Shown: piece after piece, positions 1-64,000 of the stretch
Layout of the letters: every line of letters begins with the position of its first letter
Numbering within the stretch: the stretch's first letter is position 1
NCBI RefSeq assembly: GCF_001887775.1
Contig: NZ_CP015519.1
Span: forward strand, 496,001 to 560,000
Direction of reading: 5' to 3'
Source: Syntrophotalea acetylenivorans
Lineage (GTDB): Bacteria; Desulfobacterota; Desulfuromonadia; Desulfuromonadales; Syntrophotaleaceae
DNA length: 64,000 bases
Notes under the pieces: generated by a model
The model's database searches: none
What the model saw: only the letters and a program-made list of their open reading frames with translations
What the model was told of the DNA's origin: nothing
Translations under genes and position numbers: made by a program

Positions 1-274
1 GTTGGTGTTTGTCCAAGAATCTCTTAACGATATTATTTTATACGAACGCTCATCAGTAATCCAGTCGTTTAGTATGCAGAGTATTTAGTTCCGGGGGCTT
101 GAGTGGAAATATTCTTCGATGTGGTGCGTTTTCCGTAAAGATAATTATTGTCCCAATATATAATTGTGCTAGCAGATTGAAAAAGTCTGAGAAGCATATA
201 GAATATTTAAGCATTTTCGTTAGTTGTGTTTCTGTGAGAGCGTATCACAAGTTTTTATAACGGAGGGTATGTCG

Positions 275-1740
275 ATGACGGAAAAGAAACAGTTGAGGAT
301 TGCTACCCGGAACAGCGGGTTCATCGATCCGGAAAACATTGACTCGTACATTGCAGCAGGCGGCTACCAGGCTCTAGGAAAATGTCTCGCCGAGATGACA
401 CCGGAGGAGCTGATCGAAGAGATCAAAAAGAGTGGTCTTCGCGGGAGGGGCGGCGCTGGTTTTCCAACGGGCGTCAAATGGAGTTTCGCTGCCGGTTATC
501 CTTCTGATGTCAAATACGTTATCTGCAACGCTGACGAGGGAGACCCCGGCGCTTATATGGATCGTGCGGTATTAGAAGGGGATCCGCACAGTGTTCTTGA
601 AGCTATGGCTATTGCCGGTTACGCCATCGGTGCCAGTAAGGGAACTATCTATATACGCGCTGAATATCCTCTGGCTATTAAGCGCTTACGTATCGCAATC
701 TCCCAGGCTCTCGACTATGGACTGCAAGGCACCGATATTCTCGGCACCGGTTTCGATTTCGAGATTGAAATCAAATATGGTGCCGGTGCCTTTGTCTGCG
801 GCGAAGAAACGGCTCTGATTCGTTCTATTGAAGGCAACCGGGGGAGCCTTATACCAAACCTCCTTTTCCTGCCGAGGCCGGTTATTGGGGGAAGCCAACG
901 GTTCTCAACAATGTGGAGACTTTGGCCAATATTCCTGCCATTATTTTAAAGGGGGCTGACTGGTACAGCAGCATCGGGACTGAAACCGCCAAGGGGACCA
1001 AGGTCTTTTCCTTGGTGGGTAAAATTCAAAATGTGGGCCTGATCGAGGTCCCAATGGGTATCACCCTGCGGGAAATTGTATTCGATATCGGTGGAGGGTG
1101 CCGCGATGGGAAAAAGTTCAAGGCGGTTCAGACCGGTGGGCCGTCCGGTGGCGTGCTGACTTATAAGGATCTCGATGTTCCTATCGACTATGAGCATCTG
1201 GCGGCCTGCGAGTCGATAATGGGATCCGGCGGCATGATCGTTATGGACGAGGATGCCTGCATGGTCGATGTGTCCAAGTTTTTTCTTAACTTCACCATGG
1301 ATGAAAGTTGCGGCAAGTGTGCGCCGTGCCGTATCGGCTCCAAGCGGCTGTTTGAATCGCTGGAGGCCATTACCCTCGGCCATTCCAGCCTTGCGGACCT
1401 GGAGCGTCTTGAAACCCTGGCCCGGCAGATTAAGGACACCGCCCTGTGCGGTCTCGGTCAGACCATGCCTAACCCCATATTGTCGACCCTGCGGGTTTTC
1501 AAAGATGAATACATAGCTCATGTGGTGGACAAGAAGTGCCCGGCCGGTGTTTGCAAGAATCTCCTCGAGTTTTTTATTTTGCCGGAGAAGTGTACTGGCT
1601 GTACCCTGTGTGCCAAGGTCTGCCCTGTTGAATGTATCAGCGGCCATGTGAAGCAGTGCCATGTAATTGATCAGGACCTTTGCATCAAGTGTGGAGTTTG
1701 TCTGGCAAAATGTAAGTTCGATGCTATCGTCAAACGCTGA
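275..1740 (+). pseudogene. NuoF/HymB-type NAD(H)-FMN-FeS subunit, split by a frameshift
   Basis: Diaphorase subunit of the complex I 51-kDa / FeFe-hydrogenase HymB family, which moves electrons between NAD(H), FMN and FeS clusters. The first frame carries the FMN/NADH loop [16 protein letters not shown] and [15 protein letters not shown]. The second frame carries the [4Fe-4S] ligand block [14 protein letters not shown] and two C-terminal ferredoxin-type clusters ([12 protein letters not shown] and [11 protein letters not shown]). The frames join at a G5 run at 840-844: a sixth G would restore the family sequence NRGEP through to the second frame. The start at ATG 275 fits GGAGGG at 262-267, whereas ATG 269 is only one base from it. 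The thioredoxin-like [2Fe-2S] N-terminal domain of longer HymB proteins is absent. Partner subunits are not in the window, so hydrogenase versus formate dehydrogenase context cannot be decided. It may be intact if the frameshift is a sequencing error. Confidence 0.85.
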
Positions 1741-1753
1741 TTACCCATCTGTT

Positions 1754-1795
1754 ACAACGACAACGGCCCGCTTTGGAGCGGGCCGTTGTCGTTGT
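1754..1795. terminator. Bidirectional hairpin terminator between convergent genes
   Basis: A perfect 19-bp inverted repeat (1754-1772 with 1777-1795) closes on a TTGG loop. It sits between the stop of the nuoF-like gene and the stop of dnaE2, which converge here. It can serve both strands, although the T-tracts are short. Confidence 0.8.
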
Positions 1796-1797
1796 AT

Positions 1798-4700
1798 TCA
1801 GTCTTGCAGAAAACCCAACCATTTCACATTGAGCGAAATTACGCCGAATTCTTCCTCGACCAGTCCCTTGACCAGATAGGGGCGGGGCTGAGCCAGTAAC
1901 CGACAAAAGCGGTCGTAGATTGCGGGAAACAGGGTGGCGTCGAACAGGGCGCTGTGGTCCTCAAAGGTGGCGAATTCCATGGGGCGTCCTTCGTGAGTGC
2001 GAATCGGCTTGCCGGTGACCCACCAACCGACCAGAGTAACGTGACGCCCGATCCAACGAGACAGAGCGGCTGCAGGGACAGCACCGCTGCGAGCAATGGC
2101 CATGCGGCAGTGATCCAGAGGATGGTGGGAGACGGGCAGGGCGAGGCTCTCCAACTCCTGGGCCCTTAAGATGTTGCGCTCGCAGGGAGGCAAATCAGGT
2201 ACGTCCGGTGGTGGTTCGGCGAACAGGCCGCAGCTGTCCGGTTTTACCTGCTGCCGCCTGTTAAGCAGCAGCCAAACCAGCTGCGGTCGTCTATCCGCTC
2301 CCTCCAGCTGATCAAAACAACCCGCTTTGATCAGCAGTCTGATATCGCTTTCGCACAATTGCGGCAACCGCGCCAGAAAATCGGCAAAATCGGCAAAGGG
2401 ACCGTGGTGCTCACGCTCTTTTAACAGGTTTTCGATTGCCTGGCGGGTGAGGGAGACGATCTGGAGAAATCCGACTTGCAGTTCTTTGCCGCAACCGCGA
2501 TAGGGGTAGTCGCTCTGGTTGATATCGGGGGGCAAAACGGTCAGACCCAGGCGACGCGCTTCAGACAGGTAACCGAGGGTGGAATAGTAGCCGCCGCCGT
2601 TGCTGATCACAGCGGCCATGAATTCAGCCGGGTAGTTGGCCTTGAGCCAGGCCGATTTGCAGCTGACCAGAGCATAGGATGCCGAGTGAGGCTTGCAGAA
2701 AGAATAACCCGCAAAGGATAGAATCTGCTCCCAGACTTGTTCAAGAACCGGTTTGTCGATTCCCCGTTCTTCTCCTCCGGAGAGGAAACGTTGATGAAAG
2801 TCACTCAGCCGTTGATGCTTGTCCTTTTTACTAACGATCTTGCGTAACTGATCGCCTTCGCTGGCGGAGAACCCGGCCAGGGCCATGGAAATTTGGGTGA
2901 TCTGTTCCTGGTAGACGGCCAGTCCGTAGGTTTCCTCAAGGATAGGCATCAAGTCGGGGTGCAGGTGGCGCCAGGCTTTGCCCCGCATGCGGGAGACGAA
3001 CTCGCGAATGAAACGATTGGCTGCCGGGCGGATAATCGACGAAGCCATGACCAGGTGCTCAAACAGGTCGTCTTCGCCGGGCAACGGCTGCCGCCTCCAC
3101 ATCTTCTGCAGCAGTTGGCGGGTTGCCGGTGACTCGATATAAAAGCAGCCGACGGTTTTCCCGGCGCTGAGCAGAGCGCGGGTCTTGTCGTCGCTCAAGG
3201 GCTGCCAACTGCGATAGTCGATGTTCTTGCCATGGTATTGTTGAATGGCTGCGAGAGCGTCGCGGATGACCGCCAGCGAGCGGTTGCCGAGAATGTCGAT
3301 CTTTACCAGACCGGCCGCTTCCGTCTGGTCTTTTTCCCACTGAATGAGAGGGCGGCCGCTGGCGGAGGTTTCCACCGGTACATAACAACGCATGTCGTCA
3401 GGGACCACCACCAATCCGCCGCAGTGCTGGGACAGGTGGCGCAACTGGCCGTTGAGTCGGCTGGCCAGTGCGACGATGGTTTGCCAGTCTTCGTGCAGGT
3501 CTTCGTCTTGAAACAGCGGATGGTTTTGCAAGGCCTGAACGCCTTTGGCCGGCGACCAGCAACTGGCCAGCCGATCGGTTATCGATTTGATTTCGGCGGC
3601 GGGCAGACCGAACACCTTGGCAATCTCCCGCAGAGCGGAGCGGCTTTTGAAGCCCACCTGATTGGCGACCATGGCGGCTCGTTGGCGGCCGTACCGTGCA
3701 AAAGCAAAATCGAGAATTTCGTCCCGCTCATCCCAGGGAAAATCGATGTCGATATCGGGAGGGTCTTGTCTTCCCTCGTTAAGAAACCGCTCGAAAAACA
3801 GGTTGTAGCGTAAGGGGTCGACGTGGGTAATGCCAAGGCAATAGGCGACCAATGAAGCGGCGGCGCTGCCCCGGCCGCAGGTGCGCGGCGACCGACCGGC
3901 CAACTCCTGCACAACCAGAAAATAATGCGCGAAACCTTTGTGAACGATGAGATCCAGCTCTTTAGTCAGACGTTTTTCAATGCGGTCGTTGAGGGCTTCG
4001 TAGCGCCACAACGCCCCATTTTTAGCCCTCTTAGTTAATTCCGAAGCGGCCCTATGGTCTGTCAGATTTTCGTAGCGAGGAAAAATTGTCTCCCTGAATT
4101 CCCAGTCGGTTTTACAGGCAGCTGCGATCTGTGCGGCATTTTTTACCGCCTCGGGACAGTGGGGCAGGCGGGCGGCCAGATCCTGAACCGAACAGAGCCG
4201 GGCCTCGGGATTGGCACAATCGGTGTCCGACAGGCGGGACAGGGTCGTGTTTCCTGCAATGGACCGCAATACGCGGTGTAGCTGGTGATCGTCATCATGA
4301 AGAAAGGTCGCTCGCGTGGTGGCAACGGGCGGCAATTGCAGTTGCTCAGACAGCTTTCGTGATGCTTCCAGGGTGTGCCCGGGGGAAAGCTCAACATAGA
4401 GACTATGGCGATCTTGCTGACTCAAACAGGTGAGCAGATCGCGATCATCACTGATAACGAACAGTCCGGACCGGCGACGGGTCAGAGTGGTTGCAAGGTC
4501 AAAGTTGGAATCATTATGCAAGGCCGAGATTAGCCGGCAGAGATTGCGATAACCGGCTTGGTCACGGACCAGCAGGAGAGCTCGCTGTCGGCCGTTGATC
4601 AATTCGCTGCCGACTAGGGGAATGATGCCGGTGCGTTTTGCGGCGGCAATAAAATCGGGTAAACCGTAGAGACCATTGCGATCGGTCAGTGCCAACCGCT

Positions 4701-4803
4701 TCATGCCCAGGTCTCGCGCAGCAGCACATAACGCGAGCGGAGTGTGTAACCCCCAGTTGGGCGAAAAAGATGAATGAACATGAAGGTGGACGAAGGAACT
4801 CAT
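1798..4803 (-). CDS. dnaE2: Error-prone DNA polymerase III alpha subunit DnaE2 (ImuC)
   Basis: Replicative-type C-family polymerase used in damage-induced mutagenesis and translesion synthesis. The 1001-residue protein starts with a PHP domain (FVHLHVHSSFSP near residue 4). The palm has PDIDIDF at residues 349-355, whose aspartates match the E. coli DnaE D401/D403 pair, and a later VKIDILGNRSL supplies the third acid. The helix-hairpin-helix and OB-fold region follows. It is slightly shorter than typical DnaE2 (about 1030-1080 residues, from memory). It is the last gene of lexA-imuB-dnaE2, starting 8 bp after the imuB stop. That linkage to imuB and lexA marks it as DnaE2 and not the housekeeping DnaE. 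Confidence 0.92.
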   Translation of the reverse strand: MSSFVHLHVHSSFSPNWGLHTPLALCAAARDLGMKRLALTDRNGLYGLPDFIAAAKRTGIIPLVGSELINGRQRALLLVRDQAGYRNLCRLISALHNDSNFDLATTLTRRRSGLFVISDDRDLLTCLSQQDRHSLYVELSPGHTLEASRKLSEQLQLPPVATTRATFLHDDDHQLHRVLRSIAGNTTLSRLSDTDCANPEARLCSVQDLAARLPHCPEAVKNAAQIAAACKTDWEFRETIFPRYENLTDHRAASELTKRAKNGALWRYEALNDRIEKRLTKELDLIVHKGFAHYFLVVQELAGRSPRTCGRGSAAASLVAYCLGITHVDPLRYNLFFERFLNEGRQDPPDIDIDFPWDERDEILDFAFARYGRQRAAMVANQVGFKSRSALREIAKVFGLPAAEIKSITDRLASCWSPAKGVQALQNHPLFQDEDLHEDWQTIVALASRLNGQLRHLSQHCGGLVVVPDDMRCYVPVETSASGRPLIQWEKDQTEAAGLVKIDILGNRSLAVIRDALAAIQQYHGKNIDYRSWQPLSDDKTRALLSAGKTVGCFYIESPATRQLLQKMWRRQPLPGEDDLFEHLVMASSIIRPAANRFIREFVSRMRGKAWRHLHPDLMPILEETYGLAVYQEQITQISMALAGFSASEGDQLRKIVSKKDKHQRLSDFHQRFLSGGEERGIDKPVLEQVWEQILSFAGYSFCKPHSASYALVSCKSAWLKANYPAEFMAAVISNGGGYYSTLGYLSEARRLGLTVLPPDINQSDYPYRGCGKELQVGFLQIVSLTRQAIENLLKEREHHGPFADFADFLARLPQLCESDIRLLIKAGCFDQLEGADRRPQLVWLLLNRRQQVKPDSCGLFAEPPPDVPDLPPCERNILRAQELESLALPVSHHPLDHCRMAIARSGAVPAAALSRWIGRHVTLVGWWVTGKPIRTHEGRPMEFATFEDHSALFDATLFPAIYDRFCRLLAQPRPYLVKGLVEEEFGVISLNVKWLGFLQD

Positions 4804-4811
4804 GGTGTCTT

Positions 4812-5972
4812 TCAGATGTTACGGCCCCAGCCCAGCGACTGATTTCCAAAACGGTAGCGAAGTTCATCTAAAGCGCTCTGCAGGGTGTCGCTGGCCCGTG
4901 TTGTTTGTGGCGCGGAAAATAAGCTCAACTGCCGGCTGGGCGCAACCAGTTGCTCACAGCTTAATCGCAGTAAGCGCAGGCGAATGCGGCGTTGCCAGGC
5001 CCGTTGTAACAGCTCGTCGGCGGCAGTCATAAGATCCAAATCCAGATGGCAGGGTGCGGCTAAAGTCAGACGCCGTTCAGCGCTGTAACCATCGGCATAG
5101 ACCAGGACCAGACGTAGTCGTTTGCTGCCGCGGCCCAGGCGACGCAGATGCAGTCCGCACCTTTCGGCCAAACGACCCAGAGCCGCCCGGATCGCAGTTT
5201 CTTCGTTGCTGGCCTTCTCCAGCAGTGCTTCCTCGGTGACAATCATTTTTCGTTGTGGGGGCCGAACGGGGTCGGGATCAATGCCGTGGGAGCGTTGTTG
5301 CAACAGGGCGGAAAAAGGGCCGCAGATCGGTTCCAATTGTGCGATGGACAAGGCCGCAATTTGCTCCACTCGGCGTAGATTGAGATCCTGCAGCAACCGC
5401 TCGCTTCGCATCCTGCCGATCCCCGGCAGGCTGGAAACGGCCAAAGGAGCAATGAAGTTTCGCTCACTGCCGCGCAACACGTCGCAGATACCCGGACGAT
5501 CAAGGTAACTGCCGGCCATGCGAGCCACCAATTTATTGCCGGCCACACCGCACATCGCCGGCACCCGCAATCGGTCGGCGATCTGTCGCTCAAGGCGAGT
5601 GGCGACATCAAGGGGGGAACCGAGCAATCGTCGACTGCCGGTCAGGTCAAGAAACAATCGCCCCTCGCCGTTTGGTTCCCACAGGGGGCTGTAGTGACGG
5701 GCCAGGTTTTGCAAAACCTGGCCTGCTTTACTGACCAATTCCGGTCGGGGTGTCAGCAGTTGCAGGGCCGGGCAGCACTTGCGGGCCAGGTGAACGTTCA
5801 TGCCGGCGATAACGCCGTCCCGGCGGGCTTCGTCTGAAACGCAGCGTAACAGGCTGCCCTGACTCTGGCCGGCTGCCACGGCCAGAGGCCGGTGGCGCAG
5901 CGAGGGATCGACGGCTCGCGCCAGGGCGACGTCAAAATCTGGCACTGCCAGATGAAGAATATCGCGCGTCAT
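4812..5972 (-). CDS. imuB: ImuB, catalytically dead Y-family polymerase homologue
   Basis: A Y-family (DinB/UmuC-like) fold of 386 residues that in known mutasomes bridges DnaE2 to the sliding clamp without polymerising DNA. Where active enzymes read HVDMD, this one has HLAVPDFD (residues 7-14). The second acidic motif before FLDLTGS reads GEGRL and not SIDEA, so the metal-binding acids are missing, as expected for ImuB. The helix-hairpin-helix region contains [15 protein letters not shown] canonical beta-clamp binding motif QLSLF lies at residues 348-352. The gene starts one base after the lexA stop, so the two are translationally linked. No imuA (RecA-like) gene is adjacent. Confidence 0.9.
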
Positions 5973-5973
5973 A

Positions 5974-6582
5974 TCAACGGTAGTGACGGATCACTCCGAC
6001 TACCACTCCTTCGATCCCGAAGGGCACATCGGCGGCGACGGTAATGGGTTGCATGGTAGGGTTGGCGGGATGCAGTTCAATGCTCTGGCCATTGCGATGC
6101 AGCCGTTTGACGGTGGCTTCATTATCGAGTAGAGCAACCACTGTCTGACCGTTTTCGGCTGTGACCTGTTTGCGTACTACGACGTAGTCGCCGTCAAGGA
6201 TGCCGTCATCGATCATCGAATCGCCGGCAACATGCAGTACAAAGTGCTCTCCTGTACCGACCATGGCTGGCGGGACATCAATGGAATCAGATGTTTCTAT
6301 GGCTTCGATTGGTTTACCGGCTGCAACGGTTCCGGCCAACGGCAGCTTCATGCCCTGTTCGGGTTCGGCGGCGGCTGCCAGGCGCAGACTGCGACGACCG
6401 TTCCAGTTGCGGCTCAACAGCCCCTCGCGTTCCAGGCGGACCAGATAGTTCTGGACTGTGCCGAGAGAGCGAAAACCGAAGGCCTTGGCAATCTCCTGCT
6501 GCGAAGGGGCAAAGCCCTGGCTTTCGATGTATTGTGAAATAAACTCAAACACCTGTTTTTGTTTCGGGGTTATCGGGCTCAT
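5974..6582 (-). CDS. lexA: LexA SOS repressor, first gene of the mutagenesis operon
   Basis: Repressor of the SOS response that self-cleaves when stimulated by RecA filaments. The protein has 202 residues: an N-terminal winged helix ([11 protein letters not shown], then [19 protein letters not shown]) and a C-terminal S24 peptidase domain. The scissile Ala-Gly is at 88-89 in GTVAAGK. The catalytic serine is S122 in GDSM and the lysine is K159 in ATVKRL. Encoding it with imuB and dnaE2 implies direct control of the cassette by this LexA, probably a dedicated second copy as in other lexA2-imu operons. A 9-bp direct repeat lies 33-52 bp upstream of its start. Confidence 0.95.
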
Positions 6583-6614
6583 GCAAAACTCCTGTGATTG
6601 ATGATCAAAGTGTA

Positions 6615-6634
6615 TGCGTAAGTTTTGCGTAAGT
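6615..6634. promoter_or_regulatory. Direct-repeat candidate LexA operator
   Basis: TGCGTAAGT occurs at 6615-6623 and again at 6626-6634, an 11-bp period that puts both copies on the same helix face. It lies in the 129-bp gap between divergent lexA and the HTH/zinc-ribbon gene, 33-52 bp upstream of lexA. It does not match the gamma-proteobacterial CTG-N10-CAG or the Gram-positive box. Its assignment as the operator is inference from position and symmetry. Confidence 0.45.
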
Positions 6635-6711
6635 CAAGAAGAAGAAGGGCACAGAAAACAGTCTATGTGTGCTAAGCTTGACAAGGAAAGCAACCACTGA
6701 AAGGAATTGTT

Positions 6712-7047
6712 GTGGCCGATAAACAAGCCCTTAGACCTCCGGTGCCTGTCGAACGGGCCGCCACGTTGCGGCAGCAGATCGTTGCGGTGCTGCAGCAGCG
6801 GTCCGTTTCCGCCAAGGATCTGTCGATGGAGATCGGTATGCCTGAAAAACAGGTTTATGATCATTTGGAGCACATTCGACGCAGCTTTAAGAAGCAGGGG
6901 AAGTCCCTTCGCATTGAGCCGGCCAGGTGCAAGAAGTGCGGGTTTATCTTCGAAAAACGCCAGCGTTTTCATAAACCGGGTAAATGTCCAGCCTGCCGCG
7001 GCCAGGCGATTGAAGAACCCCGGTTTTCTCTGTTGGGTAGTGACTGA
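6712..7047 (+). CDS. HTH plus zinc-ribbon predicted transcriptional regulator
   Basis: A 111-residue protein beginning at GTG 6712 after AAAGGAA. The first half forms a predicted winged helix (LRQQIVAVLQQRSVSAKDLS, then MPEKQVYDHLEHI). The second half is a rubredoxin-like zinc ribbon with two CxxC pairs, CKKC and CPAC. This matches a small family of predicted regulators with an HTH fused to a zinc ribbon (COG3357-like, from memory). The target is unknown. It is transcribed divergently from lexA and shares its promoter region. Confidence 0.7.
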   Translation: MADKQALRPPVPVERAATLRQQIVAVLQQRSVSAKDLSMEIGMPEKQVYDHLEHIRRSFKKQGKSLRIEPARCKKCGFIFEKRQRFHKPGKCPACRGQAIEEPRFSLLGSD

Positions 7048-7212
7048 CTCTTTTTCCCAGGTTGAAAAAATCTTTTCGAGCTTGACACAAAACTCTATAA
7101 TGCCGTAAATATAGAATTTATTTATATTTCTAAGATATTTTAAGGCTGTTGCAACTGGGCGACATGCTTCTAAATCACCGATCTTTCTAGGCACGAGAAG
7201 GGCTTCCTCACG

Positions 7213-7662
7213 ATGGACTATAAAGGAATTATTGATCAGGCGGTGGGAGAGATCTTTTCCACCATGCTTTTTTTGGAGGTTAAGGCCCTTTCGAGCGAGC
7301 CGGTTTCCAGCTCTGAACAGCGCATGCTCTCTGGTATGATCGGTTTTGCCGGCGATCTGCGGGGAACGGTGGTTATTCATCTACCTGCGAAGGTGGCTAT
7401 TGCCATCACCAATGCGTTTTTAGAACTGGATCTTGACGAAGTCAACGATGAAGTTAAGGACGCCATCGGCGAGTTGGCCAACATGGTCGCCGGCGGTATC
7501 AAATACCTGTTGCCCGACCAGGATCAGGATGTGCAGTTGTCGATCCCGTCAGTTATTTCCGGGCGAGGGTATACCTGCGAGGCGACGGGGAAAACCGAGC
7601 GATTCGCGGTTGAGTTTGAGACTGTCGGCGGTCGCTTTATCACGGAATTGCTCGTCAAGTAG
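7213..7662 (+). CDS. CheX/CheC-like phosphatase-fold protein
   Basis: A 149-residue cytosolic protein of the CheC/CheX/FliY family, which dephosphorylates CheY-type receivers. The active-site signature D-x3-E-x2-N is present as DAIGELAN (D83, E87, N90) on a predicted helix. The surrounding beta strands (GFAGDLRGTVVIHLP, RGYTCEATGK) fit the CheX fold. The chromosomal neighbours are not chemotaxis genes, so the receiver it acts on cannot be named. It is followed by a strong terminator and appears monocistronic. Confidence 0.75.
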   Translation: MDYKGIIDQAVGEIFSTMLFLEVKALSSEPVSSSEQRMLSGMIGFAGDLRGTVVIHLPAKVAIAITNAFLELDLDEVNDEVKDAIGELANMVAGGIKYLLPDQDQDVQLSIPSVISGRGYTCEATGKTERFAVEFETVGGRFITELLVK

Positions 7663-7698
7663 AACAGTCTTCTCCCGGATTTCGGCAAGGAAGTATTA

Positions 7699-7749
7699 AA
7701 ACAAAGACGGCCCGCACACATTATTAATGTGTGCGGGCCGTCTTTGTTT
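7699..7749. terminator. Strong rho-independent terminator after the cheX-like gene
   Basis: An inverted repeat of about 25 bp (7699-7723 with 7725-7749) has a GC-rich centre GACGGCCCGCACAC and a T-rich 3' end. It separates the cheX-like gene from pckG, and on the plus strand it ends in TTTGTTT. Confidence 0.85.
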
Positions 7750-7814
7750 CTGAGAAAAGGAGGTTTTTACGATAAAATTAAAGCACAGAACCCCTTAAGG
7801 CAGGAGGTGTGGTT

Positions 7815-9743
7815 ATGGCCAAGGCGATGCTCAAAGGGGAAAGAGGGAAGGAATGTGCCGATTCCTCGTGGCAACTGCTAACTAAGCGGCTTGATGTTGC
7901 GGGCCTGGCAAAGGTCGCTGCTTTGGGCAACAAGCGCATCAACCAATTTCTGGCTGAGGCGATAGAGCTCTGTAATCCCGATCAGGTTCTGGTTTATGAT
8001 GACAGCATAGAAGATGCCGCCAGGATTCGGGCCAAGGCCATGGCCGATGGCGAGGAACGGCCGCTGGCTATGGCCGGCAATACGGTCCATTTCGATGGTT
8101 ATATCAACAGCCGTCAGAACGATCAGGCTCGGGACAAAGAACATACCCGTTATCTGGTGCCGGCCGAATGTCCGGATGTAGCGGAATTGAACAGCATCGA
8201 ACGGCAGGAGGGGCTGACCGAGATACAATCGATCATGCGCAATATCATGGCCGGTAAGGAAATGCTGGTGCGCTTCTTTTGCTTGGGGCCGACTGCTTCG
8301 CCATTCAGCATTCTTTGCGTGCAGATCACCGATTCAGCTTATGTCGCTCACAGTGAAGACTTGCTTTACCGACCGGGGTACGAACAGTTTCGACATGGCG
8401 ATTCGGATATCCCCTTTTTTGCCATGCTGCATTCTGCCGGCCGGTTGGAAAATGGAGTCAGTATAGATAGCGATCGCCGCCGGATCTATATCGATATAGT
8501 AAGAAACCTGGTCTATTGCGCCAACAGCCAATATGCAGGCAATACTGTCGGATTAAAGAAGCTGGCGTTGAGGCTGGCTATTCGCAAGGCTGAACGTGAA
8601 GGCTGGCTGGCAGAGCATATGTTCCTCATGGGGGTGCATGGACCCGCTGGAAGAGTAACCTATTTTTCCGGCGCCTACCCGAGCGCTTGTGGCAAGACCT
8701 CCACTGCCTTGCTGCAGAAAGAAACGGTGGTCGGTGACGATCTGGCCTATATCCGTGCCATAGACGGCCAGGCACGGGCGGTCAATGTCGAACGAGGTAT
8801 TTTTGGGATCATTGAAGATCTAAATGAGGATGATGATCCGGTGCTTTTTCGCGCGTTGAACACGGTGGATGAAACGATCTTCAACAATGTGTTGATCAGT
8901 GACGGTAAGCCTTACTGGAATGGTATGGGCCGGACATTGCCGAAACAGGGGGTCAACTATGCGGGACGCTGGCGACCGGGACTTACTGACTGTTATGGAG
9001 AAGAGATCGCAGCATCTTACCGGGGTAACGCGCGATTCACCCTGCGCTTAAATCGACTGAAAAACCTTGATCCGAAGGCTGAAGAGCCTGCTGGCGTTCC
9101 GCTGGGAGGAATCATTTTCGGAGGCCGGGACAGCGACACCGCGGTTCCGGTGTTGGAAAGCTTTGATTGGCAACACGGCGTAATTACCTTTGGTGCAGCG
9201 CTTGAGAGCGAAAGCACCGCTGCAACCCACGGCGCTCAAGGGGTGCGAAAATTCAATCCAATGGCGATCCTCGACTTTCTGTCGATCCCACTGGGGAGGT
9301 ATTTGCACCACTATCTGGATTTTAGTAAACAGTTGGACCGGCCGCCGCAGATATTTGCTACCAATTACTGGCTGACCGATGAGAGGGGAAACTATCTCAA
9401 TGAAAAGTGTGACAAGGCGGTGTGGTTGAAATGGATGGAACTTCGGGTGCACGGAGAATGTACGGCAGTTCGTGGACCGACAGGTTTTTTGCCTCGATAC
9501 GATGACTTGGCAAACCTGTTTCATCAGGTGCTGGACAAGGATTATTCCCGGCAACAGTATGCGCGGCAATTCGCCATACGTATTTCGCAAAATCTATCAA
9601 AAATCAAACGTATCGTTGAGCACTATAGAGGCTTGACCGGCATTCCACAAATCGTATTCAGTTTATTGGAAGATCAGCGGAAACGGTTGATTGATCTGCA
9701 GAAGCAAAGGGGGGATATGGTCAGCCCCCTGGATATTCTCTAA
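7815..9743 (+). CDS. pckG: Phosphoenolpyruvate carboxykinase (GTP)
   Basis: Catalyses oxaloacetate + GTP to PEP + CO2 + GDP, linking the C4-acid pool to gluconeogenesis. It belongs to the GTP-dependent class, with the kinase-1 P-loop PSACGKTS near residue 290, GGIIFGGRDSDTAVPV and TNYWLTDERGNYLNEK. At 642 residues it is a little longer than usual (about 600). The start is taken at ATG 7815 because AGGAGG at 7802-7807 gives a 7-base spacing, while GTG 7809 is only one base away. It appears monocistronic. Confidence 0.92.
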   Translation: MAKAMLKGERGKECADSSWQLLTKRLDVAGLAKVAALGNKRINQFLAEAIELCNPDQVLVYDDSIEDAARIRAKAMADGEERPLAMAGNTVHFDGYINSRQNDQARDKEHTRYLVPAECPDVAELNSIERQEGLTEIQSIMRNIMAGKEMLVRFFCLGPTASPFSILCVQITDSAYVAHSEDLLYRPGYEQFRHGDSDIPFFAMLHSAGRLENGVSIDSDRRRIYIDIVRNLVYCANSQYAGNTVGLKKLALRLAIRKAEREGWLAEHMFLMGVHGPAGRVTYFSGAYPSACGKTSTALLQKETVVGDDLAYIRAIDGQARAVNVERGIFGIIEDLNEDDDPVLFRALNTVDETIFNNVLISDGKPYWNGMGRTLPKQGVNYAGRWRPGLTDCYGEEIAASYRGNARFTLRLNRLKNLDPKAEEPAGVPLGGIIFGGRDSDTAVPVLESFDWQHGVITFGAALESESTAATHGAQGVRKFNPMAILDFLSIPLGRYLHHYLDFSKQLDRPPQIFATNYWLTDERGNYLNEKCDKAVWLKWMELRVHGECTAVRGPTGFLPRYDDLANLFHQVLDKDYSRQQYARQFAIRISQNLSKIKRIVEHYRGLTGIPQIVFSLLEDQRKRLIDLQKQRGDMVSPLDIL

Positions 9744-9834
9744 GGGGGCCGAACTTACTCTGAGACGACTACAAAATTCGTTTCGGTCCGTCAAGCCCGA
9801 CGCCCCCTGTGAGCTAAAACCTGTTTGCGCTGGA

Positions 9835-10533
9835 TTATTTCACATCCCCTTTTATGCCGATAATAACCGATTCAAAGGGGATGTCCTTGCCGCTGGCAGC
9901 CAGTGCCTGCCGAGCAAGGCTGAGAAGTCCCGTGCAACAAGGTACTTCCATATGCAGCACTGCCAAGCTCTTGATGTTGTTTTGGATCAGGATGGCAGTC
10001 AGTTTTTCTACATAAGCTTCGACATCGTCCAGTTTGGGGCATCCAATCAACAGGGTTTTTCCGCCCAGATATTTCTGGTGAAAGTCCGGATAGGCAAAGG
10101 GTACGCAATCGGCTGCGAGCAACAGATCGGTTTCGGCCAGAAAAGGAGCTGTCGGTGGAACCAGTTTGAGCTGAATAGGCCAGTTGCCCAATTGCGAAGG
10201 TCCTGCATCGGTTCCAGCTATAACCGTTTTGGAAGGCGGAGCAAGTTTCTGTGCCTGCGCAGAGGGACACCCACCACCGTGGACCGGAGGTTTAACCGCC
10301 TGTTGTGCTGCGACGACCGCCTGTTCATCAAACTCGTTGGCTTCCCGTTTTTCTATGGTGATGGCGTCTTGCGGGCAATCACCGAGACAGGCACCGAGGC
10401 CATCGCAGAGATTGTCGGCAATCAGCTTGGCTTTCCCATTGATGATCTGAATGGCTCCTTCTGCACAGGCAGGAACGCAGAGCCCGCATCCGTTACATTT
10501 CTTTTCGTCAATTTTTACGATATTGCGTATCAT
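9835..10533 (-). CDS. Ferredoxin-domain iron-sulfur protein
   Basis: A 232-residue protein with two N-terminal [4Fe-4S] motifs: CNGCGLCVPACAEG, then CDGLGACLGDCP, where the second cluster has an altered CxxxxxCxxxC spacing. The C-terminal part has further cysteines (LIGCPKLDD, EVPCCTGL) typical of a widespread anaerobe family annotated only as 4Fe-4S binding protein. It probably transfers electrons in the cytosol, and its partner is unknown. It converges with pckG. Confidence 0.8.
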   Translation of the reverse strand: MIRNIVKIDEKKCNGCGLCVPACAEGAIQIINGKAKLIADNLCDGLGACLGDCPQDAITIEKREANEFDEQAVVAAQQAVKPPVHGGGCPSAQAQKLAPPSKTVIAGTDAGPSQLGNWPIQLKLVPPTAPFLAETDLLLAADCVPFAYPDFHQKYLGGKTLLIGCPKLDDVEAYVEKLTAILIQNNIKSLAVLHMEVPCCTGLLSLARQALAASGKDIPFESVIIGIKGDVK

Positions 10534-10575
10534 AATAAGCCCCCAAGCAAGGATAGGTGTTTTGTTTTCTGTTGA

Positions 10576-10940
10576 GTCGATATTGACACCGTTATGTCTT
10601 GATGGACTTGATTACGGTCAATAATCGATGCCTTTTTTCCGCATCTGCACCGATTGATGAAATCCGCAAGCCTTGAACCTTTAAGTGCATGCGCGTACCC
10701 ACCTGGTATCCACCAGTTAAGTTTCCTCGGTGTATCACGGTGGTTTCCCTTTGCCTTATGGGAAGTTGTAAACTAAAATTGTTTTACATAGGACATGGGG
10801 TGGCCAATAACCGGCAAAAATTGTTTCCTTAGCCGATACTTTATCCCTTTGTAGCTGTCCTTTGGCTTAAGTTCTCCTCGTTTAGGTTTTGGCCAGGAGT
10901 TAATTCAGGATGTACCAGTCACGGACTCTATTTCGCTCCC
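10576..10940. other. Gene-free intergenic region between divergent genes
   Basis: This spacer separates the divergent ferredoxin gene and the c-di-GMP sensor. A near-palindrome GTCGATATTGAC (10576-10587) lies 43 bp upstream of the ferredoxin start and resembles a CRP/FNR-family half-site pair. Two short hairpins (CTGGT/ACCAG and TCCC/GGGA) lie around 10700-10770. No RNA family was recognised. Confidence 0.4.
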
Positions 10941-13900
10941 ATGATTGCTTGGATGGATAGAATGCCTATAATTCGTCGTGTTGTACTTTTTGTTCTTTTC
11001 CTGCTCTTCTTTCCCGGACTCGTTCAAGCCGCCCAGAAACAGCTTCGGGTCGGCATTTTTCCGTTTGAACCCATCAATTATCTCGATGAAAACAAGCAGG
11101 CCCAAGGCCTTAATCCGGCTCTGTTAAACAGGATGGCCGAAGAACACGACTGGCAGCTGACCTTTGTCGGAGGAAGCTGGGCTGAAGGCCTTGCGCGCTT
11201 GCAGAACGGTGACATCGACCTGGTCATGTCGGCGGCCTATTCTCAACGGCGGGCCGAGGTTCTGGATTACACCGTGCAGCCAACAGTGGAGTTATGGGGG
11301 CAGGTTTTTGTCAAGCCGGGTGCTTCCGAGGTGAATATCTCCGCCTTGGCCGGGCAACCTGTGGCGATAATGCGCCACGATATCAGCGGCCAGAATTTTA
11401 TCCAGATGACCAAAAAGCTTGGGGTGGACCCCCATATTCGGGAATTACCTCATTTTTCCGACGTGTTCGCTGCGGTTCAAAACGGTGAGGTGGCAGCCGG
11501 TGTCGCCCCTCAGCACTACGGCTTGCGCCACGCCAAAGAGTACGACCTGGTCCCGAGTTCGATTCAATTTTCACCTTTCTCTATTTATTTTGTCAGCAAG
11601 AAAGGACAGCACGCCGAACTCCTCAGGCAGATCGACCAGACCCTGTTCCGCTGGAAAAATGATAAAGACTCCTTCTATTATCGGCAGCTGGCCTATTGGC
11701 TGGGTTTCAAGGTAGAACGGAAATTTCTCCCGCTCTACTTGAAGATCATGCTGTTGGTCGCCGGTGGCATCTCCATCCTGTTTTTTTTCAACAGCCTGTT
11801 GTTGAAATCGCAAGTGAAAAGGCGCACGGCTCAATTGCGTCAAAGCGAAGAACGCCTGTCCGCCACATTGAGTTCTATCGGTGACGGGGTAATCAGCACC
11901 GACAGGGCAGGGCGGATCGTCAGCCTTAACGGGGTGGCTGAAGAGCTGACCGGATGGAAGGCCGGCGAAGCGGTGGGGCGCTCCATCCAGGAAATATTTC
12001 CCATCGTCAACGCCAAAACCCGAACCGTGGTGGAAAACCCGGTGGAAGAGTGCCTTCGAGAGGGCCTGAGTGTAGACCTTGCCAATCACACCTTACTTCT
12101 CCGTCGTGACGGCACCGAATGCCATATCGCCGATAGTTGCGCCCCTATCCTTGATCTGAGCGGTGCGGTGATCGGTGCGGTTCTGGTCTTCCGCGATGTT
12201 ACCAAGGAATATCGCCATCGTCAGCAATTGCGGGATGAAAGGGAGCGTTTGGCCAGTGTACTGTGGGGGACGGGAGTGGGCACCTGGGAATGGAATATTA
12301 AAACCGGCGAGACGTGCTTCAACGATCGTTGGGCCGATATGATCGGGTATACGTTGGCGGAAATCTCCCCCGTCAGCATCAAAGCCTGGGAAAGACTTTT
12401 ACATCCTGAAGATAGTCAGAGGGTCGAAGAGGCTTTGCAGTGCCATTTCCGTGGAGAAACCGACTATTTCGAATGTGAATGCCGCTTGAGACATAAAGCA
12501 GGCCATTGGATTTGGATTCTTTCTCGGGGGAAAATTACTTCCCGGACCGAAGAAGGGCAGCCCTTTCGGATGGTCGGAACTCATTTGGATATTACCGCTC
12601 GCAAGCAAGCCGAAGAGACGTTGCGGTTAAGCGAAGAGCGACTTCAAAGCGTTTTTCGAGTGGCCCCTGCAGGGATTGGGGTGGTGCGTAATCGAGTTCT
12701 GTTAGAGGTTAACCAACGCATCTCTGAAATGACGGGATATCTCCCCAAGGAGCTCATCGGCAACAGCTCTCGAATGTTGTATCCCTCTCAGAAAGATTAT
12801 GAAGCTGCTGGCAAGCCGAAGTACGATCAAATAAAGGCAATGGGCACCGGGGTTGTTGAGACCCGATGGCAACGAAAAGACGGCAGCATAAGAGATGTCT
12901 GGTTGGCTTCGGCCCCTTTGGATCCAAATGATCTATCGCAGGGGGTCACTTTCACCGCACTCGACATTACGGACCACAAAAGGGCCGAGAAAGCCCTGAC
13001 CGAAAGCGAGGCTCGCTACCGTAGTCTCTTTGAGAACAATCATGCGGTCATGCTGGTACTGGATCCGGCAACCGGTGCAGTAGTTGATGCCAACCCGGCG
13101 GCGGCCTCTTGGTATGGCTGGAGTCGGGAGGAACTCTGCAAAAAAAACATCAGTGATATCAATACCCTTTTGAGGCAGGAGGAACTGTTGTCGGAGCTTG
13201 ACCGGGCGCACAGGCAGCAGGCCGGTCATTTTTTGTTCCGCCATCGTAGGGCCGACGGATCGGTACGAGATGTAGAAGTTTTCAGTGGTCCGGTACTGGT
13301 TTCTGGTCGATCGCTGCTCTATTCCATTATTCATGACATTACCGACAAGAAACGGACCGAAGATGCGCTGGAGAAGCGGATTCTGGCATTGACACGCCCG
13401 CTGGACGACGCTATCTGCATGACCTTTGAAGAATTATTTAATTTAGAAGATATTCAACGCCTTCAGGACGATTTCGCCAAGGCTACCGGTGTCGCTTCGG
13501 TCATTATTACCCCGGATGGTGCACCGATCACCATGCCGAGCAATTTCCACCATCTCTGCCGGGAGATCGTTCAGGGAACAGACAAAGGTACGGTGAGTTG
13601 CCGTCGTTCCCAGGTTTTATTGGGGCGGCCTGCCGCTCAGGGGCCAACACTTTCCAAGTGTCTGACCGCTGGCCTCATGAATGCGGGCGCTTCCATTCTG
13701 GTAGGAGGCTGCCATATCGCGACCTGGATTGTTGAACAGGTACGTGATCCAGGCCAAACCGAGGCAGATTTGCGGGCCCATGTCCTGGAAATCGGGGCTG
13801 ACGAAAACGCCATGGTTGAGGCTTTTCGGGAACTTCCCGTTATGCCCCGGGAGCAGTTCAAACAAGTCGCACAGGCTTTATATACCCTGGCTAATCAATT

Positions 13901-15305
13901 GTCGGTTTCTGCTTACCAGAACATTCAGCAAGCCCGATTTATTACCGAACAAAAACAGGATCAAGAAAAGATAGCTTTTTTGGCTCATCATGATCAGTTG
14001 ACCGGACTGCCCAATCGTACTTTGCTTGCAGAGCATTTCGAGTGTGCCGCAGGGCATGCCCTGCGGACCGATACCAAAATGGCCTTGTGTGTTCTGGACC
14101 TTGACGGCTTCAAGTCTATCAACGATTCCCATGGGCATCTTCAGGGAGACCAATTGTTGTGCGATGTCGCCGAACGACTCCTTGAGGCCGTCCGGACCAG
14201 TGATACGGTGTGCCGCATCGGCGGTGATGAATTTGTTCTTCTTTTCACTGACCTTCAGAAAACCGCTGCGGTATCAGCCTTGATTCACAAGGTGCTTGAA
14301 TGTTTTGAACCGGTTTTCAATCTTGAGGGGGTGCCTCATGCTATTAGTGCCAGTTTGGGGGTAGCAGTTTTCCCCGTAGATGGTGACGACTTTTCAACTC
14401 TGTTCGAACACGCTGATGCCGCCATGTATTTTGCCAAAGAGTCCGGACGCAACAACGTTCAGTTTTTCCGGCAGGAGATCAACCAGCGGATACAGCATCG
14501 TTTGACAATCGAGAAAGAATTGCGCCATGCCCTTCAGTTCGATGAACTGGAATTACATTATCAGCCCATTATCAAATTGCCTGGCATGCAAATCGCCGGC
14601 ATGGAGGCCTTGGTTCGCTGGCGCCATCCGATCAATGGTTTGATTCCACCAAACCAGTTTATTCCGGTGGCCGAAGATTCCAATCTCATCGTTGCTCTCG
14701 GTGAGTGGGTTCTTAAATCCGCATGCCGGGACATGAAGCATTGGCGAGACCTGGGGCTGCCGGAATTGTCGGTCTCCGTCAACGTTTCGGCCCGGCAGAT
14801 CTTTGACAGGGATTTTGCGGGCTTCGTAGAACAGACACTCATTGAGTACTCCCTGCCGCCGCATCAACTGGTTTTGGAAGTAACGGAAAATATTTTTCTG
14901 GAGAGCTCCAACTCGGTGGAATCGGTTATGAATCATCTTAAAGATATCGGTGTCGGCCTCAGCCTGGATGATTTTGGCACTGGATATTCCAGCCTTAGTT
15001 ATTTGAAGCGATTCCGCATCGACAAGCTGAAAATCGATCGTTCGTTCATGGAGCAGGTTTGCCATAGCCAACAAGATGCCATCCTGGTTAAAACCATCAT
15101 TCGGATGGCTCAGAACCTGGGTATGCGTGTTGTTTCCGAAGGGGTGGAAACTGAGGATCAGGTTCAATTTCTGATTGAGCAGGGCTGCGAACTCGCCCAG
15201 GGCTTTTTCTTCAGCAAACCTTTGCCCCTTGCTGCGATACAAGAGGTGCTGAAACGGCCAGAGCCTTACAGGTCAAAATTCCCTCAAGCCCCTGGAGTCA
15301 TTTGA
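10941..15305 (+). CDS. Membrane sensor: periplasmic SBP-like, four PAS, PocR, GGDEF and EAL domains
   Basis: A 1454-residue sensor predicted to make and/or degrade c-di-GMP. Order by residue: signal/anchor 1-30; SBP_bac_3-like periplasmic domain about 35-255 (RVGIFPFEPINYLDENKQ, GDIDLVMSAAY); one transmembrane helix about 268-290; four PAS units about 300-805; PocR ligand-binding domain about 820-970 with several cysteines; GGDEF about 1010-1175; EAL about 1190-1435. GGDEF is intact (RIGGDEFVLLF) with an RxxD inhibitory site (RTSD) five residues earlier. The EAL part has MEALVRWRH and DDFGTGYSSL. Both activities therefore look possible. ATG codons at 10953 and 10962 are alternative starts. 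The ligand is unknown. Confidence 0.88.
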   Translation: MIAWMDRMPIIRRVVLFVLFLLFFPGLVQAAQKQLRVGIFPFEPINYLDENKQAQGLNPALLNRMAEEHDWQLTFVGGSWAEGLARLQNGDIDLVMSAAYSQRRAEVLDYTVQPTVELWGQVFVKPGASEVNISALAGQPVAIMRHDISGQNFIQMTKKLGVDPHIRELPHFSDVFAAVQNGEVAAGVAPQHYGLRHAKEYDLVPSSIQFSPFSIYFVSKKGQHAELLRQIDQTLFRWKNDKDSFYYRQLAYWLGFKVERKFLPLYLKIMLLVAGGISILFFFNSLLLKSQVKRRTAQLRQSEERLSATLSSIGDGVISTDRAGRIVSLNGVAEELTGWKAGEAVGRSIQEIFPIVNAKTRTVVENPVEECLREGLSVDLANHTLLLRRDGTECHIADSCAPILDLSGAVIGAVLVFRDVTKEYRHRQQLRDERERLASVLWGTGVGTWEWNIKTGETCFNDRWADMIGYTLAEISPVSIKAWERLLHPEDSQRVEEALQCHFRGETDYFECECRLRHKAGHWIWILSRGKITSRTEEGQPFRMVGTHLDITARKQAEETLRLSEERLQSVFRVAPAGIGVVRNRVLLEVNQRISEMTGYLPKELIGNSSRMLYPSQKDYEAAGKPKYDQIKAMGTGVVETRWQRKDGSIRDVWLASAPLDPNDLSQGVTFTALDITDHKRAEKALTESEARYRSLFENNHAVMLVLDPATGAVVDANPAAASWYGWSREELCKKNISDINTLLRQEELLSELDRAHRQQAGHFLFRHRRADGSVRDVEVFSGPVLVSGRSLLYSIIHDITDKKRTEDALEKRILALTRPLDDAICMTFEELFNLEDIQRLQDDFAKATGVASVIITPDGAPITMPSNFHHLCREIVQGTDKGTVSCRRSQVLLGRPAAQGPTLSKCLTAGLMNAGASILVGGCHIATWIVEQVRDPGQTEADLRAHVLEIGADENAMVEAFRELPVMPREQFKQVAQALYTLANQLSVSAYQNIQQARFITEQKQDQEKIAFLAHHDQLTGLPNRTLLAEHFECAAGHALRTDTKMALCVLDLDGFKSINDSHGHLQGDQLLCDVAERLLEAVRTSDTVCRIGGDEFVLLFTDLQKTAAVSALIHKVLECFEPVFNLEGVPHAISASLGVAVFPVDGDDFSTLFEHADAAMYFAKESGRNNVQFFRQEINQRIQHRLTIEKELRHALQFDELELHYQPIIKLPGMQIAGMEALVRWRHPINGLIPPNQFIPVAEDSNLIVALGEWVLKSACRDMKHWRDLGLPELSVSVNVSARQIFDRDFAGFVEQTLIEYSLPPHQLVLEVTENIFLESSNSVESVMNHLKDIGVGLSLDDFGTGYSSLSYLKRFRIDKLKIDRSFMEQVCHSQQDAILVKTIIRMAQNLGMRVVSEGVETEDQVQFLIEQGCELAQGFFFSKPLPLAAIQEVLKRPEPYRSKFPQAPGVI

Positions 15306-15381
15306 ACTTGCCGGTTTAGACACTATGTTTTTTCGGTGGAGCAGGCAAAGACCACGAGGTATCACGAGGTGTTTACCAGAT

Positions 15382-15774
15382 TCAGCCGAAATACATTCGC
15401 CAGAGCAGATCGAATCGTCCATGTTTAACGAGGTAAGGGCCGCTAAAGGACATCACTTCTCGAATTTCCTCACGTTTCGTCTGGGTGTAACAGTTTTTCG
15501 GACATCGACGACAGGTCGGTTTCGGGTCGAGGGGGCAGCGTAAGCGGCGGGAAACGGCATAGTTTAAAAGCTCTTGGCATTCGTTGCAGTAGGTATGACG
15601 ATCAAACTCCGGCACAGGTACGGGCAGCTCCTTTGGCGTAAACCTATTTTTTGTGCCCTGGTGGTGGTTCCGGCAGTAGATCGCGGTAAACAGAGCCAGT
15701 GTTTTAAGGTCGCGGCGTAGTTTCCTCTGCTTAAGGAGGTTATGTAGTCTGTTTGTCGGTTTCATGTAAGTCAT
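15382..15774 (-). CDS. YgbA-like nitric-oxide-stimulated family protein
   Basis: A 130-residue cysteine-rich protein matching the YgbA_NO family (described in Pfam as 'nitrous oxide-stimulated promoter'). Members are induced under nitrosative stress. Visible features are YCRNHH, YCNECQELLNYA and CRRCPKNCYTQTKREEIREVMSFSGP split by short linkers, so it could bind a metal or FeS cluster. The biochemical function is not established. An FNR/DNR-type palindrome lies 27-40 bp upstream, consistent with regulation by oxygen or NO. It is divergent from the aldehyde dehydrogenase. Confidence 0.8.
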   Translation of the reverse strand: MTYMKPTNRLHNLLKQRKLRRDLKTLALFTAIYCRNHHQGTKNRFTPKELPVPVPEFDRHTYCNECQELLNYAVSRRLRCPLDPKPTCRRCPKNCYTQTKREEIREVMSFSGPYLVKHGRFDLLWRMYFG

Positions 15775-15800
15775 GTTAACCTGTTTTGGTGAAAGAGGCT

Positions 15801-15814
15801 TTGATTTCTATCAA
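15801..15814. promoter_or_regulatory. FNR/DNR-type operator
   Basis: TTGATTTCTATCAA is a perfect TTGAT-N4-ATCAA palindrome, the consensus of the FNR/DNR branch of the CRP family. It lies in the 70-bp gap between the divergent ygbA-like gene and the aldehyde dehydrogenase, 27 bp and 31 bp from the two starts. It may control one or both. Confidence 0.75.
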
Positions 15815-15844
15815 CTATAAGGTTGCACATAAAAGGGGCCAACA

Positions 15845-17275
15845 ATGATTATCCGTGACAAACTATATATTGACGGGCAATGGGTTGCTGCGCAGGGTCA
15901 GGAAAAACACCCGGTTGTCAACCCGGCTACCGAAGAGATAATCGCCATGGTGCCGGCCAGCGGAGAGCAGGATGTTGATGACGCAGTCCGTGCGGCCCGG
16001 GCCGCTTTTACCGAATGGGGCAATACTTCTGTAGCTCAACGGGCCGCCTGGTTGAAAAAGTTGGCGGAAGGGCTGCAAGCAAGGTCCGAAGAGCTGGCTG
16101 CGACGATTACTGCTGAACTCGGGATGCCTCTGAAGTTCTCCCAGAGGATTCAGTCCGCTTTACCCATTGCCAATATGGAATTCTACGCCGGTCTGAGCGA
16201 GGATTTTGCAGAAGAGCGAATTGGGAACTCATTGGTGGTACGGGAGCCGGTTGGTGTGGTCGCCTGTATCACTCCGTGGAACTATCCGCTGCATCAGATT
16301 GTGGCCAAAGTCGCCCCGGCACTGCTGGCTGGCTGTACCGTAGTTCTCAAGCCAAGCGAAGAAACTCCCTTGAATGCATTTTTGCTGGCAGAGGTTGTTG
16401 CTGAGGCGGGTTTGCCCGCCGGGGTCTTCAACCTGATCAGCGGTTCGGGTAAGAGTGCCGGAGAAAGCCTGGCTGGCCATGCCGGGGTTGATATGATTTC
16501 CTTTACCGGATCCACCCGGGCTGGGAAACGTGTGTCTGAGCTGGCAGCGGCTACGGTTAAGCGAGTCGCTCTGGAACTCGGCGGCAAATCCGCAGCGTTG
16601 CTTTTGGATGATGCCGACCTTGCTGCTGTTATTAAAGCAACCCTTAATAGTTGTTTCATTAATTCGGGGCAAACTTGCAACGCCATGACTCGGTTAATCG
16701 TGCCGGAGGACCTTTATGATCAGGTAACGGCATTGGCTGTGGCCGGTGCTGCGACATTTACCGTGGGTGATCCTGCAGAGGGTAAAGCCAAACTTGGACC
16801 GTTGGTGTCAGCCCGGCAACAGCAACGGGTCAGGGAATATATCGCTAAAGGGGTTGAAGAAGGGGCAATGCTTCTATGCGGCGGCGTAGAACTGCCATGC
16901 GGGTTGGATAAAGGCTTTTATGTGCAGCCGACCATTTTTGGCCGAGTTACCCCGGAGATGACCATTGCTCGCGAAGAGATTTTCGGCCCGGTGTTGTCTA
17001 TCCTGTGTTATCGAAACGAGGATGAGGCGGTGGATATGGCGAATGATAACGATTATGGACTGGCTGCGGCTGTCTGGTCGGGAGACGATCAGAAGGCGTT
17101 GACTATGGCCCGACGTTTAAGGGCCGGTCAGGTTGAGGTGAACGGCGGCCCGTATAACCTGCTCGCTCCTTTTGGCGGTTATAAGCAGTCGGGCAATGGC
17201 CGTGAGTTGGGTCGGTATGGCCTGGAGGAGTTTTTAGAAGTCAAGTCGATCCAATTGCCCAAAAGTAAGGACTAA
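15845..17275 (+). CDS. NAD(P)-dependent aldehyde dehydrogenase
   Basis: A 476-residue soluble enzyme of the aldehyde dehydrogenase superfamily that oxidises an aldehyde to the carboxylate. The catalytic cysteine is C278 in NSGQTCNAM. The general base lies in LELGGKSA, and TPWNYPLHQ and [11 protein letters not shown] frame the cofactor site. The substrate cannot be read from sequence. The start is ATG 15845 after AAGGGG. The shared FNR-type box upstream suggests control by anaerobiosis or NO. Confidence 0.9.
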
Positions 17276-17337
17276 CAGCTATTTCAAAGGTAAACCGTAG
17301 GGAGCGGCCAGCGGCTATAGCTGGTTTCGGTATATCG

Positions 17338-18009
17338 CTAAAAATCGAATAAACTTTGCTGGACCTTTTTTTTCGGTTTTTTGGTGGCAGGTGCTTTTTT
17401 TTGTGCCGTAGATATTTTGGGTGATTCTTCCAGAACCTGGTCTTTTTGTTCCTGTCCTGGTGTTGGGTCTTCCCCGACTGGCTTGAGGTCTTGTGCTTTT
17501 TGCAGAATTGTTCCTTTGAGCAGTTGTTTGCGCCGCTCTCTTTGAAGAGACTTCTGCGCAGTGTTCAGGCGGTCTTGGGCGCTGCGCAGTTGTTTTTCAG
17601 CAGTTGCAGCCCGTTGCTCTGCATCAAGTAACTTTTTCTCCAGCAGCCTTTTCTGTTGCTGGGCGATTTGAAACTGTTGTGCGAAACGTAACTGTTTCTT
17701 CTCCGTTTCTTTTTTTAACTGGTCAATTTGCTGTTGCGCTTCCTTTATCTCCTTCTGACCTGCATGGCGGGCCTGAGCAGCGGCTTCTTCCAATTCGCTC
17801 AGCAGGGCATGGCGCAACCGGTCGGAGATGGTTGTTTCGACTCCCGCCTGTCCTGAACGTTCCCGTTGCCAGCGGCGATAGTGTTTGAGCACCGTGGTCA
17901 TCGACCCGCCGGTTCGCGCCTGAATGGCGCGGACGCTCAGCTGTTGAGACTTTTCCAGAACGGCACAAGCCTCGGCGACCTGCTCGTACCTGATACCTTT
18001 TCTGGGCAT
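17338..18009 (-). CDS. KfrA-like DNA-binding coiled-coil protein with C-terminal clamp motif
   Basis: A 223-residue protein. Residues 1-60 resemble the KfrA N-terminal DNA-binding domain (VAEACAVLEKSQQLSVRAIQ, then TGGSMTTVLKHYRRW). Residues about 75-165 form a long coiled coil rich in Gln, Lys and Glu. A Lys/Pro-rich linker leads to the C-terminus QQSLFDF (217-223), which resembles the beta-clamp pentapeptide. KfrA proteins are best known from plasmids, but no replication or partition gene is adjacent. It starts after AGGAGGG. Confidence 0.7.
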   Translation of the reverse strand: MPRKGIRYEQVAEACAVLEKSQQLSVRAIQARTGGSMTTVLKHYRRWQRERSGQAGVETTISDRLRHALLSELEEAAAQARHAGQKEIKEAQQQIDQLKKETEKKQLRFAQQFQIAQQQKRLLEKKLLDAEQRAATAEKQLRSAQDRLNTAQKSLQRERRKQLLKGTILQKAQDLKPVGEDPTPGQEQKDQVLEESPKISTAQKKAPATKKPKKKVQQSLFDF

Positions 18010-18395
18010 GCGAAACCCTCCTTGACTATAATGGCGTTATCGTAGCGCTATTTAAGGCCCCTGCCAAGTATAAAGTCCGTCATTTTCTACTCTTCAAAGA
18101 CGTAGTTTTCCTGCCGCCTTTTTATCTTCTTGCTAATAATCACTTCCTCGAATAGTAACGTAGGTTTGCTGTGTGGAGAGGTCACCGGAGGTGGAGGAGT
18201 TAAAGTAATTATTCAGCAGCAGGATCCAGGCCGGGTTATTGATTGGCAAATGGTTGCCGATTAGAGAAAATCTTGCATAATGTTAATTATATAGGGAATG
18301 AATCTTCTAGACAGTGCTCAAAAGGTTTTGGACATGTTCCAATTCACCCTGTGATTAGATAGAGCTGGCGCATCTAACGGGGTAAGGAGCCTATT
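18010..18395. other. Gene-free intergenic region
   Basis: The divergent spacer between the KfrA-like gene and the DUF3135 gene. It is AT-rich towards 18280 (AATTATATAGGGAATG) and probably contains promoters for both genes. I saw no RNA, repeat or convincing operator. Confidence 0.35.
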
Positions 18396-18749
18396 ATGGA
18401 AAGTCATATCCAAAAATCGGATAATATCTACGAGCAATTACAGGGGGTCTACCAAAAAGACCCGGAAGAATTTGAACGGCTTAGCAGCGACTTGATTCGA
18501 CAGGCATTGGATGATGTTCCCGATGAATTCAAAGCCCAGGCCTATGGAATCCAGCGCAAAATTGAACACCAACTCAAAAAATATAAAGATCCTATTGCGC
18601 GTATGAACGCAATGGTAGAAATATTTTGGCGCCAATTCCAAGAGTTTCAGGCGGTGATCAACGACCCCCGTGAGGTTCTTGAAAACAAGCGCCGTTGTGG
18701 CACATCGGCCAAGGTTTTACCCTTTAAGGAACCGGGCCCACATCATTAA
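18396..18749 (+). CDS. DUF3135-like small protein
   Basis: A 117-residue cytosolic, largely helical protein. The stretch from DPEEFERL through RKIEHQLKKYKDPIARMN resembles DUF3135, which shows a similar D-P-E-x-F opening followed by a charged helix and a K-x-P-x-A-x-x-x-x segment. Function is unknown. It has a good ribosome site (TAAGGAG) and its own terminator, so it is probably monocistronic. Confidence 0.6.
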   Translation: MESHIQKSDNIYEQLQGVYQKDPEEFERLSSDLIRQALDDVPDEFKAQAYGIQRKIEHQLKKYKDPIARMNAMVEIFWRQFQEFQAVINDPREVLENKRRCGTSAKVLPFKEPGPHH

Positions 18750-18765
18750 ATAATGCAGTTACTAA

Positions 18766-18799
18766 AACGCCTGTCGAAGAGGACAGGCGTTTTTTTTGG
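18766..18799 (+). terminator. Rho-independent terminator after the DUF3135 gene
   Basis: A 10-bp stem AACGCCTGTC/GACAGGCGTT (18766-18775 with 18782-18791) is followed by a run of T. Confidence 0.9.
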
Positions 18800-18885
18800 C
18801 GTAATGTAAAGCATACACTGCATAGGGGGCTTTTCTTTTTGCCTAAAGTGGTTTAATGTGGGTGGGCTTCGAGAAAGGACGGCAC

Positions 18886-19221
18886 ATGACTGAAAAGCGG
18901 CTGAGTCTCCGTAAAAATAGACGACTGGAACTTCGGTTCGGCCCGGATGAGCCGAAACGGATCGGTTTCACCTGCGATATTACCCGGCAGGGGTTCTTTA
19001 TCCAAAGCAGCAGCGTTTGTCGTCCGGGAACTCTGTTGATCGTTGTTATGGTTATGGCGAACAACCAGGAAGTCAGGCTGGAAGCAAGAGTCCAGTGGGC
19101 CAAAAGGGTTCCACCCAACCTTCTGCGGAGAGTTAAGAAAGGTGGGATGGGGGTCAAAATTATTCGCTTTTGTGCCGGTGAGGCAATCTATCATTCCTAC
19201 TGTGCGGCCCTCAATGCTTGA
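18886..19221 (+). CDS. PilZ-domain protein
   Basis: A 111-residue protein with the PilZ c-di-GMP binding signature: an Arg-rich RKNRRLEL near the N-terminus, then DITRQGFFIQ in place of D/N-x-S-x-x-G. It probably acts as a c-di-GMP effector, and the GGDEF-EAL sensor 4 kb away could feed it. ATG 18886 is preferred because AAAGGA lies seven bases upstream; an in-frame start at 18856 lacks one. Confidence 0.75.
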   Translation: MTEKRLSLRKNRRLELRFGPDEPKRIGFTCDITRQGFFIQSSSVCRPGTLLIVVMVMANNQEVRLEARVQWAKRVPPNLLRRVKKGGMGVKIIRFCAGEAIYHSYCAALNA

Positions 19222-19253
19222 GCGCCTTTCCCCTGAAATTACCTAGCTTATTA

Positions 19254-20645
19254 TCAGCCCACCTCGTTATATTTTCTGATCAAAAATTTTACCCCGAGTT
19301 CTTCTTCAACTATTTTACGACAGGATTCTACATCGATGCCCGGTAGGGTTACGACGCTGGCGGTTACCGACGGAATGTGTTTTTTAGCTTCCCGCAAAAA
19401 ATCTTTGACCGCTTCATATCCTGCTTCGCCGAAGTCCGACTGGCAAATTCGCTGATAATCCGCGGCATTGGCCGCGTTGAGAGATACGGAGATGGCATCC
19501 ACCAGACCGGCCAGCTCGGGGAGGATATTTCGTTGATGCACCAGATTGGCCTGGCCGTCGGTATTTATTCTGACCCGGACTCCTTGTTCGTGCAGCCAGG
19601 CGGCCACTTCTTTGACTAAATCCAGGCGAAGCAAGGGTTCGCCATAGCCGCAAAAAACCACCTCTCGATAGTTTTGAACGCTCCCGACAGCCCGTTTAAT
19701 CTCTTCAACGGTTGGCTCCCTTTTCAGCTTCAAGGCGTGGCCTTTAACGGTAAAATCCTTGAATTTTGCGCAAAAAACACATTGATTGCTGCAGCGGTTG
19801 GTGATGTTGAGATAAAGCGCATCACGTATTGGATAAGCAATGCGGCTGTTTTGATCTGGCTCGCCAATGCCGAATAAGCGAAAGGTGTTGAGGCGGGTAA
19901 TACGGGCGATATCGGCAAGCGATAGGCCTTTGATACGCGCCAGTTCCTCAGCCGTATAGCGAACGAAAGCCGGTTCGTTGCGTTTGCCCCGGCATGGTTG
20001 CGGGGCAAGGTAAGGGCAGTCCGTCTCCAGAAGAACGTGGTCGGTGCTGATGGCTTCAGCCACATCACGCAATGCCTGGTTGGCGGGGTAGGTCAAAGTG
20101 CCTGGGAAGGAAATATAAAACCCCATGTCGATGCAGGCTTGGGCCATAGCTAAATCGCCACTGAAACAGTGCAGTACTCCGCCGACTTGTTTCGCCTGTT
20201 CTTCCCTTAATATTTGCAGTACGTCCTGATGGGCCTCTCGATCATGAACAATAATCGGCAAGCCTACTTCTCTGGCCAGGGCAATCTGACGGCGAAAGGC
20301 CATTTGCTGAATATCGTGGGGGCAGTGATCGCGATAGTAGTCGAGGCCCATTTCACCGATGGCCACCACTTTGTCCTGTTGGGCGAGGGTCTTTAACTGG
20401 TCCATTGCCTCAATCGTGGCTTCACGAGCATCGTGAGGATGAATGCCGACAGCCGCATAGACTTCGGAATAGGTTTTCGCCAGTTCGACGCTGGCTCTGG
20501 AACTGGCGAGGTCGCAGCCGATGGTAAGTATATGGTTTACACCGGCTTCTTTGGCCGCCTCGATGACCTGTGGCAGATCATCGGCAAAACGTTTACTATC
20601 CAGGTGAGCGTGGGTGTCAATGAGGGCAGGGGAGTTATTGTTCAT
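19254..20645 (-). CDS. TatD-family deoxyribonuclease fused to a radical SAM domain
   Basis: A 463-residue fusion. Residues 1-260 are a TatD metal-dependent hydrolase (IDTHAHLD with H12/H14, GLDYYRDH, VHDREAH, HCFSG, ETDCPYLAP). Residues about 270-463 are a radical SAM domain with CSNQCVFC (C285, C289, C292) followed by GYGEPLLR, the usual SAM-binding GGEP-like segment. TatD proteins are 3'-5' DNases or D-aminoacyl-tRNA editing-type enzymes. The role of the radical SAM half is unknown. The start is ATG 20645 after GGAGA. It is the last gene of the tmk-holB-ricT-metG run. Confidence 0.88.
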   Translation of the reverse strand: MNNNSPALIDTHAHLDSKRFADDLPQVIEAAKEAGVNHILTIGCDLASSRASVELAKTYSEVYAAVGIHPHDAREATIEAMDQLKTLAQQDKVVAIGEMGLDYYRDHCPHDIQQMAFRRQIALAREVGLPIIVHDREAHQDVLQILREEQAKQVGGVLHCFSGDLAMAQACIDMGFYISFPGTLTYPANQALRDVAEAISTDHVLLETDCPYLAPQPCRGKRNEPAFVRYTAEELARIKGLSLADIARITRLNTFRLFGIGEPDQNSRIAYPIRDALYLNITNRCSNQCVFCAKFKDFTVKGHALKLKREPTVEEIKRAVGSVQNYREVVFCGYGEPLLRLDLVKEVAAWLHEQGVRVRINTDGQANLVHQRNILPELAGLVDAISVSLNAANAADYQRICQSDFGEAGYEAVKDFLREAKKHIPSVTASVVTLPGIDVESCRKIVEEELGVKFLIRKYNEVG

Positions 20646-20661
20646 CTTGGTTCTCCAACAG

Positions 20662-20685
20662 TAAGGGGCGCAAAAGCGCCCCTTA
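20662..20685. terminator. Intercistronic hairpin between metG and tatD
   Basis: A perfect 10-bp stem TAAGGGGCGC/GCGCCCCTTA with an AAAA loop. No T-tract follows on the minus strand, so it may be a processing or partial attenuation element more than a full terminator. Confidence 0.6.
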
Positions 20686-20712
20686 GCACAAACAACTATA
20701 TGAAGGTCTTGT

Positions 20713-22245
20713 TTACTCTGTTTCGATACGGGGAAAGAGGGGCGCTGCCTTGGCAATGGCGGTGCCCGGCTTAAGCAGACCCCAGCGACTGTTGTCACCC
20801 AGGTTCAGTTTTTCTTCGGGTTGACCAAGGGTTTCCATGATGCTCTGAGCGGTATCGGGCAGGAAAGGCCCGACCAGCAGGGCGACGATGCGCACGGCCT
20901 CGAGGAGATTGTAAAGCACAGTGCCGAGGCGCTCTTGCTGTGCGGGGTCTTTGGCCAAGGCCCAGGGACTGCTGTCGTCGATATACTTATTGGCGGCGCT
21001 TATCAGTTCCCAGATGGCTTGCAGGGCTTTATTAAAGGCCTGCTCGTTCATGAGTTGGTCGACTCGGTCAATAACCGGTGCAAACTGGCCGACGAAAGCC
21101 TTATCCACTTCGTTCAGAGCGCCAGATGCGGGTAGTACGCCATCAAAATATTTGTTGACCATGGCCGTAGAGCGGCTGACCAGATTGCCGAGGTCGTTGG
21201 CCAAGTCCGAATTAATGCGATGAATGAGCGAAGAGTGAGAAAAATCGCCGTCGAGGCCGAAGGGAACCTCACGCAGTAAGAAGTAGCGGATGGCGTCGGC
21301 CCCGTACTTGTCGATAAGCATGTTCGGTTCTACGACATTCGCCAGACTTTTGCTCATTTTCTGGCCTTCGACTGTCCACCATCCATGAGCGAACACCTTT
21401 TCCGGCAGAGGGATGCCGGCGGCCAGGAGAAAGGTCGGCCAGTAGACAGTGTGAAAACGAAGAATATCTTTGCCGATGATATGTACATCCGCCGGCCAGA
21501 ATTTATCAAAATTCTGATCGTTACCGTCGGGATAGCCGAGGGCGGTAATGTAATTAGTCAAGGCGTCGAACCAGACATAGATGACATGCTTTTCGTTGTC
21601 CGGCACCGGAATACCCCAGGAAAATGAGGTGCGGGAGATGGACAGGTCTCGCAGTCCTTCACGAACGAAATTAAGTATTTCATTGCGCCGGGAACGAGGC
21701 TGGATGAAGTCAGGATTCGCCTCAATGTGTTGCAGCAAGGCTTCCTGGTATTTACTCATGCGGAAGAAATAGGATTCTTCTTTTAGTTTGTCCGTCGGCC
21801 GGCCGCAATCCGGGCAGCAACTTTCAATGAGTTGGGTTTCGGTCCAGAAGGTTTCGCAGGGTGTACAATACCAGTCTTCGTATTCACCAAGATAGATATC
21901 GTCGGAGGCAAAAAGTTTTTTAAAGAGGTGATGAACCCCTTTTTTGTGACGTTCTTGCGAGGTACGGATAAAGTCTGTGTGGCTGATGTTGAGTTTGTCC
22001 CACAGAGCCTGAAACCGCTTCACTACACGATCGGCTAACTCCAGAGGTGTTTCCCCCTTGGCCTGGGCGGCTTTTTCAACCTTTTGCCCGTGTTCGTCGG
22101 TACCGGTCAGGAAAAAAACGTCATACCCCTGGGCTCTTTTATAGCGGGCCAGTACATCGCAGGCCACGGTGGTATATGCATGTCCGATGTGGGGTACATC
22201 GTTGACGTAATATATAGGGGTTGTGACGTAATAACGCTTATCCAT
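20713..22245 (-). CDS. metG: Methionyl-tRNA synthetase
   Basis: Charges tRNA-Met in the cytosol. The 510-residue protein starts TTPIYYVNDVPHIGHAY, containing the class I HIGH motif. Two zinc-type cysteine pairs (CTPC, CCPDC) lie in the connective domain, and KMSKS occurs as KMSKSLANVV. It ends after the anticodon-binding helices, without the C-terminal tRNA-binding OB domain of longer MetRS. The start is ATG 22245; in-frame ATGs further upstream lie inside ricT and would add an unrelated basic tail. It overlaps the ricT stop by 8 bp. Confidence 0.95.
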   Translation of the reverse strand: MDKRYYVTTPIYYVNDVPHIGHAYTTVACDVLARYKRAQGYDVFFLTGTDEHGQKVEKAAQAKGETPLELADRVVKRFQALWDKLNISHTDFIRTSQERHKKGVHHLFKKLFASDDIYLGEYEDWYCTPCETFWTETQLIESCCPDCGRPTDKLKEESYFFRMSKYQEALLQHIEANPDFIQPRSRRNEILNFVREGLRDLSISRTSFSWGIPVPDNEKHVIYVWFDALTNYITALGYPDGNDQNFDKFWPADVHIIGKDILRFHTVYWPTFLLAAGIPLPEKVFAHGWWTVEGQKMSKSLANVVEPNMLIDKYGADAIRYFLLREVPFGLDGDFSHSSLIHRINSDLANDLGNLVSRSTAMVNKYFDGVLPASGALNEVDKAFVGQFAPVIDRVDQLMNEQAFNKALQAIWELISAANKYIDDSSPWALAKDPAQQERLGTVLYNLLEAVRIVALLVGPFLPDTAQSIMETLGQPEEKLNLGDNSRWGLLKPGTAIAKAAPLFPRIETE

Positions 22246-23284
22246 TCTGGTCTCCTGATGGTTTGCTGTTGGCAGGGCGGCGCCTGGGTCTGCGACGGGA
22301 TTTTTTACGGGCTGGTTTGTCCCCATCACTACTTTCCGCCGTTTTTTGTTGCTGTTTTTGCTGCGGTTTCTTTGTCCGTTCCTTCGTCTCCTCGGCAGAA
22401 GCATTCTTGCGAGGACCTTGCCGACGGCCTGCACTTTGTTTGCCGCGGGTGCGGGAAGGGGCCTGGGGTTGTTTTTCCGCGGTTTTATCCAGCAGTTCCA
22501 GTTGGTCAACAGGAACCTCAACGCTCACGTTGTCTTCTCGCCTGACGGTCACTTTGCGGGCCAGAACGTTTTGAGACACCACCATGCCTTCCAGGCCCTC
22601 ATGTTTCACTTTGCGACCACATTTCGGCAGTCCCTTACGGTGGTCACGATAGGTGTCGTACTCGTAGTTGAGACAACAGAGCAGTCTTCCGCATTGTCCG
22701 GAAATTTTATTGGGGTTAAGAGCCAGGTTCTGTTCCTTGGCCATTTTTACCGATACCGGGGCGAAGTTGACCAAAAAGGTGCAACAGCAGAGGGCGCGAC
22801 CGCAGATTCCAAGGCCGCCGGTAATTTTGGCTTCGTCTCGTACACCAATTTGGCGCATCTCTATGCGAGTGTGAAAATGATGAGCCAGGTCTTTGACCAG
22901 GTCACGAAAATCAACCCGTCCGTCCGAGGTAAAATAGAAAATAATCTTCGAGGCATCGAAAAGATACTCAGCCCGGACCAGTTTCATGTCCATATTGCGG
23001 GACTGAATGCGTTGCTGGCAAAATTCGAAAGCTGTTTTTTCTTTAGCCGCCGATTGCTTAGCCATATTTATATCCTTGGCAGTGGCGAGGCGGAGTACAC
23101 TCTTTAGTTTGTCAGGGGCCTGGGAGGGTTCGCATTCCCTGGGCGAGGAAACGACGGTACCAAGGGATTGGCCGCGGTCTGTCTCAACGATGACTTGGTC
23201 TTGAGCAGCAAGGTCCAGGTTTTTGCACAGGAAGTCGTATTGTTTTCCGGCAGTGCGGAATTTAACCGAAACGATTCGAATCAT
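22238..23284 (-). CDS. ricT: RicT/YaaT-like PSP1-domain protein with long basic tail
   Basis: A 348-residue protein of the PSP1/RicT family. In Bacillus, RicT (YaaT) joins RicA and RicF in a complex affecting RNase Y. The core (1-265) has the family's cysteine clusters GICGRALCCC and CGRLLCCLNYE, which bind FeS in characterised members. The last 80 residues are a low-complexity Lys/Arg/Gln/Pro tail (RKKSRRRPRRRP). Position between holB and metG is conserved in many bacteria. Confidence 0.85.
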   Translation of the reverse strand: MIRIVSVKFRTAGKQYDFLCKNLDLAAQDQVIVETDRGQSLGTVVSSPRECEPSQAPDKLKSVLRLATAKDINMAKQSAAKEKTAFEFCQQRIQSRNMDMKLVRAEYLFDASKIIFYFTSDGRVDFRDLVKDLAHHFHTRIEMRQIGVRDEAKITGGLGICGRALCCCTFLVNFAPVSVKMAKEQNLALNPNKISGQCGRLLCCLNYEYDTYRDHRKGLPKCGRKVKHEGLEGMVVSQNVLARKVTVRREDNVSVEVPVDQLELLDKTAEKQPQAPSRTRGKQSAGRRQGPRKNASAEETKERTKKPQQKQQQKTAESSDGDKPARKKSRRRPRRRPANSKPSGDQNG

Positions 23285-23344
23285 AAGGCGTGTCGAATTG
23301 TCCTATCTGGGGAAAGCGGGTTTATAAAGCCGTGGTTGGTTTGC

Positions 23345-24313
23345 TCAAGCGACCAAGCGCATGAGTAAAACTTCAACGGCCAGTTGTCGATTGACGTTGC
23401 GGGCAAGCTGTCTGCGTGTCTGGTCCAGCGCAGACAATTTACCAAGCAGCGAGGATGTTGATTCTTCACTGGCGACTCGATGTATTTTGTTCATCAGGTC
23501 GATATTGACCAGTTCGTTTTCGGAACGCCCGTAGTGATAGAGGAGCAGGTCCCGATAAAATGCCTGAAAAATCTCGAGGATTTCCGGCAGAAGTTCTTTG
23601 TTCTGGGCCAGTTTTTCCGCAAAATTGAATAGTGGCAGTACGCTGCCCGGCGTCAATCCAGTCAGGGTCTTCAGCAGGTCGCGACGACCTTCTATATAGA
23701 GTTCGCGATCTTTGCCCAGGGCTTTTTTAAAGCTGCCGTTGGCTAAAGAGGTCAGGATGTGCGCTTCGGTTTCATCAATTGCCAGCTGCTCACAGAGGAC
23801 CTCCATGAGACGTTTACGTTCAATGCGGGCAAAGGGCAGGCGCTGGCAACGGGAACGAATGGTAATCAACAGAGCGTCCGGCTGAGCCGACAGCATAATA
23901 ATCAAGGTGTTGGCTGTCGGTTCCTCCAGAGTTTTTAGCAGGGCGTTCCCTGCTGCCAAATTAAGTTTTTCAGCGTCATCGATCACGCAGATTTTCTTGG
24001 GTGCTTCAAGGGGCCGGTAAGAAAGTTCCTTTTGCATGGTTCGAATCTGTTCGATTTTGATACTGCTGCCATCGGCTTCGACAAAATGCAGGTCGGGGTG
24101 ATTGTGGTGGTCCACCTTGCGACAGGCAGCGCAGTCACCGCATCCGGTACCCTGTTGGCAAAAAACCGCTCTGGCCAGGGCCAGTGCCATAAGCCGTTTA
24201 CCGATCCCCGAAGGGCCTTCAAAAAGGTAGGCGTGGGACAGCCTGTCGCTTGAAAGCGCTCGCCGGAGCAGGTCTTTCTGACGGTCGTGTCCGATGATGC
24301 TGGCAAAGGTCAT
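23345..24313 (-). CDS. holB: DNA polymerase III delta' subunit
   Basis: A clamp-loader subunit of 322 residues. It has an AAA+ fold with a modified Walker A (GPSGIGKR), a four-cysteine zinc module (CGDCAACRK preceded by a further Cys) and the SRC sensor segment IRSRCQRLPF. It is translationally coupled to tmk through a 4-bp overlap. Confidence 0.92.
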   Translation of the reverse strand: MTFASIIGHDRQKDLLRRALSSDRLSHAYLFEGPSGIGKRLMALALARAVFCQQGTGCGDCAACRKVDHHNHPDLHFVEADGSSIKIEQIRTMQKELSYRPLEAPKKICVIDDAEKLNLAAGNALLKTLEEPTANTLIIMLSAQPDALLITIRSRCQRLPFARIERKRLMEVLCEQLAIDETEAHILTSLANGSFKKALGKDRELYIEGRRDLLKTLTGLTPGSVLPLFNFAEKLAQNKELLPEILEIFQAFYRDLLLYHYGRSENELVNIDLMNKIHRVASEESTSSLLGKLSALDQTRRQLARNVNRQLAVEVLLMRLVA

Positions 24314-24960
24314 GAGCCTGTTCCAGAATCAAGGTACGCTTGCAGGCAGGCGATCAGTCGTTCGCTCACCTCGGCCGGGGTGCCGGTGGCGTCGATTACC
24401 TGCATGCGCTGCGGATCTTTTTGGGCAAGGAACAGGTAGCCTTCCCTGACCCTCTTGTGGAAATCGAGAGACTCTTGTTCAAATCGCCCTTCGTCGCACA
24501 TGTTTTGCGTGTCGTTGCGTTCTAAAGCCCTTTTCAAGCCGGTCTCGTGGGGCATGTCGAGTAACAGGGTTAGGTGAGGCCGACAGTCGCCACTGGCCAG
24601 TGTATTCAGCTCCTCGATAAGATCAAGGTCGAGACCGCGACCATAACCCTGGTAGGCTAGAGTCGCATCGGTATAGCGATCACAAAGTACGATTTGCCCC
24701 TGCTTCAGGGCCGGTTGTATGACTTCCGCTACATGCTGGGCTCTAGCCGCAGCGTAGAGCAGTAGCTCAGCGCGATTCTCAAGAGCATCGTTGGCGGGGT
24801 TAAGTAAAATTTCTCGTATGGCGTTGGAGATAGGGCAACCTCCCGGCTCACGGGTGGTAACAACATTATAGCCTTGGCCACGAAGAAGTTCTGCCACCTT
24901 AGCAATCTGGGTTGTTTTTCCGCTGCCTTCAATGCCTTCAAAGGTAATGAAATGTGCCAT
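24310..24960 (-). CDS. tmk: Thymidylate kinase
   Basis: Phosphorylates dTMP to dTDP. The 216-residue protein has the P-loop FEGIEGSGKTTQ, the DR motif TREPGG and the CDRYTDATLAYQGYGRG substrate loop. It heads the minus-strand run tmk-holB-ricT-metG-tatD and diverges from rnc. Confidence 0.95.
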   Translation of the reverse strand: MAHFITFEGIEGSGKTTQIAKVAELLRGQGYNVVTTREPGGCPISNAIREILLNPANDALENRAELLLYAAARAQHVAEVIQPALKQGQIVLCDRYTDATLAYQGYGRGLDLDLIEELNTLASGDCRPHLTLLLDMPHETGLKRALERNDTQNMCDEGRFEQESLDFHKRVREGYLFLAQKDPQRMQVIDATGTPAEVSERLIACLQAYLDSGTGS

Positions 24961-25132
24961 GCGCAGAGTGCCCCTTAAGTAAATCGTGCAATTATAGGAA
25001 CGGGCCGGTCAAGAATCAAGAGTAAAAGCTGTAAAGGGTCAGCATGTTGTTGCCTTAATCGGACCCATTGTGTAAGATTATCGCTTGTTCTCAGCCGTTT
25101 AACCTCTAAGTTTTGCTCGATTTGGAGATGCT

Positions 25133-25840
25133 TTGCAAACAGATCAAGACATGCAGTGTCTGCAGGATAATCTCGGCTATCGGTTTTCCGATAGTTCTTT
25201 GTTGATCGAAGCTCTGACCCATAAATCGTATAGTAACGAACAGCGCGGAGATCTCGTAGCTTGTAATGAGAGGCTGGAATTTTTGGGCGATGCGGTACTG
25301 GACCTGGTTGTCAGTCGCTATATGTTTCGATGTTTCCCTGCAGCCCAAGAAGGAGAGCTTACCCGGATTCGGGCCGAGGTGGTTAGCGAAAAAGGTCTCT
25401 CCATAGTCGCCAGGACATTGCAACTCGGCCACTTTTTACGTCTTGGGCGGGGCGAAGAGCGCAGTGGCGGTCGAGAAAAAGACAGTCTGATGGCCAATGC
25501 CCTTGAGGCCTTGCTGGGTGCGGTATTCAGCGACGGCGGTTTTGATTCGGCCTGTGTCCTGGTTGAGCGGCTGTTCGCCAAGTCAATCGCCGAGGCGGCC
25601 CAGCGTAAACATGGACTCGACCATAAGACCCATTTGCAGGAGATAACCCAGGCTCGTTACGCTCAGATTCCCGACTATGTGCTCGTTAGCGAGGATGGGC
25701 CAGAACATCGGCGACACTATACTGTCGAGGTACGGTTGGCTGATAAACCTCTCGGTCAGGGGCAGGGCAGTACAAAGAAAAAGGCCGAGCAACTAGCTGC
25801 TTTGGTTGCTATCTCCAGATTATCGGATAGCGAGGGATGA
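25133..25840 (+). CDS. rnc: Ribonuclease III
   Basis: Cleaves double-stranded RNA in rRNA processing and mRNA decay. The 235-residue protein carries the signature NERLEFLGDAVLDLV and a second catalytic segment ANALEALLGAVFSDGG. A C-terminal double-stranded RNA-binding domain follows, ending KKKAEQLAALVAI. The likely start is TTG 25133 after GGAGA; ATG 25151 is an alternative without a good ribosome site. The stop overlaps the next gene (ATGA). Confidence 0.92.
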   Translation: MQTDQDMQCLQDNLGYRFSDSSLLIEALTHKSYSNEQRGDLVACNERLEFLGDAVLDLVVSRYMFRCFPAAQEGELTRIRAEVVSEKGLSIVARTLQLGHFLRLGRGEERSGGREKDSLMANALEALLGAVFSDGGFDSACVLVERLFAKSIAEAAQRKHGLDHKTHLQEITQARYAQIPDYVLVSEDGPEHRRHYTVEVRLADKPLGQGQGSTKKKAEQLAALVAISRLSDSEG

Positions 25841-26865
25841 AGGTCTACCCCTTTTTTATTCCTCATGTGGGCTGTCCTCATCGATGCCGGTTTTGTCAGC
25901 AACAGAAAGTGTCCGGCCATTCTTCAGTTCCATCGCCCGAACAGGTCGCTAATGACCTGCCCTTGCTGTTGCCCGAGAAAGGCACCGGCGAGGTAGCTTT
26001 TTATGGGGGCAGCTTCACTCTTCTGGAGCCAGGCTTGCAGATGGATTATCTGCAGCAGGTGGAGCCTTTTATCGCGAACGGTCAGGTTTCCGGTGTTCGA
26101 ATTTCGACTCGACCGGATGCGATCGGCGAAGAGCAGCTTAACCTGTTGCAGCAGGGCGGTGTAACCACGGTGGAGTTAGGCTGTCAGTCTTTTTCCGGTG
26201 AAGTGCTGGAGGCCGCTGGAAGAGGGCACGGTCCGCAAGTAGTAGCGCCTGCTGTTGCTCTGCTTCGTTCCCGATCTTTTCAGGTCGGGCTGCAATTGAT
26301 GCCCGGCCTGCCGGGTTCAGACTCAGGGGAAGCCCTGCAATCGTTACGCAAGGCTCTGGATCTCAGGCCGGACTTTTTGCGTATTTATCCAGCGGTTGTA
26401 CTGCGAGACACAGCACTGGAAAATGATTTCCTGCAAGGGCGGTATCGGCCTCTTTGTCTAGATGAGGCCGTCGACCTCTGTGCTGAAATGCTTTGGCATT
26501 GTCGAGAAGCCGGTGTTCCGGTTATTCGTTTAGGCCTGCAGTCCACCGCTTCTCTTGTGCCCGATGAGGCGCTGGTCGCCGGGCCTTTTCATCCCGCTTT
26601 TGGTGCTCTGGTGCGATCTCGCCTCTGGCGGCGGGCTTTGACCACGGTATTGGCAGGGCAGGGGAAGTTTCCGGTTCAGGTACATCCTGCCGATCTGAGC
26701 GATGTGCTCGATCAACGACGGGGCAATCTGGATTTTTTTGAAACACGGGGTCAATATTTGGTACTGCAAAGCGACCCTGGAATGGGGCGGGATCATTTCG
26801 AGGTTAACGGCCAAATCCATGCGTTGCAGACAGCTGTAAATTTTCCTCCCATTCAGACTTTTTGA
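25837..26865 (+). CDS. Elp3-related radical SAM protein
   Basis: A 342-residue radical SAM enzyme with CPHRCRFC near residue 13 and FYGGSFT as the SAM-binding GGE-type segment. It resembles the short Elp3-like/YhcC group, which lacks the acetyltransferase domain of true Elp3. The substrate is unknown. It sits between rnc and era, translationally coupled to rnc by a 4-bp overlap, suggesting an RNA-related job. Confidence 0.8.
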   Translation: MKVYPFFIPHVGCPHRCRFCQQQKVSGHSSVPSPEQVANDLPLLLPEKGTGEVAFYGGSFTLLEPGLQMDYLQQVEPFIANGQVSGVRISTRPDAIGEEQLNLLQQGGVTTVELGCQSFSGEVLEAAGRGHGPQVVAPAVALLRSRSFQVGLQLMPGLPGSDSGEALQSLRKALDLRPDFLRIYPAVVLRDTALENDFLQGRYRPLCLDEAVDLCAEMLWHCREAGVPVIRLGLQSTASLVPDEALVAGPFHPAFGALVRSRLWRRALTTVLAGQGKFPVQVHPADLSDVLDQRRGNLDFFETRGQYLVLQSDPGMGRDHFEVNGQIHALQTAVNFPPIQTF

Positions 26866-26914
26866 ACACCTTTCGGTTGCGGCATGGCCGACAACAATAA
26901 GAAGGCATATGCAC

Positions 26915-27817
26915 ATGAGCACAGATGCAAAAGGATTTCGCTCGGGATTTGTTTCCATTGTCGGCCGGCCCAATGTAGGAAAATCTACACTGCTTAACGC
27001 CCTGTTGGGACAAAAAATCGCCATTGCGAGCGACAAGCCACAGACGACCCGTAATCGCATCCTTGGTATCTATACCCGGGAAGAAACGCAGATTCTGTTT
27101 CTGGATACTCCCGGAATTCACAAGGCCAAAGGCAGGCTCAATAAATTCATGGTCGAGCAGGCCCTGTCGACCTGCAAGAATGTCGATGCGGTGCTTTTTT
27201 TGGTAGAGGCTACCGACCAACCTGGCGGCGGAGACGATTTTATTCTGGATCTGCTGTCCAAAGGCAAAGTACCGGTAATTCTCGGAATCAATAAAGCGGA
27301 TCTGGTCGACAAGCCTGCCTTGCTGCCTCTTATCGCCGCTTATGCCGAACGGTTGGACTTTGCCGGTATCTTACCCCTGTCCGGTCTTACCGGCGAGGGA
27401 GTCGAGGGGCTGATCGATCTGGTGCAGGGGCTGCTGCCGGAAGGGCCCCATTATTATCCCGAAGATATGATCACCGACCAGCCAGAGAGATTTATCGTTG
27501 CCGAGATGATTCGGGAGCAACTGCTCAAGCAAACTCACGACGAAGTGCCCTACGGCGTGGCGGTGGCAGTAGAGCGGTTCACTGAAAAACCGAATAAAAA
27601 CCTGGTTGTGATCGAGGCAGTGATTCACGTTGAACGGGAAGCCCATAAAAGCATTGTGATTGGTAAAAAGGGTGCTAAATTACGGGCGATAGGGCAGGCT
27701 GCTCGTTATGACATCGAACGGATGCTTGGAACTCGGGTGTTTTTAGAACTGTTTGTACGGGTCGAGAAGAATTGGACTCAGTCCAATCGATTGTTAAAGG
27801 AATTCGGTTACGAATAG
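26915..27817 (+). CDS. era: GTPase Era
   Basis: A ribosome-assembly GTPase that binds 16S rRNA near its 3' end. It has a G1 loop GRPNVGKST, a G3 DTPG and a G4 NKADL, with a C-terminal KH domain (IGKKGAKLRAIG). ATG 26915 gives a 9-base spacing from GAAGG at 26901; ATG 26909 leaves only three. Length is 300 residues. Confidence 0.93.
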   Translation: MSTDAKGFRSGFVSIVGRPNVGKSTLLNALLGQKIAIASDKPQTTRNRILGIYTREETQILFLDTPGIHKAKGRLNKFMVEQALSTCKNVDAVLFLVEATDQPGGGDDFILDLLSKGKVPVILGINKADLVDKPALLPLIAAYAERLDFAGILPLSGLTGEGVEGLIDLVQGLLPEGPHYYPEDMITDQPERFIVAEMIREQLLKQTHDEVPYGVAVAVERFTEKPNKNLVVIEAVIHVEREAHKSIVIGKKGAKLRAIGQAARYDIERMLGTRVFLELFVRVEKNWTQSNRLLKEFGYE

Positions 27818-27876
27818 CCGCCCGTATTGTCTGTCCGTTGTTTTTTGTTTCTTCCTGTTGAGAGGTAAGGTTCACC

Positions 27877-29187
27877 ATGTCCGTAGTTGCTATCGTCGGT
27901 CGTCCGAATGTGGGGAAATCGACACTTTTTAATCGTATTATCGGCCAGCGTCGGGCCATTGTCGAAGATGTGCCTGGGGTAACGCGCGATCGCAATTATG
28001 CCGAGGTGACCCGCTATAGTACGCCATTTATCCTCATCGATACCGGCGGCTTTGAACCGATTAGCGAAGATCGTTTGCTGGTACAAATGCGCGAGCAGTC
28101 GCAGCTGGCAGTAGAAGAGGCTGATGTCATTCTGATGGTAATGGATGGCCGGGAGGGTCTAACGCCATCTGACGTTGAAGTAGTTTCTGGTTTACGTCGT
28201 GCCGGAAAACCGGTTTTTTATGTAATTAATAAGGTCGACGGTCCCAAGCAGGACGCCGAAACCGTAGATTTTTATTCCCTCGGTGTTGATAAGGTGCATG
28301 CCATATCGGCGGAACATGGTCGTGGAGTCAGCGACCTGATGGATGAAGTCCTGGCCGTTCTGCCTCATGATGAATTGGCGGCCGAAGAAGAGGCTTCGGA
28401 AGTACGACTGGCAGTGATTGGCCGACCTAACGTTGGCAAATCATCACTGGTCAATCGTTTGCTCGGCTACGAAAGAGTGGTGGCAAACGCCACCGCCGGG
28501 ACCACTCGGGACAGCATTGACTCCCCCCTTGAATACAATGACCAGCGTTATGTGCTGATTGATACGGCCGGTATCCGCCGCAAGGGCAAGGTAAGCCAAA
28601 AGCTGGAAAAGTTCAGCGTGGTGCAGGCTCTTAAGGGTATGGACCGGGCTCATGTGGTCCTTGTGGTAATTGACGCCTCCGAAGGGGTTACCGAGCAGGA
28701 TCTGACCGTGGCTGGGTATGCCTACGAAAAGGGTCGCGCGGTAATCTTGGTGGTCAATAAGTGGGATCTGATAGTTAAGGACCACAAGACCATGGGGCAA
28801 TATACCGCTGATTTGCGCGATTCTTTCAAGTTTTTGCCTTTTGCCCCCGTATTGTTCGTCTCAGCTTTAAGCGGGCAGCGCACAAATCGGATTATGGGTA
28901 TGGTGGAGAAGGTGGCTGCGGAGTTTAATCGCCGTATTCCTACACCGGAACTGAACCGGGTTTTGAAAGAGGCTACGATCAGTCACGCACCGCCTATGTC
29001 TCAGGGCAAACGGGTCAAATTGTTTTATATCACTCAGACAGCGGTAAGGCCACCGACCTTTGTAGCCTTTGGCAACCGGACCCAGGGCATACATTTTTCC
29101 TACCACCGCTATTTGGTGAACCAGTTGCGCGAGGCCTTTGGTTTTGAGGGCTGCCCCATTCGACTCTTCTTTAAGGATCGCGAATAA
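27877..29187 (+). CDS. der: GTPase Der (EngA)
   Basis: A tandem-GTPase needed for 50S assembly, 436 residues. Two G domains are visible, each with GRPNVGKS (near residues 8 and 184) and DTAG/DTGG, followed by a C-terminal KH-like domain. It lies 59 bp downstream of era, with the next gene starting directly after its stop codon. Confidence 0.95.
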
Positions 29188-30741
29188 ATGAGTCTTTCTG
29201 GTCGCCTGGAAGATCTACAGTTAAGGGATCTGTTGCAAATCCTTGGATTAAGCCGGAATAGTGGTCTTCTGCAACTGACCAGCGGCGAAAATAGGGCCGA
29301 ATTATTGTTTAGTGAAGGCTTGGTTGTTTCTGCTTTGCAAAACGTGGAAGAGAGCAGTCACAATGCCCCACTTCCCAGCAATAGCGATGATATGGCATTG
29401 CGTCGCCGCGCCATGAGCCAACTGGTCAGAGAATTAATGCATTGGGATCAGGGGGACTTTTCTTTTAAAGCTGTCCAGGTAGCGGAGACTATTCATCATA
29501 CTGCCTCAGAAGAGCATGTTTGTCTTGATCAAGGGGTGAGTCTGGACGAGCTACTTCGTGAAGAACCTATTGTGTTACCTCTCTCCGGGAGTGCGCCCGA
29601 AGAACCGATTCTGGTCCATAAACAGAATAATAGTGTTAAGCCTGAGTCCGTAGGCCGTGCGGGTACTATGCCAGATGTTCTGCTGGTCGACGATGATGCA
29701 GGGGTTGCAGAGAATTTGGTTAAGGCCTTGGTCCGGAAAGGACTCAACGCGCGAGCCTTTAGCTGCGGCAAGGCTTTCCTCGATGCTGCAACGTCTGCCT
29801 GGAAAGACGATCACTCTCCGCTTCTTATAATTGATTTGATTATGCCCCGTTTGCATGGCGGTGGCATTCTCGGCGGGCTGGAACTGGTCGAGCAGGTTCA
29901 TTCTTTGCGTCCTGATCAATTGTGCCTGGTGTATAGCGACACTCCCTGCCCTGAAGTTGAACGGCGTTTGCAGAAATTAGGGGTGGCCGAACTTCTAAGT
30001 AAGCCAATGTCTCGTATATCCGGCGGTGACGACGATTCTGCTGCAGTAAATGATTTTTGTGACGCTATTGCAAAACAATCAGCCGTTCTTTTAGGAGTAC
30101 CTTCTCCAGCCCCTGAAGAGAATTCTTTGGAAGAGACGGCCTCCGCCGCATCCTCTGTTGTGTCTTCAGCCAATAGCGGAACTATGATGGATGTTCCTAG
30201 TGCCGGGATGGGGGTCCTTAAAGGGATGCTGCAAGAGTTGCAGGCTGCCGAGAGCAGAGAGCAGGTAATGTTGCTGGTCCTGCGATTTGCTTCGGAAGTG
30301 TTAGGCAGGGCGGTGCTGTTTTCTGTCGGCAAGGAACATATTGTCGGACTCGGTCAATTCGGCTATGGGAATGCCGAGGTTTCGGTTGACGAAAAAGTGC
30401 GCAAAATCAGGTTGCCTTTGGCGGAAACCAGTTCTCTTTCCGATATTCTTGAACGGCCTGGAATCCGATACGGGCTGTTGGGAGAAGGGGCTTGGGACAC
30501 TTATTTGCGCCAGGAACTTGGACTTAGCAAGGACTGCGAGGTTTTTATTGGCTCTCTTGTAAGTGACGGCCGGGTTTTAGCTATCCTTTGTGGCGACAAA
30601 CAGGACGCTCAGCAAGACATAGCTGATAGCTATGCCCTTGAGATATTTCTTCAGCAGGCAGGAATTATTCTCGAAAATCTGCAAATACGTGGTCAACTGC
30701 AGGGTCTGGCCGATTTGCTGGGTAAAACCTTTGATTGTTGA
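29188..30741 (+). CDS. DUF4388 - receiver - GAF-like signalling protein
   Basis: A 517-residue protein. Residues 1-110 match DUF4388 (SLSGRLEDLQLRDLLQIL, then SGLLQLTSGENRAELLF). Residues about 160-290 form a response-regulator receiver with the acidic pocket VDDD, phosphoacceptor aspartate in IIDLIMPRLHGG and conserved lysine in SKPMSR. The last 180 residues resemble a GAF-like sensory domain. There is no DNA-binding output. It begins on the base after the der stop, so it is cotranscribed. Confidence 0.75.
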   Translation: MSLSGRLEDLQLRDLLQILGLSRNSGLLQLTSGENRAELLFSEGLVVSALQNVEESSHNAPLPSNSDDMALRRRAMSQLVRELMHWDQGDFSFKAVQVAETIHHTASEEHVCLDQGVSLDELLREEPIVLPLSGSAPEEPILVHKQNNSVKPESVGRAGTMPDVLLVDDDAGVAENLVKALVRKGLNARAFSCGKAFLDAATSAWKDDHSPLLIIDLIMPRLHGGGILGGLELVEQVHSLRPDQLCLVYSDTPCPEVERRLQKLGVAELLSKPMSRISGGDDDSAAVNDFCDAIAKQSAVLLGVPSPAPEENSLEETASAASSVVSSANSGTMMDVPSAGMGVLKGMLQELQAAESREQVMLLVLRFASEVLGRAVLFSVGKEHIVGLGQFGYGNAEVSVDEKVRKIRLPLAETSSLSDILERPGIRYGLLGEGAWDTYLRQELGLSKDCEVFIGSLVSDGRVLAILCGDKQDAQQDIADSYALEIFLQQAGIILENLQIRGQLQGLADLLGKTFDC

Positions 30742-30984
30742 AGGCCGTTTTTTGTTGTGCCTGCCACTGGACAAATGCTTGATAGTTGCCATAATTAGTC
30801 CTCTGAAAACATAGAGTACTTCTGCGCATAAAAAGCATAGATTATAGGTTCCAGATAAAATGTCAGCTTGTAATTTGGCACACTGACAGGTTAGTCTTAC
30901 TTGCCTGTCTGATGCTTTGTTGTCTTAACGGTAAAGAAACATTCGATATCCCTGTTGGTTCGAGGGCCAAAAAGGAGCTTCCCT

Positions 30985-31353
30985 GTGGGAAAGAACAAGA
31001 TTCTGGTTGTCGAGGACGAAGAAAGTCTACTCAGGCTGGAAAGTATTTTGTTGACCTCGAAGGGATATGATGTCATCGGGGCCAGTAATGGCCAGCAGGC
31101 CCTTGATGCGGTCATCTCAGATCGTCCCGACCTGGTATTGTTAGACATCATGTTGCCGGAGATTGACGGTTTCGAAGTCTGCAATCGCATCAAGAACAAT
31201 CCCGAAACCAAGGGAATTCCCGTTATTATGGTAACTGCCAAAAAAACCGGGGAAGATATGGCTCGCGGCGAAGCTGTTGGAGCTGACTGGTATATCACCA
31301 AGCCTTTCAAGTCAGCCATGGTAATCGAAACAATTCAGCGTTTTCTCCCCTGA
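30985..31353 (+). CDS. Single-domain response regulator
   Basis: A 122-residue stand-alone receiver with the acidic pair VEDEE, phosphoacceptor in LLDIMLPEIDGFE, MVTAKK and the conserved lysine in ITKPFKS. It starts at GTG 30985, seven bases after GGAG (30974-30977); an upstream ATG at 30955 lacks a ribosome site. The cognate kinase is not in the immediate neighbourhood. Confidence 0.85.
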   Translation: MGKNKILVVEDEESLLRLESILLTSKGYDVIGASNGQQALDAVISDRPDLVLLDIMLPEIDGFEVCNRIKNNPETKGIPVIMVTAKKTGEDMARGEAVGADWYITKPFKSAMVIETIQRFLP

Positions 31354-31437
31354 CCACTCAATTGTGCACGGTTTCGAATGTTCCTGTTGAGCATCTGCCG
31401 ATAGCTCATAGGTGCGGGACTCTCTTCCTTAGGAACT

Positions 31438-31521
31438 TCCCCTCAGCGAGCCCGACGGACTGCCAGGTATGATTATCGCCTTCAAGGGGCGGCTGCCTTA
31501 TAGCGGTGTTGCTTGAGGGGA
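31438..31521. ncRNA. Possible structured RNA upstream of infA
   Basis: An 84-bp segment is closed by TCCCCTCA (31438-31445) and TGAGGGGA (31514-31521), extendable with one bulge, and contains inner complementary stretches around CGCCTTCAAGGGGCG. It lies in the 310-bp gap between the receiver gene and infA. No known family was recognised; 6S and SRP RNA were considered without a match. Strand is undecided. Confidence 0.3.
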
Positions 31522-31572
31522 CAAAGGCCTATTCGTAAAACATTTTATCTTGCCCGGGTTTAGCACTATTTC

Positions 31573-31602
31573 TTGACAATAGCCTGGGAGATTATGTTAA
31601 AT
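31573..31602 (+). promoter_or_regulatory. Probable sigma-70 promoter of infA
   Basis: TTGACA at 31573-31578 and TTAAAT at 31597-31602 with an 18-bp spacer. It lies 62 bp upstream of the infA start. Confidence 0.5.
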
Positions 31603-31663
31603 ATTGCAGGTTTGTAGCCCATTTTTAACGATTTTAATATCGGACCATCTGAAGGAGGCTCCA

Positions 31664-31882
31664 TTGGCAAAAGAAGAAGCGATCGAAGTCGAAGGCGAGG
31701 TTGTAGAGCCGTTACCCAACGCCATGTTCCGGGTCAAGCTCGACAACGGACATGTTGTGCTGGCGCATATTTCCGGAAAAATGCGCAAATTCTACATTCG
31801 CATCCTGCCCGGTGACCGGGTAACCGTAGAATTGTCCCCCTACGATCTGACTCGGGGCCGGATCACCTATCGCGAAAAATAA
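31664..31882 (+). CDS. infA: Translation initiation factor IF-1
   Basis: A 72-residue S1/OB-fold factor that occupies the ribosomal A site during initiation. The sequence from [14 protein letters not shown] to [11 protein letters not shown] is characteristic. The start must be TTG 31664, preceded by AAGGAGG (31652-31658), which gives exactly the canonical length. Confidence 0.95.
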
Positions 31883-32054
31883 TCGACCATACCCTGTCGC
31901 CCGTCTCTCGAAGGCTTGTCCCTCCGGACACGCTTTTTTACCGTTGCGGTTTTTAGACACGCGACAGTCCTGATTTTGTTTACTTTTATGTGATGCCGGC
32001 GCAGGCCGGCTTTACTGTTTTATTTGACGGCCCTGCAGTGGGTGCGGAGGAATT

Positions 32055-34610
32055 ATGCAAGAACGCTACGATGCAGCTGCCATTGAAGAGAGATGGCAAC
32101 AGCAATGGGATGAACAGCAATCTTTTGCCGTTACGGAGGATTCCGCCAGGCAGAAATATTACCTGCTGGAAATGTTTCCCTATCCCTCGGGGCGTATCCA
32201 CATGGGACATGTGCGCAACTATTCCATCGGGGATGTTGTGGCGCGTTTCAAGCGCATGCAGGGCTTCAATGTACTGCACCCCATGGGGTGGGACGCATTC
32301 GGTATGCCAGCTGAAAATGCGGCTATCCAGCATGGCACCCATCCGGCCAAGTGGACCTACGAAAATATCGCCCATATGCGTTCGCAGCTGAAGAAGATGG
32401 GCTTCGCCTACGATTGGCAGCGGGAGTTTGCCACCTGTGATGTCGATTATTATCGTTGGGAACAGCTGATCTTTCTTAAGATGTACGAAAAGGGGCTGAC
32501 CTATAAAAAGAGTTCTTTCGTCAACTGGTGCGAGCCCTGCCAGACCGTACTCGCCAACGAGCAGGTTGAAGACGGCCGCTGCTGGCGTTGCGATTGTGAA
32601 GTCGAGCAAAAAGAACTGGAGCAGTGGTTTTTTAAAATCACCGATTATGCCCAGGAACTACTCGATGAAACGTACAATCTCAGTGGTTGGCCAGACCCTG
32701 TATTAACCATGCAGCGCAACTGGATCGGCCGCAGCACAGGCTGCGAAATCGATTTTCCAGTGGATGGCTCCGATAACGCCATCACCGTTTTTACCACCCG
32801 GCAGGACACCCTTTTCGGGGCGACCTTTATGAGTCTTGCTCCCGAACATCCCATGGCCCTTGAACTGGCCTCGGCCGAACAACGGTCGGTCGTGGAAGCA
32901 TTCATTGCCAAGGTAAGACGCCAGGATAAGACCAAACGGGCCAGCGGTGATTATGAAAAGGAAGGGGTTTTTACCGGAGCCTTTTGTATCAACCCGGTAA
33001 CCCTGCAGCGAATCCCTGTGTATCTGGCTAATTTCGTGCTTATGGATTACGGCACCGGCGCGGTCATGGCTGTACCTACCCACGATCAGCGGGATTTTGA
33101 ATTTGCTGGCAAATATGACATCCCATTACAGGTTGTTATTCAGCCCGAAGGCGAGGCTTTCGATCCCGCAACCATGACCGAAGCCTGGACAGGCCCGGGC
33201 GTGATGGTTAATTCCGCCCAGTTTGATGGCCTCGACAATGAAGCGGCTAAAGAAAAGATCGCCGATTACCTTGAACAGGAAGGTATCGGCAGGAAAACCG
33301 TTAATTTCCGTCTTCGCGACTGGGGAGTTTCTCGGCAACGATACTGGGGAACGCCGATTCCGATTCTTTACTGCGACGTATGCGGGGCGGTGCCGGTCCC
33401 GGAAGACCAGTTGCCGGTTGTGTTGCCTCAGGATGTATCGGTCTCCGGTGAAGGAGGCAGCCCCCTGGCCCGCCATGAGGCCTTCCTCTATACCGATTGT
33501 CCCCAGTGCGGGGGCAAGGCCCGGCGCGAAACCGATACTTTTGACACTTTTGTTGAAAGTTCCTGGTATTTCGCCCGTTACGCCTGCCCGCAATTCAGCG
33601 ACGGTCCCATTGACCGCTCGGCCGCCGATTACTGGCTGCCCATCGATCAATATATAGGCGGCATCGAACATGCGGTCATGCATCTGCTCTATGCGCGCTT
33701 TTTCACCAAAGTATTGCGGGACCTGGATATGATGACCGTCGATGAGCCTTTTACCAATCTGCTCACTCAGGGCATGGTCTGCATGGAGACCCGGTCCTGC
33801 CCCGAGCATGGATGGCTCTTCCCCGAAGAGGAAGTGGATGGTTGTTGCAGCAAGTGTGGTCAAAAGGTCATCCTCGGCCGTAATGAAAAGATGAGCAAAT
33901 CGAAGAAAAATGTTGTTGATCCAGATCAACTCATCAATCGCTATGGCGCCGATACTGCCCGACTTTTCTCACTGTTCGCCGCACCGCCGGAAAAAGACTT
34001 GGAATGGAACGAGCAAGGGGTAGAAGGTTGCTACCGCTTTCTTAACCGCGTGTGGCGGGCGGTTTATGATAACTTCGACCTGGTATCCGATGCTTCGCTG
34101 CAAAGGGAATCCAGCGATGGGGGCAAGGCTCTGCGACGACAGACCCACCGCACTATCAAGAAAGTTACCGAGGATATCGATGGTAGCTTTCATTTCAACA
34201 CAGCAATCTCCGCAGTGATGGAGTTGGTCAATGCCATCTACGGTTTTGACGCCAAGGAACAGTGCCCCGGCGTCATGCGAGAGGCACTGGAGACAGTGGT
34301 ACTGCTGCTGGCGCCCTTCGTGCCCCATTTCAGCGAAGAGCTTTGGTCGGTACTTGGCCATACTGGTGGGATAGAACAGGCCGGATGGCCCACCTTTGAT
34401 CCTGCAGCTTTGGTGGAAGATGAAAAAACCATCGTGGTACAGGTTAATGGTAAAGTGAGGGGCAAGGTAACGGTGCCCGCCGATGCCGCCGAAGAGGCAG
34501 TCCAGGCTGCGGCCCTTGCAGAAGATAACGTCATCCGGTTTATAGAAGGTAAAACCGTACGAAAGGTGATTGTGGTTCCAGGCCGTTTGGTCAATGTGGT
34601 GGTCTCATGA
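32055..34610 (+). CDS. leuS: Leucyl-tRNA synthetase
   Basis: A class I synthetase of 851 residues with [12 protein letters not shown] (HIGH) and [12 protein letters not shown] (KMSKS). The CP1 editing domain is present ([28 protein letters not shown]). A GGAGG ribosome site precedes ATG 32055. It heads leuS-lptE-holA. Confidence 0.96.
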
Positions 34611-35119
34611 GCCGGTTTATTGTTTCGTTAATTCTGGCGGTGTTGCTCTTGTCCGCATGCGGTTATCGATTGCAGGGGCGATCTGATTCCCTGCCGGGAG
34701 ATGTCCGCAGCCTCCATGTGGAACTGTTCCGGAACGATACCTATGAGCCCCTTATAGAAAATAGCGTCACCAACGAGGTGGTTGAGCGGTTTGCTCGCCA
34801 TGACCGGTTGGAGCTCGTGGAAGAGCCATCACGGGCCGAAGGTATTCTCGGTGGCCGCATCGTTAAATATTCCAACCGCGCTATTTCCTATGATCGGGAT
34901 GATGATATTGCCGAAAAAAGATCTCAAATGACTGTTGAGGCAGTATTGCGCCGCGTTGGCAACGGTGAGGTGTTATGGAAGGGGACTGTTGTGTGGCAGG
35001 AAGATTATTCCGTCAACATCGATAAGGTAGTGCAGGATGATCGCGAACAAGCCGCTATCCAGGTAATCAGCCAGCGCTTGGCCGATGAGCTCTTTTCGCA
35101 CATGATCGATAAGTTCTGA
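34607..35119 (+). CDS. lptE: LPS-assembly lipoprotein LptE
   Basis: An outer-membrane lipoprotein that plugs the LptD barrel for LPS insertion. It has a signal peptide with lipobox LLSAC (C18) followed by GYRLQGR, typical of LptE. Total length is 170 residues. It overlaps leuS by 4 bp; leuS-lptE-holA is a conserved order in proteobacteria. Confidence 0.88.
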
Positions 35120-35124
35120 GTGCT

Positions 35125-36144
35125 ATGGCAAACAAGCCGATGACTCCCGGTGAGTTAAAAAGGGCTTTAAAAGCTCGTCAGTTTCCTTCATTGCTTCTGC
35201 TTTACGGTGAAGAACGCTTTTTTTTAGAAGAAACCCTGGAGAAACTGCTAAAGCTGGTTGTCCCCAGCGAAAGTAGTGATTTTAACTACAATTTGTTTCA
35301 CGGCAAAACGGCCAGGGGATCCGAGGTTTATGATGTAGCGCGAACCTTTCCCGTTTTCAGCTCGTTGCGGCTTGTGGTGGTGCGGGATGTCCAGTTGCTG
35401 CCTGCTGCCGAACTCGATAAATTATTGCCCTATCTGCAAGATCCCGTGGCTGAAACCGTTCTGGTGTTAACCGCCGATAAAATCGATGGCCGACGTAAAT
35501 TTTATCAGCAATTTAAAAAACGTGGAACTCTGGTTGAATTCAAGAAGTACTACGACAATCAGATTCCAGCCTTTGTAAAAGATCGTGCAGGACAAAACGG
35601 GATAACCTTTGCAGAACCGGCCATGGCTCTATTCTGTAAAAGGGTTGGAAGCAACCTGCAGGAAATCGCCGGGGAGCTTGATAAGTTAACAACCTATCTT
35701 GGTGACCGTACGGTAGTCGATGTGGCCGACGTGCAGACGATTGTTTCTGACACGCGCGTTGATAGCGTCTTTGAGCTAACGGACGCCATAGGGCGGCAGG
35801 ATTCCAAAAGGGCTCTCTCTTTACTTAATCGTCTTTTGGCTGATGGAACAGCGCCACTTGTCGTATTAGCCATGTTGGCTCGGCATTTCAGACAGATGTG
35901 GAAAGCCCACTACTTGTTGGAACAGCGCCTGGGAAAAAAAGAAGTTGCAAAGGGGATTGGGATTAATCCATATTTCCTTGACGGCCTGCTTCAGCAGGTC
36001 CGTGTTTTTCCGGCAGCACGATATCAGGGGATTTTTGAGCAGATGCTCGAGGTCGACCTCGCCCTCAAGTCTAGTGGGGCGCATGCCTCGGCTTTGTTGG
36101 AGCAGATGGTGCTGGGTATCTGTCAACAAGATCAGGGTATATAA
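35125..36144 (+). CDS. holA: DNA polymerase III delta subunit
   Basis: The clamp-opening subunit of the clamp loader, 339 residues. The N-terminal segment LLLLYGEERFFLEE and the central motif SNLQEIAGELDKL match HolA. It starts five bases after the lptE stop, and a terminator follows. Confidence 0.9.
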   Translation: MANKPMTPGELKRALKARQFPSLLLLYGEERFFLEETLEKLLKLVVPSESSDFNYNLFHGKTARGSEVYDVARTFPVFSSLRLVVVRDVQLLPAAELDKLLPYLQDPVAETVLVLTADKIDGRRKFYQQFKKRGTLVEFKKYYDNQIPAFVKDRAGQNGITFAEPAMALFCKRVGSNLQEIAGELDKLTTYLGDRTVVDVADVQTIVSDTRVDSVFELTDAIGRQDSKRALSLLNRLLADGTAPLVVLAMLARHFRQMWKAHYLLEQRLGKKEVAKGIGINPYFLDGLLQQVRVFPAARYQGIFEQMLEVDLALKSSGAHASALLEQMVLGICQQDQGI

Positions 36145-36147
36145 AAA

Positions 36148-36170
36148 AAGGGGCTGCAACGCAGCCCCTT
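36148..36170. terminator. Terminator shared by convergent holA and rpsT
   Basis: A 10-bp stem AAGGGGCTGC/GCAGCCCCTT with an AAC loop, flanked by A7 on one side and TTTT on the other. It can therefore stop both strands. Confidence 0.88.
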
Positions 36171-36192
36171 TTGATATTTATTCAGAAACTGA

Positions 36193-36456
36193 TTAAGCCA
36201 GGGTATTAACCAGCTTATTCAAGCGAGAGATCTTCCGGCTTGCGGTCGCTTTGTGAATAATCCCCTTGGTGGCAGCTTTGTCGATATAGGGCACGGCCCG
36301 GTTCAGGGCGGTTTGAGCTGCGTCCTGATCGTTGTTGGAAACGGCTGTGCGAACTTGCTTGACGAGGGTGCGCATGGTGGTGCGAATATGGGTGTTGCGG
36401 GCAGTGCGAACGATAGTTTGTTTATTGCGTTTGATTGCAGATTTGTGATTAGCCAA
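36193..36456 (-). CDS. rpsT: Ribosomal protein bS20
   Basis: An 87-residue Lys/Arg-rich helical 30S protein. [20 protein letters not shown] and [18 protein letters not shown] are typical of bS20. It converges with holA. Confidence 0.96.
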
Positions 36457-36664
36457 TGTGGATGTCCTCCGGTTTGATAAATTGGGTCTCCAGCTGTGCT
36501 GGGATGTGAATTTCGCTAGTTATATCATTTGCCATAGGCCTAGTCAAGATAAGAAAATAGTAATGAAGTTCGTGGAAACAACGAAAAATCAACTAATTAG
36601 GACGATGGTTGATTGTATTATATAATTTTCATCACATAGAAACGGTAATTCGGGAAGAAACCAT

Positions 36665-38245
36665 ATGTCGGAAAAGAAGCAGATATCGACAGCGACGGCC
36701 GTCATGGGCGCAGCAACTGGATTGAGTCGTATTGCCGGATTAGTGCGCGATATGGTAGTTGCCAGTCTGTTTGGTGCCGGTTTCGGGACCGATGCTTTTT
36801 TTATGGCTTTTACCATCCCCAATTTGTTGCGACGATTCTTTGCCGAGGGCGCTCTGACTGCAGCTTTTGTTCCGACCTTTTCCACGGTCTATCACAAACA
36901 AGGGGCTGACGAAGCACGGAAAGTTGCCGATATATGCTGGACTTTGCTTTTGTTGGTCATGCTGGGAGTGACCCTTCTTGGCATATGGGCATCCCCTGTT
37001 ATTGTGCGTGCTATTGGAGCTGGCTATGGCGCTGTGGCCGGCAAGTTGGTTCTGACCGACTTTCTAAATCGGTTGATGTTCCCTTATATCTTTTTTGTAA
37101 GTTTACTGGCCTTGGTCACCGGTATACTCAACGTCCTCGGCCACTACTTCTTTCCTTCTTTTTCTACTGTTCTCTTAAACGTAAGCATGATCGTCTGTGC
37201 TGTTCTGCTGGCTCCGCTTTTTCCTGTACAGCCGATTGTTGCACTGGCCATCGGAGTTTTGATCGGTGGGTTTTTGCAGTTGGCACTTCAGTTTCCTGTC
37301 TTGCGTCGTAAGGGGATACGTCTTCGCTTTAATTTTAATTTTTCCCATCCGTCTGTTAAAAGGATAGCTCAGTTGATGCTTCCTGGTCTGGCGGGCGTGG
37401 CTATATATCAGATCAATGTGGTTGTTTCCCGTTTGCTGGCATCTTATTTGCCCGAGGGAAGTGTTTCTTATCTTTATTATGGCCAGCGTCTCTTTGAACT
37501 CCCTCAGGGAATCTTTGTCGTCTCTTTAGCGCAGGCGGTTCTGCCAGCCATGAGCCGGCAGGCGGCAGGAGGCGATCACGATGGGCTCAAGGAGTCACTG
37601 CGTTTTTCGTTAGTGTTGATCAGCATAGTCACTTTGCCGGCTGCTGCAGGCCTTATCGTTTGTGCCGTCCCTGTCTACAGCCTGTTTTTCATGCGGGGGG
37701 CCTTTAGTTACCAAGATGTCTCTCAGACTGCATTGGCTCTGGGCGCTTATGCTCCTGGATTATTATTCGTCGGTGTCAGTCGAATTCTGGTCCCGACCTT
37801 TTATGCTCTGCAGGATACCAGAACGCCGGTTTGGGTTTCATTTTGGACCTTCCTCGTTAACGCCATCCTTGGGCTCATACTGATGGGCCCCTTACGCCAT
37901 GTCGGACTTGCTCTCGCCCTCAGCCTGTCTTCGGTCTGTAATTGTTTGTTGCTGGTTTGGTTGTTGCGGGGAAAGATCGGTTCATTGGGGCTCTTCGCTG
38001 TCAGCAGTTCATTGTTGCGGGCATTCCCGGCTACTTTGTTCATGGCCGGCTGTACTTGGTTGATATTGCAGACGGTAGATTGGCAAATGCCAGGACTGTC
38101 ATTGGGGAAAATGTTGGTTCTTGGCTGTGCCGTTGCAGTCGGTATTGCAATCTATTGTGGCGCTTGTCTAGTGTGCGGTGTCACAGAAATCCGCGATGGT
38201 CTGCAACTGGTCTGGCGCAAGCTTGGACTTGCGGGCAAGGCTTAA
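36665..38245 (+). CDS. murJ: Lipid II flippase MurJ
   Basis: An inner-membrane flippase for peptidoglycan precursor, 526 residues with about 14 predicted transmembrane helices (MATE/MOP superfamily). The opening TGLSRIAGLVRDMVVASLFG and FTIPNLLRRFFAEGALTAAFVP are characteristic. It appears monocistronic. Confidence 0.94.
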   Translation: MSEKKQISTATAVMGAATGLSRIAGLVRDMVVASLFGAGFGTDAFFMAFTIPNLLRRFFAEGALTAAFVPTFSTVYHKQGADEARKVADICWTLLLLVMLGVTLLGIWASPVIVRAIGAGYGAVAGKLVLTDFLNRLMFPYIFFVSLLALVTGILNVLGHYFFPSFSTVLLNVSMIVCAVLLAPLFPVQPIVALAIGVLIGGFLQLALQFPVLRRKGIRLRFNFNFSHPSVKRIAQLMLPGLAGVAIYQINVVVSRLLASYLPEGSVSYLYYGQRLFELPQGIFVVSLAQAVLPAMSRQAAGGDHDGLKESLRFSLVLISIVTLPAAAGLIVCAVPVYSLFFMRGAFSYQDVSQTALALGAYAPGLLFVGVSRILVPTFYALQDTRTPVWVSFWTFLVNAILGLILMGPLRHVGLALALSLSSVCNCLLLVWLLRGKIGSLGLFAVSSSLLRAFPATLFMAGCTWLILQTVDWQMPGLSLGKMLVLGCAVAVGIAIYCGACLVCGVTEIRDGLQLVWRKLGLAGKA

Positions 38246-38411
38246 AAAGCTGTCCTTTGTTCATCGTTTAAGCCGTGAATGTTGCAAACGTGTTAAGGGA
38301 GGGGACGGTAATCCTCTATAGATCAAATCATCCCTTTTCTATTGGGCCTCTCTCATTCTGTCCGGTTGTAGATGAGTACGGTAAAAAATAGTGGCTATCT
38401 ACTAAAAGGTC

Positions 38412-38440
38412 TTGACATGACTGGGGTTACTTTGATAGAA
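38412..38440 (+). promoter_or_regulatory. Probable promoter of tRNA-Val
   Basis: TTGACA at 38412-38417 and an ATAGAA/GATAGA -10 near 38434-38440 with 16-17 bp spacing. Transcription would begin about 15 bases before the tRNA. Confidence 0.5.
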
Positions 38441-38461
38441 ATTGCCACGTTGTTGGGACGT

Positions 38462-38536
<75 letters not shown>

Positions 38537-38566
38537 GCACCTACAAAACGACGACTCGCACCGATC

Positions 38567-38590
38567 GAGGCATCTCCGGATGCCTCTTTT
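38567..38590 (+). terminator. Hairpin with T-run between tRNA-Val and thrS
   Basis: An 8-bp stem GAGGCATC/GATGCCTC with a TCCG loop and four T, ending 23 bases before the thrS start. It probably terminates the tRNA transcript and could modulate read-through into thrS. Confidence 0.65.
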
Positions 38591-38613
38591 CATTCGTGGA
38601 GAATACTATCGTT

Positions 38614-40524
38614 ATGCTGCGTGTAGAATTGCCGGACGGTTCGGTAAAAGAAGTTCCCGCTGGGAGCACCGTGAAGGATGTTGCTGAAGGAATCGGCGCC
38701 GGATTGGCAAGGCAGGCGATTGCAGGAAAGATCAACGGTCAGTTGACCGATTTGGCTTCTATGGTCGAAGATGGATGTCAGGTCGAAATTATCACCCTCA
38801 AAAGCCCTGAGGGCCTTCAAATCTATCGTCATACCGCCGCCCACCTAATGGCTCATGCAGTAAAAGACCTGTTTGGAAAGGACGTTCAGGTCACCATCGG
38901 TCCCTCTATAGAAAACGGCTTTTACTACGATTTTTACACTGAAACCCATACTTTTTCGCCGGACGACTTTGAGCGCATTGAAAAGAAAATGCAGGAATTG
39001 GCGAAGACTGATCAGCCTATAACGCGGGAAGAAATCAGTCGCGATAGCGCGATCGAGTTGTTTCGTGGCATGGGCGAAGAATATAAGGTGCAACTTATAG
39101 AGGATTTGGCCGACCCGGTTGTGTCTCTGTATCGACAGGGCGACTTTGTTGACCTCTGCCGCGGCCCACATTTGCCCAGAACCGGCCTTATCAAGGCCTT
39201 TAAGTTGACGAGTGTGGCTGGCGCCTACTGGCGTGGTGATGAAAAGAACGCCATGTTGCAGCGTATCTATGCCACTGCCTTTCCCGATAAAAAACAACTC
39301 CGGACTTACCTTGCCAAGGTCGAAGAAGCGCGTAAGCGTGATCATCGGAAAATTGGCAAGGAGCTTGATCTCTTCTCCTTTAGCGAAGAGGCGGGTGCCG
39401 GGTTGGTACTTTGGCATCCTAAAGGCGCGTTGCTGCGCACCTTGCTAGAGGATTTTGAACGTACTCAGCATCTTAGGCGGGGGTACGATCTTGTTCTCGG
39501 TCCGCAGATTCTCAAGACCGATTTGTGGCAGACCTCCGGCCATTATGAGAACTACCGCGAAAATATGTATTTTACCGAGGTAGACGAACAGGGCTATGGT
39601 CTCAAGCCGATGAATTGTCTGTCTCATATGTTGATTTATAAATCGCATATGCGTTCTTACCGCGATTTGCCAATACGCTACTTTGAGCTCGGCACTGTAC
39701 ATCGTCACGAAAAATCGGGGGTTCTTCACGGCTTGCTCCGAGTGAGGGGTTTTACCCAGGACGATGCTCATATCCTCTGTACCCCGGACCAGCTCGATAG
39801 CGAAATCAAAGGTGTTCTGCAATTCGTTCAGGACGTGATGGAGATTTTTGGCTTCGAGTATGAAGTTGAAATATCGACACGCCCGGAAAAGTCGATCGGT
39901 AGCGATCAGGACTGGGAGTTGGCTACAAACGCTCTGATGGGTGCTCTCAAAGATTCCGGTCTTGAGTTTGAAATAAATGCCGGTGATGGAGCTTTTTACG
40001 GACCTAAGATCGATATCAAACTGAAGGACGCTCTTGACAGGAAGTGGCAGTGTGCTACAATCCAGTGCGATTTTACGCTGCCAGAGCGGTTTGACCTGAG
40101 CTATATTGGTGCCGACGGTGAAAAACATCGGCCAGTCATGTTGCATCGAGTCATTCTTGGTGCCATCGAGCGTTTCATCGGAGTGCTGATCGAGCATTAC
40201 GCTGGAAACTTTCCTCTGTGGATTTCCCCTGTCCAGGCAGTGATTGTAAATGTTACCGATAATCAGGCCGAATACGCCGATCAAGTCTGGCGTGAGTTAA
40301 GGAATGCTGGGGTTCGGGTCGAAAAAGATCTGCGCAACGAAAAGCTGGGTTTCAAGATTCGAGAAGCTCAGATGGCTAAGATTCCTTATATGTTGGTTGT
40401 CGGTGATAGCGAGATGGAGAGCGGAACTGTCGCTCCCCGATACCGTACGGGCAAGAGTCTTGACGCCATGTCGGTCGCTGACTTTGTCCAGCATGTGCAG
40501 GACGAGTGCAGTCAATATAATTAG
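38614..40524 (+). CDS. thrS: Threonyl-tRNA synthetase
   Basis: A class II synthetase of 636 residues: TGS domain 1-62 ([20 protein letters not shown]), editing domain with [11 protein letters not shown], catalytic core with [15 protein letters not shown] and [10 protein letters not shown], and an anticodon domain at the C-terminus. ATG 38614 is used because upstream in-frame codons run into the tRNA. It heads the operon thrS-infC-rpmI-rplT-pheST-ihfA. Confidence 0.95.
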
Positions 40525-40535
40525 GAGGTGCTACC

Positions 40536-41048
40536 ATAGCTAAGCAAGAGACACGCATAAACCGCGACATTCGTGCCCGGCAGGTTCGGGTCGTTGATGA
40601 CGAAGGGGAGTTGCTCGGTATTTTGACCGTGCCTGAAGCCCTGGCTGCCGCCGAAGAGCGTGGCCTCGACCTGGTTGAGGTTTCGCCTAATGCCGATCCG
40701 CCTGTATGTCGGATCATGGACTACGGCAAGTACAAGTATCAGGCCAGTAAAAGGGCGGCTGAGGCAAAGAAAAAGTCTGCCAAGGTTGAGGTCAAAGAAG
40801 TCAAAATGCGCCCCAAGACCGAGGAACACGACTTTCAAGTCAAATTGCGCAATGCTCGTCGTTTTCTTGATGACGGAAACCGCGTCAAAGTGACGGTTAT
40901 GTTTCGAGGACGGGAAGTAACACATCCCGAGTTCGGCCGCCGGTTGATGGAAAAGCTTGCCGAGCAGGTATCGGACATCGCACAGGTGGAAATGACCCCA
41001 CGGATGGCCGGTCGCTTTATGACTATGGTTGTGGCACCAAAAAAATAA
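40536..41048 (+). CDS. infC: Translation initiation factor IF-3, AUA start
   Basis: A 170-residue factor with the N-domain NRDIRARQVRVVDDEGELLG and C-domain MRPKTEEHDFQVKLRNARRFL. No ATG, GTG or TTG gives the family's N-terminus. ATA 40536 does, with AGGAGG at 40523-40528 seven bases upstream. Rare AUU/AUA starts in infC are the basis of IF-3 autoregulation in studied bacteria. It begins 11 bp after thrS. Confidence 0.93.
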   Translation: MAKQETRINRDIRARQVRVVDDEGELLGILTVPEALAAAEERGLDLVEVSPNADPPVCRIMDYGKYKYQASKRAAEAKKKSAKVEVKEVKMRPKTEEHDFQVKLRNARRFLDDGNRVKVTVMFRGREVTHPEFGRRLMEKLAEQVSDIAQVEMTPRMAGRFMTMVVAPKK

Positions 41049-41141
41049 ACGATAAACGGTTTTTGTCCTTACCGTAATGCGCGGTAGCAGGCAGACTTGT
41101 TAGGCCGTTGTCGATAGCAAACGATCAAGGAGAAATTTCTC

Positions 41142-41339
41142 ATGCCCAAAATTAAAACCAATCGCGGCGCTGCCAAGCGTTTTCGCAAAACCGGTACTGG
41201 TAAGATTCGTCGCAATAAGGCTTTTACCAGCCACATTCTGACCAAGAAGTCGACCAAAAGAAAGCGCGATTTGCGTCAAGCCACTTTGGTGGCCAAGGCA
41301 GACGCTAGCAATATTGCCCGCCTTATCCCTTACAAGTAG
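41142..41339 (+). CDS. rpmI: Ribosomal protein bL35
   Basis: A 65-residue basic 50S protein with [21 protein letters not shown] and [11 protein letters not shown]. It has a strong site (AAGGAG) upstream and belongs to the infC-rpmI-rplT block. Confidence 0.96.
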
Positions 41340-41449
41340 ACGGGATCATACGGGCTTGGCTTAAGACCGAGAACTGAGGGGACAGGTCTCCCCCTTCAGA
41401 TCCGGCAGCGGTAATACCGCCATATCCAAGAACAACGAAGGAGTAATTC

Positions 41450-41806
41450 ATGCCAAGAGTAAAAAGAGGTTTCAAAGCGAGACGTAGAAGAAACAAGGTT
41501 CTTAAGCTTGCCAAAGGTTATCGCGGCGCACGGGGTAAACTGTTTCGCAGTGCCACCGAAGCTGTCGATCGCGGATTGAAATACGCTTTTCGCGACCGTA
41601 AGGTCAAAAAGCGGGATTTCCGTGCCCTGTGGATTTCGCGTATTAATGCGGCTTCCCGGGAAAATGGTCTGACTTACAGTCGACTCGTATACGGGTTGAA
41701 AAAAGCCGAAGTAGGCATTGACCGTAAGATTCTGGCTCAGCTTGCCGTCTGTGACCCGGCTGGCTTTACTGCTATCGTTGATAAAGCCAAGGCCCAGATG
41801 CAGTAA
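41450..41806 (+). CDS. rplT: Ribosomal protein bL20
   Basis: A 118-residue 50S assembly protein ([20 protein letters not shown], then RRK-type helix and [15 protein letters not shown]). It can repress its own operon in other bacteria. The 110-bp spacer after rpmI holds two small hairpins. A strong terminator follows. Confidence 0.96.
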
Positions 41807-41812
41807 ATAACC

Positions 41813-41850
41813 AAAAAAAGAGATGAGGGCCTGCCTCATCTCTTTTTTTT
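41813..41850 (+). terminator. Rho-independent terminator after rplT
   Basis: A 16-bp stem (41813-41828 with 41834-41849) around GAGATGAGG, ending in a run of T. It lies 68 bp upstream of pheS, so pheST is either read through or has its own promoter. Confidence 0.9.
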
Positions 41851-41917
41851 TATGGTTAATACAATGGAAGCCGATGGGCTTCCTTTCCTTTTTTACGGAC
41901 AACGCAATGGGATTGCT

Positions 41918-42934
41918 ATGAAGGAACAACTCGCAGAATTGTTGAAGCAGGGAAGGGCGGCGCTGTTGGCTGCCGAGTCTTTAGATCAGTTACAGGAGGC
42001 GCGGGTCGGTCTGCTGGGCAAGAAAGGCTCCATGACCGCTGTTATGAAGGGGATGGGGCGACTTTCTGCGGAGGAACGACCTGTGATTGGGGCCCTGGCC
42101 AATTCCGTCAAGGTCGAAATCGAAGATCTGTTCGAAGAGCGGTCCGCTGCCGTACGTGAGCAAGAATTGCAGCAACGCCTGGCCTCTGAACAAATTGACG
42201 TCACCCTCCCCGGGCGCACTGCTGCGAGAGGCACCAAGCATCCGATTACCCTGGTTACAGAAGAGATTACGGAGATCTTTTCTTCTCTGGGCTTCGGGGT
42301 TGAAGAAGGGCCTGAGGTGGAACAGGACTTCTATAATTTCGAGGCGCTGAATATGCCTAAGGACCACCCTGCCCGCGATATGCAGGATACCTTTTATATC
42401 TCTGAAGATGTGGTCCTGCGTACTCACACTTCCCCTGTTCAGATTCGGGCTATGCTTAAGCATGCTCCACCTGTTCGTGTTATAGCGCCGGGGACTGTTT
42501 ATCGGCGCGACTCCGATCTTACGCATACTCCGATGTTTCACCAAATAGAGGGTTTCCTCGTCGACAGAGATATTACCTTTGGAGACCTTAAGGGGATTCT
42601 GACGACCTTTATCTCTCAGTTTTTCGGTAAAGGGATCGGGGTACGTTTTCGACCTTCTTTCTTTCCCTTCACCGAGCCGAGCGCCGAAGTTGACATCCAG
42701 TGCGTCATTTGCGGCGGCAGCGGCTGCCGTGTTTGTAAAAAATCGGGCTGGCTGGAGATTTTAGGCAGCGGGATGATCGATCCGGAAGTTTTCAAGTCCG
42801 TCAATTATGATTATCAGAAATATAGTGGATTTGCTTTTGGAATGGGCATCGAGCGTATTGCCATGCTCAAGTACGGGGTTAATGACCTGAGGCTCTTTTT
42901 TGAAAATGATACACGCTTTCTGCGGCAGTTCTAG
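41918..42934 (+). CDS. pheS: Phenylalanyl-tRNA synthetase alpha subunit
   Basis: 338 residues, the usual length. It has an N-terminal coiled coil and a class II core with FHQIEGFLVD, FFPFTEPSAEVD and motif 3 FGMGIERIAML. The start at ATG 41918 matches the family; the in-frame ATG 41852 would add 22 atypical residues. Confidence 0.95.
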   Translation: MKEQLAELLKQGRAALLAAESLDQLQEARVGLLGKKGSMTAVMKGMGRLSAEERPVIGALANSVKVEIEDLFEERSAAVREQELQQRLASEQIDVTLPGRTAARGTKHPITLVTEEITEIFSSLGFGVEEGPEVEQDFYNFEALNMPKDHPARDMQDTFYISEDVVLRTHTSPVQIRAMLKHAPPVRVIAPGTVYRRDSDLTHTPMFHQIEGFLVDRDITFGDLKGILTTFISQFFGKGIGVRFRPSFFPFTEPSAEVDIQCVICGGSGCRVCKKSGWLEILGSGMIDPEVFKSVNYDYQKYSGFAFGMGIERIAMLKYGVNDLRLFFENDTRFLRQF

Positions 42935-42998
42935 CCTGACAATTAATCATTAAAAAACATAGGGTTGTCTGCAGTTATATGATAAAGGACTTGAAGAA

Positions 42999-45410
42999 AT
43001 GATCGTATCCTACAATTGGCTGAAGGAATTTGTCGAGCTTGATCTCACCCCGGAAGAATTGTCCCATCGCCTGACCATGGCAGGTTTGGAGGTCGATGCC
43101 ATGGACTATCTCGGGGCGGGTCTCGATACGGTCATTGTTGCGCGCCTGAATACTGTTGAACAGCATCCCGATGCTGATCGCCTGACTCTTTGTGAGGTAG
43201 ATACGGGTAATGACACCATGCCTGTAGTCTGTGGCGCCACAAATCACAAGGTCGGCGATCTCATTGCTCTCGCCCAGGTCGGCAGTGTTTTGCCCGGTGA
43301 TTTCAAAATCAAAAAGGGAAAAATCCGCGGCCAGGTCTCTATGGGCATGCTTTGCTCAGAAAAGGAACTCGGGTTGGCTGATGAATCAGCCGGAATCATG
43401 ATTTTGCCAGCTGGATTGCCCCTTGGGCAGCCGGTGTTTGAAGCTCTTGGTTTAAAGGATGTTCGTTATGAACTGGGACTTACGCCGAACCGACCTGATT
43501 GCCTGAGTATCGTCGGTGTCGCCCGGGAGGTAGCTGCTATCGTCGGTCGCCCCTTGCAAGTCAGCCATCAGACCCCTGTAGAAAATGGTGAGGCCATTGC
43601 TGACAGCACCTCTATACATCTTGAAGAGAAGGGACTTTGTCCCCGGTATGCCGCTCGATTGATTCGAGGAGTCAAGATTGGACCTTCGCCCGAATGGCTG
43701 GTTCGGCGGTTGGATGCCGTGGGAATGAGATCCATCAACAATGTCGTGGATGTGACCAATCTGATATTGATGGAGTTGGGTCACCCCTTGCATGCTTTCG
43801 ACTTTAACCTGCTGCGTGACCAACGCATTGTGGTTCGTCGGGCCGTCGATGGCGATAGTTTTACAACCTTGGATGGCCAGGAACGTTTGCTTTGCAGTGA
43901 TGATCTGGTGATCTGCGACGGCCAGGGACCTGTCGCCCTGGCTGGTATTATGGGGGGACAAAACTCAGAAGTGGGCGATGAAACAACGGATATCCTCCTA
44001 GAGAGTGCCTATTTCAATCCTGCTACGATTCGTCGGACCAGCAAACGTCTTGGTATGCATACCGAAGCTTCTCACCGTTTTGAGCGTGGGGCCGATGTCG
44101 ACATGGTACCCATAGCGCTCGACAAGGCCGCATCCCTGATTGCCGAAGTGGCCGGTGGGGGTCTCGCCAAGGGGATTATTGATTGTTATCCCGAGCCCCT
44201 GGTTGAGAGACAGATCACTCTCGATGTCACAAGGGCTAACAAGGTCCTGGGTCTTAAGCTGGCAAGCGACGATATCCTTGGTTTGCTGCGGGCTATCTGC
44301 CTCGATGCACAGCCGGCCGCTGATCGGGACAATGAAATTCTTTATGTCAAAATTCCCGCCTTTCGACCCGACCTCGAGCGTGAAATTGATCTGATCGAGG
44401 AAGTCGCCCGTCTGCACGGCTACGATCAGATACCCGTTACCATGCCTGCCAGCCGTATGATCTGTCATCGTCCTGCCCCTCAGCAACGGTTGGTGCGTCG
44501 ATTGAGAGATGTCATGGTGGCAGGAGGCTTTTCCGAAACCATTAATTATTCTTTTATCGCTCCCGAATGGGACCGTTTGAACTTATCTGAAGACGATTGT
44601 CGCCGGCAGAATGTAAAAATTCTCAATCCTCTATCGGAAGATCAATCGGTTATGCGCACCAGTCTGGTGCCAAGCATGCTCGAGAGCGTCTCCCGTAACC
44701 GGGCCTACAGGTCATTGGATCTGAGGCTCTTCGAATTGCGGCCGGTTTTCCAACCTGTGGATGGAGAAGAGTTACCTCGGGAAAGCCTGCGTCTTTGCGC
44801 TGCAATTTGCGGTCGTCGTGAGCCTCTCGGCTGGGCCCAAACTTCAGAGGAGGTAGATTTTTTTGATCTGAAGGGCCAAGTAGAAAAATTGATGGAAGAG
44901 TTTCGCCTCGGCCCGATAAGCTGGGATAATAGCCTGAGTGAAGCGTTTTATCATCCGGGGAAATCCTGTGTTCTGAAAAGTCGATCGGGATTGTTGGGCA
45001 GTATCGGTGAGATTCATCCCCAGGTCCTTGAAAACTTTGACATTGACCAAGCTGTGTATCTGCTCGATCTCGATCTCACTGCATTTTTCTCCGCCATGCT
45101 TACAGATAAGAAATTCCAGTCGCTTTCTCGTTTTCCCGATGTTTGCAGGGACAGCGCGTTGCTGGTTGATAACGAAATCAGTGCCGAACAAGTGTTCGCC
45201 GTTATCGACCAGGCTCGAGGGCGTTTTGTGGAAGACTTTACGTTGTTTGACACGTATCGCGGGCCCGGAATCCCCGATGACAAAAAGAGCCTTGCGATCA
45301 GGGTTCGCTATCGCAGTTCTGACAAAACTCTCACTGAAGAAGAGATAACGGCCGGGCATGAGCGCATTATCAAAGCTCTCGGAAAAAAGCTCGGGGCGGA
45401 AATTCGTTAA
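42999..45410 (+). CDS. pheT: Phenylalanyl-tRNA synthetase beta subunit
   Basis: An 803-residue subunit: EMAP-like tRNA-binding domain about 40-150 (VVCGATNHKVGDLIALA), B3/4 editing domain with GHPLHAFD, B5 domain, and C-terminal ferredoxin-fold anticodon domain ending KALGKKLGAEIR. It lies 64 bp after pheS. Confidence 0.95.
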   Translation: MIVSYNWLKEFVELDLTPEELSHRLTMAGLEVDAMDYLGAGLDTVIVARLNTVEQHPDADRLTLCEVDTGNDTMPVVCGATNHKVGDLIALAQVGSVLPGDFKIKKGKIRGQVSMGMLCSEKELGLADESAGIMILPAGLPLGQPVFEALGLKDVRYELGLTPNRPDCLSIVGVAREVAAIVGRPLQVSHQTPVENGEAIADSTSIHLEEKGLCPRYAARLIRGVKIGPSPEWLVRRLDAVGMRSINNVVDVTNLILMELGHPLHAFDFNLLRDQRIVVRRAVDGDSFTTLDGQERLLCSDDLVICDGQGPVALAGIMGGQNSEVGDETTDILLESAYFNPATIRRTSKRLGMHTEASHRFERGADVDMVPIALDKAASLIAEVAGGGLAKGIIDCYPEPLVERQITLDVTRANKVLGLKLASDDILGLLRAICLDAQPAADRDNEILYVKIPAFRPDLEREIDLIEEVARLHGYDQIPVTMPASRMICHRPAPQQRLVRRLRDVMVAGGFSETINYSFIAPEWDRLNLSEDDCRRQNVKILNPLSEDQSVMRTSLVPSMLESVSRNRAYRSLDLRLFELRPVFQPVDGEELPRESLRLCAAICGRREPLGWAQTSEEVDFFDLKGQVEKLMEEFRLGPISWDNSLSEAFYHPGKSCVLKSRSGLLGSIGEIHPQVLENFDIDQAVYLLDLDLTAFFSAMLTDKKFQSLSRFPDVCRDSALLVDNEISAEQVFAVIDQARGRFVEDFTLFDTYRGPGIPDDKKSLAIRVRYRSSDKTLTEEEITAGHERIIKALGKKLGAEIR

Positions 45411-45493
45411 AATAATCGGTTGATTGCATGATATTCCTATGATATAAAGTGTTGGATGTTCATGGACTTACGTTATCTGAAGGGGGCAAATCT

Positions 45494-45775
45494 ATGACTA
45501 AGGCGGACCTTGTAGAGAGTGTTTACCTGAAAACCGGTTTTTCAAAAAAGGAGTCCGCGCAGATTGTTGAAACGGTTTTCGATCTGATGAAGTCGACTCT
45601 GGAAAAAGGCGAGAAAATCAAACTGGCCGGTTTTGGCAACTTTGTTGTTAAAAACAAGGCGACCCGTAAGGGGAGAAACCCCCAGACCGGAGATGAAATC
45701 GAAATCAGTTCTCGCAAGATTTTGACTTTCAAGCCCAGTCAGGTACTCAAGTCTGTTATTAACAGTCAGGATTAA
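45494..45775 (+). CDS. ihfA: Integration host factor alpha subunit
   Basis: A 93-residue DNA-bending HU/IHF protein with TKADLVESVYLKTGFSKKE and the beta-arm RKGRNPQTGDEI. The position directly after pheT is the same as in E. coli, which favours IhfA over HU. ATG 45494 follows GAAGGGGG. Confidence 0.92.
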   Translation: MTKADLVESVYLKTGFSKKESAQIVETVFDLMKSTLEKGEKIKLAGFGNFVVKNKATRKGRNPQTGDEIEISSRKILTFKPSQVLKSVINSQD

Positions 45776-45801
45776 GAGGGCCTTCTCCAGCTTGGCTGAT
45801 T

Positions 45802-46158
45802 ATGGATAAGTCCATCCCCGACAAGCTCTATTTTAAAATAGGCGAAGTTGTCAGCCTTACTGGCATCAAGGCCCATGTGTTGCGATACTGGGAGTCTGAG
45901 TTCGGTGCGGATATCCGTCCTGTTAAGAGCAGCGGTCGGCAACGTCTCTATCGCAGGCAGGATATTGATCTCATTCTGCAGCTGAAAGACCTTCTCTATC
46001 GGCAGGGTTACACCATTGCTGGTGCAAAAAAGAAATTGCGCACCAAAGCCAGTGACGAGGATACTCCCACTCAGGCTTCCGAGGCCGAACAGAGTACCGA
46101 ATTGTTAAAAGAATTGCGGAGTGATCTTGTCAGGCTTCGCAAGATGTTAAAGAATTGA
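45802..46158 (+). CDS. MerR-family transcriptional regulator
   Basis: A 118-residue protein with the MerR winged helix YFKIGEVVSLTGIKAHVLRYWE and RRQDIDLILQLKDLLYRQGYTI. It lacks metal-binding cysteines and ends in a short coiled coil. MerR genes after ihfA are common; the target is unknown. Confidence 0.88.
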   Translation: MDKSIPDKLYFKIGEVVSLTGIKAHVLRYWESEFGADIRPVKSSGRQRLYRRQDIDLILQLKDLLYRQGYTIAGAKKKLRTKASDEDTPTQASEAEQSTELLKELRSDLVRLRKMLKN

Positions 46159-46209
46159 ACACCTATTCCCATTACTTCTTTCCTGTAAGTGGCTTTTAGA
46201 GGCCGTTAT

Positions 46210-46983
46210 TTGCTGATTCTGGTAACCAACGATGACGGCGTCCATTCTCCCGGCTTAGCTTCCCTGGCTTCTACTCTATCAGAACTTGGTCAGGTGGTGA
46301 TTGTCGCTCCAGACCGTGAGCGTAGCGCCATCGGACATGCTCTTACTCTCCATTCTCCATTACGTGCTGACCTGATAAAGTCGGATGTTTATGCCGTGGA
46401 CGGCACTCCCACCGATTGTGTCAACCTTGGCATTCACGGGCTTTTTAACGCTCGACCCGACCTGGTTGTCTCGGGGATTAATCGAGGGGCTAACATGGGC
46501 GAAGATGTGACCTATTCCGGGACCGTATCCGCCGCCATGGAGGCAACGTTGATGGGGGTACCTGCCTTTGCCGTTTCTCTGGATATGTCCGCCGGGGATA
46601 ATTCCGATTATGTCGCTGCAGCATCTTTTGCCAAGGATTTGGCAACGAAAATCATTCGCCATGGTTTGCCCAGCGATACGTTTCTCAATGTCAATGTCCC
46701 AGCGGGAACTCCTGCAGGTACTAAAATAACCCGCCAGGGCAAGCGCCGCTACGACGATATGATTGTGGAGAAAGTTGACCCAAGAGGACGCAAGTACTAC
46801 TGGATTGGCGGTGGTCAGTGTCAATTTGAAGAGATCCCCGGAAGTGACTTTCTGGCTCTGGCCGAGGGCTATATTTCGGTGACCCCTCTTCATCTGGATT
46901 TGACCAACTATCGCTCTTTTGAAAGCCTGCGGCAATGGCAGTCCACCGCCGATAAGGCCTTTTTTTCTACCGATAACGATTAA
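46210..46983 (+). CDS. surE: 5'/3'-nucleotidase SurE
   Basis: A survival-protein phosphatase acting on nucleoside monophosphates. It opens [14 protein letters not shown], with DD and later GTPTDCV and [22 protein letters not shown]. The start is TTG 46210, seven bases after AGAGG; GTG 46189 would add RGRY-type residues not typical of the family. It heads surE-pcm-yqaA-nlpD-rpoS. Confidence 0.93.
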
Positions 46984-46996
46984 GGAACACGGTATA

Positions 46997-47656
46997 ATGG
47001 ACTATTCAATAGCCCGCCGCCTGATGGTTGAAAGGCAGATTGTGGGGAGGGGTATTCACGATCCCCTGGTGGTTGAGGCAATGAAGAAAGTACCCCGTCA
47101 TCGATTTGTCGAAGAAGCCTTGTGGGCCCAGGCTTATAGTGACAATCCTTTACCCATAGGTGAGAAACAGACTATTTCTCAACCCTATATGGTTGCTTTG
47201 ATGACGCAGGCCCTTGAACTCAAAGGAGGGGAGAAGATACTTGAGATCGGTACGGGTTCTGGATATCAGGCGGCCATCCTGTCTCAAATTGTCTCCCGTG
47301 TCTACAGTGTAGAGCGCATTTCGGCTTTGGCGAGGCGTGCACGTAGGGTCCTTGATGATATCGGTTGTCGAAACGTTAATATTAAGCTGAGCGATGGAAC
47401 GATCGGCTGGGAAACAGAGGCCCCCTTTGATGGCATAATTGTCACCGCCGGCTCACCTAAGGTACCATCCCATTATCTTGAACAACTGACTATCGGCGGC
47501 CGCCTGATCATTCCCGTCGGTGGCCGAGGCTGCCAGGTTCTGAAACGCATTGTTCGCCTTGGCCAAGTGGATTATAAAGAGGAAGATCTTCTCGATTGTC
47601 GTTTTGTGCCGCTGATAGGGAAGGATGGATGGTCCGAAGGGGAGGGTCCGTTATGA
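46997..47656 (+). CDS. pcm: Protein-L-isoaspartate O-methyltransferase
   Basis: Repairs isoaspartyl residues using SAM. 219 residues, with the SAM-binding motif [14 protein letters not shown] and [11 protein letters not shown]. It starts 13 bp after surE and overlaps the next gene's ATG. Confidence 0.94.
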
Positions 47657-48246
47657 TTTTATTGCGCCGTCTTTACGATTGGGTATTGCACTGGGCGCAT
47701 ACTCCTTATGGCGTCCCTGCTTTGTTTCTATTGGCTTTTGCCGAATCGTCTTTTTTCCCTCTACCTCCCGATATCCTGCTGTTGGCGCTGTGTTTGTCCT
47801 TGCCTGCTCGATCTTATCGCTTCGCCTTCATCACTACAGTTGGTTCTGTCGTCGGTGGTATGGTCGGGTACTTTATTGGGTCGACCCTCTGGGGGGCGAC
47901 CTCCGATCTTTTTTATCAGTATGTGCCCGGATTCACTCCGACTGGCTTTAGCCATATTCAACAGTTGTTTTCTTCTTATGACTTCTGGGTAATATTTACG
48001 GCTGGATTTACTCCGGTACCATACAAGATATTTACCATCGGGGCCGGGGTTTTTGAAATAAACTTTCCGCTTTTCGTAGTGACCTCCGTGATCAGCCGTG
48101 GCCTTCGTTTCTTCATTTTAGCTTGGTTAATTCATACGTTTGGCGATAAAGTTAAAGCAGCTATCGATAAATATTTCAACCTTTTGACCCTGATTTTCAT
48201 GGTCTTGCTTTTGGGGGGCTTCCTACTTTTTACGGGGTTGCGATGA
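47653..48246 (+). CDS. YqaA-like DedA/VTT membrane protein
   Basis: A 197-residue inner-membrane protein with about five predicted helices and the SNARE-associated/VTT signature ([48 protein letters not shown]). It resembles the YqaA branch. The function is unknown, though DedA relatives are linked to lipid flipping. ATG 47653 overlaps the pcm stop. Confidence 0.8.
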
Positions 48247-48320
48247 TCTTTGGTCAGGGTTGCAGTCGTAGTTCGCTGGGATGCCAATCGGATATATCGG
48301 CTTGGAGAGGACGCTGATCC

Positions 48321-49100
48321 ATGTTTAGTGCGTTGCGCTTGGCGCTGCTGCTAGCGCTATTCTTGTTTTTTTCTGGCTGTGCTGCGCCCAAAGGCGTCTA
48401 TCACACAGTTAAGCGTGGTCAAACGCTCTACCGGATTGGACACGTTTACCGCGTCGATGTAAATCATATAGCTCGTATCAATAGGTTGACGGACCGGTCT
48501 CAACTTGAGGTGGGACAACGGCTGTTTATCCCTGGCGCTGATTCAGTAAAATATGTTCCCCCCATGGCGGTTGCCAGAAGCAAAAAATCGGTTAAACTAC
48601 CTACCAGAAAATCCCAAAAGCCTGTGGCTCGACAAGCAAGCAGGCCTGCGACAAAGAAACAATCCAGCAAACCGGTTTCTCGTTCAGTGCCACGCCCTGT
48701 TCAGCCTACAAAGAAAGCCATGGCGACAAAAGGCGTTTTTGTGTGGCCAGTTCAGGGGAAGGTGATTAAAAAGTTCGGCCAAAATGGAAAGCATGCCAAT
48801 AAAGGCATTGAAGTCTCCGCTAGAGGCGGTAGCGCGATTGTTGCCGCAGCTGCAGGCAAAGTAACCTATAGCGGCGATGGCATTAAAGGTTTTGGTAATC
48901 TTATTATCTTAAAACATGATGATTCTTATTTTACCGTATATGGATTCAATCAGGCGAACCTTGTCAAGTCCGGCAGTTTTGTAAGTCAGGGGCAGAAAAT
49001 CGCCTTGGCGGGGAAGCCTCCTGCCGGGGGGAATCCCAGGCTGCATTTTGAAATAAGGCGCGGCAAAGAGGCGGTCAATCCCTTAGCGTTGTTGCCTTAA
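48321..49100 (+). CDS. nlpD: NlpD-like lipoprotein with LysM and degenerate LytM domains
   Basis: A 259-residue lipoprotein with lipobox FFSGC (C20). A LysM domain ([17 protein letters not shown]) is followed by a Lys/Pro/Ser-rich linker and a C-terminal LytM/M23 domain. The metal-binding HxGID of active enzymes is ANKGIEV here, so the domain is probably non-catalytic, like E. coli NlpD, which activates an amidase. It lies immediately upstream of rpoS, as in E. coli. Confidence 0.88.
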
Positions 49101-49146
49101 AGTTCCAAAGCGAACGTTAATCCCAGTTTTGGAGGTGTGCTCAGTT

Positions 49147-50145
49147 ATGACGGATCAATCCAATTTCAGCGAAGACGAATTAACCGATAGCAGCAGTCCC
49201 GCCGATGCAGAAGACTCTGAGAAGGAAGAATTGGCATGCGCTCCGGTAACTAAAAAGAAAAAGCGCACGGCTGAAGATGAAGATACTTCTTCTGGTGATG
49301 ATGCGATCAAGCTCTACCTGAAAGAAATTCAAAAGACCAAACTTCTCACAGCCGAAGAAGAACGTGCCCTGGCTCGACGCATTGCTTCCGGAGATATGGC
49401 CGCACGCGATCACATGATCGAGTCCAACCTGCGCCTGGTTGTGAAAATTGCTAAGCGTTACATGAACCGAGGGTTGCCCTTTCTGGATTTAATCGAAGAA
49501 GGAAACATGGGGCTGATCAAGGCGGTCGAACGTTTCAAGTTAAGCAAGGAATGTCGTTTTTCCACCTATGCTACCTGGTGGATAAGGCAGTCCATTGAAA
49601 GGGCCCTGGTTAATCAGAGCCGTACTATACGGCTCCCGGTTCATGTGTCCGACGATATAAACAAATTTATCAAAATTAGCCGGGAATTAGTTCATCGGTT
49701 TAATCGGGAACCCCAGGTTGAGGAAATTTCCGAGGCTATGGGTGTTGAGCCTGCCTATATCCGACGCCTTATGGTCCTGGTAAAAAAGACCTATTCTATT
49801 GAACACCCCATGGGCGAGAATCGAGATTATAGCCTCATAGACACCATCGAAGATACCAATGCTGATGATCCTTCGGTTTTCCTTGAAGATTTAGACAAGT
49901 TCGCTCACATCCAGGAATGGCTCGAATCTTTAGCAGACAATGAACGAGAAATTCTGGTGCTTCGTTTTGGACTTGAAGATCGGGAACCACAGACGTTGGA
50001 TACTATTGGGCAAAAGTTCGGAGTTACGCGCGAAAGGATTAGGCAGATAGAAGCCAAAAGCCTTGACAAGTTACGTAAGATCATGGAAGAAAAGGAAGCA
50101 GAAAGCAGGGCCTTTATGGAACAGGACCTAGCAAGCAGACAGTGA
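49147..50145 (+). CDS. rpoS: RNA polymerase sigma factor RpoS
   Basis: A stress/stationary sigma-70-class factor of 332 residues. Region 1.2 begins [17 protein letters not shown], region 2 has [20 protein letters not shown] and [14 protein letters not shown], and region 4 has [20 protein letters not shown]. The acidic N-terminus lacks region 1.1. ATG 49147 lies ten bases after GGAGGT. The surE-pcm-nlpD-rpoS order supports RpoS over RpoH or RpoD. Confidence 0.92.
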
Positions 50146-50215
50146 TTGTCACAGGTAAAGTCTTTTTATTTGTTATTGGTAAATATTATCTGTTTTGCCG
50201 GAGGGGAAACTGATT

Positions 50216-50731
50216 GTGGATGACTTGAAAAATGCTATTCGGGATATACCCGATTTTCCTAAAAAAGGAATTGTCTTTAAAGATATAACCACTCTTTTGG
50301 CAGACGCTAAAAGTTTTCATCGCATGGTAGATCTGATAGCACACCGTTACCTTGATAAAAAAATTGATCAGGTTGTCGGTGTTGAGGCACGAGGTTTCAT
50401 TTTAGGAGCTGCGTTGGCCTATAAGTTGGGATGCGGCATTACTTTGGTGAGAAAACCCGGGAAACTGCCCTATAAGACCGTTTGCAAGAGCTATGAGCTC
50501 GAGTATGGAACTGACACCCTGGAGATTCATGAAGACGCTTTTCATAAAGGGGACAGGGTCATCGTCGCCGATGATTTGCTGGCTACTGGGGGTACGGTAT
50601 CGACGGTCGTGGCTCTGGTCGAACAGCTTGGTGCCGAGGTCGTTGAATGTGCCTTTTTGGCCGAATTGGATTTTCTAAAAGGGCGTGATCGTTTGCCTGA
50701 AGGAAAAGTTTACAGCCTGCTGCGGTATTAA
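50216..50731 (+). CDS. apt: Adenine phosphoribosyltransferase
   Basis: Salvages adenine to AMP with PRPP. At 171 residues it has the usual length, with [18 protein letters not shown] and the PRPP loop [16 protein letters not shown] 50216 is preferred because GGAGGGG lies at 50199-50205. Confidence 0.94.
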
Positions 50732-50747
50732 CGCCACAAGAAAGGCC

Positions 50748-50776
50748 TTGCCAATCTTTTTGGCATACGCTATAAA
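50748..50776 (+). promoter_or_regulatory. Promoter of tRNA-Arg
   Basis: TTGCCA (50748-50753) and TATAAA (50771-50776) with a 17-bp spacer, 10 bases upstream of the tRNA. Confidence 0.7.
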
Positions 50777-50786
50777 ATTTCCTTTT

Positions 50787-50863
50787 GGCTCCGTAGCTCA
50801 GCTGGATAGAGCAACCGCCTCCTAAGCGGTAGGTCTTGGGTTCGAATCCCGACGGGGCCGCCA
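50787..50863 (+). tRNA. tRNA-Arg (CCT)
   Basis: A 77-base cloverleaf: acceptor GGCTCCG/CGGGGCC, anticodon stem ACCGC/GCGGT around CTCCTAA, and T-arm TTGGG/CCCGA. CCA is encoded. A terminator follows, and the accessory cluster begins just downstream. Confidence 0.95.
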
Positions 50864-50870
50864 AATATTT

Positions 50871-50910
50871 CAGCCACTTAGCAGTTTTTGCTAGGTGGCT
50901 GTTTTGTTTT
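50871..50910 (+). terminator. Terminator of tRNA-Arg
   Basis: A 13-bp stem CAGCCACTTAGCA/TGCTAGGTGGCTG with one G-T pair, followed by TTTTGTTTT. Confidence 0.85.
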
Positions 50911-51048
50911 GGGTAGCGAATTGGGTAACAAATTCAACGGCCAATTGGCCATAAAAGAAAAATGAGCCGGGAGGGGGAAGCTTACGATATAAACGGAGAA
51001 TACTTTTCAGGCGGACCGGATTAAGCGGGAGGACTGCTTTGGTATGGG

Positions 51049-52368
51049 CTATTCTTGACAGTTCTTCTTTTGTCCCCCCGAGTCCGTCGGCCTCTTTGGG
51101 ATCACCAGCGGCCCCTTGATCGCCTCCATGACTTGGGAAGCAGGGTACCCGTGCTCCAGAAGGGTGGTCATCGCCCGCAGGTATTTACGGATGTGGCGGA
51201 AAAACTTCCGGTAGCCGGCGCAGAGATAGTGTAGGCCAGATTCGTCGTAAGGACTGCGGGCAAAACGGTGCTTGGGGCATCCGCCCTGGCAGGCCGCCAA
51301 CACCTCGCAATCCCGGCACCAGCGCGGCAGGGAGCTTTCCTTGTTCTGGCCGAAACCCGACTGCAGCGACGTGTCGACCATTCGGGCCAGGTCGTCGGAG
51401 CTGATGTTGCCGAGCCGGTATTCCGGATAGACATGGTGATCGCAAGCAAACAGGTCGCCGTTGTGCTCGATTACCACCGATCCGCCGCACTGTTTGGCGT
51501 GGATGCATACCGGGGAGGGGTTGCCAAGCCACGCGTTAAGCGCCCACTCGAAGTTCATGACGAAGGTTTGACCGACGTCGTTGCGCACCCAGTCCTCGTA
51601 GATGGCGATGAGAAAATCGCTGTATTCTTCCGGAAGCACTGTCCAGGAGGTGACCGCTGTGTTTGTTTCCTCCCGGTCGAGGACTGCCGGTCCGGCCAGG
51701 TTGAGACCGAGTTCCTGTTCGGCCGCGGCCGGTAGTCGTTCGATAATCGGAACGAACTGGATGAACTCGACTCCCTCGTCTTTGAAGAAGCGGTAGACCT
51801 CCAGAGGCTTTCGTGCTGTCTCACGGGCGACGCTGGCCATGACGTTGTACTCCACGCCATGCTTCTGCAAAAGCTTCAGCCCTCGCATGACGGCGTCGAA
51901 ACTGCCTTCCCCCTGGCGGTCGCGCCGGTAGCGGTCGTGTATCTCCCGTGGACCGTCGAGGCTGAGGCCGACCATGAAGTGATGCTGCTTCAGAAAACGG
52001 CACCAATCGTCGTCGAGCAGGGTGCCATTGGTCTGCAGGACATTGGTGATGGTCTTCAGGCTTGCGAAGGGCCTTTGCAGTTCGACCACCCGACAGAAGA
52101 AATCGACGCCTAGGAGGGTCGGTTCCCCTCCCTGCCAGACGAACTCCACCACCGGGGTCGGCTGGGTTTCGACATAGTGCCGGACGAAGGTGGCCAGCGT
52201 CTTGTCCGACATCCGGTAATTTTCGTTGGCACGGTAAAGAGCTATCTTCTCCAGATAGAAACAGTATGCGCAACTGAGGTTGCAGAGCGGCCCGATCGGC
52301 TTAGCCACGATGTGAATACCCTGAGCTGCGCATGCGGCGTTATCATCCGCTGAGCTGTTGCTTATCAA
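51049..52368 (-). CDS. Anaerobic sulfatase-maturating enzyme (radical SAM/SPASM)
   Basis: Oxidises a Ser or Cys in a sulfatase to formylglycine without oxygen. The 439-residue protein has the radical SAM motif CNLSCAYC (C29, C33, C36) and a C-terminal SPASM region with CGGS, FACDHHVYPE and CEVLAACQGGCPKHRF, which would hold two further [4Fe-4S] clusters. The start is probably TTG 52368 after GGGGAAG. Its likely client is the arylsulfatase 3 kb away in the same strand run. Confidence 0.9.
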   Translation of the reverse strand: MISNSSADDNAACAAQGIHIVAKPIGPLCNLSCAYCFYLEKIALYRANENYRMSDKTLATFVRHYVETQPTPVVEFVWQGGEPTLLGVDFFCRVVELQRPFASLKTITNVLQTNGTLLDDDWCRFLKQHHFMVGLSLDGPREIHDRYRRDRQGEGSFDAVMRGLKLLQKHGVEYNVMASVARETARKPLEVYRFFKDEGVEFIQFVPIIERLPAAAEQELGLNLAGPAVLDREETNTAVTSWTVLPEEYSDFLIAIYEDWVRNDVGQTFVMNFEWALNAWLGNPSPVCIHAKQCGGSVVIEHNGDLFACDHHVYPEYRLGNISSDDLARMVDTSLQSGFGQNKESSLPRWCRDCEVLAACQGGCPKHRFARSPYDESGLHYLCAGYRKFFRHIRKYLRAMTTLLEHGYPASQVMEAIKGPLVIPKRPTDSGGQKKNCQE

Positions 52369-52454
52369 AACTTCCCCTTTTCTGTCCTCAGCGGAACTTG
52401 CCAGATTTGTGTCTTTGCTTAAATTGATAGGATGCCGGGTCTCTCAGCGTTCAC

Positions 52455-53210
52455 TTAGTCGATCCAGCCTTGTTCCTGGAAGCGCATCTTGAGCACCTCT
52501 GCTAGTTCCTTGGCGGTTTGCTTGGCCCGACCCTCCACCTTGCCGCTACCGGTTTTTTCTTCATGTAATTTCACACCGGTGCTGACAATGAGTCCCAGCG
52601 GATTGGCCGTGGCGATCCAGGCAGCAGCTCCCACTGCGGCCCCGGGAGTTTTTCCGCCGCCGGCCTCGGTCGTGCCACCACCCAGCTTGCGTAGCCCCTG
52701 ATTCGTCATCTGAAAACCTTCGACCGCTACATTCAAATGGGACGAACCGGAGCCCAATCCGACCAGAACGCGCTTGGAGGTTTCCCCTTCTTCAAAGGAA
52801 ACGATATAGCCCTGGATGACGAGGTCATTGAGTTGCAGTCTTGTGCTTCCGGTTGCATGTTGCGCAATTAAACCCATGTCGCGGATCTGAGATACCAACT
52901 CCCTCTGGATTTCAGCACCCAATGCATGCCCTTCGGCGATATGCTCGGCCGTTTGGGGGGTGCTGTGTTCGGCATACTGCGCGGCCAGCGTGGAGTGGAT
53001 CGGAAGATCGGCCGGCGTAGCGGCGAAGTCATATACCCAGATGTGCGCAGGGCGGGGCAGCTTGCCGCTCACGACTTGTTTGCGATCTACCTTGGTCGAG
53101 GCGCACCCGGCGGCAACGATCATGGTGATCAGGCAGGGAACGACTATCGCGATCTTTCTCAGATAATCCGAGTGGAATTCGGACAGTTTCTTGAATTTTT
53201 GATTGCCCAT
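52455..53210 (-). CDS. DUF4410 lipoprotein
   Basis: A 251-residue lipoprotein with lipobox VAAGC (C36) after a long N-terminal region. The mature part matches DUF4410 (IWVYDFAATPADL, GSSHLNVAVEGFQM). The 3' part has a Gly-rich segment (GGGTTEAGGGKTPG). Function is unknown. GGAGG precedes the start. Confidence 0.75.
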   Translation of the reverse strand: MGNQKFKKLSEFHSDYLRKIAIVVPCLITMIVAAGCASTKVDRKQVVSGKLPRPAHIWVYDFAATPADLPIHSTLAAQYAEHSTPQTAEHIAEGHALGAEIQRELVSQIRDMGLIAQHATGSTRLQLNDLVIQGYIVSFEEGETSKRVLVGLGSGSSHLNVAVEGFQMTNQGLRKLGGGTTEAGGGKTPGAAVGAAAWIATANPLGLIVSTGVKLHEEKTGSGKVEGRAKQTAKELAEVLKMRFQEQGWID

Positions 53211-53252
53211 GACTGCCTCCTTTTTTGAGGAAAAACTATTGAACCTTCCGAA

Positions 53253-54470
53253 TTATTCTACCGAAGCGAAGCCTGGCGGCGCTTTGTGCCAGGGGTAGCC
53301 CTTGGCGGCCATTTCGTAACCTACCTCGAAAAGCTGGCGCATGTATTCTGTATCGAATTCCTCTTCGTGAGGTGCATCGAAGGTTGCCGGGATAAAGGCA
53401 AGGTTGAAATCCGCTTCGTCCCGTTTCGCGATCAGGTAGATTCGATCCAGATCACCTATGCCCTGGGTCTGGATCAGGGAGGATATGGCCCGGCCGACAA
53501 TCGACAGGGTCCGTCGTTCTACCTGGCTCCATTCCGGATCCAGGCGACTGTTGCGAATGACATAGACCATTCTTTCGCGCTGATGCGTGGCCGCCTGGAC
53601 CTCCTCAATGTGTATAGAGGGGGGGTAGACAAAGACCTGGTTCGTGGCACCGCCGTCAACATGCATTTCCTGATAGTGCTTGCCATCAACGGTCACGTCG
53701 ATCAGTACCGGCGGAAAAGCTCCCGGAATGGCCGCGGAGGCGATCATGATGGTCCGGAACAGTTTGAGCGCTTTGGGGTCGTCGCTGGCGGCGATTTTGG
53801 TCATGTTCCAGATCACCGGTTGTTGCGCGTCCAGGTCGGTGGTGCCGACCAACAGAAGCCTTCCTCTGGAGAGGTATTCAGCAGCGATGGCGTCCAGCAT
53901 TTCACGAGTGATATGCTTTTCCAACAGGCGCCATAAAGGAGCGTTGTCCGCCATGGCGTCGCTGAAAATGGCGGCCAGGATATTGCGTGGTTTCGCGATG
54001 TCCTGGCCGGATATGTTCGTATATACCTCCTTCAGCGTGTCGTCGTATTGCGGTCCCAGAAAAGCAAAGGGGGCAATCAGGGCACCGGTGCTGATGCCGG
54101 TCACCAGCTTGAACTCCGGCCGGTTGCCGGTAGCCGTCCAGCCGTTCAACAAGCCGGCGCCGAAAGCTCCGTTGTCGCCGCCGCCGGAAATCGCCAAAGC
54201 AATGGCCGGCGGCATGGGGGCTTCATGGCCGAGGACTGCCAGGTAGGACAGTTCTCTTTTGTTGCACTCGATTCCCTCCAGGGCCATTTCGGTATTGTCT
54301 ATTCCGACCCGATAGCGTACGCCGGGAAGGCCGGGGATTTCCCCCCGACCTTGCAAGGCAGCGGGCAATGCCGTATGCCGTTCGAGTTGGGCGCACCCTG
54401 GTACAAAAACCATGAAAGCGACAACTGCCATGCAAATACGGGTTAACCAACAGTCTTTTTTCCATTTCAT
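53253..54470 (-). CDS. Patatin-like phospholipase lipoprotein
   Basis: A 405-residue predicted lipid acyl hydrolase. It has lipobox FVPGC (C26), the oxyanion loop SGGGDNGAFG (95-104), nucleophile serine S127 in GISTG and the dyad aspartate D272 in DGGA. The complete dyad suggests activity. The lipoprotein signal points to the envelope, an unusual but known location for patatins. Confidence 0.88.
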   Translation of the reverse strand: MKWKKDCWLTRICMAVVAFMVFVPGCAQLERHTALPAALQGRGEIPGLPGVRYRVGIDNTEMALEGIECNKRELSYLAVLGHEAPMPPAIALAISGGGDNGAFGAGLLNGWTATGNRPEFKLVTGISTGALIAPFAFLGPQYDDTLKEVYTNISGQDIAKPRNILAAIFSDAMADNAPLWRLLEKHITREMLDAIAAEYLSRGRLLLVGTTDLDAQQPVIWNMTKIAASDDPKALKLFRTIMIASAAIPGAFPPVLIDVTVDGKHYQEMHVDGGATNQVFVYPPSIHIEEVQAATHQRERMVYVIRNSRLDPEWSQVERRTLSIVGRAISSLIQTQGIGDLDRIYLIAKRDEADFNLAFIPATFDAPHEEEFDTEYMRQLFEVGYEMAAKGYPWHKAPPGFASVE

Positions 54471-54591
54471 AAAATGCGTCCTTTTGCCAAAGAGGATGGT
54501 CTTGCTACAGATATTTTGGCTAGTTCCTTAGCTGAGGAGACTCATTTAAAATTATCAGAAGAAAGCGGATGAACAATCGAGGTGACTCATT

Positions 54592-55116
54592 TTATTCATG
54601 ACCTTGGTCAACCCGGGTTCCAGAGGGGCCAAAAAATATGCGAGCCATGCGCTCACGGCCTAGAATTCTAATAAGTTCCCGTAGCGAACAGAAAACGAGA
54701 AAAATAATCAACAGCCAGATCTGAATGGCCCAGAAATGTGGCCAAACGACCTCGTCAAGCAGGTGCCTGTTAGCCCGAGCAAGGTCTCCATGTTCCCGCA
54801 CAAAGTGAAGTAGTTGCTCGATATAACTTACCAACAGTGCAGCGATCATGTAGATGATGGTTTTCCACAGCACTCCGAAAATAAGCGGCTTCTTACGAAA
54901 TCGACTCATAAACGGCAGCAAGTCCGCCAGAAGAACCACCTTGGCGACAACCAGCGCCGCGATGGTTGCGGTCACAAAGGTGGATACCTGGATACCGTAC
55001 TGCCGGAGCATAAGTGCCTGCGTAAAAGCGATCACCTGAAACGCAATAAAAAAGAACACTGCCGCCGGGATAGCTTCGACAAGCTCGTGCTTCAATCTGG
55101 ATGTTATGTGACCCAT
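54592..55116 (-). CDS. Four-helix integral membrane protein of unknown function
   Basis: 174 residues with about four hydrophobic segments (AAVFFFIAFQVIAFTQA, FVTATIAALVVAKVVLLA, IIYMIAALLVSYIEQL, AIQIWLLIIFLVFCSL). No family is recognised with confidence. ATG 55116 follows AAAGGA; a longer in-frame start at 55170 would run into the terminator hairpin. Confidence 0.65.
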   Translation of the reverse strand: MGHITSRLKHELVEAIPAAVFFFIAFQVIAFTQALMLRQYGIQVSTFVTATIAALVVAKVVLLADLLPFMSRFRKKPLIFGVLWKTIIYMIAALLVSYIEQLLHFVREHGDLARANRHLLDEVVWPHFWAIQIWLLIIFLVFCSLRELIRILGRERMARIFFGPSGTRVDQGHE

Positions 55117-55140
55117 CGGCTTTTTCCTTTGCTGCCAGAT

Positions 55141-55186
55141 AAAAAAGCCCTCCCAAGAGAAGGGCATCATGCCCTTCTCTTGGGAG
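55141..55186 (-). terminator. Terminator of the arylsulfatase gene
   Basis: A perfect 16-bp stem (55150-55165 with 55171-55186) followed on the minus strand by six T (55141-55146). It separates the arylsulfatase from the membrane-protein gene. Confidence 0.9.
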
Positions 55187-55240
55187 ACAATTTCACTTTT
55201 CAGTTTGACAATATCTTCTTGGGGTGACCGCCTTGCGGAG

Positions 55241-57616
55241 CTAATCCGCTTGTGCTGTTTCAGGCTTCTTTACCTCTTCCACTTCGATAGTGACCTTGGG
55301 GATTTTTCCGGTGAACTTCGATGCCCTCTCGGAGCCTATGGTTTCGACCACAGGAGTGGCCAGGTCGATGCCCACGTCGGCGGTTTCATCGGCCGAGAAG
55401 ATTATCGGCTGGGTGCGGGAGATACGGCCCTGGGCGGCCTGCTTCCCGTTCACGTAAAGTGTGGCTTCTCCTCCTTTGCCTAGTCCGCCACCGTCGTAGG
55501 CGAACTCGAAACGGATGGTCGACTTGCCGGGTGGTAATATCTCCTTCGCAGAAATCGTGGTTCGATGCAGGCCGAGAAAGTTGTAATCGTAAGCCGGAAC
55601 CCCCTCTTTGACATACAAGGCCCAGCCGCCGAAGCGTCCGCCCTGGACAAGAATAACGCCGTTCCCGCCATCCTCCGGCACCTCTACTACGGCGGTGATG
55701 GTCTTAGACTTGTTTTTAATATTCAGGAAGACATTCTCGGTCATACCAGTCATGCCTTCAGCGAGCGTTAGCGAAGTCCGCCCCGCCATCACATCCGGAC
55801 GTCCTACCAGATCCCCATTGAGACGCATAAAGACTCGATCGTCTATAGGCAACACATAATTCTTCTCGGCCTCCGACAGGAACAGGGCCTGCAGTTCCGC
55901 GAGTTTCTGAGGTTTTTTATTTGCTAGGTCGTTCACCAGGCTGAAGTCGCTGCGCGTGTCGTAAAGCTCCCAGATATCTTCGGCGAGGCCGCGGCGTGGT
56001 TGCCTTTCCCACGGAGCTTTGTGGATGGTTCGCGCGAACCAGCCGGCGTGGTAGATAGCCCGGTTGCCGAACATCTCGAAGTATTGGGTGACATGCCGAT
56101 CCTTAGCTTCGCCATCGTCGAAGCTGTAGACCATGCTCACTCCGTCCATGGGGACCTGCGGAGTGCCGTTGACCTTTTTGGGCTCGGGCAGACCGGCAGC
56201 TTCGAGGATAGTCGGCGCGACATCGATTACATGGTGAAACTGGGTGCGCATTTCGCCCTTGGTCTTGATGCCTCTGGGCCAGTGAATGGCCATGCCGACC
56301 TTGGTGCCGCCGTGGTCCGAGGCGACCTGCTTGGTCCACTTGTAGGGGGTGTCAAAGGCCACCGCCCAGCCTGCGGCCATATGCGGATAGGTCTCTGGCC
56401 CGCCCCACTTGTCCATGACCTTGATCATGTCCTCGACCTTTTCCTGTACGCCGTTAAAGTAGGTCATTTCACTGAACATGCCATTTCGACCACCCTCGGC
56501 GCTGGTGCCGTTGTCGCCGTAGACCAGGAAGATCAGGGTATTGTCGAGCTGGTCGGCACTCTCGATGGCCTTAATGACCCGGCCGATCTCATGGTCGGTC
56601 ATCTCGACATAAGCGGCGAACACCTCTGCCTGGTGGGCGAAGAGCTTCTTCTCGTCAGCATTCAGGGTATCCCAGTCCGGGATAGCCGTGGGCTTGGGGG
56701 CGAGCCTGGTGCCCTTGGGAACAATGCCTTTCTCTATCTGTCGCGCCAGGATCTCCTCGCGCAGCTTGTCCCAACCCTGATCGAACTTGCCTTTCCAGCG
56801 GGCGATCCATTCTTTCGGCACATGGTGCGGCGCGTGAGTGGCGCCCGGCGCAAAGTACACAAAGAAAGGCTTATCCGGGGTCAACGCCTTCTGGTAGCGG
56901 ATCCAGGCGACCGTCTGGTCCGTCATGTCGTTGAGAAAGTGGTAGTTCGGATCCTCCGGCAGTTCGACCGGGTGCACCCCGTCGTAAATGAACGGCGCCC
57001 ATTGGTTGGTCTCGCCGCCGAGAAAACCGTAGAACTTGTCGAAGCCCTGGCGGGTCGGCCAGCGGTCAAGAGGGCCGGCGATACTCGCCTCCCAGGCTGC
57101 GGTTTCGTGCCACTTGCCGAAGGCCGCGGTGCTGTAGCCGTTGAGGCGCAGCATCTCGGCCACAGGCGCAACGCTGTTCGGGATCTGGCCGGTATTACCG
57201 GGAAAGGCCGTGCCGGTCTCGATGATTCCGCCCATGTTGTTGACGTGATGATTGCGCCCGCTCTTAATGGCTGCCCGGGTCGGGGAGGAAACGGCAGTGG
57301 TATGGAAGTTGTTGTAGCTGAGCCCCTCTTCAGCCACATGATCGAAAGTAGGGGTTGAAACCGGTCCGCCGAAGGTGCTGGTCCCCGCAAATCCCAGGTC
57401 ATCAACCAGAACGATTACCACATTTGGCGCTCCGTCAGGGGCTTTTACCTCGAAGCGAGGCGGTGGTGTGGCATCCCTGACATCCAGGGTGCTGCTGTTC
57501 GGATACTGGGGGTCAGGAATCGGTAAGGTGGTGCGATCCAAGCCGGTCTGTGCCGTGGCTGCGCAGGCTGTTCCCAGCGCCAGGCTGAATAGGCCAAAAG
57601 CTGCTGTTTTTTTCAT
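55241..57616 (-). CDS. Ser-type arylsulfatase
   Basis: An exported sulfate-ester hydrolase of 791 residues. After a signal peptide, the alkaline-phosphatase-like fold begins VVIVLVDDLGF with a metal-binding DD at 72-73. The modification motif is SSPTR (S110-R114), with serine in place of cysteine as the formylglycine precursor, followed by SGRNHH. FGKWHE and DNGTSAEGG are further active-site segments. The last 170 residues look like a beta-sandwich domain. The Ser-type motif needs an anaerobic maturase, which is encoded nearby. The natural substrate is unknown. Confidence 0.9.
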   Translation of the reverse strand: MKKTAAFGLFSLALGTACAATAQTGLDRTTLPIPDPQYPNSSTLDVRDATPPPRFEVKAPDGAPNVVIVLVDDLGFAGTSTFGGPVSTPTFDHVAEEGLSYNNFHTTAVSSPTRAAIKSGRNHHVNNMGGIIETGTAFPGNTGQIPNSVAPVAEMLRLNGYSTAAFGKWHETAAWEASIAGPLDRWPTRQGFDKFYGFLGGETNQWAPFIYDGVHPVELPEDPNYHFLNDMTDQTVAWIRYQKALTPDKPFFVYFAPGATHAPHHVPKEWIARWKGKFDQGWDKLREEILARQIEKGIVPKGTRLAPKPTAIPDWDTLNADEKKLFAHQAEVFAAYVEMTDHEIGRVIKAIESADQLDNTLIFLVYGDNGTSAEGGRNGMFSEMTYFNGVQEKVEDMIKVMDKWGGPETYPHMAAGWAVAFDTPYKWTKQVASDHGGTKVGMAIHWPRGIKTKGEMRTQFHHVIDVAPTILEAAGLPEPKKVNGTPQVPMDGVSMVYSFDDGEAKDRHVTQYFEMFGNRAIYHAGWFARTIHKAPWERQPRRGLAEDIWELYDTRSDFSLVNDLANKKPQKLAELQALFLSEAEKNYVLPIDDRVFMRLNGDLVGRPDVMAGRTSLTLAEGMTGMTENVFLNIKNKSKTITAVVEVPEDGGNGVILVQGGRFGGWALYVKEGVPAYDYNFLGLHRTTISAKEILPPGKSTIRFEFAYDGGGLGKGGEATLYVNGKQAAQGRISRTQPIIFSADETADVGIDLATPVVETIGSERASKFTGKIPKVTIEVEEVKKPETAQAD

Positions 57617-57740
57617 TCGCTGCCTCCGTTATTCGACTGCCGTCAGATATGGAATTTCGTTGTCCTGGAATCCATTTAGCTCATCTTTATCTATCTACTG
57701 AAAACCCCAGATCCTCAACCGAGACTTTTCCGGGGAACCT

Positions 57741-58478
57741 TTAAAAGGTTCCTCCCAAACCAAGAATAAAGCCGTGGAAAGCGGCATCGAATTTGTTGCC
57801 GCTGCTGCCTTCGGTGTCATAGTAGAGACGACGGTACCCCAATCGAGCAATCCAGGTGTCGTTGAAGTGGAATTGGAACTGCGGCTGCAGTTCATAGGTC
57901 AGGTCCGAGTCGCCTGCGCCGACTGAAAGAGTTGGATTGAATCGCCAGCGCTTGCTGAGCTGAAAACTTGGGCGGACAACCAGTACTCCATCATAGATGT
58001 CGGTTTTCCTGCTGCCCGAGGCGGAGGCATTTCCGGATATGGTCAGCTCGTTGTCCATGCGCGTATAACGAAGCCCGCCAAGAATGTCAAAGGTCATGCC
58101 TTTTTTCCAGCCATCGACCTGGATGCCCGTTGCAACGGTCAGAAGCAAGGTGTCCGATTCGACTTCAACTTTGGAGCCCTCGATTTTGCCGACGTTTTCG
58201 TCATCGCTGATCTCGAAATAATCCACCTGCAGCCAGTTTACCCAACGCCCCTTTTGAACCACCGCCAGCAGGCCGCCGGCGAAATCGACCTTGTCGATCA
58301 GATCCTCCACGCCGACATCGACCTCGACCTTCGTTCCTTTCACGGTAATGTCGCCATCAATGCCTACCCCCCACATGTAAGGGGCTATCTCGCATTTCCA
58401 ACCACCAGCGGCTGCCCAGACTGGTGTGGTTAACAGCCCTAAGACTAAAATTGCCAGCAAGCACCAACATTTTTTCAT
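57741..58478 (-). CDS. Outer-membrane beta-barrel protein
   Basis: A 245-residue protein with a signal peptide and alternating amphipathic strands. APYMWGVGIDGDITVKG, KGRWVNWLQVDYFEI and a C-terminal GLGGTF aromatic end are typical of a small uncharacterised outer-membrane barrel family. ATG 58478 follows GAGGAGGGG; longer in-frame starts lack one. Confidence 0.7.
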   Translation of the reverse strand: MKKCWCLLAILVLGLLTTPVWAAAGGWKCEIAPYMWGVGIDGDITVKGTKVEVDVGVEDLIDKVDFAGGLLAVVQKGRWVNWLQVDYFEISDDENVGKIEGSKVEVESDTLLLTVATGIQVDGWKKGMTFDILGGLRYTRMDNELTISGNASASGSRKTDIYDGVLVVRPSFQLSKRWRFNPTLSVGAGDSDLTYELQPQFQFHFNDTWIARLGYRRLYYDTEGSSGNKFDAAFHGFILGLGGTF

Positions 58479-58575
58479 TTTTCCCCTCCTCTTAAACCCG
58501 GTTGTGGCATGGGTGTGCCTGGGTTGAATAAACAGTGCCCTGACGTCCATGCCGAGCGGTTGGAACGCGTTGCCC

Positions 58576-58974
58576 TCACCTAGGATCAAGGCAGGCGCCG
58601 AACACCATGAACCCGTGACCGTCGCCAGCAGCACTCAGGGTCAGATTGCCTGATTCTTTTCCCAAGGCAATGCTCCACCCTCTTTGCTCAACCCCCTGTA
58701 GAACAGTAATTTCCTCCAGCTGCTTGATCAGGTTGATCTTGGTATCGTTCCTTTTGACCGCTTTGTCGAGGGAGACGATGGTCTGTTTATCGAGGTCGAT
58801 CCTTACGAAACGGGGCAGGGCCATCTCCTCGATGGTCAATTCGCCGCACTCTCCATCCGCGGTGCATTCGTAGGCCCTGGTAAGAGTGCAGAGGCGGGAG
58901 GTCATCTCTTCAGCAGCGAGCGGGACAGCCACCAGGAGTATCGCAAGTGTGTAAAGCAGTGATTTTCGTATCAT
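58576..58974 (-). CDS. Small exported protein of unknown function
   Basis: 132 residues with a cleavable signal peptide (LLYTLAILLVAVPLAAEE). The mature part contains three cysteines near its start (RLCTLTRAYECTADGEC). No family is recognised. A good AAGGAG site supports the start. Confidence 0.6.
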   Translation of the reverse strand: MIRKSLLYTLAILLVAVPLAAEEMTSRLCTLTRAYECTADGECGELTIEEMALPRFVRIDLDKQTIVSLDKAVKRNDTKINLIKQLEEITVLQGVEQRGWSIALGKESGNLTLSAAGDGHGFMVFGACLDPR

Positions 58975-59014
58975 GACTTGCTCCTTATGAGTTTATGTGC
59001 CGGGAAACCCCGGG

Positions 59015-59515
59015 CTACCTCACCGTATAGCCTTTGCCCTCCATGCAGGCTCCCCAGGCCCGGTTGTACTGGCCACGCTGCTGCTCGTAGCTTGCCTGCT
59101 GCTGTTGGGCCCACTGCTCCTGTTGTTGGCTGCTCTGCCGGCGCCGGGCACCGCCGATAATCCCTCCGGAGGCCGCTCCGATGGCCGCTCCTGTACCTGT
59201 ATCACCGGCAATGGCCCCCACTGCGGCCCCTAGCAGAGCTCCGCCGGCGGCACCTTTCAATGCGCCTCCCTTCTGCTGGGGGGGAGGGGTCTGCGCCGTT
59301 GGAGGTTGCATGGGGTCGAAGCCGGTCTGCTGCCTGGCCCACTGGTAACAATCGTATTTATCTTTTTCTACCTGGTCCGGGGCCTGTCCCTGGCTCGGAT
59401 AGACGATCGGCTCCTGAGCTCTGCACATTGGTGTCAAAGCACCGCCTGTGCCAATCAGCACAGCAACCGCTACCCCAAAAGCGACAACCCACCATGTTCT
59501 TCCAGCAATTTTCAT
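59015..59515 (-). CDS. Glycine-zipper exported protein
   Basis: 166 residues with a signal peptide (WWVVAFGVAVAVLIGTGG). A Gly/Ala zipper (GAAGGALLGAAVGAIAG, then GAAIGAASGGIIGGARRR) is followed by a Gln-rich tail and CMEGKGYTV. It resembles YMGG-type glycine-zipper envelope proteins. ATG 59515 follows AAGGAGG. Confidence 0.75.
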   Translation of the reverse strand: MKIAGRTWWVVAFGVAVAVLIGTGGALTPMCRAQEPIVYPSQGQAPDQVEKDKYDCYQWARQQTGFDPMQPPTAQTPPPQQKGGALKGAAGGALLGAAVGAIAGDTGTGAAIGAASGGIIGGARRRQSSQQQEQWAQQQQASYEQQRGQYNRAWGACMEGKGYTVR

Positions 59516-60094
59516 ACTGTGCCTCCTTATTGCTCGTATGGTGTGATGGTTCACCCTGCCTGCGCAACTCAACTCGTGAATGAAACAGGATGGGAAACTT
59601 TGTTTTTCATGCACTTACAAATGCTTAGCCTAAATTTAAGCTTAATATTTATTATTGTTAAATCAATTGAATTTTAAAAACTTAGATTTTTTCATCAAGA
59701 TTAACCTAATGGGCAAACAGGTAAGCTTCTACGATATGTCACGTTTACCAGAACGTCGAACGGCCCAACTTATGGAAACAGGTTGGGCCGTTCTGCATTT
59801 TGTATTAAATTGATTCTAGCGTTGTCAGGATTTATTAGTCATCAGAAAGATACTCAGCGGACCTGATTCCTGACACTATCTATATAGGTTTTTAGATAGA
59901 AATACGCGGATGCAGCTTTTGCGTCAGAGGAGGGGAGGGCAATGACTTCAAATAAATGCCAGTATTTATTGCATCGGACAGTAAGCATGTTTTGATGGAT
60001 TAAGTGAATTGCCTTGAAATTGTTTAAAAAAAACCTATGATGGAAAGGACTGGTCGACGATTCGTCAGGGAGTTGTTACGAACAAGGAGTGTTC
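59516..60094. other. Gene-free divergent region with orphan hairpin
   Basis: 579 bp between divergent genes. It is AT-rich at 59610-59710 and contains a terminator-like hairpin at 59759-59792. No protein gene is credible. Confidence 0.4.
59759..59797 (+). terminator. Orphan hairpin, possible terminator of a small RNA
   Basis: An 11-bp stem AACGGCCCAAC/GTTGGGCCGTT followed by CTGCATTTTG, a weak T-tract. No annotated gene ends here. Confidence 0.5.
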
Positions 60095-61584
60095 ATGTTC
60101 GAATCTGCTGAACTGGGTCATCGGATTGACAAGGAGGTCTACAAGCAGCAAGTTCCCTCCTTGCGAGAAAACCTGCTCGATGCGCAGCTCGACCTGTTGC
60201 AGAGTAAAAAGTTCTCGGTGCTGATCCTGATTGCCGGTGTCGATTGCGCCGGTAAAGGCGAAACAGTTAACATCCTGAATGAATGGCTTGATCCACGCCA
60301 TGTGGAAACCCATGCTCTGCGTGATCTTACGGATGAAGAATTGGAACGTCCTCCCATGTTTCGTTTCTGGAGGGCGCTGCCGGCCAAGGGTAAAATCGGT
60401 GTCTTTATCGGTACCTGGTACTCCACGCCTCTGATTCAAAATGTTTATGGCAATATCAGTAACGCTGAATTCGATCAGCGCCTCGACCGAATCATTCGTT
60501 TTGAAAACATGTTTGTTCGGGAAGGGGGCTGATTCTCAAGTTCTGGTTACATTTGTCAAAAAAAGAACAGAAAAAGCGTCTTAAGGAACTCGAATCCGAT
60601 CCTAAAACCAGCTGGCGAGTCACTAAAACTGATTGGCGTCACTATAAGTTGTACGACAGGTTTCGACAAATTTCCGAACGCATGTTACGCACCACCAGTA
60701 CTGTCGAAGCTCCCTGGAATATTGTGGAAGGGGCTGATTCACGCTATCGTTACCTGACTATCGGACAGTTGATCCACAAGTCGCTGGTACGGCGTCTTGG
60801 TGTCACAGTAAAGACTTCCGGCGCTGAAACGTTACCACCACTGACGACTGCCATTGACGGGCTGAGGATTCTACAGTCCCTCGATTTACAACAGTCGTTT
60901 AAAAAGAGCGACTATCGTGATCGGTTGGCCAAATGGCAAGGGCGGTTAAATCTCCTCTCCCGTCACCCGGATTTTAAAAATATTTCCGTGATGGCCGTCT
61001 TTGAAGGCAATGATGCTGCTGGTAAGGGGGGCAGCATTCGACGGGTCATACAGGCCCTCGATGCTCGTTCCTATCGGGTTGTTCCGGTTGCCGCGCCCAC
61101 CGATGAAGAACTTGCCCAGCCCTACCTGTGGCGCTTTTGGCGAAATTTGCCGCGCAGGGGACGTTTTGCGATCTTTGATCGGTCCTGGTACGGTCGGGTG
61201 CTTGTCGAACGGGTAGAAGGCTATTGTTCTCAGGACGACTGGATGCGTGCCTATGGCGAGATCAATGATTTTGAGGAACAGATGGCACGCCACCGAATAG
61301 TGGTGGTTAAATTCTGGCTCGCCATCAGCAAGGAAGAACAGTTGAGGCGCTTTAAAGAACGAGAAAAGATTGGTTTCAAGCGATTCAAGATTACCGACGA
61401 AGATTGGCGCAACCGCGAAAAGTGGGATGAATACCAAACGGCGGTCTGCGACATGATTGACCGTACCAGTACTGAAATCGCGCCTTGGACTTTGGTAGAA
61501 GCCAACAATAAATATTTTGCCCGAATCAAGGTGTTGCAGACTCTTTGTAAACAGATTGAAGGAGCTCTGGCCGTTAAGGCATAA
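60095..61584 (+). pseudogene. pap: Polyphosphate:AMP phosphotransferase (two-domain PPK2), frameshifted
   Basis: Uses polyphosphate to phosphorylate AMP to ADP (class II PPK2). Two tandem PPK2 domains are visible: the first with GVDCAGKGE, LDPRHVETHA and IGTWYS; the second with EGNDAAGKGGSI, LDARSYRVVPV and DRSWYGRVL. The reading frame breaks at a G5 run (60524-60528): the first part ends VREGG-stop, while one extra G gives VREGGLILKFWLHLSKKEQKKR and continues to 61584. The full protein would be about 496 residues, the usual size. ATG 60095 follows AAGGAG. It is either a true pseudogene or a sequencing error. Confidence 0.88.
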
Positions 61585-62234
61585 TGTACGGACTTGTTTT
61601 TCATTTAGGATGCCTTTGATCAAAAGGGTGCTATGGTCGGAAACGTCCAGCAATTCATGAGGCAAAGGGTTCGCTGCTCTCATCGGAAGAAAAAGATTCT
61701 TGTCAGGCTATTGCCGCCGAGAAGTCCGGGTTAGCCAGCCAAAGTGTCGTTGGTTTGCTTGCTCTGGCTGGAGGCACAACCCAGCTCAAAGCAGCGGAAA
61801 CTAGCGGTTTTCCATCGGCCAGAATTGCTATCTGCTGGCGATTTTCCGCCGTAAGGGGATGGCGGTTTTCCCCGTTGATAACATAGGGTCACCTTTTTCG
61901 CAGGGCGGTGACGGGCATCCTGATCCCACCATTTTGGTCGAACCGACCTCGACAAAGAAAACAGTTGCGTTGAACTAAAAAGAAAAAAGTTTTCAGCAAA
62001 AACAGAAAAAGGCAAAACCAAAGGCGCAGGTAATGGTCAGGACAAGCAGTCCAAAGACGATTAGCCTAAAGACAAGAAGACTACGGAAAAAAGCAGCAAG
62101 AAGAAAGGTAAGATGAGGAAAGGCAAGTAGAGGGGCATTTGCTCGGGATAGATTCTTGAAGTCCGGCGCAGTCACTAGTTTTGCCGTGCGCCGCATCCAC
62201 TACACTGACAGCTTGTTTACCGAAAGGACACAAC
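61585..62234. pseudogene. Non-coding stretch, possibly a decayed gene with Lys-rich tail
   Basis: No intact gene in 650 bp. Plus-strand fragments look protein-like but are broken by stops and frame changes. One contains NIGSPFSQGGDGHPDPTIL near 61880. A Lys-rich tail follows in another frame: KGAGNGQDKQSKDD, a stop, then PKDKKTTEKSSKKKGKMRK, ending at TAG about 62130. The parent family was not recognised. Confidence 0.3.
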
Positions 62235-62792
62235 ATGAACAAGGAAGATTTTATCCTTTTCAGTGGCGGGGCCAAAGGGGCGGAGGCTGAGTTTGGTGCC
62301 AATGCCGAACGCCATGGTATCGAAGAAGTTAATTTTACCTTTGAAGGGCATACCATCGTTCGTCAAAGGGGTTTGCGTGTTTTGCATCACGAAGAACTGA
62401 AAAATGGTGATGTGAGCCTGGAGTATGTGTCACGATTACTTAATCGGCGCTATACTGCCAGCCCTACGATCCGTAAGATCCTGCAGACCATCTGGTACCA
62501 AATCAATCATGCCCAGCAGATCTTTGTTATAGGGGAGATCCTGGACGATAAGACCGTCAAGGGTGGTACCGGCTGGGGAGCTGAGTTTACCAAACTTTGC
62601 AATAAGCCTTTATATGTTTTCGATCAAAAACAAGATGGTTGGTACCATTGGGTCGAATTCGATTGGGTCGCCCTAAGCGGCGATCAAGAGCCTGTCATCA
62701 GCGATGTGCACTTCGCCGGCACCGGTACTCGATATTTACAGGAAAACGGTCGTGAGGCGATAATCAGCCTATTTGAACGCTCCTTTAAATAG
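62235..62792 (+). CDS. Uncharacterised Rossmann-like protein
   Basis: 185 residues, cytosolic. It opens ILFSGGAKGAEAEFG and later has GGTGWGAEFTKL, two glycine-rich loops that suggest a nucleotide-binding Rossmannoid fold of the SLOG kind. No enzyme family is recognised with confidence. ATG 62235 follows AAAGGA. It is monocistronic with a strong terminator. Confidence 0.6.
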   Translation: MNKEDFILFSGGAKGAEAEFGANAERHGIEEVNFTFEGHTIVRQRGLRVLHHEELKNGDVSLEYVSRLLNRRYTASPTIRKILQTIWYQINHAQQIFVIGEILDDKTVKGGTGWGAEFTKLCNKPLYVFDQKQDGWYHWVEFDWVALSGDQEPVISDVHFAGTGTRYLQENGREAIISLFERSFK

Positions 62793-62820
62793 AAGGATTG
62801 TTCACCGCATAGGTCGTTAA

Positions 62821-62865
62821 GACAAAAGCCGCTTCGATATTCTCGAAGCGGCTTTTGTCGTTTTT
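62821..62865 (+). terminator. Strong terminator after the Rossmann-like gene
   Basis: A perfect 17-bp stem (62821-62837 with 62843-62859) then GTTTTTAC. It also lies downstream of the convergent DUF3617 gene. Confidence 0.92.
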
Positions 62866-62899
62866 ACTTTGTTACTCTAAATAGATGCGATAAGGAGGA

Positions 62900-63337
62900 T
62901 TATCTTCCGCAGTCACCGATGCGCTTGCCGGTTAGGGTATAGGTCATAGTCATATTGCTCGGTTCCATGGTGGCCGTCATGTTGCCCTGCATCTTGTTCT
63001 TTTCGTAGGTGATGGAGCTGTTAGCTTTCATCGTGTTGCCTTGGGACGAACAGACCATGTCATAGGTCACCGTGTTGCCGGTAGTAGTCATATTGGAGAT
63101 ATCGCATTGCTGATCGGGTTGGTCCGGTTGCTGCGTTTGTGGGATCAGGTCATCCTGGCTGATGCATTGGGTGGATTTGACCGGCGGCATCTGCATGGGC
63201 ATGCCAGGCAGTTTAATCACGGTGGTAATTTCCCATAATCCTTCTTGTATGTCGACTTTTGGTTTGTCGGCCTGGCAAGCGACGGAGCATAACATCACTA
63301 ATGCGATGGTAGTTAAACAAAGGCATTTCCGGAACAT
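62900..63337 (-). CDS. DUF3617 lipoprotein
   Basis: 145 residues with a signal ending CSVACQAD (probable lipobox). The mature part has EGLWEITTVIKLPGMP and four later cysteines, matching DUF3617, a family of periplasmic proteins of unknown function. It is rich in Met, Thr and Asn (MTATMEPSNMTMTYTLTG). Confidence 0.75.
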   Translation of the reverse strand: MFRKCLCLTTIALVMLCSVACQADKPKVDIQEGLWEITTVIKLPGMPMQMPPVKSTQCISQDDLIPQTQQPDQPDQQCDISNMTTTGNTVTYDMVCSSQGNTMKANSSITYEKNKMQGNMTATMEPSNMTMTYTLTGKRIGDCGR

Positions 63338-63455
63338 GGTAGACTCCTATTGTAGAAGAGGTTGCAGACAATGGAGTAAATTTAATGGAAATGGGATATT
63401 AAGGCAAGATAAACAATGTAGCTATAGATAGTAACAATAAGTTTTGAAATTAAAC

Positions 63456-63490
63456 AAAAAAACGACCACAATAACTGTGGTCGTTTTTTT
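63456..63490. terminator. Bidirectional terminator
   Basis: A 15-bp stem AAAAAAACGACCACA/TGTGGTCGTTTTTTT with an ATAAC loop. It lies just downstream of tRNA-Leu on the minus strand, and the A/T tracts allow function in both directions. Confidence 0.9.
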
Positions 63491-63499
63491 AATTCTTTT

Positions 63500-63586
63500 T
63501 GGTGCCGAAGGCGAGACTCGAACTCGCACGACCGTTAAGTCACCGCCCCCTCAAGACGGCGTGTCTACCAGTTCCACCACTTCGGC
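63500..63586 (-). tRNA. tRNA-Leu (GAG)
   Basis: An 87-base class II tRNA: acceptor GCCGAAG/CTTCGGC, anticodon stem CCGTC/GGCGG around TTGAGGG, a long variable arm, and T-arm TTCGAGT. CCA is encoded. It follows secG on the same strand, the arrangement also found in E. coli. Confidence 0.94.
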
Positions 63587-63653
63587 ATCGAACGGATTGT
63601 TTTATACTTTGTTGCGTCAGACCTGTCAATAATAAATTTCTGACAAGTCGAAA

Positions 63654-64000
63654 TTATTTGGTTTTTTCAGGGGGTGTTGCTTCCTCGGCGTTCGGTACGA
63701 CAACTGGCTCGGCAGTAGATTTTTCGGTTTGCGAAACTGCCTGGCCGATCGACTCGGGCATAATGCTGTCAGCACCGGGTTTGGCGTAGTAATAGGCGAG
63801 GAGCAGGCTGGTCAACATGAATATGACGGCCGCCCCGGTTGTCAACTTGCCCATGAAGCTTTGACCTCCGGTGGCTCCAAAGACCGTCTGGCTGGATCCT
63901 GCGCCAAAAGTCGCACCGATGTCGGCCCCTTTTCCGCCTTGCAAAAGGACAATTAGAACCAGGGCAAAACAGACTACTATATGAACAATTAACAGCAGGG
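63654..64000 (-). CDS. secG: SecG preprotein translocase subunit, 5' end outside the window
   Basis: A small membrane partner of SecYE. The open frame reaches the window edge, reading LLLIVHIVVCFALVLIVLLQ as the first helix, then GGKGADIGATFGAGSSQTVFG and a second helix. The C-terminal tail is Glu/Pro/Thr-rich. The start codon probably lies a few residues beyond base 64000. Confidence 0.9.
   Translation of the reverse strand, partial: LLLIVHIVVCFALVLIVLLQGGKGADIGATFGAGSSQTVFGATGGQSFMGKLTTGAAVIFMLTSLLLAYYYAKPGADSIMPESIGQAVSQTEKSTAEPVVVPNAEEATPPEKTK

Follow-up and report, generated by a model that had tools for sequence, protein, structure and literature searches.

The window, the whole 64,000-nucleotide stretch of Syntrophotalea acetylenivorans DNA analysed here, carries a run of eight neighbouring genes that is made up mostly of exported cell-envelope proteins together with a sulfatase and its activating maturase. 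All seven genes that the original prediction had placed in a collinear envelope or exported run at 52455-59515 were confirmed, reading along the minus strand from 59515 to 52455, and the maturase gene follows directly at 52368-51049, 86 bp past the run. The features are listed below in the direction of reading, with identities given to their counterparts in G304, a genome from a different genus of the same family.

59015-59515, minus strand: exported glycine-zipper protein of 166 aa, encoded at the head of the conserved block (Pfam Gly-zipper families; 77%)
58576-58974, minus strand: small exported protein of 132 aa (no Pfam family; 74%)
57741-58478, minus strand: outer-membrane beta-barrel of 245 aa, OmpT/OpcA-like, modelled with ten to twelve strands (78%)
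55241-57616, minus strand: arylsulfatase of 791 aa, signal sequence seen by eye (Pfam Sulfatase PF00884, E 7.7e-56; Ser-type motif HTTAVSSPTR)
55149-55187, minus strand: intrinsic terminator, 18-bp perfect stem and T-run, between the sulfatase and membrane genes
54592-55116, minus strand: small membrane protein of 174 aa (third-position GC 0.56, in line with the window at large), probably a passenger
53253-54470, minus strand: patatin-like lipoprotein of 405 aa (lipobox VPGC by eye; Pfam Patatin, E 5e-21; 80%)
52455-53210, minus strand: DUF4410 lipoprotein of 251 aa (lipobox AAGC by eye; Pfam DUF4410, E 1.6e-21; 72%)
51049-52368, minus strand: anaerobic sulfatase maturase, radical SAM/SPASM, 439 aa, TTG start (TIGR03942)

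The gaps between these genes measure 40-124 bp, and a Shine-Dalgarno-like stretch is visible by eye upstream of most starts, being weak at patatin. A tRNA-Arg gene lies at one edge of the run and a split polyphosphate kinase gene at the other. The gene caller in our script was a simple longest-ORF picker that overlooked the small-protein gene in some loci, so tblastn was used there.

With its PF00884 domain and [CS]xPxR motif the sulfatase is a type I (formylglycine) enzyme of the Ser type, and at E<=0.001 the genome has no other match. Among its closest solved structures by profile is PDB 1HDH, the Pseudomonas aeruginosa arylsulfatase AtsA; the sulfatase core is the same, whereas the 1HDH chain has 536 residues and about 200 C-terminal profile positions of the window protein fall outside the match. 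The maturase scores 486.3 bits against TIGR03942 (curated cut-off 349.45), the only match above cut-off in the genome, and it matches PF04055 and PF13186 (SPASM) and contains the radical-SAM CX3CX2C motif as CNLSCAYC. The maturase suits the sulfatase, the latter being of the Ser type. A maturase was present in the same locus for 5/8 loci with a Ser-type sulfatase vs 7/70 with the Cys type. The sulfatase of the Klebsiella atsA-atsB system is also of the Ser type. There the sulfatase is likewise encoded with a radical-SAM maturase (AtsB/anSME), the operon being named among the references of PMC3920027. Unlike the Klebsiella genes, the window pair shares its island with five further genes for exported proteins, and its maturase is downstream, with three genes and a terminator between it and the sulfatase.

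The patatin-like lipoprotein has the features of the PF01734 phospholipases, namely a GXSXG motif (GISTG, Ser127), a D-G-[GA] motif (DGG, Asp272) and a glycine-rich loop (SGGG), with Ser127 and Asp272 invariant in 12 aligned sequences. It belongs to a lipoprotein subfamily that is unlike the solved PF01734 relatives, of which the cUMP-AMP-activated phospholipase and VipD match it only briefly, between profile positions 59 and 155. The small protein has a C-terminal Cys128 in 8/8 aligned sequences and three N-terminal cysteines in 7/8, and its single-sequence model is poor (pLDDT 55). The barrel model is better (pLDDT 81.6), with VIA Z-scores of 20.4 to 9nh1 and 20.2 to OpcA, and in Pfam the protein falls below cut-off with the OMP barrel family OMP_b-brl (E 1.1e-5). 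The fold is shared with OmpT/Pla, OpcA and Legionella porin I (Z 17-20 over about 190-210 residues), but at 6-13% identity, and function is not transferable. Searches by sequence for relatives of solved structure gave none for DUF4410 and matches of only E about 1 for the small protein and the barrel.

The seven genes do not constitute a single operon. A strong terminator stands 3' of the sulfatase, which argues against one simple transcript, and the arrangement in G304 is different. The scan for terminators found 21 such sites vs 14.4 expected in shuffled sequence, and the stem at 55187-55149 is the longest. The listed start of the membrane ORF (192 aa, at 55170) falls within this stem; the true start is therefore probably the ATG at 55116, giving 174 aa. 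No Pfam family matched the membrane protein. Relatives were matched in 11 other genomes, and in all five of the loci read the neighbours are unrelated. We therefore rejected this gene as a member of the system and regard it as a probable passenger.

Comparison with G304 revealed which part of the run is conserved. The glycine-zipper, small, barrel, patatin and DUF4410 genes form a block whose order and strand are kept in that genome at 72-80% identity. Further along the block's strand, G304 has an intact maturase gene (80%), a frameshifted second maturase gene and a different Ser-type sulfatase (48%). What splits the block in the window is the following segment:

54416-57718: sulfatase, terminator and membrane gene, absent from the block in G304

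When the window was compared with locus L254 by blastn, 52456-54415 and 57719-59426 aligned and 54416-57718 did not. The pN/pS values of 0.21-0.30 for the five block genes and the maturase (0.34 for DUF4410 on a longer alignment) show that these genes are under constraint by purifying selection.

Across 297 genomes, 8/24 pairs among six of the families lie within 10 kb vs 0.14 expected; these eight pairs come from seven genomes and are not independent. This co-location far above expectation, together with the collinearity of five of the seven genes in another genus, indicates that the gene run is more than chance. The recurrence of the block in a second genus also indicates that its five genes probably act together, a joint function that rests on few cases, as the full block is known from only two genomes (120 of the order were searched with patatin). 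Smaller combinations recur more widely: the glycine-zipper gene adjoins the small-protein gene in five other genomes of the phylum and adjoins patatin in G399. A small-protein match in G206 was dropped when it was not upheld on reading the locus.

The original prediction took separate occurrence of the genes in other genomes to refute a single system. The whole seven-gene set was found in none of the other genomes examined. The membrane gene does occur separately, as often do the sulfatase and patatin, whose relatives are mostly without the remaining window genes; the five-gene block, held together in two genera, does not. Thus the idea of one envelope system that includes the maturase survives in part: the block recurs, again close to a sulfatase and maturase genes, the families co-locate and the maturase suits the Ser-type sulfatase, but a single seven-gene system is not upheld, as the sulfatase and membrane gene are missing from within the G304 block.

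The run also lies within DNA that differs from that of relatives, as delimited by these features:

50787-50863, plus strand: tRNA-Arg(CCT), island boundary; similarity to relatives ends at its 3' end
50864-60004: accessory island of about 9.1 kb, its right edge taken from one congener (G297) in which DNA matches again from 60005
50909-50927: direct repeat of TTGGGTA beyond the tRNA 3' end, a possible remnant of a recombinase site

DNA similarity ends at 50863/50864 in seven of eight relatives and at 50935 in the other, and none of the stretches compared has the genes of this run at the tRNA site. Variable DNA thus begins at the tRNA 3' end, as in tRNA-targeted integrative islands. A second copy of the tRNA end was not found at the far boundary (the window has no further copy of any 14-mer from the 3' region of the tRNA), the island ends gave no convincing repeats, and Pfam detected no integrase among the eight genes. 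The congener G297 has a Phage_integrase gene 8-9 kb past its tRNA-Arg. Third-position GC is 0.55 (sd 0.05) across 33 window ORFs, and the island genes, the membrane gene apart, reach 0.63-0.75. At synonymous sites the block and maturase differ from G304 by 0.50-0.63 vs 0.75-0.82 for four chromosomal genes, which suggests that the island genes were gained by lateral transfer after the genera split, although codon usage in the island is strongly biased, which alone could reduce this difference. The donors were probably relatives. Among 72,556 plasmids the small protein had no match at E<=1e-5. Relatives of the sulfatase and patatin do occur on plasmids, and the five patatin plasmid loci examined had no other tested window gene except a PPK2-like gene beside patatin in Thiodictyon.

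The reading that we favor, at somewhat short of even confidence, is that lateral transfer brought an accessory island to tRNA-Arg(CCT) and, with it, an outer-membrane hydrolase module of five exported proteins, a linked and exchangeable Ser-type sulfatase with its maturase, and the membrane gene as a passenger. For the cellular location of the proteins, their cooperation, their substrates and the reaction order we propose the following. In the cytoplasm and independently of oxygen, the maturase would turn the catalytic serine of the sulfatase into formylglycine, after which the sulfatase would be exported and would remove sulfate esters. The envelope-anchored patatin lipoprotein would cleave acyl esters, and the glycine-zipper, small, barrel and DUF4410 proteins may form or stabilise the outer-membrane site of hydrolysis. 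At the outer membrane the module would probably serve in trimming or degrading compounds that are amphiphilic (acylated or sulfated), with the sulfatase as its exchangeable part.

Against such a module, the sulfatase lies within the block only here and has a terminator behind it. Alternatively, the island may carry independent cargo, a view in whose favor the terminator also counts. The block would then have its own role, such as outer-membrane lipid upkeep, and the sulfatase and maturase would be a separate sulfate-scavenging pair on the same accessory DNA, which we consider a substantial possibility. The uninterrupted G304 block fits this view, as does G313, a relative in the same order, where a sulfatase and a maturase close to those of the window (78% and 77%) are neighbored by FadL, DUF3313, DUF1254/DUF1214 and bestrophin-like genes in place of the block. 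Furthermore, none of the 80 named sulfatase loci has the full set; any other window family was present in only 12/80 by tblastn and 13/80 by profile, leaving 67/80 with none in the DNA compared. Against independence, the whole block is accompanied in both of its genomes by a maturase and a Ser-type sulfatase, though the sulfatases differ, and in other genomes members of the barrel and DUF4410 families are found close to sulfatases beyond chance. Glycine-zipper genes also lie near sulfatases in three loci (L030, L055 and L069), for which no chance frequency was estimated. In other genomes, the families to which the window's sulfatase, barrel, patatin and DUF4410 proteins belong occur in mixed sulfatase neighborhoods that have DUF1254/DUF1214, DUF2092, DUF3300, DUF2950, SYLF and FadL genes, whereas Pfam found none of these domains in the eight window genes.

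We consider it improbable that the genes form a single catabolic pathway, in which sulfated lipids or other sulfated compounds would be hydrolysed outside the cell and the product imported through the barrel. Hydrolases do occur here together with an outer-membrane barrel, in G313 the sulfatase and maturase have a FadL-type channel as a neighbor, along with a DUF3313 protein, and FadL entries appear in the Foldseek list for the barrel from rank 4 by E-value, with low TM-scores of about 0.3. However, the barrel has no Pfam match to PF03349 (FadL/TodX channel), and its model gives Z about 17-20 to OmpT/OpcA vs about 9 to FadL. Product uptake, as originally proposed, is thus unsupported. In addition, Pfam showed neither an inner-membrane transporter family nor a SusC/SusD pair among the eight genes, the latter being the ground on which a polysaccharide utilisation locus was rejected, and relatives of the membrane gene sit elsewhere.

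A competition or defence island, with the patatin lipase and glycine-zipper proteins directed against other cells or phage, is very improbable: the patatin matches a PADLOC CBASS phospholipase-effector model (45.5 bits, E 1.5e-12, no curated cut-off shown) and PMC5380434 describes glycine-zipper proteins in contact-dependent killing by Caulobacter, but the patatin reaches only 33 bits against the NCBIfam CBASS effector NF041079 (cut-off 200), on which ground we rejected such an effector, its lipobox makes a cytosolic effector unlikely, and the eight genes hold no further defence component bar a distant match of the maturase to viperin, the radical-SAM domain being common to both.

Returning to the hydrolase module, a bolder version, which we put forward as rather unlikely, is a hitherto undescribed, laterally moving five-protein outer-membrane machine for amphiphilic molecules into which different oxygen-independent Ser-type sulfatases are plugged; DUF4410 and the family of the small protein, otherwise without an assignment, would then share a function. 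Our literature search found no paper on DUF4410, on DUF1254 with sulfatase or on DUF3604 with sulfatase, and for broader combinations no such cluster was among the matches listed. If the five genes act together, they would provide a testable context for DUF4410 and the small cysteine-containing protein, and would tie both to anaerobic sulfatases as well as to an acyl-hydrolysing lipoprotein. The island also shows a route by which a sulfatase may be gained by lateral transfer together with its own oxygen-independent maturase.

The seven genes that the original prediction had joined, with a maturase, into a single envelope system are all present on the minus strand at 52455-59515, and the maturase gene lies 86 bp beyond this run. 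These eight genes are an island, laid out as follows:

50864-60004, genes on the minus strand: island, from the tRNA-Arg(CCT) 3' end to a point ahead of the polyphosphate kinase gene
51049-52368, minus strand: radical-SAM sulfatase maturase
54592-55116, minus strand: membrane gene
55241-57616, minus strand: sulfatase

The remaining genes, referred to as the five-gene block, code for a glycine-zipper protein, a small exported protein, a barrel protein, a patatin lipoprotein and a DUF4410 lipoprotein. Assignments of DUF4410, patatin, the sulfatase, the glycine zipper and the maturase are backed by Pfam and NCBIfam, the barrel falls short of the Pfam cut-off, and neither the small protein nor the membrane protein matches anything in Pfam or NCBIfam. 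Signal peptides and lipoboxes were assigned by eye.

The five-gene block is present, with order and strand as in the window, in G304, a genome of the same family but another genus (identities: glycine-zipper 77%, small 74%, barrel 78%, patatin 80%, DUF4410 72%). Specifically, window 52456-54415 and 57719-59426 match a single 3.9-kb G304 stretch, with 54416-57718 being extra in the window; the G304 barrel-patatin interval contains neither sulfatase nor membrane gene. Further on, the same strand of G304 carries a DUF3604 gene, two HupE genes, a frameshifted maturase, a Ser-type sulfatase (48%) and an intact maturase (80%). The frameshifted second maturase copy is at L253:11631-12859, ~1 kb from the G304 sulfatase. 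Between the window and G304, pN/pS is 0.21-0.30 for the block genes and the maturase (0.34 for DUF4410 over a longer alignment), which indicates that all six are constrained. Their synonymous differences (proportion 0.50-0.63) are lower than the 0.75-0.82 of rpoS, apt, ppk and one more chromosomal gene; chromosomal genes of the window and its congeners differ by 0.62-0.72. This suggests that the block and maturase were transferred later than the genus split; some of the lowered difference could stem from the island's stronger codon bias. Among 120 genomes searched within the order, three have patatin: the window's own, G304 and G399. On the 7.3-kb G399 contig patatin is immediately preceded by a glycine-zipper gene (60%); the contig also carries DUF2092 and L,D-transpeptidase genes and none of the other window genes.

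Across 297 phylum genomes, the window's own among them, searched with a separate E-value limit for each family, matches were found to the sulfatase in 19, the membrane gene in 12, the barrel in 12, patatin in 9, the small protein in 8 and DUF4410 in 5. Excluding the own genome, at least two families occur in 14 genomes, and 8/24 cross-family pairs lie within 10 kb versus 0.14 expected; these eight come from seven genomes, pairs sharing a genome are not independent, and the test left out the glycine-zipper gene. One of the seven other genomes with a small-protein match (G206) was rejected once its locus was read. The glycine-zipper gene adjoins the small gene, in the same order, in five of the remaining six, with DUF4410 ahead of the pair in one of these. 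This two-gene unit (L206, L207, L201, L202, L220), whose small partner has no Pfam family, recurs in the phylum.

An apt match was found in 17 other genomes; the loci of eight of these relatives were fetched, and all eight keep the order apt to tRNA-Arg(CCT). In seven of the eight, DNA similarity breaks off at the 3' end of the tRNA (50863/50864), and in G301 it does so at 50935. No island gene was found 3' of the tRNA in any of these stretches, which extend at least 10 kb in six relatives and 255 and 1542 bp in the other two. At the right edge similarity restarts at 60005, ahead of the polyphosphate kinase gene, in a single congener, G297. GC3 is 0.56 in the membrane gene and 0.63-0.75 in the other island genes; 33 ORFs from window positions 1-50000 average 0.55 (sd 0.05). 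A sulfatase search at E<=1e-60 gave matches in 3/39 other relatives and none in the four other congeners searched (two assemblies incomplete, 86% and 67%). No integrase was found among the eight island genes and no second tRNA-end copy within the window, and therefore the island is old or immobile.

Short direct repeats TTGGGTA occur 3' of the tRNA at 50909-50927, with CTACCACTT-like repeats just 3' of it in two relatives (L241, L243); arm sites for a recombinase are a possible explanation of such repeats. In congener G297 a Phage_integrase gene is found 8-9 kb past the same tRNA. A polyphosphate:AMP phosphotransferase (PPK2-type) gene at 60089-61584 is broken into two ORFs in different frames, and is a single open frame of 516 aa in G297. 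A PPK2 gene borders the island, and on a Thiodictyon plasmid (L258:7207-11185) a patatin relative (67%) comes after genes for a SulP transporter and for polyphosphate kinase 2.

The longest-stem terminator-like site in 50000-62000 (18 pairs; 21 sites versus 14.4 expected in shuffles) separates the sulfatase from the membrane gene; the gene run is therefore probably two or more transcription units. The proposed start of a 192-aa membrane ORF falls within this stem, and ATG 55116 is the likelier start. A strong 14-pair stem-loop in plus-strand terminator orientation is also present upstream of the glycine-zipper gene, near the right island edge (59758-59793).

The sulfatase motif HTTAVSSPTR is of the Ser type. 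Motifs were obtained in 78 of 99 loci scanned (the window, 18 from the phylum and 80 named), and a maturase is in the locus for 5/8 Ser-type enzymes, window included, versus 7/70 of the Cys type, where one Desulforhabdus contig was apparently counted twice (one-sided Fisher P 0.0016). Three later loci are outside this count: L251 and L253, both of the Ser type and with a maturase, and L252, a Ser-type locus whose short contig has none. The window copies are the genome's only maturase over cut-off and only sulfatase match at E<=0.001. We infer that this maturase activates this sulfatase. A review (PMC3920027) describes Ser-type sulfatases as periplasmic and Cys-type enzymes as also accepted by anSME. 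The 80 named loci span many phyla, many being ended by contig ends and many not Gram-negative; six hold a maturase, six a barrel relative (five detected by tblastn and the sixth by profile), two a glycine-zipper gene and one patatin, and no locus has a DUF4410, small or membrane gene. Any of these families occurs in 12/80 by tblastn and 13/80 with the profile; recurrent other neighbours are DUF1254/DUF1214, DUF2092, DUF3300, DUF2950, SYLF, FadL and multihaem proteins.

All 12 aligned patatin sequences, the window's among them, have Ser127 (GISTG), Asp272 (DGG) and Gly96-Gly97; two diverged or broken relatives (L159, L163) were excluded. In PADLOC patatin scores 45.5 bits against a CBASS effector phospholipase, but the protein bears a lipobox. 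The barrel model, built from seven sequences (pLDDT 81.6), resembles Legionella porin I (Z 20.4), OpcA (Z 20.2) and OmpT/Pla (Z about 17-19) more than FadL and OmpW (Z near 9-10); by Foldseek alone, FadL entries appear from fourth place onward in the E-value ranking, at TM around 0.3. This likeness reveals no function, and the product uptake originally proposed found no support in our analysis.

Sulfatase-maturase pairing and tRNA-linked islands are known kinds, and no description of the five-gene block was found in literature searches covering part of the literature. Novelty is moderate. The best account of the island, we think, is an outer-membrane hydrolase module that can be transferred and whose Ser-type sulfatase branch is exchangeable. 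Its main rival is that the block and the sulfatase are independent cargo. In our reading the membrane gene is a passenger.
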